From assembly GCF_037975245.1 (NCBI RefSeq), contig NC_092564.1:15131984-15195983 (forward strand): 64,000 bases of DNA, in the 5' to 3' direction. A program made the translations under genes and the position numbers. Below, in pieces: positions 1 through 64,000 of the stretch. How positions within the stretch are numbered: position 1 is the stretch's first letter; every line of letters starts with the position of its first letter. A model generated the notes under the pieces. That model had not been told where the DNA came from. It did not search any database and saw only the letters and a list, made by a program, of their open reading frames with translations. The DNA comes from Apostichopus japonicus (taxonomy: Eukaryota > Echinodermata > Holothuroidea > Aspidochirotida > Stichopodidae).

Positions 1-854
1 AATGCAGCAAACAAAATTTCATAAAGACAGGACAAAGCAATAAAAGGCATATCAATTTTTTTACATAATATACTGAAGTTTATTCTCAGCAACATCTTAA
101 GAGAATACTGAAAGACAATTCGTCGTTATAAAATCAAAATAAATAAAAAAAACATTCTCAGACACATACTTTAAATTTGAGGGAAAAAAAGTATCGCACT
201 TAAACAATGTTGTGTAAGTTAATTTTGTTTCCAAAATAATACGTTAATCTGTCTTTTTCACTAAACCATGATATTTCCATTTCTGCATTAAGATTAAAAG
301 CCATTGTCTTATATTTGTCCCTCCCCACATTTTCATCCACAATATGCTTGTTCTTCAAGATTCCATCTACTCCTTTATGAGGCTAGCATATTGTTTTATG
401 AGAATTTGAAACTGTATTTTGCCCTTTTGGCTTTCCTTAGGTTCCTTTCATTCAAGGTTGGGACACCCCAAAAGCTTCACCCAAAGACTGTATCTGGGCG
501 GAATCATTGCCCACATTCGTTGTGACAGGTGCAAACTTGTTTGTTTGTTTGCTTGTTCCCAGTAGTTCCCAACACAATCTTAACTGATCTTTTTTCCTAA
601 GGGAGAGAAAGTGAATCAAGTTTTTAAAACAGTGATCTGCACCCCACAAAGGTCATCAAATCTTATTTCCCGGTGTTGTCCCCATAGATGTAAAGTTCCT
701 TCCCCACTGGCATTACATATGCTTGCTGGATAACTTTTATCTGCTTCTGTGTCTTCATGATTCATCGATTGGAATATCTTCACGATTCTGGGATATCTTC
801 ATGATTCCATCGCATTTCTGATTGTTCCTCTCGGCCACAGGTTTTTTTTCCCAA
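1..854 (-). other. AARSD1 3' UTR and downstream flank
   Basis: This stretch lies past the AARSD1 stop on the minus strand. No coding exon of a recognised gene is visible. The short open frames here show no family resemblance and lack splice context. Some of it must be AARSD1 3' UTR, but I could not fix the poly(A) site. Confidence 0.5.
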
Positions 855-3800
855 TCAATCTTCCGTCTTTATTATTTTATCAGTGTACTCTCTGAGAATT
901 TTCTCTGCTTTGTCTCTGTTACATAGAAGGGTTGCCTTCCCTTGGTATCTTCCATTTTTGAATATCCCTTTACCCTTCAGTTCCTCTTCAATCCTGGTAT
1001 GAGGCAAACAAGGAGGGAGAAAAATAACAGTAACTTGATCGGTTATAAAGGTTCGAAGGTAGGATAAGTCTTGAAATAGTTTGCTTATAATTTGGCTTAT
1101 AAGTATAAGTTATAAGTAAATAAGTTATAAGTTATAAGTTGGCTTATAATTATTCACAGTGAACTTCTACATTTTGTTTCAGCTTATACAGAGATGTTCT
1201 TCATTACTTTGGTAAAACAAGTGTGTTGACTGGCCTAGGGATAAATGGAAAAATGTTCTTGTCTCAATGATGGGGGAGGGGGAGGGGGAGGGGAGGGGGA
1301 TGGAGGAGCTGTAGTCATGCAGTCAATGGTGCTTGTGGACTTATGCTTGGGTGGCAAGGAGTGGCATACAGTGACCCATGTCTTGAGAGCACTTATGGCC
1401 AGCATTTGTCAGGAGCTCTTTTGTTTTTAATTTTTCGTTCTTTTTAAACATGACATATAGTTGAAAATTTGTCTGCTGTAGCTTTTGTCCTTGTGTTTAA
1501 AACTTTTGCAACAAATTCTGAAATTTTATTCTGAAATTTTTGATGGGATGTCATGAAAAAAGCACTGTCAAAATTCGGATGTAAGACAAATACGCTGACA
1601 ATAGTTTCTTTTGTTGAGAGCAAAGAAACGGCCTTGAAGTAAATCATTGCAGTGTATGATGTCAAGGAACATTAGTTCTGTGATTTATGACAGTGCAGTA
1701 ACTGGACGACAGTAGGTTTGGCGTTACTCTTTACAAAGAAATCATATCAATCATAACAAACCCTTTTTTTAACTTTTCAAGGATAATTTAAGGCTCCAAC
1801 ATGCAAGGATATTTTGGTTGAGGGTAGATCATGATACAAAGTTATACATACTGTAGCTATGGTATATTTGCTCAAAGGAAAGAACGTGGTTTTTTATTTT
1901 ATTTTATTATCACAACCATCCCTTGACTGTAAAGATTGATTCAAAAAACAGTTTTTGAGAGATGAAAGCAAAATGAAAGGAAATTTGTTTGACAGTGGCA
2001 AATGTGGGTAATGTTGAAATTTTACCGAATCTTGTCAACAACAAAAAAGAAGCAAGCTTTTGAAACAACCACTCCAAACGTATCCCTTGTTTAATTGGCT
2101 ACCAAAGCATCTTCCTGTACAATGTTTATCACATATCACAAATTTTGCCACATGTGACAATGTGAAAGCAAATGAATACAATAAATCTATGCAATTTCTC
2201 TAAACAGCATCATATATAGTTAACCAGGGAAGTCATTTTCAACTTACTTTGGTCCAACCTCAGAAACGATTTCTTCTGGACCAGCCACTAAGAACATACC
2301 AGAGGCTTTCTCATCACCGACAGAGAGCATCATCAACGCATTCTAATGTGATCAAAGATATGAAAAATGGCACAGTGACATTTACTACTTTTTTGGTAAA
2401 CGAAAATTACTTCTTTTTGTCAGGGTTCTTTTGAGGCCCTGTTTGAGCAAATTCTCTCCTTCATCCAGACTCTCCATTAACGATACAGAGTTCAATGGGG
2501 ATTCCCTAAAAATTGATTCATAACTACATTTCTGTTACTGTTAAGTACTTGGGACCCTACTTGAGATCAAATGACTCGTGGCCTAATTAGTCTCGCTACC
2601 GAATAAATGGAATGGACTTGAGATAAAAATGACCTGCACTTTGACATAACACTAGTGACTCGTGGCCTGATCAGTCTCGTAACCAAATTAATTGCATGGA
2701 CTTGAGATCAAATCACCTGCATTTTCACATAACACTAGTGACTTGTGGCATGATTAGTCCTTGCAACCAAATAAATTGAATGGACTTGAGACCAAATAAC
2801 TTGCACATTGACTTAACACTTGCGACTTACAGCCTGACTTACAAATCTTTTTTACAAATGTATTTCAAAAGTAAAATGAACCCACTGTGATTAAAGAATC
2901 ATTGTCAAAGTTCAACTGCCAGAATAAAATTTGCCCACTTGAACAAATGGAACCCACCAAGTTGTTTGATTATATGCATTAATACCAAAATAAACTTTGT
3001 GTTCAGATACTTCAATACTCCAGAAATACTTAATACAGTTCTATGCATTAATATTAAATACACTTAATTAATAACCTGTCTTAGTATTCCAGGGAAACTG
3101 GTCAATCATCTTAATGCTACAACAAATATGTGCAGCTATATGCTATCATACTCCAGACAAAATCTGTAATTAACTGCCTATTAAAAGCGTTATGTTGAAA
3201 TGCTATGATAGTCCAACATAACTGTACGGTTATATGCTTTCATACTCCAAGGGCACATACCTGACATCCTATCTATAGTCCAACATAACTGTACGGTTAT
3301 ATGCTTTCATACTCCAAGGGTACATACCTGACATCCTATCTATAGTCCAACATAACTGTACGGTTACATGCTTTCATACTCCAAGGGCACATACCTGACA
3401 ACCTATCTATAGTTTAACATAACTGTACGGTTATATGCTTTCATACTCCAAGGGTACATACCTGACATCCTATCTATAGTCCAACATAACGTACGGTTAT
3501 ATGCTTTCATACTCCAAAGACACATATCTGACATCCTATCTATAGTCCAATATAACTGTACGGTTATATGCTTTCATACTCCAAGGGCACATACCTGACA
3601 TCCTATCTCGTTTGCAACCATGTTTAAGAATTCGCTGTCACCATCTTTCCGATGTAAACAGAAAACTGGATCTCGCTCGGGTTTATTGAGATAACGTTGA
3701 GCTTCTAAAACTGCGATCTCCCTCAGAAGGAGGAGGTTGGTCTGTAACAGAGAAAGAACACATTTAATTTGAAAACCTTCAATATACCTGAAAAGCTTGA

Positions 3801-6800
3801 CTTGCCACCAGAAAGTTTGAAATATGCAATCATCAATTAAGGGTCAATTACAATAAATTGCATGCTACTATCAAGTGGTCAAATCTTGAATAAGAAAAAA
3901 ATCATAATTTCATCTTTGTTTTGTTCAATGGTCAACTGTTTCATCTCAAGAAATATAAAGATAAGTTATTGTTGTTTTCTTTACCGTTAGGTTTTGTTAC
4001 TACGGAACAGCAAAATGATACCAATGTTAAGAAAATCTTTTAAGGATAATTAATTAATAACGTAAAATCTTAATTAATCTGCCTGATGATTCTAGATTTT
4101 TATTAAGAACAAAGTAAGTAAGCTACACACTAATTAGGGCCTAACATATGCTAACCCTTTTCATGAATTTTTTGGTGATCAATGATCCCTACCATGGTTT
4201 ATTTAAATTTTCATCACAGCTTGATTTATGCTGCTAAACTATAACCTCAAACTTCTTAAACACCTCATACTTGCATATTAAAGTCTCATCTTTGTGCATT
4301 AGTAGATCCAGGCCTAGTTATAATATACAGGATATAATAATAATAATAATATACAGGATAATACAGGATAATATACAGGATATAATATACAGGATATGAT
4401 ATATGATCTCAATGCCTCTGTTAAATTGCAATGAAAGGTAGGTTGGAATATTACAAGCACAGGAGTATATTGTAATACAAAGAAACCTGTCATAAGAAGT
4501 TATGAAAATATAAAAAATAACAAGTGTTCAAACTTAGGACTTTCTTCTGTATTCCTGACTCAACTTCGAAATTCAAGAAATTTCAAGACCACGAGAAGAG
4601 GTTTACAAGTCTGTTTTTAAGCTTTCGTGACCTATCCCTGTTCTCCAGACACGTAAGAACCTTGATTTTAAATTCAGGGAGTTTGTTAATCGTCGCACAA
4701 ATCCTTGGTATAATGTGACTCTAACACTCACTGACCTTGTTGGTAACTTTCAATGTTTTCTGCTGTTTCTCTACTGCCTGAGCAAACTCTCCCGGTCCAC
4801 ACCTAACAAAACAAAAAAACATAGATATGATTATGCCTTTTAGGTATATACAGGTACCTACTTTTACTTACAATTACATATTGTTAAGGGTGAATGTTAC
4901 ATAACTATGCAAAATGTGGCCACAAAAAAAAAAATCAATTTTTAAATTCATGCTGTTTTGGCATCTTTAATGTCTCCTGAACCCATTCCCATTGACACGT
5001 TAGATTGTATTGGGCATGTTGGGAAAAGAATGTTTAGGGAATTAGATAATTTCAGGAAAACAAATAAGGGTAAACTCTCTCATGGAAAAACTGTGGGAGG
5101 AGGGAAAAGGATGGTTCCTCCTAAATAATTGGGAATTACTTCAACACTCTTGAACAAGCAGCCAATGCTTCCGGATTGAAAATGAAGGTATCTTCCTACA
5201 TTGTTTATATATACATATAACATATATATATAACACATTGTTTATGTATATAATATATATAACATTGTGCTGCATACAGTATCAATCAAACTTACTTTAA
5301 GAGCTTGTTGAGTTTCTTCTCTGTTTCGATGGTTCCTCCCAGATAACTGAGGACTCTGTTTCCAGCCAGGAAGTAAACATTGGTCTTATTCTTCTTTCCT
5401 TTCTCAGCACTGATCAGCTTGATTGACTAAGAGGGAAGAGGGGAAGAAAAGGCTGGAAAAAGAATCCAAATAGTCACACCACCAAGTAATGGGAGATAGG
5501 GATAGAAGTTGCTTCCCCATGCATGTAACAAGTATCAGAGCCACAGGGAAGGAGAAGTAGATGAACAATGTCTTTTCTTCCCATATCTAACCCCCTCCCC
5601 ATACCAAAGCCCCTTGCATACATAACCTCCTCCCTACACATAGTCCCCTCCCCATATCTATGCCCTGAGAAATTTGAATTTCATAGGAATACTTAAGTCT
5701 AAAAGGCTAAACCCTAGTTAGTTATAATGTAAGTAAAAACCAAAAAAACAAAAGGGTAACTTTTTCGTGGAAGAGAATAAAGTACACACCTGTAAATGGC
5801 TCAAGTTGGATACGTGAGTTCCGCAGCACATATTAGCTTCGATGGAACTGATCTCTACTATGCGAACAAGACCTACGTGATCATCCGGCAATCCCCTGGA
5901 ACGTATCTGAAATGGAATATTTCATAAATTTTATCATCACATGTAGCGACGTTTGGACAAACAGTTATTTAGACAAGTGTTCTCTGGGAATTTTAAGATT
6001 AAAAAAAAATTGGAAACATCTCACAGGTGGATAAAGCCAGTAACAACAGAATCATTCAAACTTTCACTATTTTTGTTTGCATCTAGAGATCATGATCATT
6101 CAAAACTTATTACCATATCTTCACAGACAGCTAAGACAACCCTTTTATGGTTGCTATGGAGACAGGTGTTCTATCTACAACATATCCACTCTCCATCATA
6201 CCAGACCTGAATTTTGGTGAAATAGCAACATCCCAAGTGTTGTATGACACAAAAGAAGAACCCATTGCACAACCTAACAACTGGGCGATTGTGAGGATAA
6301 GATGTTTCCTCAAGGGTACTGTTTATATCCAGGAACAAATTCATCAATTTTCAAATCTGCAACAGACTTCCAAATAATTAAACAAAATGACTTAAAACAG
6401 TTTTTGGCCTGACTTGAAAGTCTGATATGGGAAAAGCCATTTCACATTTGTCAAATAACTAGTTTTGATATTTTTTAACTTTGCCCTGTTGGAAATATCT
6501 AAGGAAAGATGTCAATTTTAATATGAAAATTATTTGAATATTACTCTATTTTTTTTCTTCTATCTGTCACATTTAATAATTGATGTTTTGTTTTGCCCTT
6601 TTGGAAATATTTTGCCCTGTTGGAAATATCTAAGGAAAAGATGTCAATTTTAATATGAATTATTTGAAAATTACTCTATTTTTTTTCTTCTATCTGTCAC
6701 ATTTAATAATTGATGTTCGAATACAGTTTTGCGGCTTCTTGAAAATGAATCCACATAGTTTACATTCCTATTGTTGACCTGGTCATCTGCAGTCTCTAGG

Positions 6801-9800
6801 GTGTTGCCAGTCAGTTTGCACTCAGTCAGTGTCCAGTATAACCAAGCTGTTTAATAGTTGATATTTTATAGATGAAAACATTGATAACAAACCTGTCATC
6901 AAACTAAGATTGTTATATGTCATTGATTGGCACAACTTCAAACAATTCAACATTCAATAGAAGGTTTATAAATTTTTGATTTTCATTAAAGAGCGGATGA
7001 CATTTGTCTCATTTATGCAACAGAACATACTTCACTAAAACTGGAATGTAGAGAACTGTGCTTTCATCCATTATGACATACTTCCTTTAATTCATCAGAG
7101 CCAGCATCTACCCATCTCGGCGTCATCGGCAGACATTTCCTGATGGCCTCGTTGACGTCCACCTCAAGCTGTATGAGTTGTTCATTCTTGATGGCCGGCG
7201 TGTCCATCTCTATGAAAGATTTCTCTCTCCCTAAGTCCCTGGATGGAGAAACGAACGATACAAGCAATGACCGTACAATATATATTACTAGCTCTCATTA
7301 CTCCCCGTTTTGTAAACAGTCTCGATCGTGAATCTTATTTCATTAACAGCGAGATGCAACTGAAATTTAAATCATATATTCGCCTACTTTGTGTTAAGAC
7401 TAGTCACTACATGAATATTCAGCACATACCATGATGTAGTTCGCCAACCGTACTTTTCATCTGCTATGGCCGTGATCAAATGCTGAGCTGTACCAGGATG
7501 AAATAAGAAAGAAGATTATTTTATTACAAACTAAACAAAGTTGTATAATACAGCAGTGCTAGTAGCATTGACACAATTTTGTGTACAGTAATTTCTCTGT
7601 CAGATTCAATAGCAAGTAAGCACTATGTGATCTCCATGCAAATGTACATCTGACACACCTTCATCATGAAATAACACCCTAGAGAAGCCACCATGCCCAC
7701 CCCACCCCCCTACACCACCTCCCACCCCTATATACATCCTAGTATCCAATCATGCATTTTCATCCAAGAGCTAACAAATAAAATTCTATCGTAATATGGG
7801 GAGAGCATTTGTAATATACCAGAATGCTGTTGCATGTGATCGAATCTTCTAGTCCAGTCTACGACTTGATGAACTTCCGTTCCTGGCTCCAAGTTTTCTG
7901 TCATAAAGTGGACAGCTTTATCAGCTTTACGAGTGATCCTCAGGACACTGCAGCCATTCATCTGTAATAAAACACAAGTGACGGGGACTTGCTAGGTAGG
8001 TTTGCTCTTCCTTGCACCAGATTTGTGAAGAAGCGAATGAAACGGTATTGTATACTAAAATACCACTTTCAGGAAGGATCGTGCAGACTAAGGTCGAAAC
8101 TATACATAAATCCACAGACATTACACAGGAAAGAGAAACTCTATTCATCTTTGTAGCTTCATTTTCCACAGTTTCTGAGATTCACTTAATCCATACAGAC
8201 AAAGATATCGAAACAATTCCTACTCTCAGTGACTTGCACAGGATATCCCAGGTGGAGGACGGGTGTGGATGGGGGTGAGTGTTGGGGGATTCAAAATTCT
8301 TCTGACTGGATTGGCAGTGGCATTAACCTTTATGGATGAGCTGCATGTGCATCAAAAGAACTCTGAATGAGGTGTGTGGCTGCGGGGTCTGTGAGTGCAA
8401 CTCCCACCCCTTGTAATGGGGGTCTGTGGGTACTCCACCAAGACACAATTTTGAAGTAAAGATGTCAAGTGGTCCATTCTGAGGCATATTTGGACAATAA
8501 ATAAATAAAAAGATATACTTATTATTTTCATTGGGACAGTGACAAGTGAAACCCCTTCTCCCTGGGAGCAATTTAGAGAGAGCACTAATTTCAAACTCTG
8601 TAAAATAAACAAGATGATCAGTACTCACAGTTCCTCTGTCATCAGGCTGGGAAGAGACAGAAAATTTGCAAAAGTCAGGTTACATAATCAAGAAAATGAT
8701 AAAACCAAAAAACGCTTACGCGTTATAAATTTCGCAGTAAAACAAATATATCTACATTTGTGTGATACTTTGAAGTTCATTCAATGTTTGAAATGAAATG
8801 GAAAACACACAATATTGTACTGAACTAGTAATATCTGGCTATGATATAAAGTATGTAAGAAAGACAGATATCAGGCATTAAAAGTTAGTTGCTGTAGTTG
8901 CTATTACACATGTAACAATAATTTCAACCTAATCAGAAAAGCCACCTTCATCTCTACTATCATTTTCAACTGTAATATTTATTTTGGAAATGTGTGGAGC
9001 AAATAAACTGATTTTCAAAATCTTTATAGATGGTAAATGATGAAAACCTGAACTTGTCATGTGCAGCATAGCTCCATCTAGCCTGTAAATTTTTACTGAG
9101 CTGATTTCACTCAACTGTTTCAATGCTGGCTGCTATGAAGCACTGTTTGTTTGTGCTGCAAAATATTTTACAGTGTGAACTCATGCACCATTTAGAAATT
9201 CTTTCCACAAAGGTTACACAATGACCAAAGAAATTAAAGTCCGAAGAAGATACAGAACTTTTTTTTTTTGTCAAACAGGATGTAATCATCAGACAATGGT
9301 ATGTAAAAGAAGCTGAACAAAGACAATGAGAGGACTTCGAGGTATTGTTCATGAAACTAACCTGACCACCTCCTTCTGGGAAAAGCACGGTGTCATCACA
9401 GATAACGTCATAACCAGAAATCTGTTCCTTCTTGCCGTTGTTTACAATCTTCAGCTTTGAGGGTGTACAGGAGGCAACTTTTGTATCAAACTAGGTAAGA
9501 TATGTAGAGAGTAACCACGGTTACAATGCAATTCATTTCAAGGTACAACAGCAAATTTTTCCCCAGAAATAAAAAATATAAAAGGAAATGAAAAACAAAA
9601 AAACTAAATGGAAAATTATACTAAATGGAAAAGAACAGAGAAGTAAATGGATGAAATGGGATTTGAACCAGTGACTCATTTGAATCCCATTCTAGGGCTC
9701 CATTAATTTTGTCATATTTTGGAAAGTGTGGACCGCAAGTGCTTTCAAGTAATTGATACTTGGATAAAAGTACTTGACTACAACATTGCTATATACATAG

Positions 9801-10941
9801 CCATTTTAAGCTCGGGTTATCAGTCACAAGCCACAGCCCCTTACATCCTGTCTAGGTTTCTTTGCTCTTTTCCATTGTATATCACTGTACTTCTCAGTCA
9901 GTTTTTCATTCTTCATTTACTTGTATAATGTACATAGATAGCTGAATTTCTCTCAAAATGCCCTCACTGAGCTGCTTTCTAGATTGCATCAAATGAAACT
10001 TGGATCCCTAATTACATGGTATGCAAGATTTTGTGGCTGGCAACATGCCCGGCCGGAAAAGAAATGGGTATAGGGATTGCCACCAACTAAGAGCTACATA
10101 GCTCAGTTGGTGGAGCAATGGGCTTGTAATCCAGAAATCACTGGTTCAACCCTGTTCTAAACATAAATTTCTGTTCTTTTCCAAATATGAAGTTGATATG
10201 AAATAAACTACAATTACATCTCTTTTTTGCCTTATTGTTGCTCCTTCTTGTCTGTTTTTCATCATTCAATAATTTCACGGTATGTAAATAGAAAATAAAT
10301 AATAAGGAGACTTCCAGTTACCATCAAGTTTTTGGAACTAGATTTTTATCTTGGTCAAAGTACTTGATTCTTGATAAAGTGTTCCAAACTAGGGCATTCA
10401 ACCATCATCCTTGAAAAAGAGAACCACCAAAACACTGAAAGGTCCCCAAAATTACAACCCTCTCTTGACATGCACAGTATTGTAAGCATATATGCCTAGG
10501 CCTACATATCCACAGTCAATATCCAAGGTATCCACAGTCAATATCATATTATGTCCCCATGTCACCTATCGTTAATTACATGTTACATTAGCTGAGACAA
10601 AAACACTGTACATTTCGAGATAGTGCTACGGAAGATGTTTTTTTTATTTAACAATCAATACAATTCAATAAAAACTATCAGATATGAGACGTATCCTCTT
10701 CCATGGCTGTACGTGTGATCATAAATATCAAAAATATCCTGTTGACTGTAATTCTATTTACTTTCGCGGAATCGGTACTAGGCTATGATTCTTCAGAGAG
10801 AAACTTGCTAGTGTACAATAATAAGATAAACCTACATTTTCACCCTGATCTTATCCAAATACTTGATACATTCCAACACAAGAAAATCAACCAATAACTT
10901 ACCTCCCGTAGGTAGCTATCTTTTTGGCACTGAAAGGACAT
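855..10941 (-). CDS. AARSD1: AARSD1, alanyl-tRNA editing protein (AlaX-M type), 12 coding exons, 412 aa
   Basis: AARSD1 is a free-standing trans-editing enzyme that hydrolyses Ser (or Gly) mischarged on tRNA-Ala in the cytosol. Exons, 5' to 3' on the minus strand: 10941-10903, 9490-9362, 8646-8629, 7961-7820, 7487-7430, 7238-7082, 5906-5790, 5426-5296, 4802-4736, 3741-3595, 2342-2248, 993-855. All junctions are GT-AG, the phases close, and the sum is 1239 nt, matching the human length of 412 aa. The start is the ATG opening MSFQCQKDSYLRE. The FPEGGGQPDDRGT segment is followed by the zinc site: H104-x3-H108-x3-H112 (HMQQHSAQH, where the human protein has HSGQH) and C208-x3-H212 (CCGTH). The C-terminus has the family's GKG...GRYQGKA segment. 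Exon 10 overlaps a minisatellite that copies its splice donor. LACTB lies directly upstream on the same strand. Confidence 0.96.
2569..2826. repeat. Tandem repeat, about 83 bp x 3, AARSD1 intron 11
   Basis: Three diverged copies of a unit carrying GACTCGTGGCCT, then ATGGACTTGAGA and ACATAACACTAGT. They lie in the intron between the last two AARSD1 exons. No coding potential is seen. Confidence 0.75.
3206..3608 (-). repeat. 67-bp minisatellite spanning the 3' end and splice donor of AARSD1 exon 10
   Basis: Six copies of a 67-bp unit. On the minus strand each copy holds the last 14 nt of exon 10 (ending GATGTCAG) joined to the donor GTATGT. The authentic donor is at 3594-3593. Copies with an intact GT lie at 3461-3460, 3394-3393, 3327-3326 and 3260-3259. 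In the copy at 3527-3526 the GT has become AT, and that copy is also 1 bp short. Since 67 is not a multiple of three, use of a downstream copy would shift the frame. Confidence 0.9.
4324..4402. repeat. Simple repeat of ATACAGGATAAT type
   Basis: Short interrupted array of ATAATA and ATACAGGATA units within AARSD1 intron 9. Confidence 0.7.
5203..5266. repeat. AT-rich simple repeat, AARSD1 intron 8
   Basis: TATATA-rich stretch containing two copies of an AACATTGTTTATATATA-like sequence. It is noncoding. Confidence 0.6.
6478..6718. repeat. Two-copy tandem duplication, about 125 bp, AARSD1 intron 6
   Basis: The block from TTGCCCTGTTGGAAATATC through CACATTTAATAATTGATGTT occurs twice in direct orientation with very few differences, which points to a recent duplication. 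The short insertion between copies repeats the GCCCTTTTGGAAATATTTT start. Confidence 0.85.
8629..8646 (-). CDS. AARSD1: AARSD1 18-nt microexon 3 (PDDRGT)
   Basis: An exon of exactly six codons, in phase 0 at both ends, with a CCCAG acceptor before it and GTGAGT after it. It completes the conserved GGGQPDDRGT motif of the AlaX/AlaRS editing fold: exon 2 ends at GGGQ and exon 4 resumes at MNGCSVLRITR. Skipping it would keep the frame but remove part of that motif. Confidence 0.93.
9655..10160. mobile_element. Two tRNA-like SINE fragments in opposite orientation, AARSD1 intron 1
   Basis: At 10092-10155 on the plus strand there is an A-box-like TAGCTCAGTTGG (10099-10110), an anticodon-loop-like CTTGTAA, and a B-box-like GGTTCAACCC (10143-10152) at tRNA spacing. 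At about 9655-9680 the minus strand reads CACTGGTTCAAATCCC, a second B box. The acceptor stem does not pair, so this is not a functional tRNA gene. tRNA-derived SINE fragments, Thr(TGT)-like at 10092, fit best. Confidence 0.6.
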
Positions 10942-11379
10942 CTTTTCTAACAAAACTTGGACTTGATACCGTACTGTATGTGTTAAAATCGCAGCAAAGT
11001 GTTACAAATTAGAAAGGAACTGTAATCTAGTATGGAACGCGAAATTTCCACTGCTACAGGCCCTACAGGAGGTCACTCTGTGCCTTGGCATGCATTTATT
11101 GGACTTCGATCGTTGTATGTGACACTAATATTCAAACACGATGCTATGTTTACGAAAGCTCAATATTCGCACTAAGATGAACAATTATGAATTGTGTATC
11201 GTGCAGGTTTCATAAAATTCTCTTCAGTGTGCTACGAAAGAAGAAATCACTCCCCTATCAATTTTTCAAACTTTTTAATAGTTGTATGTATAATGCACCC
11301 AATCACAGTTAAAGTAAGCAATAGTAATGAATCTACCAACACAGAAATATTGATAATAGACATGTAGAATTATAAATAT
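10942..11379. promoter_or_regulatory. LACTB-AARSD1 intergenic gap (LACTB 3' UTR plus AARSD1 promoter)
   Basis: Only 438 bp separate the LACTB stop from the AARSD1 start, both on the minus strand. A minus-strand AATAAA (TTTATT at 11095-11100) could end LACTB transcripts. That would leave about 150 bp for the AARSD1 promoter and 5' UTR. No clear TATA element was found. Confidence 0.45.
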
Positions 11380-12947
11380 TCAGTGTAGCACTTCCCGAAA
11401 AAGTGAGATAATTTCAGAAGATATATCCTGAAGATCTATGAATTCCAAGTTCACTAGAATGGCAGCTGTTACACCGCGAAAAGACTTATTCTGGATATGT
11501 CCCGTCCCGTATGGTTTAGTAGAGATAACGTTGCCATCAATAGTCAGATCTTCGTCTTCCATTGCAATGTGTACCACTGCTCCTATCCCAACTCCACGTC
11601 CTGTGTGAAGTACGTGATGGATAGGTCTGAGACTGTCTCCACGAAGGACAGTTTCCTTGTATGAAATACAGCCCAAACCATGCAGCCCGGATGAACTCAA
11701 TACATCATTATATGGTGTCCATAAGTGCCGAATGGTTTCCGATTTGAAGAAACTTTTACGATGTTCTACGGAAGATAATTGGGGATTCAAACTAAACGTT
11801 ACTCATAGTAAGTACAGATTTAAAGGTCATCAGGTTTCGTCGGCAAATTTTAGCTTGATACAAAAGTTAATTAAAGATTTAAAAATTTAGTTTCTTGAGA
11901 TTAAAACCCTCTAGTGTATGTTCTAAAGTTTTCCTCCCCAGACATTGATTTGGTGATAAATCGGAATCTTAAACGTATTAGAGAAATGATATTCATATTG
12001 CAGAATAAAATGCTTTATGAAATTCGTACCCGGACAGGGGGAGGCGGTGGAACCGGTGATAGCACAGTCTGTACTTCCACCCCACCCCCCCCTCCTCCAA
12101 GATTTTTCAACAAAATGCCCCTTTTGGATTACATTACATAATCCTTTTTTGTTAGTAAAGAAAGCACTTTTACCATATTTTTATTAAATGAATAGTGCAT
12201 TCTGTTTATTTAGAAGGTGCACTTTTGGAGAGGAATAAACCCAAGTGTAATTAAGAAGTGTTGTTTGGTTAAACACATTCATTTAACATTTCGTATCAAA
12301 ATGGGGAATTACACAAATCATATGTGTTCAATTAAGCTAAATTCATCCCTTAAGATCATTTCAGCATATCCCAGAAAGTTGTTAAAAACATTCACTTTAT
12401 ACGTTTAATGAACAATTTATCATTTTGGGAGCAAAATCTCGAATCAAATTGGGTAGTTGATCAATTAAATAAATGTATGATGTATAAATTGATCAATTTC
12501 TGACAACTTGTTACCATATTATAATGAACAATTACTCATTCTGTTGAAAATAGTTAATATATGAGAAATCACGGCGGCGCTATAACGTTACTAGATGATA
12601 AATACCTTTATCTGGAGAGGAAAAACAACTCTCAATCATGACGTCAGCCAGATGTAGCATGTCCCTGACATTGCTCATGTAACCACCTGACGCAATCTTC
12701 CATGAACGATCCACATACGGTGCATTCATCAAGTTGCCCTTCTTGTCACGAAAATAACAGCTACAGAAAATATTATAAATATTAGGTAATTTAGGTTAAA
12801 GTTTTTATGGAATATACTTATTCTTTACAGTATCACACCTAATAACAATTTTCTTATGTCGTGCATGAAACGTATCATACAAAATGACACACACACATAT
12901 ATATATGAATTTATATATAAATGAATTTATATATATATGAATTTATA

Positions 12948-12994
<47 letters not shown>

Positions 12995-15900
12995 ATATAA
13001 TATAGCAAGCGAACAAATTTTTGTACATGTATGCCAACACAAAATGAGCTAAATTTGTGTGTAAATTACACAGTATAACGATCATCAACATTTGACCTGA
13101 TCATCTGTATAGTAATTATTCCTTTTACAAGGGATTCGTGATACTCGCTTTGACGTAACATCGTTACGATCATATATGCTGGTACAGTCTGGATGTACAA
13201 CGTGGAACTAAAGGATGAGAGTGGATATATACTCACCGTGCTCTGTGCGGCAAGATAGTTTCATTTGATGCAGGAACAGTGGATTCAAAACCAAGTTGCT
13301 CCAAGAGATTCGTCATATATTCTATGAAGCTAGTCTCCACTATAGACTCTATTACAGCAGATAAAACAATCCATCCCTTCGAAGAATATTGAAATCTGCT
13401 ACCTTAAAGAGAATAGTTTAAGACAAACGATTCAATGCGATGGTCCTGTATGTGTTATACTATGGAAGGTGGGTGTACTTTCATGGTTCTACAATGAATA
13501 TAATCTTTCTCGCATGTCAAACAAACCAGGCCTACCCCCTTTTCAGAATTTCTTCTATAGTACGTGGTGATCTTTTAAAGCATATTTTTTATAGAGTTAA
13601 CTGATTGAATTACCAGGTTTAAAGCTGATTGGGTCATCTTGGAATAATTCCAAGACTTCCGATGTCGTCTGATATTTTTTCCGTACATAAAACTCTGGTG
13701 AAAGCCGCCCTGCTATCGATTTACAGTATCTGTAGGCATCGACGAACGCCTCCGGTAATTCAGATAATCCGTCAGGTGTCTGGCTGAGAATTTCATATTC
13801 CGACATTTTTCGGTAATGACGAAATCCAGACGTATGAGTCAATAGATGTCTGGTTGTCATGGTAACCTAATCGAATGACGAAAAGAAATAAAACTGTGAT
13901 TGCAAGACCAGTTGGGTTAAGTAGGTGGATAGGGCCTTTCTTTCTTGTTCTTCTTTTTTAATATGAGGGAGCTATTTATGGTTAACTCAGAGCCTTATAT
14001 TTGGCCCTGGGTTAACTCAAGGCCATACATCTCTTTATACGGCTCTGGGTTAACTCAGAACCGTATGGCTCTGGGTATACTCTGACGTCGCCCAAGTCGC
14101 TAGCCATGAAGAGTTTGTGTACGACGAGGATGACGTGCAATTTCTTTTTCTTTACAACTTATTTGGTGCATTTTTTCATGCATTCTGTCCTGAAATTAGC
14201 TGTTGTAGTATTTCTTACCCTCTCCTTAAATCTTTACTCCTTCGTTATGTCAAGAAGACATTCTATAGATAGATTATAATTCATCAATATATTGGCTCCA
14301 AATTGCTGAGAGCTTCTATATGATATTGATTGATTTTTGTTATCTAAACGTTCTCGTATTTATTCCGAGTGTCCCAGGTCAATACATGTCTCTATCAGGA
14401 CCGGGAATGATTGTGGTTTGTAGAGATGTTACCAATATTTTGACATTTTTTTCAAGCGTACTCTTCAGGCTGGACAGTAATCAAACCGGTAAATAACATT
14501 AACCTCTTGCTCATTCCATTTCTTCACAGGGAAGTTTGGCAAATACTCCTGTATTGGTTTATCAATGTCCAATTTTCCTTGGTCCATTAGTCTCGCCACT
14601 GCTAATGTGGTCAGCAGCTTACTCACGCTTCCGGTCGCTAATAAGCTATCTTCCGTCATTCTAGTTTGGTTCTCAACATCTGCGTAGCCAAACCCTTTAT
14701 GAAATAAACATATCAATGCACATCACACTGTATCGTTTGTGTCACTTAAGTAAGAAAAGAAACCTCACACTTGTCATGATCGCATTCATAGGCTAAAATG
14801 TATCCCAGGCGTAATTGACAAGGGGAGTCAGAAATGGAAGCTACCCCCTCCCCCACCACCCCACCTCACTTGAAAAGTGAGGACGGCAGGTGTATATCAT
14901 TCTGTCACGATACACTTTTTTTTGCTATAAAGATGCAATATATTTGGCATTGTTAGATCATTCAGCTGTCGGTCCATTGTATTAGCAAAAGGAGTGCCAA
15001 GCAATCAAATAATCAATTTTAAGTTTCATTTCTGTTTTTTGAAATTCATGTATATATCACAGTTACTGGCCCCTATCCTGAATTTTAACAAAGTTCACAT
15101 TTATTTGTAATAGCTTGGATATTACCAATATCTTTGGTCCAGAAATCATTGTTAGTATATTCCAACTCCCTGCCCCTCCCCTTGCCTTCTCTTACTTTGT
15201 CTTTAATTACGGTATACATATAACTACAACAAATTGAGTTAACTATTTGTTAATTATTAAAGAGGTAATTTCAACAATGTTTGACTTACCTTCCTCCCAT
15301 ACTTTCTGACCATCAATTCCTACTGCTATCGACATGCCCGGTATCCCTTTTTGTTCCTAAATAGCAAAACTTTATAATTATTTAATAACCATTTAAATCA
15401 AACATTAAAACAAATATAAAAAAATAAAATTAATAATTATCCAATTAAAATTCAGTGCAATTGTATTCAGGTTTGCTTCCAAATTTCGTAATTTGTTGAT
15501 TAAAAACAAATATTGTTGTAAACATAAATAACTAGAACGGACTGTACATGTAGGCAAATATATCGAAGCCAATCATGTAATCTTCAATACTGATCTGAAG
15601 AGGGGGTGATCTTGCAACGGAACTCTGCTAGCTGCAGAAGCGGATTGTGTTGTAAAGTGCATAACAAGATAACAGTTGCGGTGATGGACTGGGTATACTC
15701 TTCACTGTACTCTGTATATGCAGCATTACTGTCTTAACAATATACGGGCCTATCTATTCAGGTTTCATATGCCTTTAGTTTTCAAAGGCGGGAAAAACAG
15801 AAAACTGTCCGACATAAATTTTGATAAATCCCTGCAATCGAAAAAGACTACAGACTTTCGATTATTACTAAAGTTGTTCATCTTTATACATTTTACTGGA

Positions 15901-16175
15901 AAAGTTATAGTTTTTAGATCAATGTTCACTGAGATATTCTTTAATGAGGACAACTGTCATTTCCAAAATATCTTCAAAGCGTTAATTTTGATAACTTTCA
16001 GTGAAACAAACATTTTCAATTTAAACCTAAAAATACCACTAGACAGTGATAGATGAATTCAATTGAAATGACTAAATAATATAGTTTGTAAACTCACCAT
16101 GAAAACCGTTATCATTGATCTCGATCGATTGATCGCTTTCTCCAATTTCGATGATGTATAATTACCGCGATCCAT
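11380..16175 (-). CDS. LACTB: LACTB, serine beta-lactamase-like protein, 7 exons, 443 aa
   Basis: LACTB is the animal member of the penicillin-binding/class C beta-lactamase family. In mammals it is mitochondrial and linked to lipid metabolism. Exons on the minus strand: 16175-16098, 15356-15290, 14694-14504, 13866-13614, 13402-13237, 12760-12606, 11801-11380. They sum to 1332 nt with closed phases. The GIPGMSIAVGIDGQKVW and EGFGYADVEN segments lead to the SxxK nucleophile motif S71-V-S-K74. Y202-S-S204 stands in for the YxN-type motif, and H369-T-G-R372 for the usual HTGG. The HLLTHTSGFRHY and PYVDRSWKIASGGY segments match the human protein. It is shorter than human LACTB (547 aa), mainly because the N-terminal targeting region is missing. 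Either the true start lies in an unseen upstream exon or the leader is absent. The last acceptor (CTATGAG) is weak but is the only one that keeps the frame. Confidence 0.92.
12893..12990. repeat. (TA)n microsatellite in LACTB intron 6
   Basis: Dinucleotide TA tract interspersed with copies of ATGAATTTATATA. It is noncoding. Confidence 0.9.
13975..14092. repeat. Imperfect palindromic repeats GGTTAACTCAGAGCC in LACTB intron 3
   Basis: The motif CTGGGTTAACTCA with GGCTC or GGCCC neighbours occurs about four times within 120 bp, in both orientations. GTTAAC is itself a palindrome. The block could fold into hairpins. Its function is unknown. Confidence 0.6.
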
Positions 16176-16194
16176 ATTTATATCCGCTAAATAC

Positions 16195-16201
16195 ATGTAT
16201 A

Positions 16202-16259
<58 letters not shown>
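16195..16259. repeat. (TA)n microsatellite 20-85 bp upstream of the LACTB start
   Basis: A nearly pure TA dinucleotide run next to the first recognised LACTB exon. It sits either in the 5' UTR/promoter or, if TATTTAG just before the exon is a real acceptor, at the end of a 5' intron. It makes spurious Tyr-Ile open frames on both strands, which I do not annotate as coding. Confidence 0.92.
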
Positions 16260-16261
<2 letters not shown>

Positions 16262-16639
16262 AGCAAATCTTTAGGACCTTCCTTTATTGCTTAAAACTTT
16301 GGGCTGCAAATAACAAACAAACTGATCTATTTCGCTCGTTAGAGGTAAAAGAACTACCTTCCTTTTATAACAATGTTGACCTTCAGGCCTATACCTCTAT
16401 ATCAATGATTTATGAAAGCCAACGGGTCCTATTATGCTCTCGTGACACGCTTTCCAGTTAACCTGCAACGCTTTTTAGACGTATTCCACAAAGAATGTCA
16501 GTACCCGCATGTTCGCTAACTGAAAGCTGTTCTATAGCTTTTCTCTATAGGCCTATATGTGCTAGTATCGTTACTTATCTCATGTGGAAATCGTCTTTAC
16601 AGTACACGGTTCATGTATTTACTATATACTAAGTATGCA

Positions 16640-16915
16640 TGATCATACCCGTACTTGATATTCCTTTGTCCACATACTACTTCATACCGATTTATTTATT
16701 TTCTGATTTTGCCTTGACTTATTTTATTTCCTTTTTTACTTTCTATGTATCTTATTTTTGTAATTCTTAAATTTCACTATAGTCCCATGTGAAGTGCTTT
16801 GAGATATTCTTTTCTAAGCGCTATATAAATATATGTTACTATTATCATTATTGCTATTATCGTTATATGTATTATCAATATTATGATTATTATGATTACA
16901 TCATCAATATCATTA
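16640..16915 (+). mobile_element. Truncated CR1/L2-like LINE 3' end
   Basis: The segment GAAGTGCTTTGAGATATTC followed by AAGCGCTATATAAATAT is the usual 3' terminus of CR1/L2-type LINEs, which end in a short ATT or similar microsatellite. Here that tail runs straight into the long ATC array. The LINE at 47690-48560 ends in the same style (GTAAAGCGCATTGAGAC, CACTATGTAAATAAGC). No RT coding sequence remains in this copy. Confidence 0.7.
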
Positions 16916-17092
<177 letters not shown>

Positions 17093-19364
17093 ATTTTCAA
17101 GACAAACCAACTTCCCAGAGAAATCTGCTGTGCCCTTGAATCTCACACCCATTTGGAAACAACCCTAAGTGAAAAAACTCACTGTCTCTGTTGCTGGCTA
17201 GGAATGAAGGAGACAAAGTAGGAGACAACTCGGAACTGATACAGCATTCAAGTACTTTTTGTCATCTAGTAGCTAATTTGAAGAAGAAAAGTGCATCTCA
17301 GTAGGAGGAAGTGCTGTTTAATTTCTGTATGAGTATCATAATCTTAGTGGTAAATGGGGAGAAACATCGTTTAGCATATTTCTTGTTCTCTTGTGACGAT
17401 TTTTAAAGCAGAAAAATACATATATCATGGAGAGGAATTAAATATATCTGGGAATGGATTGCAAAGCCCTTGATGGTAGTTGAAGTCCCGAGGGCAAGCT
17501 TCAGCTGCAGCGTATTCAGCTGAAATCGGCTCCTATTTTTGACCGACTTTGGTATCCATTTGGGTCCGAGTGATGATTTTCACAGGTGACGTCTACTCAC
17601 ATCCTCTTAATTGTTTTGACCGTGGATTTGATATGGTTCCAACATCAAATTAGCGGTATAAATATAACAATATACCAATGAGTGGTAACTTCATATATAC
17701 TGAAATGCATCCCTTTTTTCGAGTTGAAAAATCGTAATTATACACATAATTACACGAATGCATTATTTACAAATTCATCATATTGTCTTATATGTTCATC
17801 GCGGCTCGAAATATTGAAAGAAATAATATTTGCTTATGCAAGACTTATGAACAATAGACTTACGCACATTAACTGGGAAGGTTTCCTTATTTTTTTGTAT
17901 TTTCGATCCATGAAGGATCTGAAGTGAGAGTAATAATTGCGAATGTCCTACACTTTCTTCCCCCTCATCGAAATTTGGAATAAGAAACTGCAAATGAGAT
18001 GACGGGAATAAAAGTAATCTGTGTTTAGTTAAAGTAGTACAACGCCATCTATTTTAATCGACCGCAGTGGTTCGCGCGAAAAGTTTTGTTTTGGTTTGTG
18101 GTTTACATTCAGATTTCACGTGCGTACTGAACAACGTCTAACGTTAGTCTATACTTCTACGCTAAAACTCAGAGCTGAATAATACTGAATGTTTATACCA
18201 CAGGGGTTGCTATTCTTGTACACCTGATTGTAATGTAAGTACACTATGTATACAAAGTAGCCTTAATTGGGTGACATTCTCAGCAACTAGGGACTTCAAT
18301 CAGATGTTGAAGCCAATTCCCTTCGCTTGTCCCCCTGTCATTTGTCAGTCACACTCCTCTTACTCGTCACGGCCTAACAGTTAGCCTAACACTACAGTAA
18401 TACTGCAGTTACTATCAACCGAGGTAATAATACTATTAGCCTTATTGAGGTCGTAAGTTAGGTTAGTCTTTAAATAAACGTAGGCTGCTGAAACTTCAGG
18501 TAAGTACAGGCACAACGTAACTGCAGCCAACTGTCTTACTTGTTAGTATTTATTATCTTTTATTATTGTTTTTTTCTACTCAACCTAGGCTACCCTATTA
18601 CTTAGGCGTAACATTAGTAACAAATAACATTGAGGCTAGGCAACATAGCCTAGGCCAGGACCAATTTACTGCTCTCGGTATTGTAATTGAAACACAACAC
18701 AGTGTTGACCTGGGATCATTGGTGAACGAGGCCTAGTTCTGTTTCTTTTTTTTCCTTCTCTTTTGGCACAAAATTCAGCACATAGTACTAGTATTAACCT
18801 TTTGCAAAGTTAGGTTAGGATAATGTTTCTCCACATTTAAATTGGCTACTAGCATATTGTGACCACAGGCCATTCCAAGGTATGCTACACAGTTTTGTGT
18901 AAATTAATTGTCACACTTGTAACGTTACCATGAAGCGCAAGATGGAATTAACACAAGGGCGTAGGCCTAAACAAAGGGCTGGCTATACAATTAGTTCCCA
19001 ATAAATGAAGTGGGTTAGTCAAAAACTTTTGGAAGGTATGAAGTTTTGAAGTAAATTTAGAACTCTAGCTGATCTAGTGTTCCAGGGATTTAGCACACAC
19101 AATCAGTAGACCATGATTTCTTTAAAAACAGGACGACTCTTGAGAGCGAGAGATATGGCAAGCCATGGTTAAGCAGTGCACTTAACACTAGGGCTAAGCG
19201 AGTTTAATGATAAGAAGGCTAATAGATCTAAGAGTAGATTTAAATGTAAGTTTAGCTTTAAGTAAGATTGATGAATTATTGTTTTTCCCTTCTAAAAGCA
19301 TCTTCACATTCATTTGGACTGAATTTCATAAGGGCCTACAATAAGCAGACAGCAACATTAAGCA

Positions 19365-22300
19365 ATGGCTTCTCAAGAATTAGGTGAGTTTTTGTCATCA
19401 AACAGAAAATCATATCGTTTTGCCATCAAGAGAAGTGATGTCATTGTAGACAGCTCCTTGTTTATCTACAGTGAAATTGACCATTTTTTTATAAATCATA
19501 ATAATATTAATGGTTATAGCCTATAGATATATTACTATGATCCACCTGGAGAGCAGTTGTCTTATGATGCTAAGCAGTCAAACATGCATGTTTGTGACAC
19601 AAATGGCATGTAAGTAAGACCTCCAGTAAGGTGGCTATCCACTTTACAGTTTTATCTACATCTGCACCACCCTACTCGTTTTACCCCTTTTAGGGGAGTT
19701 GAGTAGTATCACTCCAGATCCAGATCACTCCAGATCCAAATCTAATATTTGTTTGTTTTAAGAAGTCTGGGATCGAAACCACAACCGCCCAAATTCTAGT
19801 TGCATTGCTTCTTATGCCTCCACTTTTATCCATGCAAGCGTAGCGCGTTTATAACAGATATTTTTCTATGACACAGAAAAATTGCATAGGAATATGCAAG
19901 CTGAATGACTTCTCACGCTTCCAATTTGTCTCTGTGGAAACCATTTAATACAAAACCTTTTATGAAAAAACATGCTTTGTCTGCAATCTAAAGTCATTCA
20001 TTCTAAAACTTTTAATTTGCCTTGTATAAAGCATTTACTGTCATTTCTTTCAGCAATCTTGAGCGTGTCAAATAAGGAAGGCCTTGTCCAATTTGCGTCC
20101 GGTCTACATCAGGTTGGCCTGAAGCTGATTGGATCAGGAGGTACAGCCAAGGCCATCAGGGCTGCTGGGATTCCAATCAGGTAGGTGGTCAGCTTAGTTA
20201 ACACACTGCAGGCAGGCATCTGGCCAGTTACATACTGCAGGCAGGCATCTGGCCAGTTACATACTGCAGGCAGGCATCTGGCCAGTTACATACTGCAGGC
20301 AGGCATCTGGCCAGTTACATACTGCAAGCAGGCATCTGGCCAGTAACACACTGCAGGTAGGAATCTGTCCAGATACATGCTGCAGGCAGGCATCTGGCCA
20401 GATTATCAACATAATTATTTTGAATGGTCGTCATAGTTATGTCGTCTTGGTATTATTCTATCCAGTTGGAATCAATACTATAAGAGAGTGCCTCTGAAGC
20501 TAATTCATTCCTCTCATACATGTCGTTTACAAGGTTAACAGACTATTTTTGATGAATGCATAATTGTAGCACTATGTTCACGATCCTATATCACTGCTAA
20601 CAATTTTTATTTTGTACCTGGAGCATTCCTGTGTTAGGTGTCTTAAAATCCTGGTATTCAAAGTGGGAGTTGCAACCTTTTTGTAGTGTTAAAATATATA
20701 TTGGCGGGTCAACAACAATTCTGCAGAAATTGTTTTCTTTTTCTATATTTGTGGAAAATTGATTTTTTACACTAAGTACCCTTGATCATATAAAAAATTG
20801 CTGAAAGGTTAGAGGGGCACAGTTCCTCCCGAGAGCCTCCTGTCGGGTCACAACATCTCACTGGAGATGATGGAGGTGAAAATTTTGGGTCACCAGTGAC
20901 TTAATAGTATTGGAAATCTAGAATCAGCTGCTTTTTAATTACATTCAATATTACTCTATTCACTTTGACCTGCGGATTCTTACCCTTCTAGAATAAAAGT
21001 TCTTGTCGAATTTCCCCTCAAAATGTCCTTAATATTCTGTGGATGTTTATATAGATCTGTGAAAAGTTTGTTCCATCATTCGGTATATTGAAGGGAAGAA
21101 CAGCATGCAAAAATGACTATTCTACAGAGATTTGATTGAATGTATGTATTTTAGATCCTCCTGCAAGCAAGAACTCACGAAGAAGCCATTATTGGCATAT
21201 CAAAGCCGCAAGCTGACAGAAGTCAGTCTCTTAGATTCATATTTAACGTCCATGATTATGAATTGTCCATTGTTAACAACTTTGTAACTACACAACATAC
21301 ATTTCTCTTGGAGTGACTCGAACTTGGGACCTACATACTAATTATAACATACTAATTATATTTCACAGTGATGTTGGTGATGTCACAGGAGTAGCTGAGA
21401 TGTTGGGAGGAAGAGTGAAGACCCTTCACCCAGCCGTGCATGGAGGTAAATAATTCACTTTGATGTTCTTTAATAAGAGGGTGTAATCAAAACACAGAAC
21501 ATATCACTAAAAGAACAAAAACATCTACCTGTTTCTCCTTTTGATATTTAGCATTATCCTGGTGTCACTGATTTGAAAATAAAAGATAATATTGTTTACT
21601 TACAGTCAGGTGGTATCTATGTTTATTTTTTACCCCCTTATCTGAGTGCTTTCTCCTTTTTTCTTTCCTTTTTCCTGGTGTAAAGGAATTCTCAGCCGGA
21701 AGACTGAAGAAGATGCTGCTGACCTAGCAAAGAATAACTACAGTTACATCAGGTAAGGATTGGTTACCATAGTGATCGATGCATCATGAAAGGCAATGTG
21801 GAATTATTAATGTTATGGAACTTGTGTGATGCTCACCAGGGCTTCAGCCAGATTAAGATTTAATCAGGTGAAAAACACATACATTGTGGGATCAGTTCCT
21901 CCTTAATTTGTGCAAATAAGACAAGGCACATTTTGGGGTCAACGTCAATGACAAAATATCATTTAAGCGGTTTAAAAACCAATACCAGAGTCCTACCAGA
22001 AGACTGTAGACTCTGGGAATATCATATGTGACATATTCACATTTAAATTTAAGTTCATTCTTCGCCTTTCTGCGTCTTAAATTAGTAGCAAAAGTTATGA
22101 ACCAATGAAATTGTATGTTGGTGAAACTTTGTTTGATTATCCAGTACACACTTAACTGCTTGTACATTAATCTATGAAGGATTCAGAGAGTTTCAAAGCT
22201 TGTGTGACGAGGCAATATATGTCAACTCTTAAATGTCACAAGTATTGCCTCAAAATTTGAATTTGCTAATAAATGACGAACTCCCAGACATTGAGGAATC

Positions 22301-25300
22301 TTTAAACTAGACAATAAGATGTCTCAGTGAGGAAAATCGCCTGGAAACCATAGTAGCACTGATTTCGATTTACCTTTATTTGACTTTGAAGCATATTTGG
22401 TGGCAAAACATTTTTACCATTAAATGGCTTTTAAGTGTGTTGAAGGTGTACATACTGCAACATTGTCAGTATGGTACAGTGGTAATCTACAGTAACCATG
22501 GGAACAGTGTTGATGATTTTTGCTCTTACCTTTGCCTAGGGTCGTGGCTTGTAACCTTTATCCGTTTGTACAGACTGTGGCCAAGCCGGATGTGACCGTT
22601 TCCGATGCTGTCGAAAACATAGACATCGGTGAGTTCTCAAAGAGAGTCATTCCAGGGGTGTGACCCACTGAAAAACATACAGAGCTATTTTACCCGATTA
22701 GTTTGAAATAATGGCCACAGTGCAATTAAAGTTGCCGTGTCTTCAGAACAATGCTGATAAGATATACAATGCCCAATTCGCTTCAGTTTGCATATTTGGA
22801 TACGTTGTTTGTTGTACACACAGTAACTAGAAGTAAATTTATACCATGAGCCTGTCCAGATCATAGTAACTTGAAATGCTTGTCTTAGTGGTTTAGTAAG
22901 AGCAGTTTTTTTTTCTGTTGGTTTACAATTTTATCAGACCTACCAATCAGTAGTCGAAACAAGATTGCTATTTGAGCCACTTAAAATTAAATGGACACTT
23001 TTATCTCATCGCCAAGTGACGATAAATGATTAATTTCAGAAGGATTCCTTTCTTCTGTCAATGTTTGTCACTTAGATACTTTATGATGTTTCGTTTGATA
23101 ATACGTAAAACTGCAAATATGAAATTCAAGATTTTTATCCAGAATTTAAAATTTTGGCTTCAATATTTGAATTGGAAACAGACATGTCAAAGTGACAAAA
23201 GACATCGGTATGAGATTTCAGCATTAAAAAAATAATTCAAAATGAACTAAAGAAAAGTGCTTAAAACTTGCTTTACTACGTGAGCATATCAAAAGATTCT
23301 GCAAACTATAGTCTTACCTTTAAATCTTCTATCATCATTTAATAAACATCTATCCAACTATTTTTTCTCAGTTTTTCCATGTCCAGCATAAAATAGACTG
23401 CAAAAGGACTTGTTCTCTCATCACCAAGTTAGAGGTTGAATAAACTCTGTGTTATGAGTGTTAATATTTAAATAGATTTTGTGTCTCTCTCTTCCAAGGT
23501 GGAGTAACGCTCTTACGAGCTGCGGCCAAGAATCATCAGAGAGTTACAGTGGTCTGTAATCCTAGTGATTACACAACGTAAGTTTCTCCAAACTCTCATT
23601 GTACTACGTGTTGACTGCTGCCCTCTCTGCTATGATTTTTGATTTCTTGCCTGAGGATCATGAAATCTCCAAGTCTGTGTGTGTTTGTGTGGGTATCATC
23701 ACTCTAATGACTGTCACAATGTTACAGCTGTGTTAAATCTATTATCTTATGTGTGGACAAACCTCTGTTAGTACTAGAAGTCTTGTGGTCAACCAAAGGA
23801 ACCTTAGGCCAAGTCCAAATGGAATGAGCATTGTACTCAGAAGTACTGTATTGCCTTCTCAATGCCTTCTCAACCAAAGGAACCTCAGGCCAAGTCCAAA
23901 TGGAATGAGCATTGTACTCAGTAGCATTGTACTCAGCAGTACCTTATTGCCTTCTCAATGCCATATTAAAGTTGTACTCACTAATCAAGTTCAACGTTTG
24001 AACTTTGAAATGTTCAAACACTTGAAATGTTGAAGTCAATTAAGAATGCTACAAAAAACCTTTGTTCTATCTATAGGGCCCTCGATGCTCTTTAGTTTAG
24101 GTAACTTACCTCAGATTTGCAAGGGATAATAACCCAACTGGACACTGCTTTATAATATGATGATAGATAGATAGAAACTTTATTGTCCATTCCAGAAAAC
24201 AGAAAACGGAAATTATTTCCCATGGACAGTAAACATAAAACAGTAGTGAATACAAACACAATCATACAATAAACAAACTATAAGTGAACAGCTACGAGAA
24301 TAAAACTAAATAAGCAGAACCAGAACAGTAACAGAGGCAACATGATGGAGTACATTGTAAAGAACGACACTCTAATATCACCAAGTCATAACTCTCACAA
24401 TTTTATTGTTATGATTTTTAGTTATCACTAAACGTATGAATACAGTTTTCCTAACTAAATTAACAGAACAGTCAACGTAGGTTAAATGTCCCTTTAGATC
24501 AGTGTTCCATCAAACATGAAGATGTATTTTCCAATATTACTATGAAAGTAAGAGAGGAAATTTTCAGAGGTTGGTGGTGTCGGATTTAATGCATACATGG
24601 TTAAATTAGCAAAATGTTTTGTTTTTTACAAGCTATGACAACACGTAAGTTCTTTTATCTTCATAACATGGTGGGGCAAAAATTTGGTCATCTTGGTTTC
24701 ATAGAAGTTGTGTAAATTCCGTGCCCAGTATTAGGGTTGTTCCTCAAAATAATTTTCATTTTCATGATATCTTTCTCATTTCAGAATCCTGGACGAGATG
24801 AGAGCTAGTCCAGATCGCGACACAACCCTGGAAATGCGTCAAGCATTAGCTGTTAAAGTAAGCTGGATTATCAGCAAAGAGGGGGACTTTATTTGAAACA
24901 TACACCTTTAATCTTTTCTCTATCTCTCTCTCTATTCCATTGTCTCATCAATTGGTAAAGATGAAAGAAGCACAGATGGATGTGATTTGTAATGCTATAG
25001 GAGAGAAACTGGATAATCCTGTCACTGCTGTTGGAAATTCATTTACAGTCAATTTGCAGTAGAAACAACCATCCTTTTTTAAATTCATTGTTATCACATG
25101 GCTAAAAAAAAATAGAAGAAACAGCCAAATGATAACATCAGATGATTTTAAATGAGTAAACATCGTGGTCATTGTCTGTGTTTATAGTGGCTCATCCAGA
25201 CATTGAAACAATTCATTTATGCTGTCATTTTTCTCGTGTGTTTCTTCATCCAGGCGTTCAACCACACTGCCTTGTACGATTCCGCCATCTCAGACTATTT

Positions 25301-28300
25301 CCGTCAGCAATATTCCGCCGGGGTCTCTCAACTCACCCTCAGATATGGAGCCAACCCCCATCAGAAACCAGCTCAGCTGTTCACATTCGAACCCTCACTC
25401 CCCCTCAAGGTGCTCAATGGGTCGCCGGGCTTCATCAACCTGTGTGACGCCCTTAACGGCTGGCAGCTGGTGAAGGAATTGAAGAAAGCTTTAGGATTGC
25501 CTGCAGCAACTTCATTCAAACATGTGAGCCCTGCAGGTGAGATTCTATAATCTCTTCTTAGAATACAGCAGTGAGAGTGTGGTCCCTGTTTGATCTTCTT
25601 GTATAGCAAAGAGAGAGCTGTGGTGATGCAAATTTGCAGTGCAAAGTAAACTATTGGATGGGGGAGGGCTTGATGGGGGAGGGGGAATCAGGAGTTTTTC
25701 TAGTGTCACCAGGATTCATTATCTCTCTTTTGGTGGTAATTCAAACAAACACTTTTTCTGTATCTTGGGAGTTATCAAGTTGGAATAATTGTCACTTTTC
25801 CAAGACATTGCCAATTTTGATAAAGTGAGAACACTGTTGCCATTTCAGTCGAGGACTTGTTTCTTTTACGATGACAGATTTAGTGATTTTCCTTCCTTTT
25901 GACAAATTGTTTACAGGAGCCATGATCATTTGAGTTAAAATGGTTCCATTTTCTGCAAAGTTTTGTTCATTATAATCATTAGCTGTGTTCAAGGTTATTT
26001 GGAAGCATCATCCTGTTAATCCTTACAACAAAAATTAGTAACATTTTAAAATATTTGATCCTTTCTCTGCTCATAGGAATCTGTGATACAATTGCAAATT
26101 TTGCGTACAACTGTTTCAGAGACTTTCTACACAGTTGTCCGAAAGAATGTAACTCAAGTTTGTGATCTTAACTCTCTCTCCAATGTCAGAGTCATGTGTC
26201 ATGATTTTTCAGCTGTTAACAAATATCATCTCGAAGCATTGTTTAACTTGAAAGTTTGGTTTGACCAGGTGTGAGTCACGAATTATGTCTGCTCATAGGA
26301 ATCTCTGATACAATTGCAATTTTGTGTACGACTGTTTCAGAGACTTTCTACAGTTTCCACAAGAAAGTAACTCAAGTTTGTGATCTTAACTCTCTCTCCA
26401 TTGTCAGAGTCATGATTTTGAAGCATTGTTTAACTTGAAAGTCTGGTTTGACCAGGTGTGAGTCATGAATTATGTCATATCCGTCTTGTACAGGTGCCGC
26501 AGTGGGGGTCACCCTGAGTAAAGAACACGCCCAAGTCTGTATGGTAGATGATATGTTGGACAAGCTTACGCCATTGGCTACGGCCTACGCTAGGGCACGA
26601 GGTGAGTCTCTCTTGTGAATGGACACCATTTATGTATGCATGTATGTACTTTAGATCCTCCTGCAAGCAGGAACTCACGAAGGAGCCATCATTTGCTTAT
26701 CAATGCTGCAAGCTGACAGAAGTCAGTCTCTTAGATTCATATTTAATGTCCATGATTATGAATTATTAATTGTCAACAACTCTGTAACTGGACGACATAC
26801 ATTAATTTTGGAGTTACTCGAACTCGGAACTTATGATTGGAAGGCACCGGCTCTCTTTCTTGGGGCAATACTCTCAACAACTTTAGATTTTGGCTGGAAG
26901 TTAGTTTTATCTGGCCCTGTAGTGAAATATTTATCATGTCTTCTTAAGTTTGTATGGAAGATAATAGCAATATATTTTATGTGTGTTCTGAGTTAAACAT
27001 TTTTTTCTGTCCTCAGATATATATCATGTGGCATAAATGATTATTACGTCTCTGGTTCACCTTGGTGCATCCTGTTTTCATGATGTTACATTGGTGGGAG
27101 ATAATTCAGATAGCATTCTTCATCTTAATCCCATCTAGAAAGTTTTTTATATTTTTTATATATATATACATATTTTTTCTTCTTCTTTTTATTATTTTTT
27201 TTATTTATTTTTTCAAAGTTTTTGAATTTTTTTATATTATTTATCCATCCCTCAAGGTGCTGACCGGATGTCCTCTTATGGTGACTTCATATCCTTGTCT
27301 GATACCTGTGATGTTCCAACCGCAAATGTCATCTCCCGAGAGGTGAGCTTTATCAGGCTAGCCATATTTATACTTGTTAAACCACAAATGTCATCTCCCG
27401 AGAGGTAGCCATATTTACATACATGTAAAACCACAAATGTCATCTCTTGAGAGGTGAGCTTTATCAGGCTTGCCATATTTATATACTTGTAAAACCGCAA
27501 ATGTCATCTCCCGAGAGGTGAGCTTTATCAGGCTAGCCATATGTATATACAAGTAATTTGTCTTTTTTCTCTTTGCGTCTTTCCTTTGACATTTCACAAA
27601 ACTCTGCCTATTAGAATACAGATAGGATATGTTTTATCCTGGTGTTTGCTGCTCAGCATGGTGCTTGAAGTTGAGTCAAACCCCTGATTCCTGCTTTAAC
27701 ATGCTAAATTTGAATATTTATAAGAATATTTATTGCAAGGACAATGGTTCAGTTTTTTTCAGCTAACGAAATATCTACTGAATCAAGAGAATGTATGTCA
27801 TTCATCCTCACAGGTTTCTGATGGTATCATCGCCCCCGGTTACGAACCCGAAGCTCTGGCGATACTGTCCAAAAAGAAGGGTGGAAAGTACTGTGTCTTA
27901 GAGGTAACTTTGATCATTCCATCCTGAGATCTTATTTCCTGAAGGAAATGTGTGATTTTCATGAGCAAGGAGACAAAAGTGTTAATTTAAACGTTTTTTG
28001 TGAAATGTTGTCAAGTTATTCCATTTTCCCAAGATTTCCCCAAGTTGACATTACAATGTTCAGTGAAAACTCTGTATATAATAGTCTTCTTCTAGTAGTC
28101 CAGTAAAAGGTGTACAGAGGTGGGAGTAAATTATGTTTTGTTTTGTGACAGTGTAAGAAAGTTACGAGGTAATTGTAGTTCACATACATTGAAAGTAAGT
28201 CTAACTCTGGTGGCATCTACAATGACAGGATGGTAAAGCAAACGTTTGTTTTGGGTTTCAAAACAATAAAACATCATTTCAACCTTACCTGATGGTGAAC

Positions 28301-31300
28301 ATAATAGTTAATACATAATCATTTAGCCCTTTTTTCCCCCTTCCTTCCTTCTTTACTTTTACACTGCTAGATTGATCCCAGCTTCGAACCAGATGAGATG
28401 GAAACAAGGACACTGTTTGGCCTTCAGCTGAGCCAGAAGCGAAACAACGCAGTCATAGACAGGAAGCATTTTGAAAATGTCGTAACTGACAGGCATGAGG
28501 TAAGTAGTGACAACCCTCTGATATGGGTAACACTATGAACAGAATTTAAAGATTTGTCTTGGTAAGCACCACTAGATTTCTTTCTGGGTTTGTTGGGTTG
28601 GGGGCTGGGGACAGGACTGGCTGGGGATGTGGAGGGAGATTTAGGAGATCTATGTTTGTAGTTTTATTTGTTACTATCGACAACCAATCAAAGATTAAAA
28701 TTATGTTACAAATAGGCATAAGGGTGTCAAGTCAAATAAGAATTTCTGAGATTCTGTTTATACATTTATGTAGAAGCTTTGGGTCGGCAAATTCACTTCT
28801 AGTGGGTTCTGTAACAAATTGCATAGTGTTTTTTACAGGGTTTTGAATCTTAGGTTTTGAATCAGGTCCTTCAAGACTGCTACACAGACTTTGAACTCTT
28901 TAAGTAAATCATTCCCTGCTTCTAATCTAGGATGGAGAGCTCTTGTCTTAATCTCTTCTGTCTTCATGTCCTCAGCTGCCAGAGAGTGCTGTGAGGGACC
29001 TGATAGTGGCCACCATCGCTCTGAAGTACACCCAGTCAAACTCCGTCTGTTACGCCAAGGATGGCCAGGTGATTGGAATTGGAGCTGGCCAGCAGTCTAG
29101 GATACATTGTACCAGATTAGCGGGAGATAAAGCCAATAACTGGTATGTTGAGTCTAGGGTGTGTGGGGTTAGAATTACAACCAGATTAGCAGGAGATAAA
29201 GCCAATAACTTGTATGTTGAGTCTAGGGTGTGTGGGATTAGAATTACAACCAGATTAGCAGGAGATAAAGCCAATAACTGGTATGTTGAGTCTAGGGTGT
29301 GTGGGATTAGAATTACAACCAGATTAGCAGGAGATAAAGCCAATAACTGGTATGTTGAATCTAGGGTGTGTGGGGTTAGAATTATAACCAGATTAGCAGG
29401 AGATAAAGCCAATAACTGGTATGTTGAGTCTAGGGTGTGTGTGATTAGAATAACAACCAGATTAGCAGGAGATTAAGCCAATAACTGGTATGTTGAGTCT
29501 AGGGTGTGTGTGATTAGAATTACAACCAGATTAGCAGGAGATTAAGCCAATAACTGGTATGTTGAGTCTAGGGTGTGTGTGATTAGAATTACAACCAGAT
29601 TAGCAGGAGATTAAGCCAATAACTGGTATGTTGAGTCTAAGGTGTGTGGGATTAGAATTACAAATGGAATGTGGAGACTTTCTTTCTCTTTCTATTACTA
29701 GAATTAGTCTGGGATGAGGAATTCCTGGTGAAACTGGTGGCATTTGAAGTTGGGGGAAGGGGTGGGGGTGGGGAAATTGGGGTAAAATAGAACGGGTTGT
29801 TGCAATTGGTATTTACATTCTTAAAGTCTACAAGGCATATAACCTCATTCAATGTTACATATGTTGAATTCTTAATTGATATGTAAGTAATTTGTATGGA
29901 CCCACATTTGAAGTATCTCACGTTGTTACCTTCAGTGCAGTAAGAGAGAAACAGTATAACATGTGTCTTTTCGATATTTAATATCTTATAAACACTCTGG
30001 AAAAACAATGATTGAATCGGTCATATCTAGAATTATCAAGAGAAATTTCTGCTCAAAAAATGTTTGTTTTGAGTTGAGTAAAAATCATCACAGTTGACTA
30101 CAGACGTATCAGCATTTACCTGGGCACCTTAAGTCCTTTTTGAATGATTGAACCTACGGTTTAACCTATGACCTATTTATGCATATCTAACGAGCAACCT
30201 TATTGTGACTCTATCACTTCTGAGTTTTGACGTGGCGATCGTTTCAAATTTGTCGGTTTGGGTTTCTCCAGTTTGCCCCGAAAAGAAGGTATTTTAGTGT
30301 CATTAGTTTGTCAAATGTTTGATTTTAACCCACAGGTGGCTGAGGCAACATCCCAACGTCTTGACTTTGAAATTCAGAAAGGGAGTGAAGAGGGCAGAGA
30401 AGGCCAACGTGATCGATGTCTACGTCAACGGCACCGTGGGTCAAGACATGCCCCGGGATATATGGGAGGACATGCTGGAGGACCCACCTAAGGACCTGAC
30501 AGAGGTATGTACAGAGGTATCAAGTGTACCTCTTGAATTAGGAAAAGTCTCCAGCACCAACATATGTATACCAAAAACAGAAAACAAAGATAATGTGTAG
30601 CTCCAACTATCTTCTTCTTAGCATCTTCCATTGCTTACATGTAAGCTTCCGAAGCAACATTATCACTACCATTTATCTAGGCCTAGATTTTATACAAATT
30701 CAGCCACTTGCTTTTAAAGAGAAGTAGGGCTTGAAAAATCTACTGGCTAAAGTCAATTTCAGGTACTGGTATTTTGCTGATCTGCAAAACACATCAGTTA
30801 CTTTATAGGCTTTTGGGAGCAGCCCAGTAATACTTGCTGATGATAAGCTGTGATACAACGCTTGAATTAGGTACCGGAATTATGAGGATCCTTTATTGAC
30901 TGACAATTGTTAACCCCGTTACCATGGGGTTAAGCTCTTAATGTCTACTGGCACACAATTGCCACCGCCATTTTTTTTTCCATGGCAAAATCCACTGACC
31001 ATTGTATTGTAAAATAGCCCAAATATTCAGGTTTTGCTTTCATCAATATATGTTTTGGAGAAACTTCTAGAAGTTGATAACTACCAGATAGATCTGCTGG
31101 TGAGAGAACTAACTAACTCATTTCATGGAGTGACACAAAGACTTTTATTGACATTTTCACTCGCTTTACATTTTAGAAAGAGCGGCAAGAATGGATCGAT
31201 AAGCTGGACGAGGTCTCCCTAAGCTCAGATGCCTTCTTCCCTTTCAGAGATAACATTGATCGAGCTCAACAGGTAAGTTGGCCTCATTTCTTTGTACCAT

Positions 31301-32061
31301 CGTGTGATGTTATGTGCCCCACACGAAGGAACAATAACATTACTTGCAATTATCTACAGCAATTTTCAATCACTGGCCAGCGTGTCATTGTGATCATGAG
31401 GGCAGGAAAGTGCGTCAACGGTTGGGAAAATGCTCTCACCCGTTCATTTCCAGTACGATACCCTTGAAAATTTGGTGAAAGCATGCAGTTTGTGAAATGA
31501 GGGTTTTGAAGGTCATTTTGAAGGTCATTTGAAGTCAGTAGAAGGCAATGTTGAAATTCACTAAATTTGCTACTCCTCTCTCTCAAGTTAAAATCAATGT
31601 ACCTCAATTTGAGTATGGTGGATGTTGTAATACTGACAATTACAAGTTGTACTGAGATTTTGGTAATTATTTTGGAGAGCGTTGTTTCTTGAAACGATGG
31701 TGATATTCTCTGATCGTTCATAATTGGTGATGTCATTCTGGAGGTGGAGGGAGGTTGAGGTGGAGGGAGTTTCATAAACATTGAAAGACCTTTATTTTCT
31801 TCATTTTATTCTCAAATTGACATCACATCTTGAGTGCATTAAAGGGTTAAATCTAGCGATTCAAGTTTGATACAAACTACAGCTTCATCTTTCATCCCTG
31901 ATACCTGATTTCCTTCTTCTTCTTCTCCCCCCCCCCCTCAGAGCGGCGTGTCTTTCATCGCCAGTCCTGCTGGAGCTAACCGAGATGCAGACATCATCGC
32001 AGCTTGTGACAGCCACAATATCGCTTTGGTTCACACCACCATGAGACTGTTCCATCACTGA
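19365..32061 (+). CDS. ATIC: ATIC, bifunctional AICAR transformylase / IMP cyclohydrolase, 16 coding exons, 592 aa
   Basis: ATIC catalyses the last two steps of de novo purine synthesis: AICAR plus 10-formyl-THF to FAICAR, then cyclisation to IMP. It is a cytosolic homodimer and part of the purinosome. Exons: 19365-19383, 20054-20180, 21369-21445, 21686-21752, 22540-22628, 23499-23577, 24785-24857, 25254-25536, 26494-26601, 27257-27342, 27814-27903, 28371-28499, 28976-29142, 30336-30504, 31177-31272, 31942-32061. They sum to 1779 nt, matching human ATIC (592 aa). The cyclohydrolase domain (about residues 1-199) has [23 protein letters not shown] and NLYPFV. The transformylase domain has the catalytic pair K266-H267 (SFKHVSPAG), [24 protein letters not shown] and [19 protein letters not shown]. 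The C-terminus is RLFHH. No lesion was seen. Exons 10 and 13 each run into a minisatellite that repeats their 3' end and donor. Confidence 0.98.
20203..20405. repeat. 29-bp minisatellite x 7, ATIC intron 2
   Basis: Seven head-to-tail copies of a 29-bp unit (ACTGCAGGCAGGCATCTGGC plus CAGTTACAT) starting about 22 bp past the exon 2 donor. Unlike the arrays at exons 10 and 13, it contains no exon sequence or GT donor copy. The units are contiguous with no spacers. Confidence 0.92.
21141..21340 (-). mobile_element. tRNA-derived SINE-like repeat, copy A (ATIC intron 2)
   Basis: About 190 bp shared with 26641-26840 (same orientation) and 37240-37456 (opposite orientation). Shared landmarks include TAGATCCTCCTGCAAGCA, AGCTGACAGAAGTCAGTCTC and TCCATGATTATGAATT. 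On the minus strand the start reads AAGTTCGAGTCACTCC, a B-box-like pol III promoter element, so a SINE with a tRNA-related head is likely. This copy is head-truncated. Confidence 0.7.
23775..23965. repeat. Two-copy tandem duplication, about 93 bp, ATIC intron 6
   Basis: AACCAAAGGAACCT and then CCAAGTCCAAATGGAATGAG recur 93 bp apart. The second copy has an extra internal GCATTGTACTCAG. It is noncoding. Confidence 0.8.
24156..24260 (-). mobile_element. LINE 3' tail remnant (minus strand), ATIC intron 6
   Basis: GATAGATAGATAG followed by AAACTTTATTGTCC and GGAAATTATTTCCCATGG resembles the reverse complement of a LINE 3' terminus with a CTAT-type microsatellite tail. No coding part is recognisable. 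The family is not assigned. Confidence 0.5.
26075..26482. repeat. Two-copy tandem duplication, about 200-220 bp, ATIC intron 8
   Basis: The block starting ATAGGAATCTGTGATACAAT and ending GGTGTGAGTCACGAATTATG occurs twice in direct orientation. The second copy has internal deletions and stops about 12 bp before the exon 9 acceptor. Open frames here are incidental. Confidence 0.85.
26641..26840 (-). mobile_element. tRNA-derived SINE-like repeat, copy B (ATIC intron 9)
   Basis: Second copy of the family at 21141. On the minus strand its head reads GCCTTCCAATCATAAG and then CCGAGTTCGAGTAACTCC. That layout resembles a tRNA anticodon arm followed by a B box. Copies A and B are both antisense to ATIC. 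Confidence 0.72.
27319..27560 (+). repeat. Minisatellite spanning the 3' end and donor of ATIC exon 10 (4 copies)
   Basis: Each copy carries the last 24 or so nt of exon 10 (CGCAAATGTCATCTCCCGAG) plus a GT donor. Donor GTs lie at 27343 (authentic), 27405, 27454 and 27516, spaced 62, 49 and 62 bp. Copy 4 matches the authentic junction through GTGAGCTTTATCAGGCTAGC. Copy 2 has lost the GAGCTTTATCAG part after GT. Spacing is not in multiples of three. Confidence 0.9.
29111..29662 (+). repeat. 69-bp minisatellite spanning the 3' end and donor of ATIC exon 13 (8 copies)
   Basis: Each unit holds the last 32 nt of exon 13 (AGATAAAGCCAATAACTG at its end) followed by the donor and GTATGTTGAGTCTAGG. 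Donor GTs sit at 29143, 29212, 29281, 29350, 29419, 29488, 29557 and 29626, exactly 69 bp apart. Since 69 is 23 codons, all donors share the exon's frame. Copies 2-5 are open; a TAA at 29474-29476 in copy 6 (GATAAA changed to GATTAA) closes it. Copy 2 reads ACTTGT instead of ACTGGT at the junction. Confidence 0.95.
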
Positions 32062-35000
32062 TGTAACCAGGGTTTTTCTTTGGTTTCTATTTTTCTCACT
32101 TTAAAAGCAGTATATTGAGTTGCTTGCCTTAGGTTTCTATCACATCATTTTATTTTGGATAACTTCATTTCAATCAATGTTCGAATATTACAAATGCTCA
32201 AATTTATTTGACCTGGGACGTATTTGATTATTAGTGTAACAAGTGTGACGGTCACATGAAAATCTTCATCTGAAATCAATCATTTTTATTTTTTCCAAGT
32301 TCTGTTTTTTTTAGTTAAAGCCTTCGATGTATACATAGTGTAGGCGAATTGTAAATGATGTTATTAATATTAAAGACACATGGTGATTGTATTATCATAA
32401 CATTGCAAAATGTAGACCATCTTAACTTATCTCGCACTGACTATAAAAATGCATGTCCAACTTCATGGTAGTGCAGGGTTAGGTTTGAAAAAAAAATCAT
32501 TTGCAATTTTTTTCATATTTTCCCCTGTAGCAGTTTTGAGGATTAGCATCTTGTGGTTAAATTGTGAAAATAGTGATATTAGTTGTACAAGAGGCTGCTT
32601 TTGCGAAATAAACAAACCCACATTCCTGATGTGTCCAAAGGGTAAAGTCTTTACTTCCCTTGGCAAAGTTTTATAATCTATTGTTCATGCAGATCATCAG
32701 CAGGATTGGGACAAAAATATATCCAAAAAGTGACCATTGTTATGCATGATGAAACATGTTTACTTTGTTCATGGAATTGAAAGTACTGAACTTAATAGTT
32801 GTGGTTCATTATTATTATGATTGTTATGATACAAATGTAAATGGCTGGATCTTGGATCTGGATATGATATGATTGAAACAGGTCCACACAAGCAAGATCA
32901 TACTTCTATAAACTTCAGTTTTTGGTCAGGAATCAAGATCCAGTATAGAGTTTGTGGCATATAAGGAACTTGCTCACTGTGTTGATGTTAATGTCTTGTG
33001 AGGAGATTATTGAAAGGGGATTTACATTTGTGTGATTGAGGTATCAAGTTTCTTTGGCCAGGTTGAAACCATTAAACTAGTTGACCTTCCTGTTACAAAG
33101 TCAACAGCATTTTGCAATTAATCATTCATGAGGCTGCAAAGAAGAGGATGAACTATTTTCTAGAGACTTTTATAAAACGAGACTTTTTGATGATGTATTA
33201 GTTCATAAGCAGAAGACTAATTTAAGCAACTTTCTAAGGGACAAAGTTGTCAAGATTGAGTGAATTTATTAAAAAGTAATTTGCGAGTGAAAAAATGACG
33301 ATCAGTGTTCAAGTGAAACTTGAAATTGTCGTAACTGGCGAAAAGCAAAATGTTGCTTTGGGGTATCCTGTTGCAAGGTATAGTTGGTGTTGAGAAGACA
33401 TAAAATGAGTTGATTAGTGCTTGTTAGTGTATTTAAGTATCACTCATGAATTTATTTTTTGGTGTTTTGCCAAGAAAAAGTTAAGCAAAAGAAGTGGTAG
33501 AGAAAAAAATCAACTCTAATTTGGTTTCATGGTAAAAATAAAAATTATGGTTAATTTTATTATATTTACATTTCTTTGCAAATTAAGTAAGCTAAACTTG
33601 ATGGAGAGAGAAAAAAAGAGTTCTTAATTCTTGTTGGTGAGTAATCTCTCTGAATCTGTTGTCTGCAACCCATGGGATAGCACCTCCGTGTATGGGTTGT
33701 AAAGTATCTTACGATGGGTGCGAGATTGTTTCAGAAGCACTGAAATATTTTTGACTTATAGTAACTCAAATTATGGTAATACTGGCCACAATGGCCCTGC
33801 GAGCCATTCTCAATGTTGTTTTTGCTCTTCTTCAAGCCAAGATCGAGGAACCTGTAGCAGGAACAGTACATCTCTAAGAGATGGACAGTAACAAATTACC
33901 ATGATAGAATTGATTCATACTTGCTATAAAGTATGGGTGGTGTGACCACTCTAATTGGATTATGGCATGGCCAGTGGTACAGTACATTCAAACACCATAG
34001 GATATGGGACAGTGCTAACCTCAGTGTTAAAAAGTTGTATTAATATTTTGTGGAGCACAGGGTAAAATTGCCTCTTTTCTTTATATTTTGCTTGATGTAT
34101 TTTTGTGAAGAGTACACTGCTGCATATGTTTTTCTGTCAATTAAATTGATCAAATTACATGTTTTTCCTTTTTATTAATTTTTTTAACAATTTTGTTATC
34201 AGTGTTACGTTCACTTAGTTTGTACAAGATTAACCTTGCTTAAGTAGACAATTTTTTACAATCTCCACCGGCCAACCTTTAAACCCTGTCACATGTCATG
34301 TCAATAGTCTCTTCCCTCCCCAAGACCCAACCTCCTACACCCTCTTAGTGAAATTCCAGTGGGCATTATGAGGGAATTGTACTAAATTATAATAATTCTA
34401 GCTCTCTACATAAAAAATAAATATGAACTAAAACAGTATTATTTTCATTAGTAAATAATACAGTTAAAAAATGGTCAGTACAATTACAGAAATTCCTTTA
34501 TCTGGGTCAGGGTATAAAATACATAGAAAAGTCAAATATGAATGAAAATAGCAGATGATATGTAAATGACCAATTTTAAATGTTGTATACAAAAATGCAA
34601 AGTAATTGTTGTAGGAAGTAAACTTTTTATACATGTAGACCTAATTTCTAGTCTAAATGTGCCTCAGAATGCACCATTCCAAGTCACACACGACCATATG
34701 AATAACAAAACACTATATATACCGTTGTCGTCATTTGCTAAGTTAATCCTATCAGTAAATATCAGTGTAAAAAAACCATAGAAACAATTTAATTTCTATT
34801 GTGCATGATTCCCTGTGGACGATCCATACAATGTCTGCGTGTAAGGGTAATCCCCGATCTTTTCACTTCCGCCTTTATTTTTAATTGTCGCGGATTGGGT
34901 GATATGTGTGATTTTCTGAGAAAGGTGCCATTCATTATTTTAACGCGGTCTTAGACGACGGTATAAAGTTACTATAGTCATCAGAACCAGACTGCCAAAA

Positions 35001-36805
35001 CGGTAAGAATTTGAGACACTTTTGGCCTGGTTGAAACTTCCCGTAATTTGGCGTAAGTTAGTTACTCAAACCTACGTAAATAAGGTAGAATATTTCTGAG
35101 AAACTTAGCCCTTGACCGTACTGTTAGAGTTGGTACCTGTACATACACTACAGTAGGCCTAAGTGGCTCATATTGGCGAGCATGCCTTCATGGAACATGT
35201 TGTTTTGGGCACTAAGTTAGGCCATATGATAGCCAGACTACATCTCTCCTTTTTTTGCCAGTGAAATGTAAAGTGAATGCGCGGAAAATACTTAATGCAG
35301 CTAAATTTTGTGCAGAATTTGCAAATTTAATACCTTCCACATAGACCTATGCACTGATGCATCAAGTTGTTTCATTTGAAGGTCATATGAAATACAGTAT
35401 TTGTGCCATGTAAAAAGAAAGGCAATCAACAACAAACATTATCAATGATAGGCCATTTAGGCTAAGATGTCAATGATACATGTTTAAACCAATACAGGCC
35501 TATCCAGGTTCATGGCCAGTTCACCTTTGAAGCAATATGAAGAAAAATTAAGTGATTTGATGTACATGTGATCAAGAGTGAAACTGATTCAATATGTTAT
35601 GACCTTTGGGAATTACCTTTGCTTTTCTCTTGTTTTATACCTGTAATATTGAAAACTATCATTAGATAAGCAAACCTTAGTCTATTTTGTATCATTTAAG
35701 AAAAGCAGTGAATAATGTGAGTATTTTTTACAATACTATTATTTTCAACTTTGGAAAATCACTAGTATGCCTGCACAACACCATGTGATGAGTATACTTA
35801 CAGTATAGTACTGACCTAATCTAGATTTTTCGTTAAGTTATAATATCCGCTCTATGCAGTTATAATTTGGCAGGTATTTTTGAACATGCAGTAGACATAC
35901 GGCACAGTGTACAGATCAGTGAGGCAATCCTACGTTGTGTTTGTTCAAGCACCAGACCGTTGCCTTTCTTACAGTAACACTACCTGACGTCGCTATACGT
36001 GAACCCGTTTCATTTTTCTTTCCACCGATTCAACCAACACTGCAAAAAAGTCACTGTTAAGGTTGTGAGACTAAAACAAACGGAATGACAGTCCACTTAA
36101 ATCTAATAAACTATGATTCATTGTTTTATTTTGAACAGTTTTACAGGTTAGAAGTCAAGATTGCTACCAAAATATGATTTCCTACAAACTGTTCTCTCTA
36201 TTTAATGCTCACCAACAGTGCATTTTACCCCCTTCTCCACACTCCCTCCCTTGGAATAAAATGATGATAATGCTAAAGTACGTCTCTTTAATGTCCAAGC
36301 AAAAATGCGAAGGTTATAAAGCTAAATAGTTTTTGGGTATAAGTAAGCGTTCATATTTTGTCTAGCAGTTTTGATGACCCTGAACTTGTCTCTTATAAAG
36401 TACTACGGTTTCTGTGTTCAAAAACTGTTGCACACATCGTTGCACTTTTATATAGTAAGTTTCCCGTTTTGCATAGCATTTTGTGATGTGACACAGGATG
36501 AACTACTCCCTGCTTTTTGAAACATTTTTTGAAACAATTGTTAGGTTGCTAATAGGTGGGGAGGGAGAAGGGGTTGGGTGCAAAAATGATTCCTGCTTGA
36601 ATCAAGAAGACATGATGGTTGTTTATGTACTTTTTCCTTTCTATTAGAATTCTTTTGAAAGAGAGATGGATAATTCATGCAATATTTTATTCCTTTATTT
36701 TTTTATTTTTTTTTTTCAGGCTAACCAACTATTAGAGGTATCTCTCCTTATTGACATTAGTGAAATCTGGAAAAGTTTTTCTCCCTAGCTGAGCACTGCT
36801 GTATC
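32062..36805 (+). other. ATIC 3' UTR, intergenic region and MYD88 5' region
   Basis: ATIC 3' UTR follows the stop; an AATAAA at 32607-32612 is one possible poly(A) signal. No conserved coding exon is seen through 36805. A candidate noncoding first exon of MYD88 ends at 35002 (ACGGTAAGAA donor, preceded by TATAAAG near 34971). The matching acceptor is a long T tract ending in CAG at about 36719, 86 nt before the MYD88 start. These UTR assignments rest only on splice signals. Confidence 0.45.
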
Positions 36806-39800
36806 ATGGCAGAATGTCCCAGGAGTATCAGTTCGCTTTCAACCATACCAGCAGGTGACAAAGGTAATAACAGCACCATCGACTGGCACGACATTCCCGT
36901 TTTAGCCTTAGGACCGACCGTCAGGAATAAATTGTCCCTGTACTTAAATCGGGAACTGGACACAGCCAAGGACTGGAGATATCTAGCGGAGATTCTAGAC
37001 TATGAAACATTGGACATCCAGAATTGGGAGCGACGACGTGACCCTACGAGAGAACTGTTGAATAATTGGGGGAGTAAAAGAGGCAGTTCGGTCGGAAAAC
37101 TGCTGGACAATATTCACCTGATTGAACGAGAAGATGTCATAGAGGACATTGGGCTTCTCATCGGTAAGTGTATTTGTGTTATCTTCGGGGTATGCGTCAT
37201 AATTTAATGGGCCTTGAGTGTCTGATATATTAGAAGTTAAGGTCATCAGGTCCCGAGTTCGAGTCCCAAGTTCTCAAGTTCGAGTCACTCCAAGATTAAT
37301 GTATGTCGTCCAGTTACAGAGTTGTTGACAAGTCATAATCATGGACGTTAAATATGAATGTAAGAGACTGACTTCAGTCAGCTTGCGGCTTTGATAAGCC
37401 AATGATGGCTTCTTCGCGAGTTCCTTATTGCAGGAAGATCTAAAATACATTCATCAAGATTGGACACAAATTTTAGCAGGCAGAAAATTGTTCTAGAAGT
37501 TTTCAAAAGTACTTTCCTATTGACTCTAATCTTCCAAATTTAAGAAATTATTACGATAGAAATTTATATATACCAGTGTGGATATTTAGGAAATGATGAA
37601 AATGGAAATAATATAGATTTAGTGTGGATAAACTGCCTTTTAGTTCTCGGGGAAGTAAAATGCTTGTTGCAATATTCGAGCATTTGTGACCAGTATCTGA
37701 TTTTCTAGCATAAAGTTAGGGGCATTACCTATGATCTTCAAACAGGCAAATTTAGACTTTGTTCAATTTTTATGGACAGTTCAAACTTGAAGGGCTCTCT
37801 GTCCTGTCACTTTTGTCGTTGATCAATTTGGGTATTTGTTTTCAAATGATTGATTGAGGAAAGGAATTGGTTTGTTTGTAATTTCCTTGTCCAACTGAGT
37901 TTCACTTTATAAGCATGTATCAACAGGTCTATTCCATGGCTTTGGCAACTTGTTTCAAAACAGAGTTAGGTAAAGATTTGCTCAGATACAGTAATAGTTA
38001 ATCATCAAACTTTGTTCATGGATTGCTATGAAACAAAATTACTGGACTATGCTTAGGGGAGAGGGGGGGGAGCTTTTGTACATTTAGTGATGAAAAACCT
38101 TGCAGCAAGCTACTTTTAGGCCCATTCAGTACCTGAGAGATATATTAACAAACATTAACAACTATTCCCTTTTTAAATGGGACTATCTAGCTCTAGCTGC
38201 TCCTCTTATTAAGGTAGAAGCAATTACCTTCAATCGTCATGGACAACTCCCTGGAACAGATATATTAAAGAAAATTCTTTTTCTATTTGTTAGTTATCAC
38301 AGTTTTAATGTTCCTTCACACACAAGGCTGGAGACTTGAGCAAGTCTGAATATGATATCATCAAATGGTTCAAACCCCATGCTTGATTTTTCTAATGGTT
38401 TTCTTGATTCATTACAATGTTTATTTGCAGAAATGTAGCTCTAGCATTTCTCAAATACTGATTACATAAAAACATTGAACCTCTTAAAGGCATTGAAGAC
38501 TCGCCCCATACCGCGTGTTGCCTTCTGAAAAAGTTAACTTTCCGTTGCTTGCAAGTGAAGTTTTCTACTTGTCGCTACAAAATGCAGACAGTAAAAACTC
38601 CCTGCTGAGATGTCCATCGCTGATATGTACACTGTGTTGTGGGTATTGACCGCAGCTGTATGTATTGACTGTACACTAGTGTCCAATTACCGATGATAGC
38701 AAGCTGTGTGTGTATTTTCTGGGATCGATGGTGGTGTCTAACACTTCTGTTACACCTCATGGAAACTAGGTCAGATTACCGGCATCAGACATTTCTATGT
38801 GCGCGAGTCTTCACTCCCTTGAACAGTACCTGTATATGACCTAATGATGGCATTAGTTCAGGGTTACCTTGAAGATATAATAAGAAGGGGTAAAAAACTT
38901 TACTTCCCACTGGCACTACCACATCACAGATATGCAAAACAACAGCCTCTGGACACAGCTCTTTTAAACTTAATTTATGTCCCAAACAACAAAGATTTTT
39001 TTATAGCTGTTTGGGGGACTTTTTTTGTCATGACAGTGATCTCTATCATATTATAGATCTATGCAATTTGTGGTTTGCTTTGATATGTCCTTTAAATCCA
39101 TGTCTAGTTTGTACAGTACGTAGTGTAACTTCTAGGGAAAGGTTGATTACCCAAGTGCTATCAAGCATCAAGGGCTTCACAAGAATCCGTCTTTGGAGCC
39201 TCTTGAATATCAATGAAGCCCTACTTATAAACCTGTAGTGTACCAGATAGAACTAAGTGTATTATATGGTAACTATTTCAAACTATTTCATAGTCACATC
39301 ATTGTCTGAGGGCAAGGTGAATGCAAGGTTGCACTCTTTCTTTATCACAGTGATCTCTACCGTTTTACAGATGAAATTTGGGGTTTGCTACATATCCTTT
39401 AAATCTGCTTCTAGATTGTACAATACTTAGTTTAATTTCTAGGGAAATATTGATTACCCACTATCAAGCCTCAAGGGCTCAACAAGTGTCACCTGTAGAG
39501 CTTCTTGAATACCAATGAAGTCCTACAAGTTATACACCTGTATTGTATCAGATAAAACTACTGTAGATATGTATAAATGTATTCAAGTTAAACTATGTTA
39601 TAGTCGCGTTGTCTTCAGGAGGGCAAGGTGTCACAAAGTGTCACCAATAGTCAAATTGAGGGCAAGGTGAATGCACGGTCATAATCAGGTAATAATTATA
39701 AATACTGTATACCCACTATAAAGCCTCAAGGGCTCAACAAGTGTCACCTGTAGAGCCTCTTGAATACCAATGAAGTACGTCCTACAAGTTATTCACCTGT

Positions 39801-42800
39801 ATTGTATCAGATAAAACTATATGTATATGGTATTCAAGTGAAACTATGTCATAGTCATGTTGTCTTCAGGAGGGTAAGGTGTCACAGAGTGTCACAATAG
39901 TCACATTGAGGGCAAGGTGGATGCACGGTCATAATCAGGTAATAATTATATATAAATTTGTTTCATTTCACCACGTATCTATTCACAGAAAGTGATGTGA
40001 CAAAGTGGGTCAGGAAACGAGAGGAGGAGAGACGAAATGTTCAAGATCCCGAAGGTATCATTATAATTTACTTATATTCTAACGTTATTCTCCTCCCCAT
40101 GGTAGAGAAATTTGTTTGGTTAGAGATGACCCAACTTTTAAGCAGAGATTAAAATCTCTCACTGTTATTGAATAGTAAATTTCTTCAAGACCTTTCGCAA
40201 CGAAGAGAGTCATTGAAGTGCGTGGTCCTGTCACAAATTTTGTTTCTCTCGAAAACTGCATGATATGATCAGGGAAATGTAGCAAAAATTGATTTAATTT
40301 CAGGATGGTTGGAGTAGATTTTTTAGTCTAAATTCATCGTGGTGGGATCTCTGATAGACATATATATGTACTGTATGCCTAAAGATCAATATATCTTGGC
40401 CATGATTCAAAATCATTTAGATGAAGTGACCGCCTTTGTCGGAGAAAGTATATATTTCAATGCTCTCCTCAGGTCTGCAGAGGCCAGAGTCATCAGTGAT
40501 TGGTCAAAGTTTTGTCAATATTTTCAATAGGTTATTGTTTGAAGTACGTATGAGGGTTGTTTTTAAGTCAAAAGGGTAAGTATTGTTTGCAAATGCAAAT
40601 GCAGGGGTTCAACCAACTTTTCTTGTACTGTTGGGAGTCAGGGGGAGGGGGGGGCTAACATGTTATTTCAATATCAAGGTGAATATGTATTATGAAATTA
40701 ACAAAATAAAACAGAACTAATTAGAGCCATGTGTTATTAAAGTTAATACTAAAATGAGTAATCAACTTCATTGCAGTTCAGTGTCATCTTCATTGCATTG
40801 AATTAGGCTTGCCTGGTTTCTTGAGATAAGATCATCTTTCAAACAGCGATGAATTAAGCAAGCAGCTATTTAACTTGAGAATATATTTACTGTCAGTCAG
40901 TTTATTGATTTTAATGTCACTGTACACTAAACATTGTACTGATCCTGGGTTTCAATTCATACTTAATGCGTGATGATACACTGTTGTGTCAAGTCAAAAA
41001 TACATATCACGGTTACATTTCAGATGTTAGGACAAATGAGAAACTGAGAGAGTTCTGATCAGCTGTGTGGTTATACCGGTTATAATTTTAACCAGTACCG
41101 CTCAATGCAATATGGTTAAGTCTTAAAGATGTATGTACAGCAGTTTTTCTACACAGGAATTCTAATGTAACCAAAGTTGCAAGACTTCAAAACTGCTTTG
41201 TACACCAAATTTGAACACTTCGTACGTGATTCTCTGATATATACATTACTTATCCATTCACACCCACACTCTTGTCTTGTAACAATAAATTTGGATTTCA
41301 GTGTTTGTAGGCTATATATCTACAGGGTTATACTGAAGGATTATTATTCCCCAAATAAACCCTACAAAATGGGACTCAACAGAAAGTGGAGAGATGGATA
41401 GTAGCTGTATAAGGTGCACTGTTTTGACCATTGCTGTATGTGCGGCTATCTATCATTGGATGAGCTATGGTAATTACCCATTACTTCCCTATTCCACTGC
41501 ACCCCCCCTTCCCCAAATACCTTGTCACCCATGTCACTCTACCTCATTACTGATTCAGAGTGTATATACCTCAAAGTAGCCTGTATACACTTTTGTCTTC
41601 CTTCTACTCAGTGAGCAGTGTGAGCCCAAACTTCTCACAAGATGAGTTTTCCAGGATCACCATTCAGGATAATGAAGGTACAGTATGTATATATAGAATC
41701 CATATGTGTCTATAATCAACACTAAATGAAAATTATGGAATTTGCTGAATTTCCAATACATTGTGCAGCTGTGATAACAAATTGTTTGCTGTACAAATTG
41801 TTATCTCTAGTACTAAACTCATGAAGTTGATATGTGCAGATTTTAGTAAGACATCCACTTAGCAACCATCCAGTTTGGCCTGTTTAAGCTAGTGGGGAAT
41901 TTCCTATCAATTGTTTGAATACCATGTATCTACACTGTTTGTTCATACCATACTTCATAGCATTCGTACTGACAGTATGAACAGTTCCCAACCTTAACCT
42001 GTTTAGAAAGAGGCTATTGGTACTGCTGATTGATGATTGGGTGAGGTACAGAAGGAGGTGGACTGTGTTTACCACTGCCTTGTACGAAGCAAGCTGTAGT
42101 CCCTTAGGACTGACAGTAACCACCCCCTCTATGTCCATCTTGTGAGACAAGTAATCCTGCACAGTGGTAGGCTCAGGCAGCCTTCTTCTGTTACCGAAAC
42201 CTGATATCCCTTATCTTTCATACCTCAGGCTATTAAAATTTGTAATTTATTAAGTTTAAACGTGACGTTTTTCTTTCTTGCCATTTCTGTACGGCCTGCT
42301 GCTTTTTCATGTTTTCTTTCTTTTTAGTTTTACTTCTTATTCTTTTATGTTTCAGTGACTTGCGAGCACTGTAGTTTCCTTTTAAGGATCAATAAAGTTA
42401 TTCTTCCTCTTACTAACTGCCTTTCCTTTGAAGTGGGGCATTAAAGAAAAGTGCAGGGGGGGGGGGGGGGAGAGTCCACAGTGATCTCCTTAATATGCTA
42501 CAACCACAGGAAAGCAAAGTGACTATAAATAGAAATGCTAGGTCATGGTCAAACATGTGATATTTTTTTTGGTTTTTTTTGTCATGACTTAGATTTTATT
42601 CAGGGGTCATCTGTTAATATTATGAGAGTATATGAACACTATGAAAGAGGAACCAGACTCTGAATTTGGTTTCATATGTCATTAGTCAGCGTTAATGTAA
42701 GCAACCGGCCACATCGACTCTATTTGAAAACTGATGTCGTAGTCTTCTTGGCCAAACAGGCGCATGTCTTATTGTAAAGTACTTTTTCCTTTCTATTGCG

Positions 42801-45800
42801 CTCTTATTTTGAACAAATTTCAAGGAATAATTTATTTCTTTAACCAATATTACTTTCAGCCAACTCACCCAAATTTAACTCATGTCAAAAATCTATTTTC
42901 AATTAGCTATTATGGCTTTCTGGTTCTGAAAATCTGTGATATAAGAATCAATTAAATTTTTAAAATTGGAAATTTGGAAAAAGAAACAAACTTATTTAGA
43001 GTAGGACAAAACATTTGAACCAATTTAGTTTAGGTGCTTGGCACACTGTATCCATTCACCATTGAAATGGAATGTTGCAAACTTTCAAATTGAAACAACA
43101 AGAAAAGGTCCAGTATAAACTCTTTATCGTCGTTTGGCAAATAAACAACTTAAAATAGTCGACTAGTTATCGAATGCAAATTTGCTGTTGGATTCAACAC
43201 TGAATACTGTGAATAATATCCAGAAATTGTCAATTTATCAAAACCACAGCCATAGAAACTGATTTACAGTAGCAGGAAACCATTTCCAGAGAAAAGTTCC
43301 TACGGTGTATTCCTATGGTAGATATTTTTCCTCCGATAAAGGACATTTCACAATCACTTTAACAGGAAACCTCGCCCTGATCAGATAACACTTTAATTTC
43401 CATTACTCACTGTTCCTCACTCCTCACTCTTACCCCAGAGTTAATATAGGTAATTTTTTGTAAGGTGATTTCCCTTTTCTTGGTCGATGGTCATGTGAAC
43501 ATTTTACGTGCTGGGTTCTATAATAATAATAAATCTAATAATAAATATAATAATAAATCTCTTGATTGAATCAAAATAGACTGTTAAAAGGTCTTCTAGT
43601 AGTCATGAACGGAATCCTGAACAGCAAGACCAGAATATCTTTGCAACATCTAAAATCCCAAAATTTCTCACCAACGATAAACCAATTCCACTTCAAGAAC
43701 ATTTCCGACTAATGTATATCCACGATGGCCGATCATTTAAACCACGGCTAGCTCAAATTTATGTTGGATGCAGCGAAGCAGGAATGAAGTGTCCAAAACT
43801 TCTCAGCCTTTCTGTTGCATTTCGCTTCCGTTTTCTTCCTTAGTCTGCGAGGCCCGAACCATTCTGTTACTGTATACACCACAAATAGTTGTAAGGGTCT
43901 AGGGATGGCCTGTAAAATGTGCTACTTGGGAGACGTAGCATGTTTTGCTACGTCTTGGCTCCTGCCCGAGATTTTGTGAAATATGTTTTTCTCATGTTAC
44001 AAATCAAACATGTGACACTCCAATGGTTAAAGTACGAGGTTTACGTTTCTTCATTCTGAATTGTTCATTTGGAAAGCACCCTCTACTTCATGCAAAGATG
44101 GAAACCTAGTTCTTTTTTTTTATGGGGGGGGGGTCTATGGACACTGTCCAATAATTTACCCAAAATATTCATGAACCAGCAAAATTGTGATGAATACCAT
44201 AAACAGTAGGTCTACATTATTCCCAGACATTTCAACCGTGTGTTGTTTGGTACCGATCGCGTTTGGCAAAATTCCACCACAAATCAGCTACTGTACAATC
44301 TACAACAGGGAAGTGCTACTTGACAGTTCAAAGCCTTGTTTGCAGATCTATTGATCCATCTGCCTATGATAAACATACACTCAGTTCATTTCATCTCTTG
44401 TATTTAATTTTAGAATATTTTCTTTTCCATTTGGTAAGCATTGCAGTTGCACTTAATTTATTACAAAGAAAGGAACCAGGAACTTTGCTTGCATTCTAAT
44501 TTCTACCTTTGGTTCAATGTCATTTCCTCTTCTATGATAGTAGCAGTGCCAAGGACAGTTAAAAATACTTTAGGTACTATATTAGATTGAAACAAATATC
44601 TTCAGTCGAAAGGGAAACTGATCATAAAATTACAACAGTTTTTCACTCAATAAACTATCTGTCCCTCGATTCTGACCACCTTTTTGACAAGAATTGTTAG
44701 TGTTTACAATGTATCATTTCGAATTTAATTGACATACAGTGCATGAAATAATGGGGCAGTGTTTAACCATACACTGTTCTCATGCGTCCAATTGATGCTG
44801 AGGACAGTGTGGATGATGACGTTTAAAGGGAGGGGATGGGTGAGAGGAAAAAGGGAGGGGGTGGGGAAAAGAAAGAGGGGGAATGAGAAAAGGGATATTT
44901 TAAGCTTAAACATATATTTGGTTTTTAGTGCTGAGAGAATATTTTCTGATAAATTTTATTGTGCTGATCCTATATAAGCTAGGTACATGAACTGGTGTTA
45001 ACTGTTATTCAGGAAAATGCCTGGTGGGAAGTTGATTTTAGCCATATGAAGTTTCAAGCACTTGCATTTGTTACCAATTGGCTGAAAATTGTGAGATTTT
45101 AGGCCTGGGATATTAATTAACACATGAGTAACTTCCACAAAGATTGTGATTGAAAAGACTGTTTGGCCAATTGAAGCTTTGCATATTTATGAGTCTGTAG
45201 TATGGGCTGAGGAATACTTCAGCCAATATTTTATATACTGCAAGAAGTTTAACTAAACTAAAAGAACTGGACTGCATCATCCCTCGCCTTACTGCAGTAG
45301 ATTGGGTGTTCTAAACTATGAAAGCCACATCTGAACTGAACTAAACCATTAAGCACCGTTCTTAATTATAACTGAACTGAACTAGTGAACCAAACTGTTA
45401 CTGAACTAGGGAACTAAAGTAAAGCTATTACTGAACTGAACTATTAAAACTAAACTAAACTGAAATAAAGTGAACGATAAAACTTGAATTAAACTGAGCT
45501 GTATTAAACTGAACCGAGTCAATGAGACCATACATTCTGTGGTGTAGTTACCAGTGAAAGGGCGTCATAGGCCTCACAGTCTTCCTTTAAGTACTGTACA
45601 TTCATAGTGAAAGTCAGCATTCTGATGATATGCAAACTTGTGTGCAAATTAACGTTCAGGTTAATACATTTTGTAGAGTAGTAACACCTACTAACACTCT
45701 TCAAGAATCTTTACAAATTTCAACAGACTGTTTGCAAATGGGTTTTTTTTTTGGGTTAATTTGTTTTTATATTTAAGCATTTTAACCTTGTCCTATATTT

Positions 45801-47286
45801 CTTTTTCAGATGATTCACAAAAGTTTGATGCTTTCGTCTGCTACTGTCTGGATGACCATCCATTTGTACAAGAAATGATAAGTGTCTTAGAGGGGAAAGA
45901 GAAACTCAAACTCTACATCCAGCACAGAGACCTACTGCCTGGTGGATCCCATACCACTGTCACAGCAGAACTAATAGAAAACCGGTAAGAACTTGTAGTA
46001 TTTCGAACGGTTCAAAAAATAATAATAACTTAAAAGTATTATAATTTATTGTGTATTGTATATGTAACTCTTCCAACTGGATTACAGTACTTTGCATGTT
46101 GAATCCCAGTCGACTAATGCTGTTAATTGGACATAACCCTTTTTATGTTAATTGCATGCTTTTGAGTATCCCATCAGTCGGTTGGTCGGTGGGCCGGTCG
46201 GTGGGTGGGTGGGTCGGTCGGCCGGTCGGTCACTTGACAGATTGATTTATGTTTTGTTTTTCGTGTACTTTTCAGATGTAGGAGGATGGTAGTAGTTCTC
46301 TCACCACAGTTCAAGGAAGATGACTTCAATAACTTTTGTATCAAGTTTGGAATCAGTTTGCAGCCAGGTATTCAACTGTTCAAATTTACAGGTTAAAAGA
46401 CTGGAGAATAGCATTTAGTCATAGATAATTGCTCGTTAGTTCAAGCTCTTAAAAATGTGTCAACCAACCTCTTTCTCTTCTAAAGTGGCACTGATTGTAG
46501 ACAGAATTATCTTTAATTGAGCCCCTCCATTTCCTGACATATACACAAGAAATGCACATATGGATTGCATGCACACTAGTCATTTATTGACCCACTCCTC
46601 CCCCCCCCCCCTCATCCCGGTCTACCACACTAACAATGTACCTCAGTGTATGTAGCATTGTGGGCGGCCAACCCCAACCCAGCTTTCTCACTAGAATTAC
46701 AGACAATTGCAACCAGATTATGCTTATTACTACAATGGCATAAATAGCCACTAAATAATATAAGGCATTTTTTAAATATTTGACTTCCTAATACTGTTAA
46801 GAACCCTAACTACCACCCCCACCTCTCCCCACTCCCCTCAAAGAACATTACTGCAGTATTTATCATTTTGCTTGATTCTTGAGTCAAAACTCTTAATTTC
46901 CTGTGAAAAACACTCTCATTTATGTTGTAATACAAATGGATGAAACCAATCAAGGACACCAGGTCTTGAACTTTTACAGATCAATGATCTGATATTACCA
47001 GTGTTTTGATTTCTCGTCAACTCCTATATTCAAAGAAATTATTCCACGAAATCTATCTATATCTTTTCTTGTATATATATATATATATATAATTTTAATA
47101 TATATTTTATAATTTTCTTTCCTCAAACTTGCAGGAGGTCAGTCTAAGAAGGTCATACCTGTGATTGTGGCTCCGTGTAAATTGCCTAGCATTCTTCAGC
47201 ACCTTACTGTGTTGGACTACACTAAGAAGGACCTCCGTCCATGGTTCTGGAACCGACTTTCCTCTGCGATCAAGTTCAAACTTTAA
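36806..47286 (+). CDS. MYD88: MYD88, Toll/IL-1 receptor adaptor with death domain and TIR domain, 6 coding exons, 302 aa
   Basis: MyD88 links Toll-like and IL-1-type receptors to IRAK kinases and NF-kB in the cytosol: its TIR binds the receptor TIR and its death domain builds the Myddosome. Exons: 36806-37163, 39989-40054, 41612-41677, 45810-45984, 46276-46367, 47135-47286. They sum to 909 nt; human MyD88 is 296 aa. The death domain is in exon 1 (VRNKLSLYLN, DWRYLAEILDYETLDIQNWE, SVGKLLDNI). Exons 2 and 3 (two blocks of about 22 aa) form the intermediate domain. The TIR starts near residue 164: box 1 is KFDAFVCYC, box 2/BB loop is RDLLPG with Pro at about 207, and box 3 is FW at 290-291 (PWFWNRL). 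All key motifs are intact. Introns of 1.6-4.1 kb hold repeats and a LINE tail. Confidence 0.97.
37240..37456 (+). mobile_element. tRNA-derived SINE-like repeat, copy C (MYD88 intron 1)
   Basis: Third and fullest copy of the family at 21141 and 26641, here in plus orientation. It starts with two B-box-like motifs (CGAGTTCGAGTCCC and AAGTTCGAGTCACTCC) and ends GCAGGAAGATCTAAAATACA. The diverged middle still shows GACTTCAGTCAGCTTGC. Confidence 0.72.
39032..39955 (+). repeat. Three-copy tandem repeat, about 260-340 bp units, MYD88 intron 1
   Basis: Diverged copies begin near 39032, 39348 and 39700. Shared segments are TTCTAGGGAAA...TTGATTACCCA, CTCAAGGGCTCAACAAGTG, CTTGAATACCAATGAAG and GAGGGCAAGGTG.ATGCA. 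The last copy ends about 35 bp before exon 2, so the array abuts the branch-point region. It contains no coding exon. Confidence 0.8.
42235..42415 (+). mobile_element. LINE 3' tail remnant, MYD88 intron 3
   Basis: AAGGATCAATAAAGTTATTC with a TTCTTCCTCTT tail resembles the terminal segment of a non-LTR retrotransposon ending at its own poly(A)-like signal. No ORF remains. The family is not assigned. Confidence 0.45.
45240..45525. repeat. Degenerate AACTGA / AACTAAACT repeat, MYD88 intron 3
   Basis: Many imperfect pentamer and hexamer units of ACTGAACTGAACTA type in a purine-A-rich block. It is noncoding. Confidence 0.75.
46172..46232. repeat. (GGTC)n / (GGTG)n simple repeat, MYD88 intron 4
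   Basis: Short array of TCGG, TGGG and CGGT tetramers lying about 45 bp upstream of the exon 5 acceptor at 46276. Confidence 0.8.
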
Positions 47287-47689
47287 GCATGTAGACTGTC
47301 ATCATTGCAAAGGAAATCAACGAGTTCTCAAAAGTTTAAGTCCTCCACATTCAAGGTATATGAAAAGATTCAAATGAGTCGAACTGATACCAATGTGGAA
47401 TGGTCAATAGCTTCTAACGAATCAGTATCGATGATGTACAGTCTCAACGTGCAGGGAGTTGCTAAATTGGTGCTTAATTATCTTGTGCTCAATGAGAGTA
47501 AATAGAAACTCATCGTCCGGTTCATTATAAACAGGGACAGCCAATTAATATTGGATCAGCTAAAGTCATACACGTGTTAAAATCACATGTTTCATCACGA
47601 GTCTATGACTAACTTGTCCGCTTTAATCAGATGGCTCCTGAATATCCTGAGAAACATACCTGTGTCCCGCCCGCGTTGTTCTTGAAGAT
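47287..47689 (+). other. MYD88 3' UTR region
   Basis: Sequence after the TAA stop shows no further coding exon. No clear AATAAA was found before the LINE fragment, so the transcript may end inside that element or use a variant signal. Confidence 0.4.
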
Positions 47690-48560
47690 GTCAGCCGTGT
47701 TGTAGACACGGTCTTTCTTTTTCACATATTTCCTAAGACTTTTCAAAATGTCATCCCATCAAGCTCTGGTACCTTCCCATCATCCTTAAAATCCGCCATG
47801 GTAACTCCTATCATTAAAAAATCGTCTCTGGACAGTGAAATTCTTCAAAACTATCGTCCAATCTCTAATGTTAAAATTCTTTGGAAAACTGATTGAAAAA
47901 GTTTGCTTCTCTGCAACTTCAAGAATATATGTGTGCTAACTCACTTCATAACTCCCTCCAATCTGCCTACTGAAAGAATCATTCAACGGAAACTGCCCTG
48001 TTTCGATTCTATAATGATCGTCTCCTCGCCACTGACAACCACAGAGAATCTCTTCTCGTCCTCCTCGACCTTGTTGCAGGCCTTGACACTATCGACCACT
48101 TAATTCTGTTTGATAGGCTGCACACCAAATATGGTTTTGAAGGCATTACTCTTAGATGGATACAACGCGGTTTCACCAACCGCCTTGCAGACTGTTACCA
48201 TTAGTGATAAACATTCTTCACCCCTTACTCAACTTACAAATTCCAACTCGCTCACTCAGATCTAACAGTGCTATTCTCCTAAAGCCACCAAAAATTAAAA
48301 CTAAGACGTACTGTGAGCGTTCTTTTCAATTTGCGGCCCCAAACTCTGGAACACTCTTCCCCAGCCACATTAGGAATTCCCCTACCATAGACAATTTTAA
48401 AATGTGTCTTAAAAACTCACTTATTCACATATGCAATCCTTCCATGTATCTTTAAGTTTTTGTTCTACTATGCTGTATTTTTGTACTCATTTTGTTTCTT
48501 GTAAAGCGCATTGAGACCGTTGGTATAATGCACTATGTAAATAAGCATTATTAGTAGTAT
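47690..48560 (+). pseudogene. Degenerate CR1/L2-like LINE reverse transcriptase fragment with 3' tail
   Basis: Read across frames, the plus strand shows non-LTR RT landmarks: SGTFPSSLKSAMVTPIIKK and a SEILQNYRPISN segment, then STETALFRFYNDRLLATDN and LLVLLDLVAGLDTIDH, then KYGFEGITLRWI. After an apparent internal deletion of the catalytic core, the usual C-terminal tail follows (KTKTYCERSFQFAAP, FKMCLKNSLIH). The 3' end has GTAAAGCGCATTGAGAC and a TTAGTAGTATTATTA tail. Several frameshifts and stops are present, so the copy is dead. It lies in the MYD88-MLX convergent gap. Confidence 0.82.
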
Positions 48561-49280
48561 TATTATAATAATCAAGACATTCCTCATCTACATATTGGAC
48601 AAAAGATGACCTGATATGTAGCCTAATTTTTCATGATAGAGTCAGCGGTGGTATAGGCAATGAACAACAGGGCCCCTATGCAGCAATAGAATTGGTCATC
48701 TGAAGAAAGTCCACTTTTACCAAAGCCCAACCATGGTTTGTGTTTGGATGAGCAAGTTTTGGTATTGGTCACCTCCAGAGGCCTGCATATTTCACGCATA
48801 GGCTTTCTCTGTCGAGGGCAGGATTTTGTTTGCATTCTCATTCTGGTCTTCAGCCTCCGACCTGCTTCAGCAGATGGGTATTTACATCTGTGGTCATATT
48901 CCCCCCACAAGGTCCCCCACAAGGTTACATCAGCCTAGTTACTCCAGAATTAGTAAGTTTGTATTATAAGCAATGTCAGTTAATGCTTCCAATTCTGCTT
49001 ATAAGTTTGAAAATCATCTTTCAAGCTAAATATTAATTTCGTTGGACAATTTAATCAAGAAGAAATCTTTTATTAGTTACTTTTGTAACTTTCCTTTGCC
49101 CTCCCTATTTCCTTGAAGATACGAATTTATGAAGCTTGCGATCTTTTCTTTTTCTTTTTTTTCTCAAATCTGCTTTGCTATCATTCTTTTTCCTATCATA
49201 TATATAACCTTCCATGAAATGTACATGCTCAATTTATCCTCTTTCCAAGGTTTGAAAAGTTTTGTAGGAGATTTTTGCCA

Positions 49281-49289
49281 AATATATAT

Positions 49290-49327
<38 letters not shown>

Positions 49328-49334
49328 TTAATAT
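49281..49334. repeat. (AT)n microsatellite
   Basis: Two blocks of alternating AT separated by AAATA. They produce a spurious Tyr-Ile open frame. Confidence 0.9.
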
Positions 49335-49957
49335 ATATGTACTATAGATTGAAAGTATAATTTACATGACTACTGAAAAATGTATTTATCCATTTTTCAT
49401 ACAATATCAAAATATAGCTTTCATAATTTTGATATCAATTTATATATAGTTTATTTTAAAGTATTTGCCAGTAGGAGGTATTATTGCTTGAATAGTATTT
49501 TCTATAAAATGGTATTATCCATTTTACTTACATGATTTTAATACATAATGTAGCAAAATATTGTTTTTAAGTTTTGTTTATTTAAATAGTTATTTGTCTA
49601 TTTATTTTATACATTATTTTTTTGAGGAGAGAGGAAGAGGAAATGAGGGCTTTAAGTGACACCATTGGAAGGAAGGTGGGAAATAAAATATTTATTGAGG
49701 GCAGCATACAGGAAATCAAAGCTATTCGTAATCGTTCAACCAATCCTCACGTGACAGTATTCCTCAAAGAAACCGTTTTGTACAGTTTAATACAATTATC
49801 CCCTTTTTCGTGCTGCGCAACTTTGGGATTAAGAAACTTCATCTATGGGTATATTTAGTATGGAAGCTTAAAAGTGCCATCAACATAAGAACACTTTGCC
49901 CAAATAGGTCAACATTTTTCAGTAAATTGTTAAGATAACATCTTACCGAAAATCAGA

Positions 49958-50285
49958 AAACTGTTGGATTGCTCTGTTGCTTTAACGGAGCAATTGAACA
50001 TTTTCTGCAAAATGTTTAATTGACAGCTTTTCAGGTCTCGTCAATTCAACATTTTTCTGAAATATGTTCAATTGTTCACTTCATTCCAACTGAGTAATTG
50101 AACAATTTTCTGCAAAATGTTGAATTGACTGCATAATCTTCAATTGACAACTTGTCATATCTCATCAATTCAACATTTTTCTGAAAAATATTAAATTGTT
50201 CACTTCATTCCAACTGAGCAATTTTCTGCAAAATGTTTAATTGATAACTTAACGTATCTCGTCAATTCAATATTTTTCTGTCTAG
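49958..50285. repeat. Three-copy, about 105-bp tandem repeat with inverted sub-motifs
   Basis: Units contain TTTTCTGCAAAATGTTTAAT, then TCGTCAATTCAACATTTTTC and CACTTCATTCCAACTGAG. Within a unit, CAATTGAACAT and ATGTTCAATTG face each other, so each could form a hairpin. It may be a palindromic MITE that has amplified in tandem. No target-site duplication was identified. Confidence 0.65.
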
Positions 50286-50579
50286 GCTGTACAGCAAGTA
50301 GATACGGGAAAATAGCTTTGTGAAAAAGAAAGGTACACTAGGCTGTACGTACAATGGTCAGTACTAGCTCTGTGGTTTGACGTGACTAACAATGTACAGA
50401 AGCCTTCAACAAACTTTACTTGAAGAATGCTTTGCAAGCATAGTTAGCGGGCATGCGTCACCCGTGTACTACTCAGTGTGGGGCACCCATTCATTTATTA
50501 ATGTGATAATGCAATTTCGACGTGGTACATCCAATCATATTTACCATTTCAATTTAAAAACGTTTGTGTTTAGGGAAAA

Positions 50580-51005
50580 GTAATCTTTCAAGTAGAAATT
50601 TGTCGCCTTTTCCTAAAATTTGAGGGGTGAAACTTTAATTCTAAACCTTCAGTATGTAAGTTCTCTCGGAAAGTAGGGACATGGTTGTAACTTGGGCCCT
50701 ACTTACTGAATTCTACATGTGGTACCAAAAAAAAATTAACATTGTCTCCACTTAAAATTGTGGTTATTTCACAAAATAAAACCTTTGAAGTAAAAAATTG
50801 TTACTTTTCTTCAATTTGAAAGGTGAAACTAGCCCTTTACCTATACAACAGAATGTTCTAATATTACTTGATATAAATTGGGCCCTATAGGAACAGAAAT
50901 CCTAGTGTGGTACACTGTTCCAACCCAAAACTTTTCTTTAAACTAAAATTTGTCATTGAAATCAAATTTGTTTACTTTTTCTTCAAATTTGAGATTGGAA
51001 ACTAG
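50580..51005. repeat. Diverged tandem repeat, about 190-bp unit, 2-3 copies
   Basis: AATTTGAGGGGTGAAACT, AATTTGAAAGGTGAAACTAG and AATTTGAGATTGGAAACTAG recur with TTGGGCCCTA and TGTGGTAC landmarks between them. It is old and noncoding. Confidence 0.55.
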
Positions 51006-53170
51006 GCTGTCCTATATTTGCTACCCAATACAAGACTAAGTATTTCCAGTAGAAGTTTACAAACACAGAACCATAAGAAATAGACAGGAGGGCAAGCCTA
51101 ATAGATTTGCAAAACAACTTGCAAATTTTTCTTAAACTTGACTTGCAGATCAAACAAATGCCAAAAAGAAGGAAAAAACAAGTTAAGATTTTTCTTTTTA
51201 TTATAAACGTTCGACTTTCCTTCTTCTATAAACACATTTTCGACTAATTTTCTTGACATCCTGTCATGATGGGAAGAGCCAGAGGAAGTAAACAAGCAAC
51301 ATGGAGACTGACGAAGCAACCAAAGATAACTAGTTTTCATGACATGAATTTACAAAGAGTTAACCCCAAATAGTCCTTTGGAAATTTTGTAACATGTGTG
51401 TGCAAACATACATACATTACAATAACTTGCAGATGTTACATTATGTCTAAGTCAATAGTTTCAATTGGGTATGGGGGGGGGGGGGATTGGAAGAAAAGAG
51501 TAACGGTCAGGTCATAGGGGGGAAAGAATTACCTGGCTCCCACTGACCTAAGGATCTGACTAACCCCCTGATAACTTATAATCTAGCAAATTATAATGAC
51601 TATTATGGTCACTCATTTCATTCCCTTACAGAAACATGAAAGTGGTTTCCTTGGACAAAAATTTAGTGCTTAGCAAATTTTCAAAAGGGAATTGTAACTA
51701 TCAGATACACAAATTATAGCCTGTTAGTAAATTAATATTATTTAAAGTAATACTATTTATGACAACAGTGAATGAAAAAATATATTCACTGGTAAATTTC
51801 AAAATTGTGAAATAGGTGATCAACTAAACCAATTCCAAGCTTAGCCCATTAGGACTGTGGAAGTCCTGCACTTTAATGAAGCAAAACCCAGAATTCTACT
51901 CATCATTGTTAACATACTATTATTACTTTACATTTATGAACTTAACAAGGATAGAAGAATAGATCATTAAGCTTTGCAATGATGAACCTGCTAATAACCT
52001 GTTGCCTCATTGTATAAAACATAACAGGATAAACTACTGTTTACACATAATCTCTAGAGTCTAGACCACAACTGAGATCTCTTAAGTAAAGCAGGACATT
52101 TGAAGGAAGTCAGCTTTCGGGGGCCGATCCAGGAATTTAAAAAGAAGGCCCTAGTGTCACTGAAGCCAGTGGGGTTACCCCTCCCCCTCCCCTCCCCCTC
52201 CCAAATATAAATTGGGGTACACCTCAATCACCCCGACCACTGGCTTTTCTAATTATGCAACCAGACGTTTTTCGTTATACTGAAGTTAATTCAAAACTTC
52301 AAAAAAATATCATCTAAACTATATACATTTTGATGGGCAGATGCAATTGGTTATCTATGCTTTTTAAAGAATAACCTAAGGTTCCATTAAGACGTATATA
52401 ACACAACGTTCATTAGGACGGTACATACAGAGTAGTGTAAGCATCTCGACCACAGACTGGCTGAAAGAGGTGTGTGTACTACTTCTAAACTAATATTAGA
52501 TTAAATATTTTCACAATCTTACATAATGACAGTGCTTGCTGTCACAAGCCAACATACCACTCTCTGGTGTGGCAATACTTGTCAGTTCCAGATGAAAGCT
52601 TGGGAAACTTACTATACAGTTAGTTAAACCATCTGGGAAATTGGGGAATGTTTTTTTAAGATTAAAATGAAAGGGCATTTCTTAGGTTTCAAAACCAGAC
52701 ACTGAACCAGAACTTCAAAAGTGAGAAAATAAAAAATTTGCCTTACGATCACAAGTCGCCCTGCCCTGATTTGTGTAAGCACAGCGGTTTAAGGTTCCTT
52801 CTTTGTGAAGCAGTTAGCTCATTTACCAATGGTCCTTAAAATATATACATCTCCCTAGTAGTTGTGATTACTTATGGAGAAATCTCGATATAAGTATCAA
52901 AGCAATAATTTTGTCATTTCCATACATATGCAATAATACCGACTTACATCAAACAGTCCATGCTTTATTTTACTTTACTTTATTTTTCCCAGACAATTGT
53001 TTTAGCAAAACTGGTTTCACAGCTTGAGCTGAAATTTAATTTGGAAAACTGTACAATACTCTTGACAAAATTTTGAACCCGTGCTGGCTTTTCCAAGTGC
53101 AATGCGGCTTTGACCTGTTTCCTTTAAGATTTTGAATGGAGGACTTTCAAGGGCCAATGTGAACAAGCAT

Positions 53171-56100
53171 CTAAAGGAGCTGGTTGTTGTTTAGTTTTCT
53201 CAGGACATCAATCACTAGTTCTCTTAATGTCTGAGGAAAGAAAATAATTCAAAGAAAATATAGTTGGTAGAGTATTATTATTGTTGCTATGATTATTATT
53301 CATACTTCACTCAGAGAAATATTGAACAAGAGTGGCTACCAAAACATTAGTTTGTGTGTTGAAACAAAAAGCAGATCATTGTTAGTGTAACGCCACCCCA
53401 TCTGGTTTACACTAAATTACGTAAAATTAAAAAATTAACCAGAATGCAAAATGCATTGAGGTTTCGATGACTTCAATGCACTAGACTTCTGCTTGTTAGT
53501 ATAACTAGAACTAGCTGTTACAATAACACTATGGCATGCTAACACAGGTCAGTCTGTACGTGGTTATACACACCTCCATCAAAAACAGTAGGGTTCTTGT
53601 ACTCAATGTTATGAATCTGCACACCAAGTATTACAAACCAAACCAAATCTCTAATAACTTCGCACATTAAGGTTGCAGAGGAGTCCACTTATGGACAATT
53701 TAGATTGGAATATGCCCACAAAACTTCAAAGAATCAACTTGAAAGAAGCTTATACAGGTCACTGGAGGTCAACCTGAGGTCAAAGGTCACCCAAATGCAG
53801 GTCTACTATTGTATTACAATAGCTTAACTCCCAACCTTAATGGACATTTGGTTCTCAAGTTATTGCAAAAATACTAGTTTTTGACCCCTGATTGACCCTT
53901 GTTGACATTGGATCACATGTTATGTTTTGAAACAATCCCTTACCCCATTCACAACTAGTCCCAAAATATCAACCTTGTCACACCCTGTCAATGGTAGTTT
54001 CACAAGTTGAGAAAAACTAGGCCAACATTACAGCCAACTCCATGAAGTGAAAGCAAATCTCAAGTTCACAGGTGCTTTGACCTAGTTTCTCCTTGGCAGC
54101 TGGCCAAGAAATGTTTTGAAATTCGAGGTACCTGTGCAACTTACATCCAACCAGAACTACCAATGATCGACAAATATTTTCTAGAGAAGGCATGCTTCGC
54201 CATTCAAGTGCACTATTCCATCGAAATCACATCAACTCTTTAGCAAAATATCCATACGGATGAGTCACAAGTGTTGAAGTAGCTCTAGCACTATTATATA
54301 TCTATGGTCTGCAAGCAAGCTTTGGAAGACACTGTACATGTATGTAGATATGTACATAGCAATTCATGACTTCTAGCGACACACTTAAGTCAATAGGGAT
54401 ATTGTCGCGAGTTCAGATTCAAATCTTCGGATGCCCGTAAGATCATTTTCAATTGTCAGTAGGCTCTCCTATTCTTATGAGGCGAATCGCCCATGTCATA
54501 TACTTATAGGCTGGACGATGGGAGATACCGTATATTATGAAAAGGTTTTTACAAGTTGACCCCTGGTGACCCTAAATGACCTTCGATATCCACCAAAAAC
54601 GATAGGCTTTTTGTACTTAATGTGGTCAACCTACATACCAGAAATGAAATCAATCCAAGCTTTGCTTCTTGAGATATCATGTTTACAAGCTTTTCACTAT
54701 TTGACCCCTGGTGACCCCAAGTGACCTTTGACCTACACCAAAAACAATAGGCTTCTTGTACTCAATAAGATACTCCTATGTACCAAATATGAGAACTGTC
54801 CAAGCTTCCCTTCTTGAGATATCGTGTTTACAAGCTGGGCGTCACAAACGCACACACACACACACACATACACACACGCATGATTGCAAAGGTTACGATT
54901 ATCATCGAAACCAAAAATTAATTTCCAGTTGGCAAGATGAACTTATCTCCAAGACCTCTGCTATACATTTACTGACCACTAACTACTACAGATCAAGCCC
55001 TGTTTATTCAGTATGTGGGGTCCAGATATCTTACAAAAGTAACATACCTGTGGTTTGCAGTATTCTTCCAGCCAACTGAAGACACAAGCTGATAATTCTG
55101 TGAAGCTAGCCACTGATATCGTGGCATTGAATGTCTGGAAGAGTGAATCCATGGTAGCTTTAAACTGCAAAGAAGAGCGAAACATTTTAAAGTCCTTTAA
55201 ACTGGAATCCACACTAACGATAGCTTAAGTTGCAAAAAACAGGAAAAGCTACATTCAGATTGTCAACTCAATGGAATGTCGTTTCTTATGAAGAGTCAAC
55301 AAAGACATTAAACATGATTTAGGTTTTGCATAGCATTTTCGGTATGTTGCATTCACAATAATTCAATTTTTAATTTAGCTTGCAAGTGTAGATGCTTTGA
55401 ACATGAAGAGTGTCTTCATATTTATGCGCATGGTTAATGCTTTAAACCTTTGCACCGAAACAATGATGCATCAGAAAGATGGACCCATGAGGGTGTCATG
55501 TCTAGCTATTGATGGCTATTCATTTGAGCCACTTATTCACCTTAGAATAAAAACTCTTTTCCTGTTCTCAGTTTAATATGAAAGTGAAAAGAAGTCATCT
55601 CTCTACTCACAACATTAAACTTAATCTGATCTGAAAGGTGATTCTGTCCTTGTCCGGGTGTATTCTGATGAGCTTTCACAATCTGTTCATAGTTTCTGCA
55701 AAGCAAACGAGAAAAATTCTACCTCGTAAGAATCAACATGGAAAAAGTCTTCAAAAGTAGCTTCACATAAATCTCAAAACCAAACTAAAGCAACTACAGT
55801 TTTATAACAACAGGGGCATAAACCCCCAAAGTCTTTACTCCTTTGCTTTGATTTAATGGTGAAAAGAGAAGAATTTCAATAATTCCAACTGTTTATATGT
55901 ATGTGTGTCTGAATTACGGTTTGGCCAAAAAGCTTGTTTCACACTGATACATCCTTCTGTCACGTCCCTTCCTTCAAACACGATTTCCTCTCAACCACAT
56001 CAAACTTCATATTGTTATTGGCAGAAGTGCAAATTAGTTAGTCCATCATTAAGACGGAGTGATTTAGTCGACCTCGTAAAACTATGAAGAACGCACTTTC

Positions 56101-59096
56101 TCATTTCCCACCTTCCACTGCACTTTTGACATATGAGGTTGGCATAATGAACCAGCTTGTTGGGTTCATATGTCTTATCTGCCTCCTGATAACGGGTTAT
56201 GGTTTACAGGGGTGGGAGGGGCGGAGGATGGCCCTAATACTTTTCAGAGCAATAGTTTCCACAAGAGCTTGGCGCTGGCAGATTCAACACCACCAGACAT
56301 TTGTCTCCTCCCCAAATGTCAAACTTTATGTCGGGAGTTTTGCATATCAATCGCCAAATGGCTGAGAAACTTTTACGCATCAGAAGGCATCAAAATGAAA
56401 TATAAATTTGCCTTACGTTTTCATAATTTTGAGAGCCATGACTTCCTTCCGGAGGGCCTCCACTTCATCTTCTTGTTTCTTTTTTTGTTGTACCAGATAT
56501 TGGATATAATCGATCGCTAAAGGAATAGATCAATCAGACAACACAAAATAAGAACTGCATTGTGTCTGTACTGTGCTTTGTTTTTACAAATTTCACTTTA
56601 CATTTATAATTACTATTATTATTATTATTGTTATTAATAATATCAAAGTAAGCTATCTTTTCTTTTCTGGTCTCCCTCCATAAAATGTCTCCTGAAATTG
56701 TGAGATGAAACAAGCCATTTTGTTACATTTGGTTTGGAGAGATGTAAGCAACATTGTCCAAAGTGTGAGAGGTGCAGGTTTTCTCAGATTACAAAATAAT
56801 TACAAAAACTAAAAAATTGTGATTCCTCAACAACCTGTAATATTGCATTCTACTTCGCAACCTCAGATTGGTAAATCTTTTGATACTAAATATCATCATT
56901 TCAATCATTTCACTCATTTGTCCTCACTCCTAAATATGTGAATGTAGTGAAATCCTTGTGAGTGCAGATCATTATTGTAAAGGAAACTTTGAGTGTTAAC
57001 AGATATTAATCATTTTCTTGCAAGCGTTTAGCAAAGTTGAAATTACAACTGCAAGTTATGGATCATTTGTCTAACTGGTTATTACACGGTCAGGAGAGGG
57101 AGGAAAATTTTGAAACGAGGCCAGCATTTCCCTACACCTGTGTCCAACATGGCTAATTGACTTACATCGCTGTAAGATTGTGGCTTTGCTGGGCCGCTGT
57201 GAGCCAACAGCATCAACTGTGCTGCATGTGGGAACTATTTCCTGTAGTTCGTCATATCCTCTCTAAAAGCAAAAAAAGAGAAGAAGCTTGGTTTTACACA
57301 ATTAAATATTCATATAAAGGCATGTAAGAAATAAAAATACTAATTAAAAAATCATACCAGCATATCTTTACATATATCACTGTTATACTATCATTACCCA
57401 CTACACTGCAATGTTCGCGGCAATGCGCAGTTGTTATCATTGTAAGGTTATATAAAGATTGCAATTTTGGTGAACATTGGCAGAAGAGTCACATAGTGGC
57501 ATGCTATATTAAACCTCTTTATCAGACAACAAAGTATCAATTCCTTTTAACCATACCTTGATAGCATCCCTTCGCTTCTGCTCTGCCTGCGTGTGAGCAT
57601 TCCTTCTCTTGTCTCTGTACGATCTAACAGCATCTGGATCATCGTCGTCATCTAGCAATAAAGTATCAAGTTCAATTCTGGTCATTAATCCATAAATTAT
57701 ATACAAAATGAAAAGTTTTGTGCCAGATTAAGTGATATATGTAGCATAACAATGCAACTTTGAATCAAACTGTCATCTCTTTGATTCCAGGACTTCCTGC
57801 ACTTGCTAGGGTTGGGGTTTATCTTACGCCAATTCCATCCTTCTCTTCCCCCTCCCCCCCCCCCCCAATCTCCAATTGTTAAAATAAGCTATTGTAGTTT
57901 GATCAGTAATTTAATAGTACCAGGTATCAAAGTAACCAATAGCAGCAATAACAAATTGCCATATGAAGAGTGTCCTTCAAGTTGCTCTCCAAAAATGATA
58001 TTTGGAACCAACTAGAGAAACATTCCTAGATAAATGAAGTAGGAACCTTCAAAACATACAAGCAAACCTTTACCTGTCAGGTGCATGGACTGGTTGCTGC
58101 TACCTATCCCTGCTCCACTATTTTGCCTGGAAAGAGTTTGTGGTGTTGTTGGGGTGTCTCCATCTCCAAAACCTGTTGGTAATGTAAGGGTAGACTTTCT
58201 TAATGAAAAGTGACAGGTTAATAAGAAACACAAGACCTTCACCACAGGTGCAGCATTGCTCTGATGTATATAGCTTAAAATATGTATGGGTACTGAACAA
58301 AACCCTTCAGAAAAGAGATGTTTCTCAACAGATCAAACTCCCAGTTGTTTTGTTTATCTCTAGGGTACTGCATTCCTTGCTGACAAAGTATCTTTATAAG
58401 GAAAGCTTCAATCAAGTTTGAACGTTGTATAACCAGCTGCAAGTATAAAGTCAACCTTGAGGATTGCAATATTTAAAGAAGGTTACCATGCGCACTGTGA
58501 TTCATTGAGCACTGCAAATGTATCCTAAAATTCTAAGCATTGAACATTTTTACTGTACTTTATTAAGTACAATTGCATACAACTTTATTGTAGGCTAGGA
58601 ACATACAGTAATCGTCACACAATGTTAATATCTATTGAAAGGTATGACCTATTACTGTTTTCCCTTGGGTTAACTCTTATGGATAGTTTTGTGAGGTTTG
58701 TCCTTGAACAAAACAATTGACTTAATCTAAGATATATGAAGAGCCACTAAAATTCAGCCCTGCACCTAGATCATGTGGGTATTGTCTAGTAAATGTAAAA
58801 AATCTAAGTGATATCATAAAGAAAGCAAAACGATTGTTATAAGTACCTCGACACATAATGCATAGAAATGGTGGTATCTTCAACTTTTGGCCAAGAGGTT
58901 CCTAAACTCTAACCCATTACATTCTTCTTGCAGAGGTTACTCAACACTTATTCATCTCTTTAGAATGCTAGTCATCATATATTTTAATGTACATCAATAC
59001 AACTGAATTAGAAAAGGGCAATACAAATGACAACTTACTTTGGTCAAAACTGTGATCAAGACTGGAATCACCGAAACTGGAGTCTATGTTCGACAT
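53171..59096 (-). CDS. MLX: MLX, Max-like bHLH-zipper transcription factor, 8 coding exons, 236 aa
   Basis: MLX is the obligate partner of Mondo/ChREBP and of some Mad proteins. The heterodimers move to the nucleus in response to sugar-phosphates and bind E-box pairs (ChoREs) in glycolytic and lipogenic genes. Exons on the minus strand: 59096-59039, 58172-58074, 57651-57557, 57262-57166, 56516-56417, 55695-55611, 55164-55048, 53230-53171. They sum to 711 nt with closed phases. The start is the ATG of MSNIDSSFGDSS. Ser/Thr-rich exons 1-2 lead to an acidic DDDDDPDA stretch and the basic region with E-box contacts H72-E76-R80 (AHTQAEQKRRDAIK). Helix 2 (SKATILQRSIDYIQYL) and the zipper (EDEVEALRKEVMALKIMK) follow. 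The C-terminal dimerisation/cytoplasmic-retention domain matches human MLX closely (MDSLFQTFNATISVASF, LSACVFSWLEEYCKPQ, TLRELVIDVL). Confidence 0.96.
53575..54812. repeat. Dispersed repeat units with TGACCTTTGACC and CAAAAACAATAGGCTT motifs, MLX intron 7
   Basis: Three diverged units near 53578, 54590 and 54736 share the core CAAAAACRATAGGCTTYTTG followed by TACTCAAT-like sequence. The last two also share GACCCCTGGTGACCC upstream and CTTGAGATATC.TGTTTACAAGC downstream, and the array ends in a (CA)n tract. This looks like a partly tandem mobile repeat. The units carry direct repeats of the AGGTCA nuclear-receptor half-site. Confidence 0.65.
53766..53789 (+). promoter_or_regulatory. Candidate nuclear-receptor element: three AGGTCA half-sites (DR5 plus DR1)
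   Basis: AGGTCA occurs at 53766-53771, 53777-53782 and 53784-53789, giving spacings of 5 and 1 nt. DR5 is the classical retinoid-receptor layout and DR1 that of HNF4/PPAR/COUP-TF. A second DR1 on the other strand lies at 54722-54734. The sites are seen directly; function is unproven. Confidence 0.5.
54848..54878. repeat. (CA)n microsatellite, MLX intron 7
   Basis: ACACAC run with a single CATAC interruption, at the end of the TGACC-type repeat unit. It creates a His-Thr open frame that is not a gene. Confidence 0.9.
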
Positions 59097-59537
59097 TTTG
59101 GAGGCCAACCCTATGAATGAGTATGTAATATACGATGAAACATTCTGCAAATTGAGACATGAGACATGAATCCATACCAACTAGATCATGATTCAACTCT
59201 ATCTATAAGTACAACCTAAGAAACAACTGTAAGTAGTTTACAGAATGAAAAGTGGATTGCTGGTTCCAGCAAAATAAAGCAAGAGACTACTGAGAAAGTA
59301 AAAAGAAATGCCTAGAAGTGGACCTTGGTCATAGATTATATCATTGAAGTTTGATCATATTCCACCAGAATTGTATTTGTAATGGCTTGAGTTAAAACAG
59401 TACTAAGGAGAAGTGTACCTGAATTCAGGCATGCATCTAAGATTTCTGTATGGTTTTCTGTAAAACAGCCTAGCCTAGGCCAAATAAATAAATGTGCTTC
59501 TGTCTACTATATATACTTTTTCCTTGTTGAACACTAG
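59097..59537. promoter_or_regulatory. MLX 5' flank, proximal
   Basis: A TTCATAG acceptor-like signal about 13 nt before the MLX start codon suggests that a noncoding 5' exon lies further up, perhaps near 60000-60250 where CpG-containing unique sequence occurs. I could not define that exon or a core promoter. Confidence 0.35.
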
Positions 59538-59545
59538 CCTGTAGC

Positions 59546-59770
59546 GGTACTAATTTAGAATCCGTACCAATCGACCCTACTTCCTAACCCCTAACCCTAT
59601 TTCCTACTTCCTTACCCTACTCCCTAACCCCTAACCATATTCCCTACTTCCTAACCCTAATTTCTAACCCCTAACCCTACTCCTTAACCCTACTTTCTAA
59701 CCCCTAACCTTATTCTGCCGATTCGAAGTAAGCTTTCCCATTCATATGGTACGGATTCTAAAGTTATGCC
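59546..59770. mobile_element. 225-bp MITE-like element with telomere-like core and 8-bp TSD
   Basis: Direct repeats CCTGTAGC at 59538-59545 and 59771-59778 flank inverted ends. The left end reads GGTACTAATTTAGAATCCGT and the right end, on the other strand, GGCATAACTTTAGAATCCGT; the shared TTTAGAATCCGTACCA is perfect. The interior (about 59575-59710) is a degenerate CCCTAA / CCCTAC / TTCCTAA array. GG ends with an 8-bp duplication fit Merlin-like or other 8-bp-TSD transposons; the superfamily is uncertain. There is no coding capacity. Confidence 0.82.
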
Positions 59771-60458
59771 CCTGTAGCTTATCAATTTTTTGACGTAAAT
59801 CACTTCTTCAATAGATCAAAACAGTGGTTGCAGTACATTCTGCCATTTAAATACTTACGCGGCAACTGTTGCATCTATCCGTCCAGTGCGTACTGTATCA
59901 TAGCCTGTGTATCTAGCCTAGGCCTAAGTCATTACTATTGATGTCCTTAGCATACACTATCAAGTATCAACAAAACACAATACTATAATATAGTAAATTC
60001 TAACGAGACAATACCATGGCATTGACAGTAGCCTTCAATGTTTCCTATCAAAGACAGTTATGTGGATTAAAATTATCGCGCATTCTTACGTTCAGTTAGG
60101 CGATCAGACCATTATCTTACTCCGTTTAAATTTCCGACGATTTGCTGTAGGGTAAATTCTGTTCCTTCTCACAACTTTACCGAATTGTGCAATCGTCTCG
60201 CTGTTGATGGGTACTGGTCCATGCATAGAACTCTATATTCTATAGAACGCCAACATTTTGATATGAAAGACAATACCTCACACAAGTACAACTCCTTGAA
60301 CTGTAAAGTACTGTACAACTGTGATTTGCAGGCGAGGATCCTGGGAATGGGAAAGAGATAAACGACCCATTTTTTACCCCATGCTAAGTATTAATAGGTT
60401 TTGATTTCCACCACCTTTCGTTGTATACCTAATTAAAGAAATAATTTATTCCCTAAAT

Positions 60459-62072
60459 CAGGGACGTCGCTAGAGGGGGGGTGTGGGGGGTGTCTCACCC
60501 CCCCCCAATCTTGGTAAAAATGACGATAGTTGGAAAATTTGAGTGCGACAGTCGGAATTTCCGACTGTCGCCAGCTTCAATTCGGAATTTCCGACTGTCG
60601 CGCTCTAATTTTTCTGACTGTCGCACTCTTATTTTCATATTTTCTTGTAAATTGTGAGTGACATAAAATTTTCGATCAAAATTGACCTTTAATCAGTCAT
60701 ATTTACCACGTTTTCCTCGTCACATTGAGAAATTGTATTTCGCGATCCTTATGCTCCACCATACAAAACTTCGTATGATTTTGAATACTCTAAAAAAAAA
60801 ATACAACGTTCGCCAGCTTCAATTCGGAAAATTTATATATTAATTTTGCTATTGGGTGGGTCGACCCTGTTCGCTAGCTTAAAGCAAGTTCAGGATATAC
60901 CAGGGACGTAGCCAGGGGGAGCAGGGGAGCGACTGCTCCCCCCCCCCCCTTTGAGTGTCGAAAAAAATGTTTAAAAACCGTTGTAGTTTTTTTAGCATGG
61001 TATTTTGTCAGTGCTCTTTTGATCTTGAATACTCGTCAGCTACGTTAACTCGATTATAATCGTAATAACATGCAGGCCTACTGATTCAACTACTTACTTA
61101 GTTTGGCAGATGCAATTAGATAAATTTAGCCTATTTCAAACCTACAGTTGGCCACTGCGTAATAAAATACATATTGCCTACCTAACCTCACTCGATGGAA
61201 TGTCACGAACCGTATGCACAACGACGACAAGTTCGTTCTCATCCGTTCTATGATTCGTCCTAAGTTGTTGCACGAACAGCATGTTATGAAGCTAAGCTAG
61301 CAATCGTACGTGATACGCACTTCCTATAAATAATTATTACACTGTTAAGACAAGGAGATAACGATATTTTTTTAGGCCACTGCAAATCTGGCTGTCTTAC
61401 AAAATATGAAAGTTTATATTGTCCATCAATTAAGTTCGTCAAATGTATTTAAGTCCAGACATTGGACAATAAACAAGAATCATCCTTCTGGAAAAATTGT
61501 AAAAGAGCACTATGTTTGTCTTTCTGATATATTATGTAAGAGAACATGTAAAAGAATTCAAACAGGAAACAAAATCTGCTGATAATATGATATCATATGA
61601 TAATGATGAAACTGGCAACAAATTGCACCAGATCGCATCTAAGGACCTTCAATTGTTCAAAAAAATCTCAAAGGGGGAGGGGGACACCCCCTTAGACCCC
61701 TCCCCCATATCAATCGCAAAAAGTGCTTCCCTTTCCAAATTCCTGGCTACGACGTTGGGATATACATTGACTCTATGGTATACAATTAAAACACTCAATG
61801 CTAATCTACGGAAGTTTAAAAGTGCCATCAACATAAGCAAAAACTTGCCCCATAAGGTACAAATGTATTGAAAAAAGTTCGGAACAAAAGTGCAGTCGCG
61901 AAAGATGGGGTGTCTGACTGACACTGACCGTATCGTTGACGATGAGTGCAGGGGGCGGGGGGGGGGTACAAGGCAACAGTCGGAATTTTCTGACTCCAAA
62001 ACCCATCCAGTTGGAATTTCAGCCACTACACCCCCCCCCCCCCCCAATCATCAGGCCTTAGCTACGTCCCTG
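60459..62072. mobile_element. Outer hAT-type non-autonomous element, 8-bp TSD CCCTAAAT
   Basis: The left end CAGGGACGTCGCTAGAGG and the right end (other strand) CAGGGACGTAGCTAAGGC are inverted repeats. A perfect CCCTAAAT flanks them at 60451-60458 and 62073-62080. CAGGG ends and 8-bp duplications are typical of hAT transposons. Without the nested insertion the element is about 750 bp. It contains G/C homopolymer tracts and repeated GTCGGAATTTCCGACTGTCG palindromes. No transposase is encoded. Confidence 0.85.
60901..61757. mobile_element. Inner (nested) hAT-type element, 8-bp TSD GGATATAC
   Basis: The left end CAGGGACGTAGCCAGG pairs with the right end CCTGGCTACGACGTTG with a few mismatches. 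A perfect GGATATAC flanks it at 60893-60900 and 61758-61765. It interrupts the outer element and shares its terminal motif, so it is a later insertion of a related family. The open frame at 61512-61871 crosses its right end and is not a gene. Confidence 0.87.
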
Positions 62073-62080
62073 CCCTAAAT

Positions 62081-63104
62081 ATGACATGAAATAGACCATT
62101 TCACATCTAAAATTTTGCTTTTATGGCGATCACAGCAGATCGAAACCAATGGGAGCAGCCTTCAAAGACACCAGGGCCACCCCCTCCTTTTTTCAAAATT
62201 CTGAATATACTTCTGACATGAGCTGGTTAACAAGGCGGTGTATTAGAGATTTGTACTTATCGATTGCCAAAATTGGACTTTTCATCTGGAAAACTGGTTT
62301 TTGTGAAGTCCCCATTTGGAAATTTTGAATTTATGTACCGCCACGCTTTCTTACACCTATACGATCATAACGATATTCAACACTATTTCCCAGGATTTTA
62401 ACAAATCTGAGTGGTCCTCAAAAGTGGGATTACAGCGGATCAGAACAGTTGTGGAGTGACCTATAACAGTTTACCAGTGTACCCTTAGGTCAGAAGTATT
62501 TAAGTGAATAGAACTGAGCGTTAGTGAAATTGAATGGTCCCTACTCACTTTCATTCCATCCATAAAGGCATGACAAGGCCTACCACTGGACAAGACCTGA
62601 CTTGTATGCCACTGATTTGTCAATAATGATAGCTGCAAGAGTATGTACAGTGTATGCTGTGGACAGAACCCTTGAAACAATGGAGGAGGGGGAGGGGGTG
62701 GTTGGACTGCATGTTTTAATCGCCTGCATCTCCCTCTACTTTTCACAGGTGGAAATCATATGGTTAAGGGATAAACAGTCAAGAATAAAAACAAGACAAG
62801 ACTGGTTTATATTTAACAGTGGTGATTTGTTAGGTTTATTTCAATCCAGAATTGTGAATGAGCTCTATTACGGTAATCCTTGAAGCAACAGAGATAACAG
62901 TCCAGATTATTCACTTTTAATGCGATGTTATATCACTTTAAATGTAAAGAAATTGATATCATGACTTTGTGAATTAGAGGAATTATGCATTTCATAATAA
63001 GCTTCAACTTTTTGGACTACATAGTTATAAAAAATTTAATTAAAAAAATTTAAATAATTATACTTCATAGGATGACTTAAGACCCAAAATTTACTTTTGA
63101 TATG
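62081..63104. other. Unassigned repeat-rich flank
   Basis: No conserved coding sequence. Sequence such as CAGGGCCACCCCCTCC and a G-rich GGAGGGGGAGGGGG patch suggests further decayed mobile DNA, but no ends could be defined. Confidence 0.35.
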
Positions 63105-63112
63105 TTGTAGAC

Positions 63113-63460
63113 CAGGGTTGTCCAACCTTTTGCAGAGGAGGGCGACATGGAATGATTATGATGAAGGAGGGGGCCCCATGAACCCTACGCTCGATTTTTC
63201 GATTTTTTGCCCGAAGCCCAAGGCAACAAAATGTGAGCACTGCGCGCGGAGCGCACTGATTTAATTTCCTTGTTTTTTGTTTTCCTGATTTAATTTCCTT
63301 TTTGGACCCAGAAGGTTCGAATGATTGATTATATAGCTTAAAATTGTTATCAATGAATCTGCTCACTAAAATTTCGCACCGTAGAGCATCTCTGGCGGGC
63401 CGGACGCAACCCTGCGGCGGGCCGGACTGTGGCCCGCGGGCCGTAGGTTGGACAACCCTG
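63113..63460. mobile_element. 348-bp hAT MITE with 8-bp TSD TTGTAGAC
   Basis: The termini CAGGGTTGTCCAACCT and AGGTTGGACAACCCTG form a perfect 16-bp inverted repeat. TTGTAGAC is duplicated at 63105-63112 and 63461-63468. The GC-rich right side (GGCCCGCGGGCC) resembles hAT-Charlie-type MITEs of vertebrates. A 126-aa minus-strand frame lies inside but has no transposase similarity. The element is non-autonomous. Confidence 0.93.
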
Positions 63461-63468
63461 TTGTAGAC

Positions 63469-64000
63469 CATTCAAAACCACTGCTATCGATGTGGGTTGT
63501 ATTTCTATAACATCTTTAAGTCTTGAAAATGACCCTTAACACAATTGAGGCCAACTCCAATATACAGGCCACTTGAGGCTGGTGCCTTGTGCTCTGACTC
63601 AGGTGCAGTTACCCGCTATCTGACCTAGAAATGTAACTTGTGTGCTGACTTGGAGACTGAGGCAAGCTACCTTAAGTCACAGAGATAGTCACTTGGATAG
63701 TCTAATTGCTATCGTACCACACGATTCATGAAACAGACTTCTTTGAACATGGAGATAAACACAATGCTTTGTATTTGTCATGTGTTAATTTATCCCCACA
63801 GACTTTAAATATTACATCTTTGTAACTGATTTTATGTGTTCTTTGTCCTAAGATGTAAAGTGTATTTACCAGAAGGCACAATTTATAAACTATATGGAGA
63901 TGCATCTGGAATCTATATTGTCCTAATGTAATCATCAAGACTTAATACAATGTAAACTTCAATTATTGCAGCAGCTGAATTATTGGTTATTATTGGTCTT
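63469..64000. other. Right edge, no gene recognised
   Basis: Unique-looking AT-rich sequence with no recognisable exon or repeat. Confidence 0.5.

Follow-up and report, generated by a model that had tools for sequence, protein, structure and literature searches.

The ATIC gene in the 64-kb stretch of DNA analyzed here (hereafter, the window) raises the question of why the end of a coding exon and its splice donor should recur in tandem at the head of the following intron, and whether the additional donors alter the protein or simply leave with the intron.

Gene content of the window

Matches to solved ATIC structures were collinear from approximately 20.0 to 32.1 kb across three forward frames and, together with splice signals, gave a predicted model in which 16 coding exons join without a frame break and encode 592 residues with the Pfam domains MGS and AICARFT_IMPCHas. 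Exons 4 and 7 of this model were set by eye, as no match was found for human residues ~76-94 and ~154-175. Two further genes were modeled by eye, one of 12 exons on the minus strand (412 aa, tRNA_SAD domain) and one of 6 exons (302 aa, Death and TIR domains), which by their sequences and domains are probably AARSD1 and a MYD88-like gene, respectively. GC content was ~37% over the whole window; that of Branchiostoma is higher, which makes a source other than a lancelet possible.

Several other repeats were observed in the window. The sole Rfam tRNA match (10098-10156, 34.7 bits; none was called by ARAGORN) is perhaps a tRNA-derived repeat, and a long CAT trinucleotide repeat lies at 16841-17092, with ~65 units from 16899. 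A dispersed element of ~190 bp occurs at 21137-21324, 26637-26824, and 37268-37457 (86-88% identical), with one of the three copies inverted and two inside ATIC introns.

Anatomy of the exon 13 array

Tandem Repeats Finder reported the array at 29111-29663 with a period of 69, 8.0 copies, 96% matches, and 0 indels, and a 25-mer spanning the donor (up to three mismatches allowed) matched eight times, six exactly and two with one mismatch, compared to 0 matches in 100 shuffles. Both results agree with the preliminary description of this DNA, which had recognized the last 32 nt of ATIC exon 13 plus the donor eight times at 69 bp; its placement of the array was also right, the exon being number 13 of 16 in the predicted model (Table 1). 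Nine positions vary among the eight copies, with a mean difference of 4.35%. The claim that all eight carry a donor holds for the GT, which is kept in 8/8 copies, and for the full donor 9-mer CTG/gtatgt, which is identical in 7/8 (score 8.99), but the copy 2 donor is weakened to CTT/gtatgt (4.27 vs 8.99 for the other six extra donors).

Table 1. Coordinates of the three donor-spanning arrays and of the landmarks around ATIC exon 13 (a slash marks the exon-intron boundary)
Feature	Position	Strand	Basis or comment
AARSD1 exon 10 array	3208..3608	-	six 67-bp copies of the donor and the last 12 nt of the exon (3741-3595)
ATIC exon 10 array	27320..27556	+	exon end (27257-27342) plus donor; 4 copies of ~64 bp
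ATIC coding exon 13	28976..29142	+	predicted model, in frame throughout; copy 1 is its final 32 nt (29111-29142)
Exon 13 array, eight 69-bp units	29111..29662	+	each unit: final 32 nt of the exon, first 37 nt of the intron
GT of first (genuine) donor, CTG/gtatgt	29143..29144	+	gene model and donor scoring
Weakened donor of copy 2, CTT/gtatgt	29209..29217	+	score 4.27 vs 8.99 in other copies
In-frame TAA of copy 6, likewise in copies 7 and 8	29474..29476	+	copy comparison and translation
ATIC coding exon 14, acceptor ccacag/GT	30336..30504	+	gene model

Predicted products of the eight donors

When each of the eight donors was joined to the acceptor at 30336 and translated, donor 1 gave an uninterrupted 592-residue ATIC without insert, donors 2-5 gave open, in-frame products with 23, 46, 69, and 92 additional residues, and donors 6-8 led to a stop at the TAA at 29474-29476, a change common to copies 6-8. 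These are the four extensions and the premature stop that had been predicted in the preliminary description, and both its frame arithmetic and its stop were borne out by the joined translations. The mRNAs from donors 6-8 would be expected to meet NMD. Five copies are open in frame because the unit length of 69 is 3 x 23, and this openness is probably a coincidence.

The putative insert would fall between N464 and W465 of ATIC, just past residue 461, where the Pfam AICARFT profile stops. Across exons 13-14 the peptide aligns without gaps to solved chicken and human ATIC, and no residue was inserted exactly at N464/W465 in any of 80 aligned PurH relatives (the best 80 of at least 586 confirmed). 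The spacing to SSDAFF among the same best 80 of at least 586 is 72 residues, as here, in 12/80, 10 in 64/80, and 7 in 4/80. Hypothetical extended isoforms would thus adjoin a segment of naturally variable length and would therefore be less unlikely to fold.

Two further donor-spanning arrays

Donor-spanning arrays are not confined to exon 13. A 40-mer over each of the 31 donors and 31 acceptors (31 introns in the three predicted models) was compared to the 700 nt on either side, and three donors scored 34-40 while all other sites scored at most 12; none of the 31 acceptors was spanned by an array in this test. Besides exon 13, the donors were those of ATIC exon 10 and AARSD1 exon 10, whose arrays were absent from the preliminary description. 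The ATIC exon 10 array, which Tandem Repeats Finder detects in part, carries donors after 27342, 27404, 27453, and 27517. The acceptors that follow the two arrays are at 27814 (ATIC exon 10) and 2342 (AARSD1 exon 10, minus strand). Joined translation showed that every extra donor in these two arrays leads to a premature stop, and yet the full donor score is kept in 2/3 extra copies at ATIC exon 10 and 4/5 at AARSD1 exon 10. The persistence of intact donors that could give only stops is easiest understood if splicing takes the first donor and the others are removed along with the intron, and it weighs against the idea that such arrays are kept because they switch protein length.

Two other arrays lie near donors. 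A 29-bp array of ~7 copies (20196-20401) starts 16 nt past the ATIC exon 2 donor (20180) and does not include it, and an 84-bp array of ~3 copies (2572-2827) lies in AARSD1 intron 10, the start of which is the 67-bp array.

Whether tandem arrays favor donors was evaluated with 13 arrays hand-picked from 47 Tandem Repeats Finder rows (period of at least 20, overlapping rows merged); in this set the ATIC exon 10 array was extended to 27320, and the row 1099-1139 (period 22) was excluded because it belongs to a 7-bp repeat. Under random placement, the expected number of donor-spanning arrays was 0.35 vs 3 observed for all 13 (P = 0.005) and 0.54 vs 3 for the nine gene-body arrays (P = 0.013), and with donors and acceptors pooled the values were P = 0.03 and 0.08, respectively. 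Arrays spanned 3/31 donors vs 3.3% of 1500 random positions (P = 0.08). A preference of tandem arrays for donors is thus only suggested, with P ranging from 0.005 to 0.08 by the null chosen.

Comparison with known systems

The closest counterparts are the lancelet "mirages", which passages of PMC3087553 describe as minisatellite-like tandem copies of exon-intron boundaries, at either boundary, of Adh3 and of globin genes; their units measure 10-160 bp, they comprise few to several copies, and the copy number varies between haplotypes. RT-PCR suggested that splicing is undisturbed (in the same passages; non-interference is likewise stated in part of PMC3902484), and further mirages are described in PGBD5 and TnC, with the first repeat abutting the splice site (PMC3902484, in part). 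As in these lancelet cases (Adh3, the globins BflGb6 and BflGb9, TnC, and PGBD5, as far as the passages describe them), the unit at ATIC exon 13 lies across the exon-intron boundary and the splice signal is present in the copies, which are both anatomical features of a mirage. The described mirages occur at either boundary, whereas the three arrays here are all at donors. By this analogy the exon 13 array would be a further mirage-type minisatellite, and the conserved donor-1 protein suggests that it is probably neutral for splicing. Among the papers listed in a literature search, none showed a mirage outside lancelets in its title or the opening of its abstract.

The human gene IFI6 (6-16, G1P3) is reported, in work attributed to Turri et al. 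1995, to contain a minisatellite with multiple splice donor sites. Two downstream repeat units are said to act as donors, giving three mRNAs (PMC4526556, in part), and so in IFI6, as at ATIC, an exon is followed by several donors lying in a minisatellite. Use of the downstream repeats is reported for IFI6, and for the ATIC array it would be hypothetical. IFI6 is the best precedent for a switch and keeps one possible.

Splice signals are also copied, as here, in intron gain by internal tandem duplication of AG/GT-bearing segments (discussed in passages of PMC3087553). A new intron forms in that process, but none is seen here, as the copies lie inside intron 13 between conserved ATIC exons. Intron gain was rejected as an explanation on these grounds, the flanking exons matching solved ATIC in order.

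Explanations for the array

We consider it likely, with a probability of roughly 0.8, that the exon 13 array is a mirage-type minisatellite in which donor 1 is mainly used and which is close to neutral. The array probably arose when a 69-bp segment across the exon 13 junction of ATIC (3' end of the exon plus its donor) was duplicated in tandem, and the duplicated unit would then have been amplified into the intron via unequal exchange or slippage, with the original junction staying intact as copy 1. The spliceosome would mainly pick donor 1, and copies 2-8 would be discarded with the intron, leaving the array close to neutral. We infer donor-1 dominance, neutrality, and this mode of expansion from the anatomy, the sister arrays, and the uninterrupted donor-1 ATIC with its gapless exon 13-14 peptide. 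What counts against this reading is that six extra donors score the same as the first. When donors are duplicated in classical competition assays, the intron-proximal one is often preferred.

Three possible contributors to a first-donor advantage or to a common origin were evaluated. RNA structure masking the extra donors was rejected, as 29083-29722 shows no folding advantage over shuffles (z = +1.51; 19/20 of them fold at least as well), and a G-rich transcript strand was rejected as a common cause of the arrays, as the skew is +0.43 and +0.31 in two of them but -0.10 in the third. TAGGG, an hnRNP A1-type site, follows the donor in 7/8 exon 13 copies (38 TAGGG in total on the plus strand of the window) and is found in neither consensus unit of the ATIC exon 10 and AARSD1 exon 10 arrays. 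Since hnRNP A1 is said to favor the intron-distal donor (PMC5585400, in part), TAGGG may be a reason why the first donor would win, though this is a weak lead.

The preliminary description had proposed instead that the array is a length-polymorphic switch, in which several donors would be used, giving ATIC with 23-residue repeats, while donors 6-8 would produce NMD targets and so tune the level of the enzyme. Its anatomical basis stands (the gene is ATIC, each unit joins an exon end to a donor, five copies are open, and copies 6-8 carry a stop), but the switch itself has gained no direct support, and we consider it improbable. The open frames of donors 2-5, the match of donors 3-5 to the first in score, the reported use of downstream repeats in IFI6 (PMC4526556, in part), and an insertion point adjoining a segment that is 7 or 10 residues long rather than 72 in 68/80 relatives (best 80 of at least 586) would all suit it. 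They are set against the sister arrays, which could yield premature stops only, the absence of an insertion exactly at the site in those 80, and the array peptide itself, as most inter-copy differences in the open part change residues and the in-frame translation (29144-29473, 110 aa) had two Pfam matches, both below curated cut-offs. The alternative offered in the same description, in which splicing always picks the first donor and the array is neutral, has the better support of the two, given the sister arrays, the lancelet mirages, and 80/80 relatives. An error of assembly in the copy number, or in the array itself, is very improbable: one lancelet mirage was aberrantly assembled in a draft genome (PMC3087553, in part), but here the copy differences are ordered (e.g., the TAA common to copies 6-8) and three arrays with different units are present.

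The weakened second copy hints that the extra donors are not fully neutral. Like copy 2 at exon 13, copy 2 at ATIC exon 10 scores only 4.09 vs 9.51 for the other two extra donors, owing to a 15-nt deletion, and copy 2 at AARSD1 exon 10 has its GT changed to AT while the other four extra donors score 12.18. Copy 2 is thus the uniquely weakest extra donor in 3/3 arrays, a pattern that was noticed post hoc. With one lesion per array, placed randomly over its extra copies, this would have a chance of 1/7 x 1/3 x 1/5 = 1/105. The next intact donors lie 138, 111, and 133 nt from the real donor (ATIC exon 13, ATIC exon 10, and AARSD1 exon 10, respectively). This could reflect competition, in which the nearest duplicate donor diverts some splicing, its disabling is favored, and farther donors are tolerated, the array being otherwise neutral. 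We hold this as a tentative and rather doubtful addition: the pattern was spotted after the fact in three arrays only, two of the copy-2 donors, at 4.27 and 4.09, still outscore the weakest of the 31 donors (3.33, that donor itself being included in the scoring matrix), and several other changes in copy 2 of two arrays make general divergence possible. The confidence given to competition overlaps with that given to the near-neutral reading because copy-2 competition can coexist with an array that is now neutral. No counterpart of the weakest-copy-2 pattern was found in the passages of the cited literature. Still more speculative is the generalization that donor-spanning minisatellites abound in this genome, with the nearest duplicate (62-69 nt) selectively disabled and intact donors at 111 nt or more tolerated.

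Implications

For ATIC itself, the likely consequence of the array is none. What adds interest is that a single window holds three of these arrays and that the nearest decoy is damaged. It has been proposed that new introns may come from arrays of this kind (PMC3087553, in part). Three donor-spanning arrays in one 64-kb window suggest that there are more in the genome. If the source of this DNA is not a lancelet, the phenomenon extends beyond cephalochordates. Near-identical donors beside the real one offer a ready-made in vivo test of 5' splice-site choice in which position is the main variable and, if the nearest duplicate is indeed selectively disabled, the arrays would be natural experiments on the distance over which a decoy 5' splice site competes.
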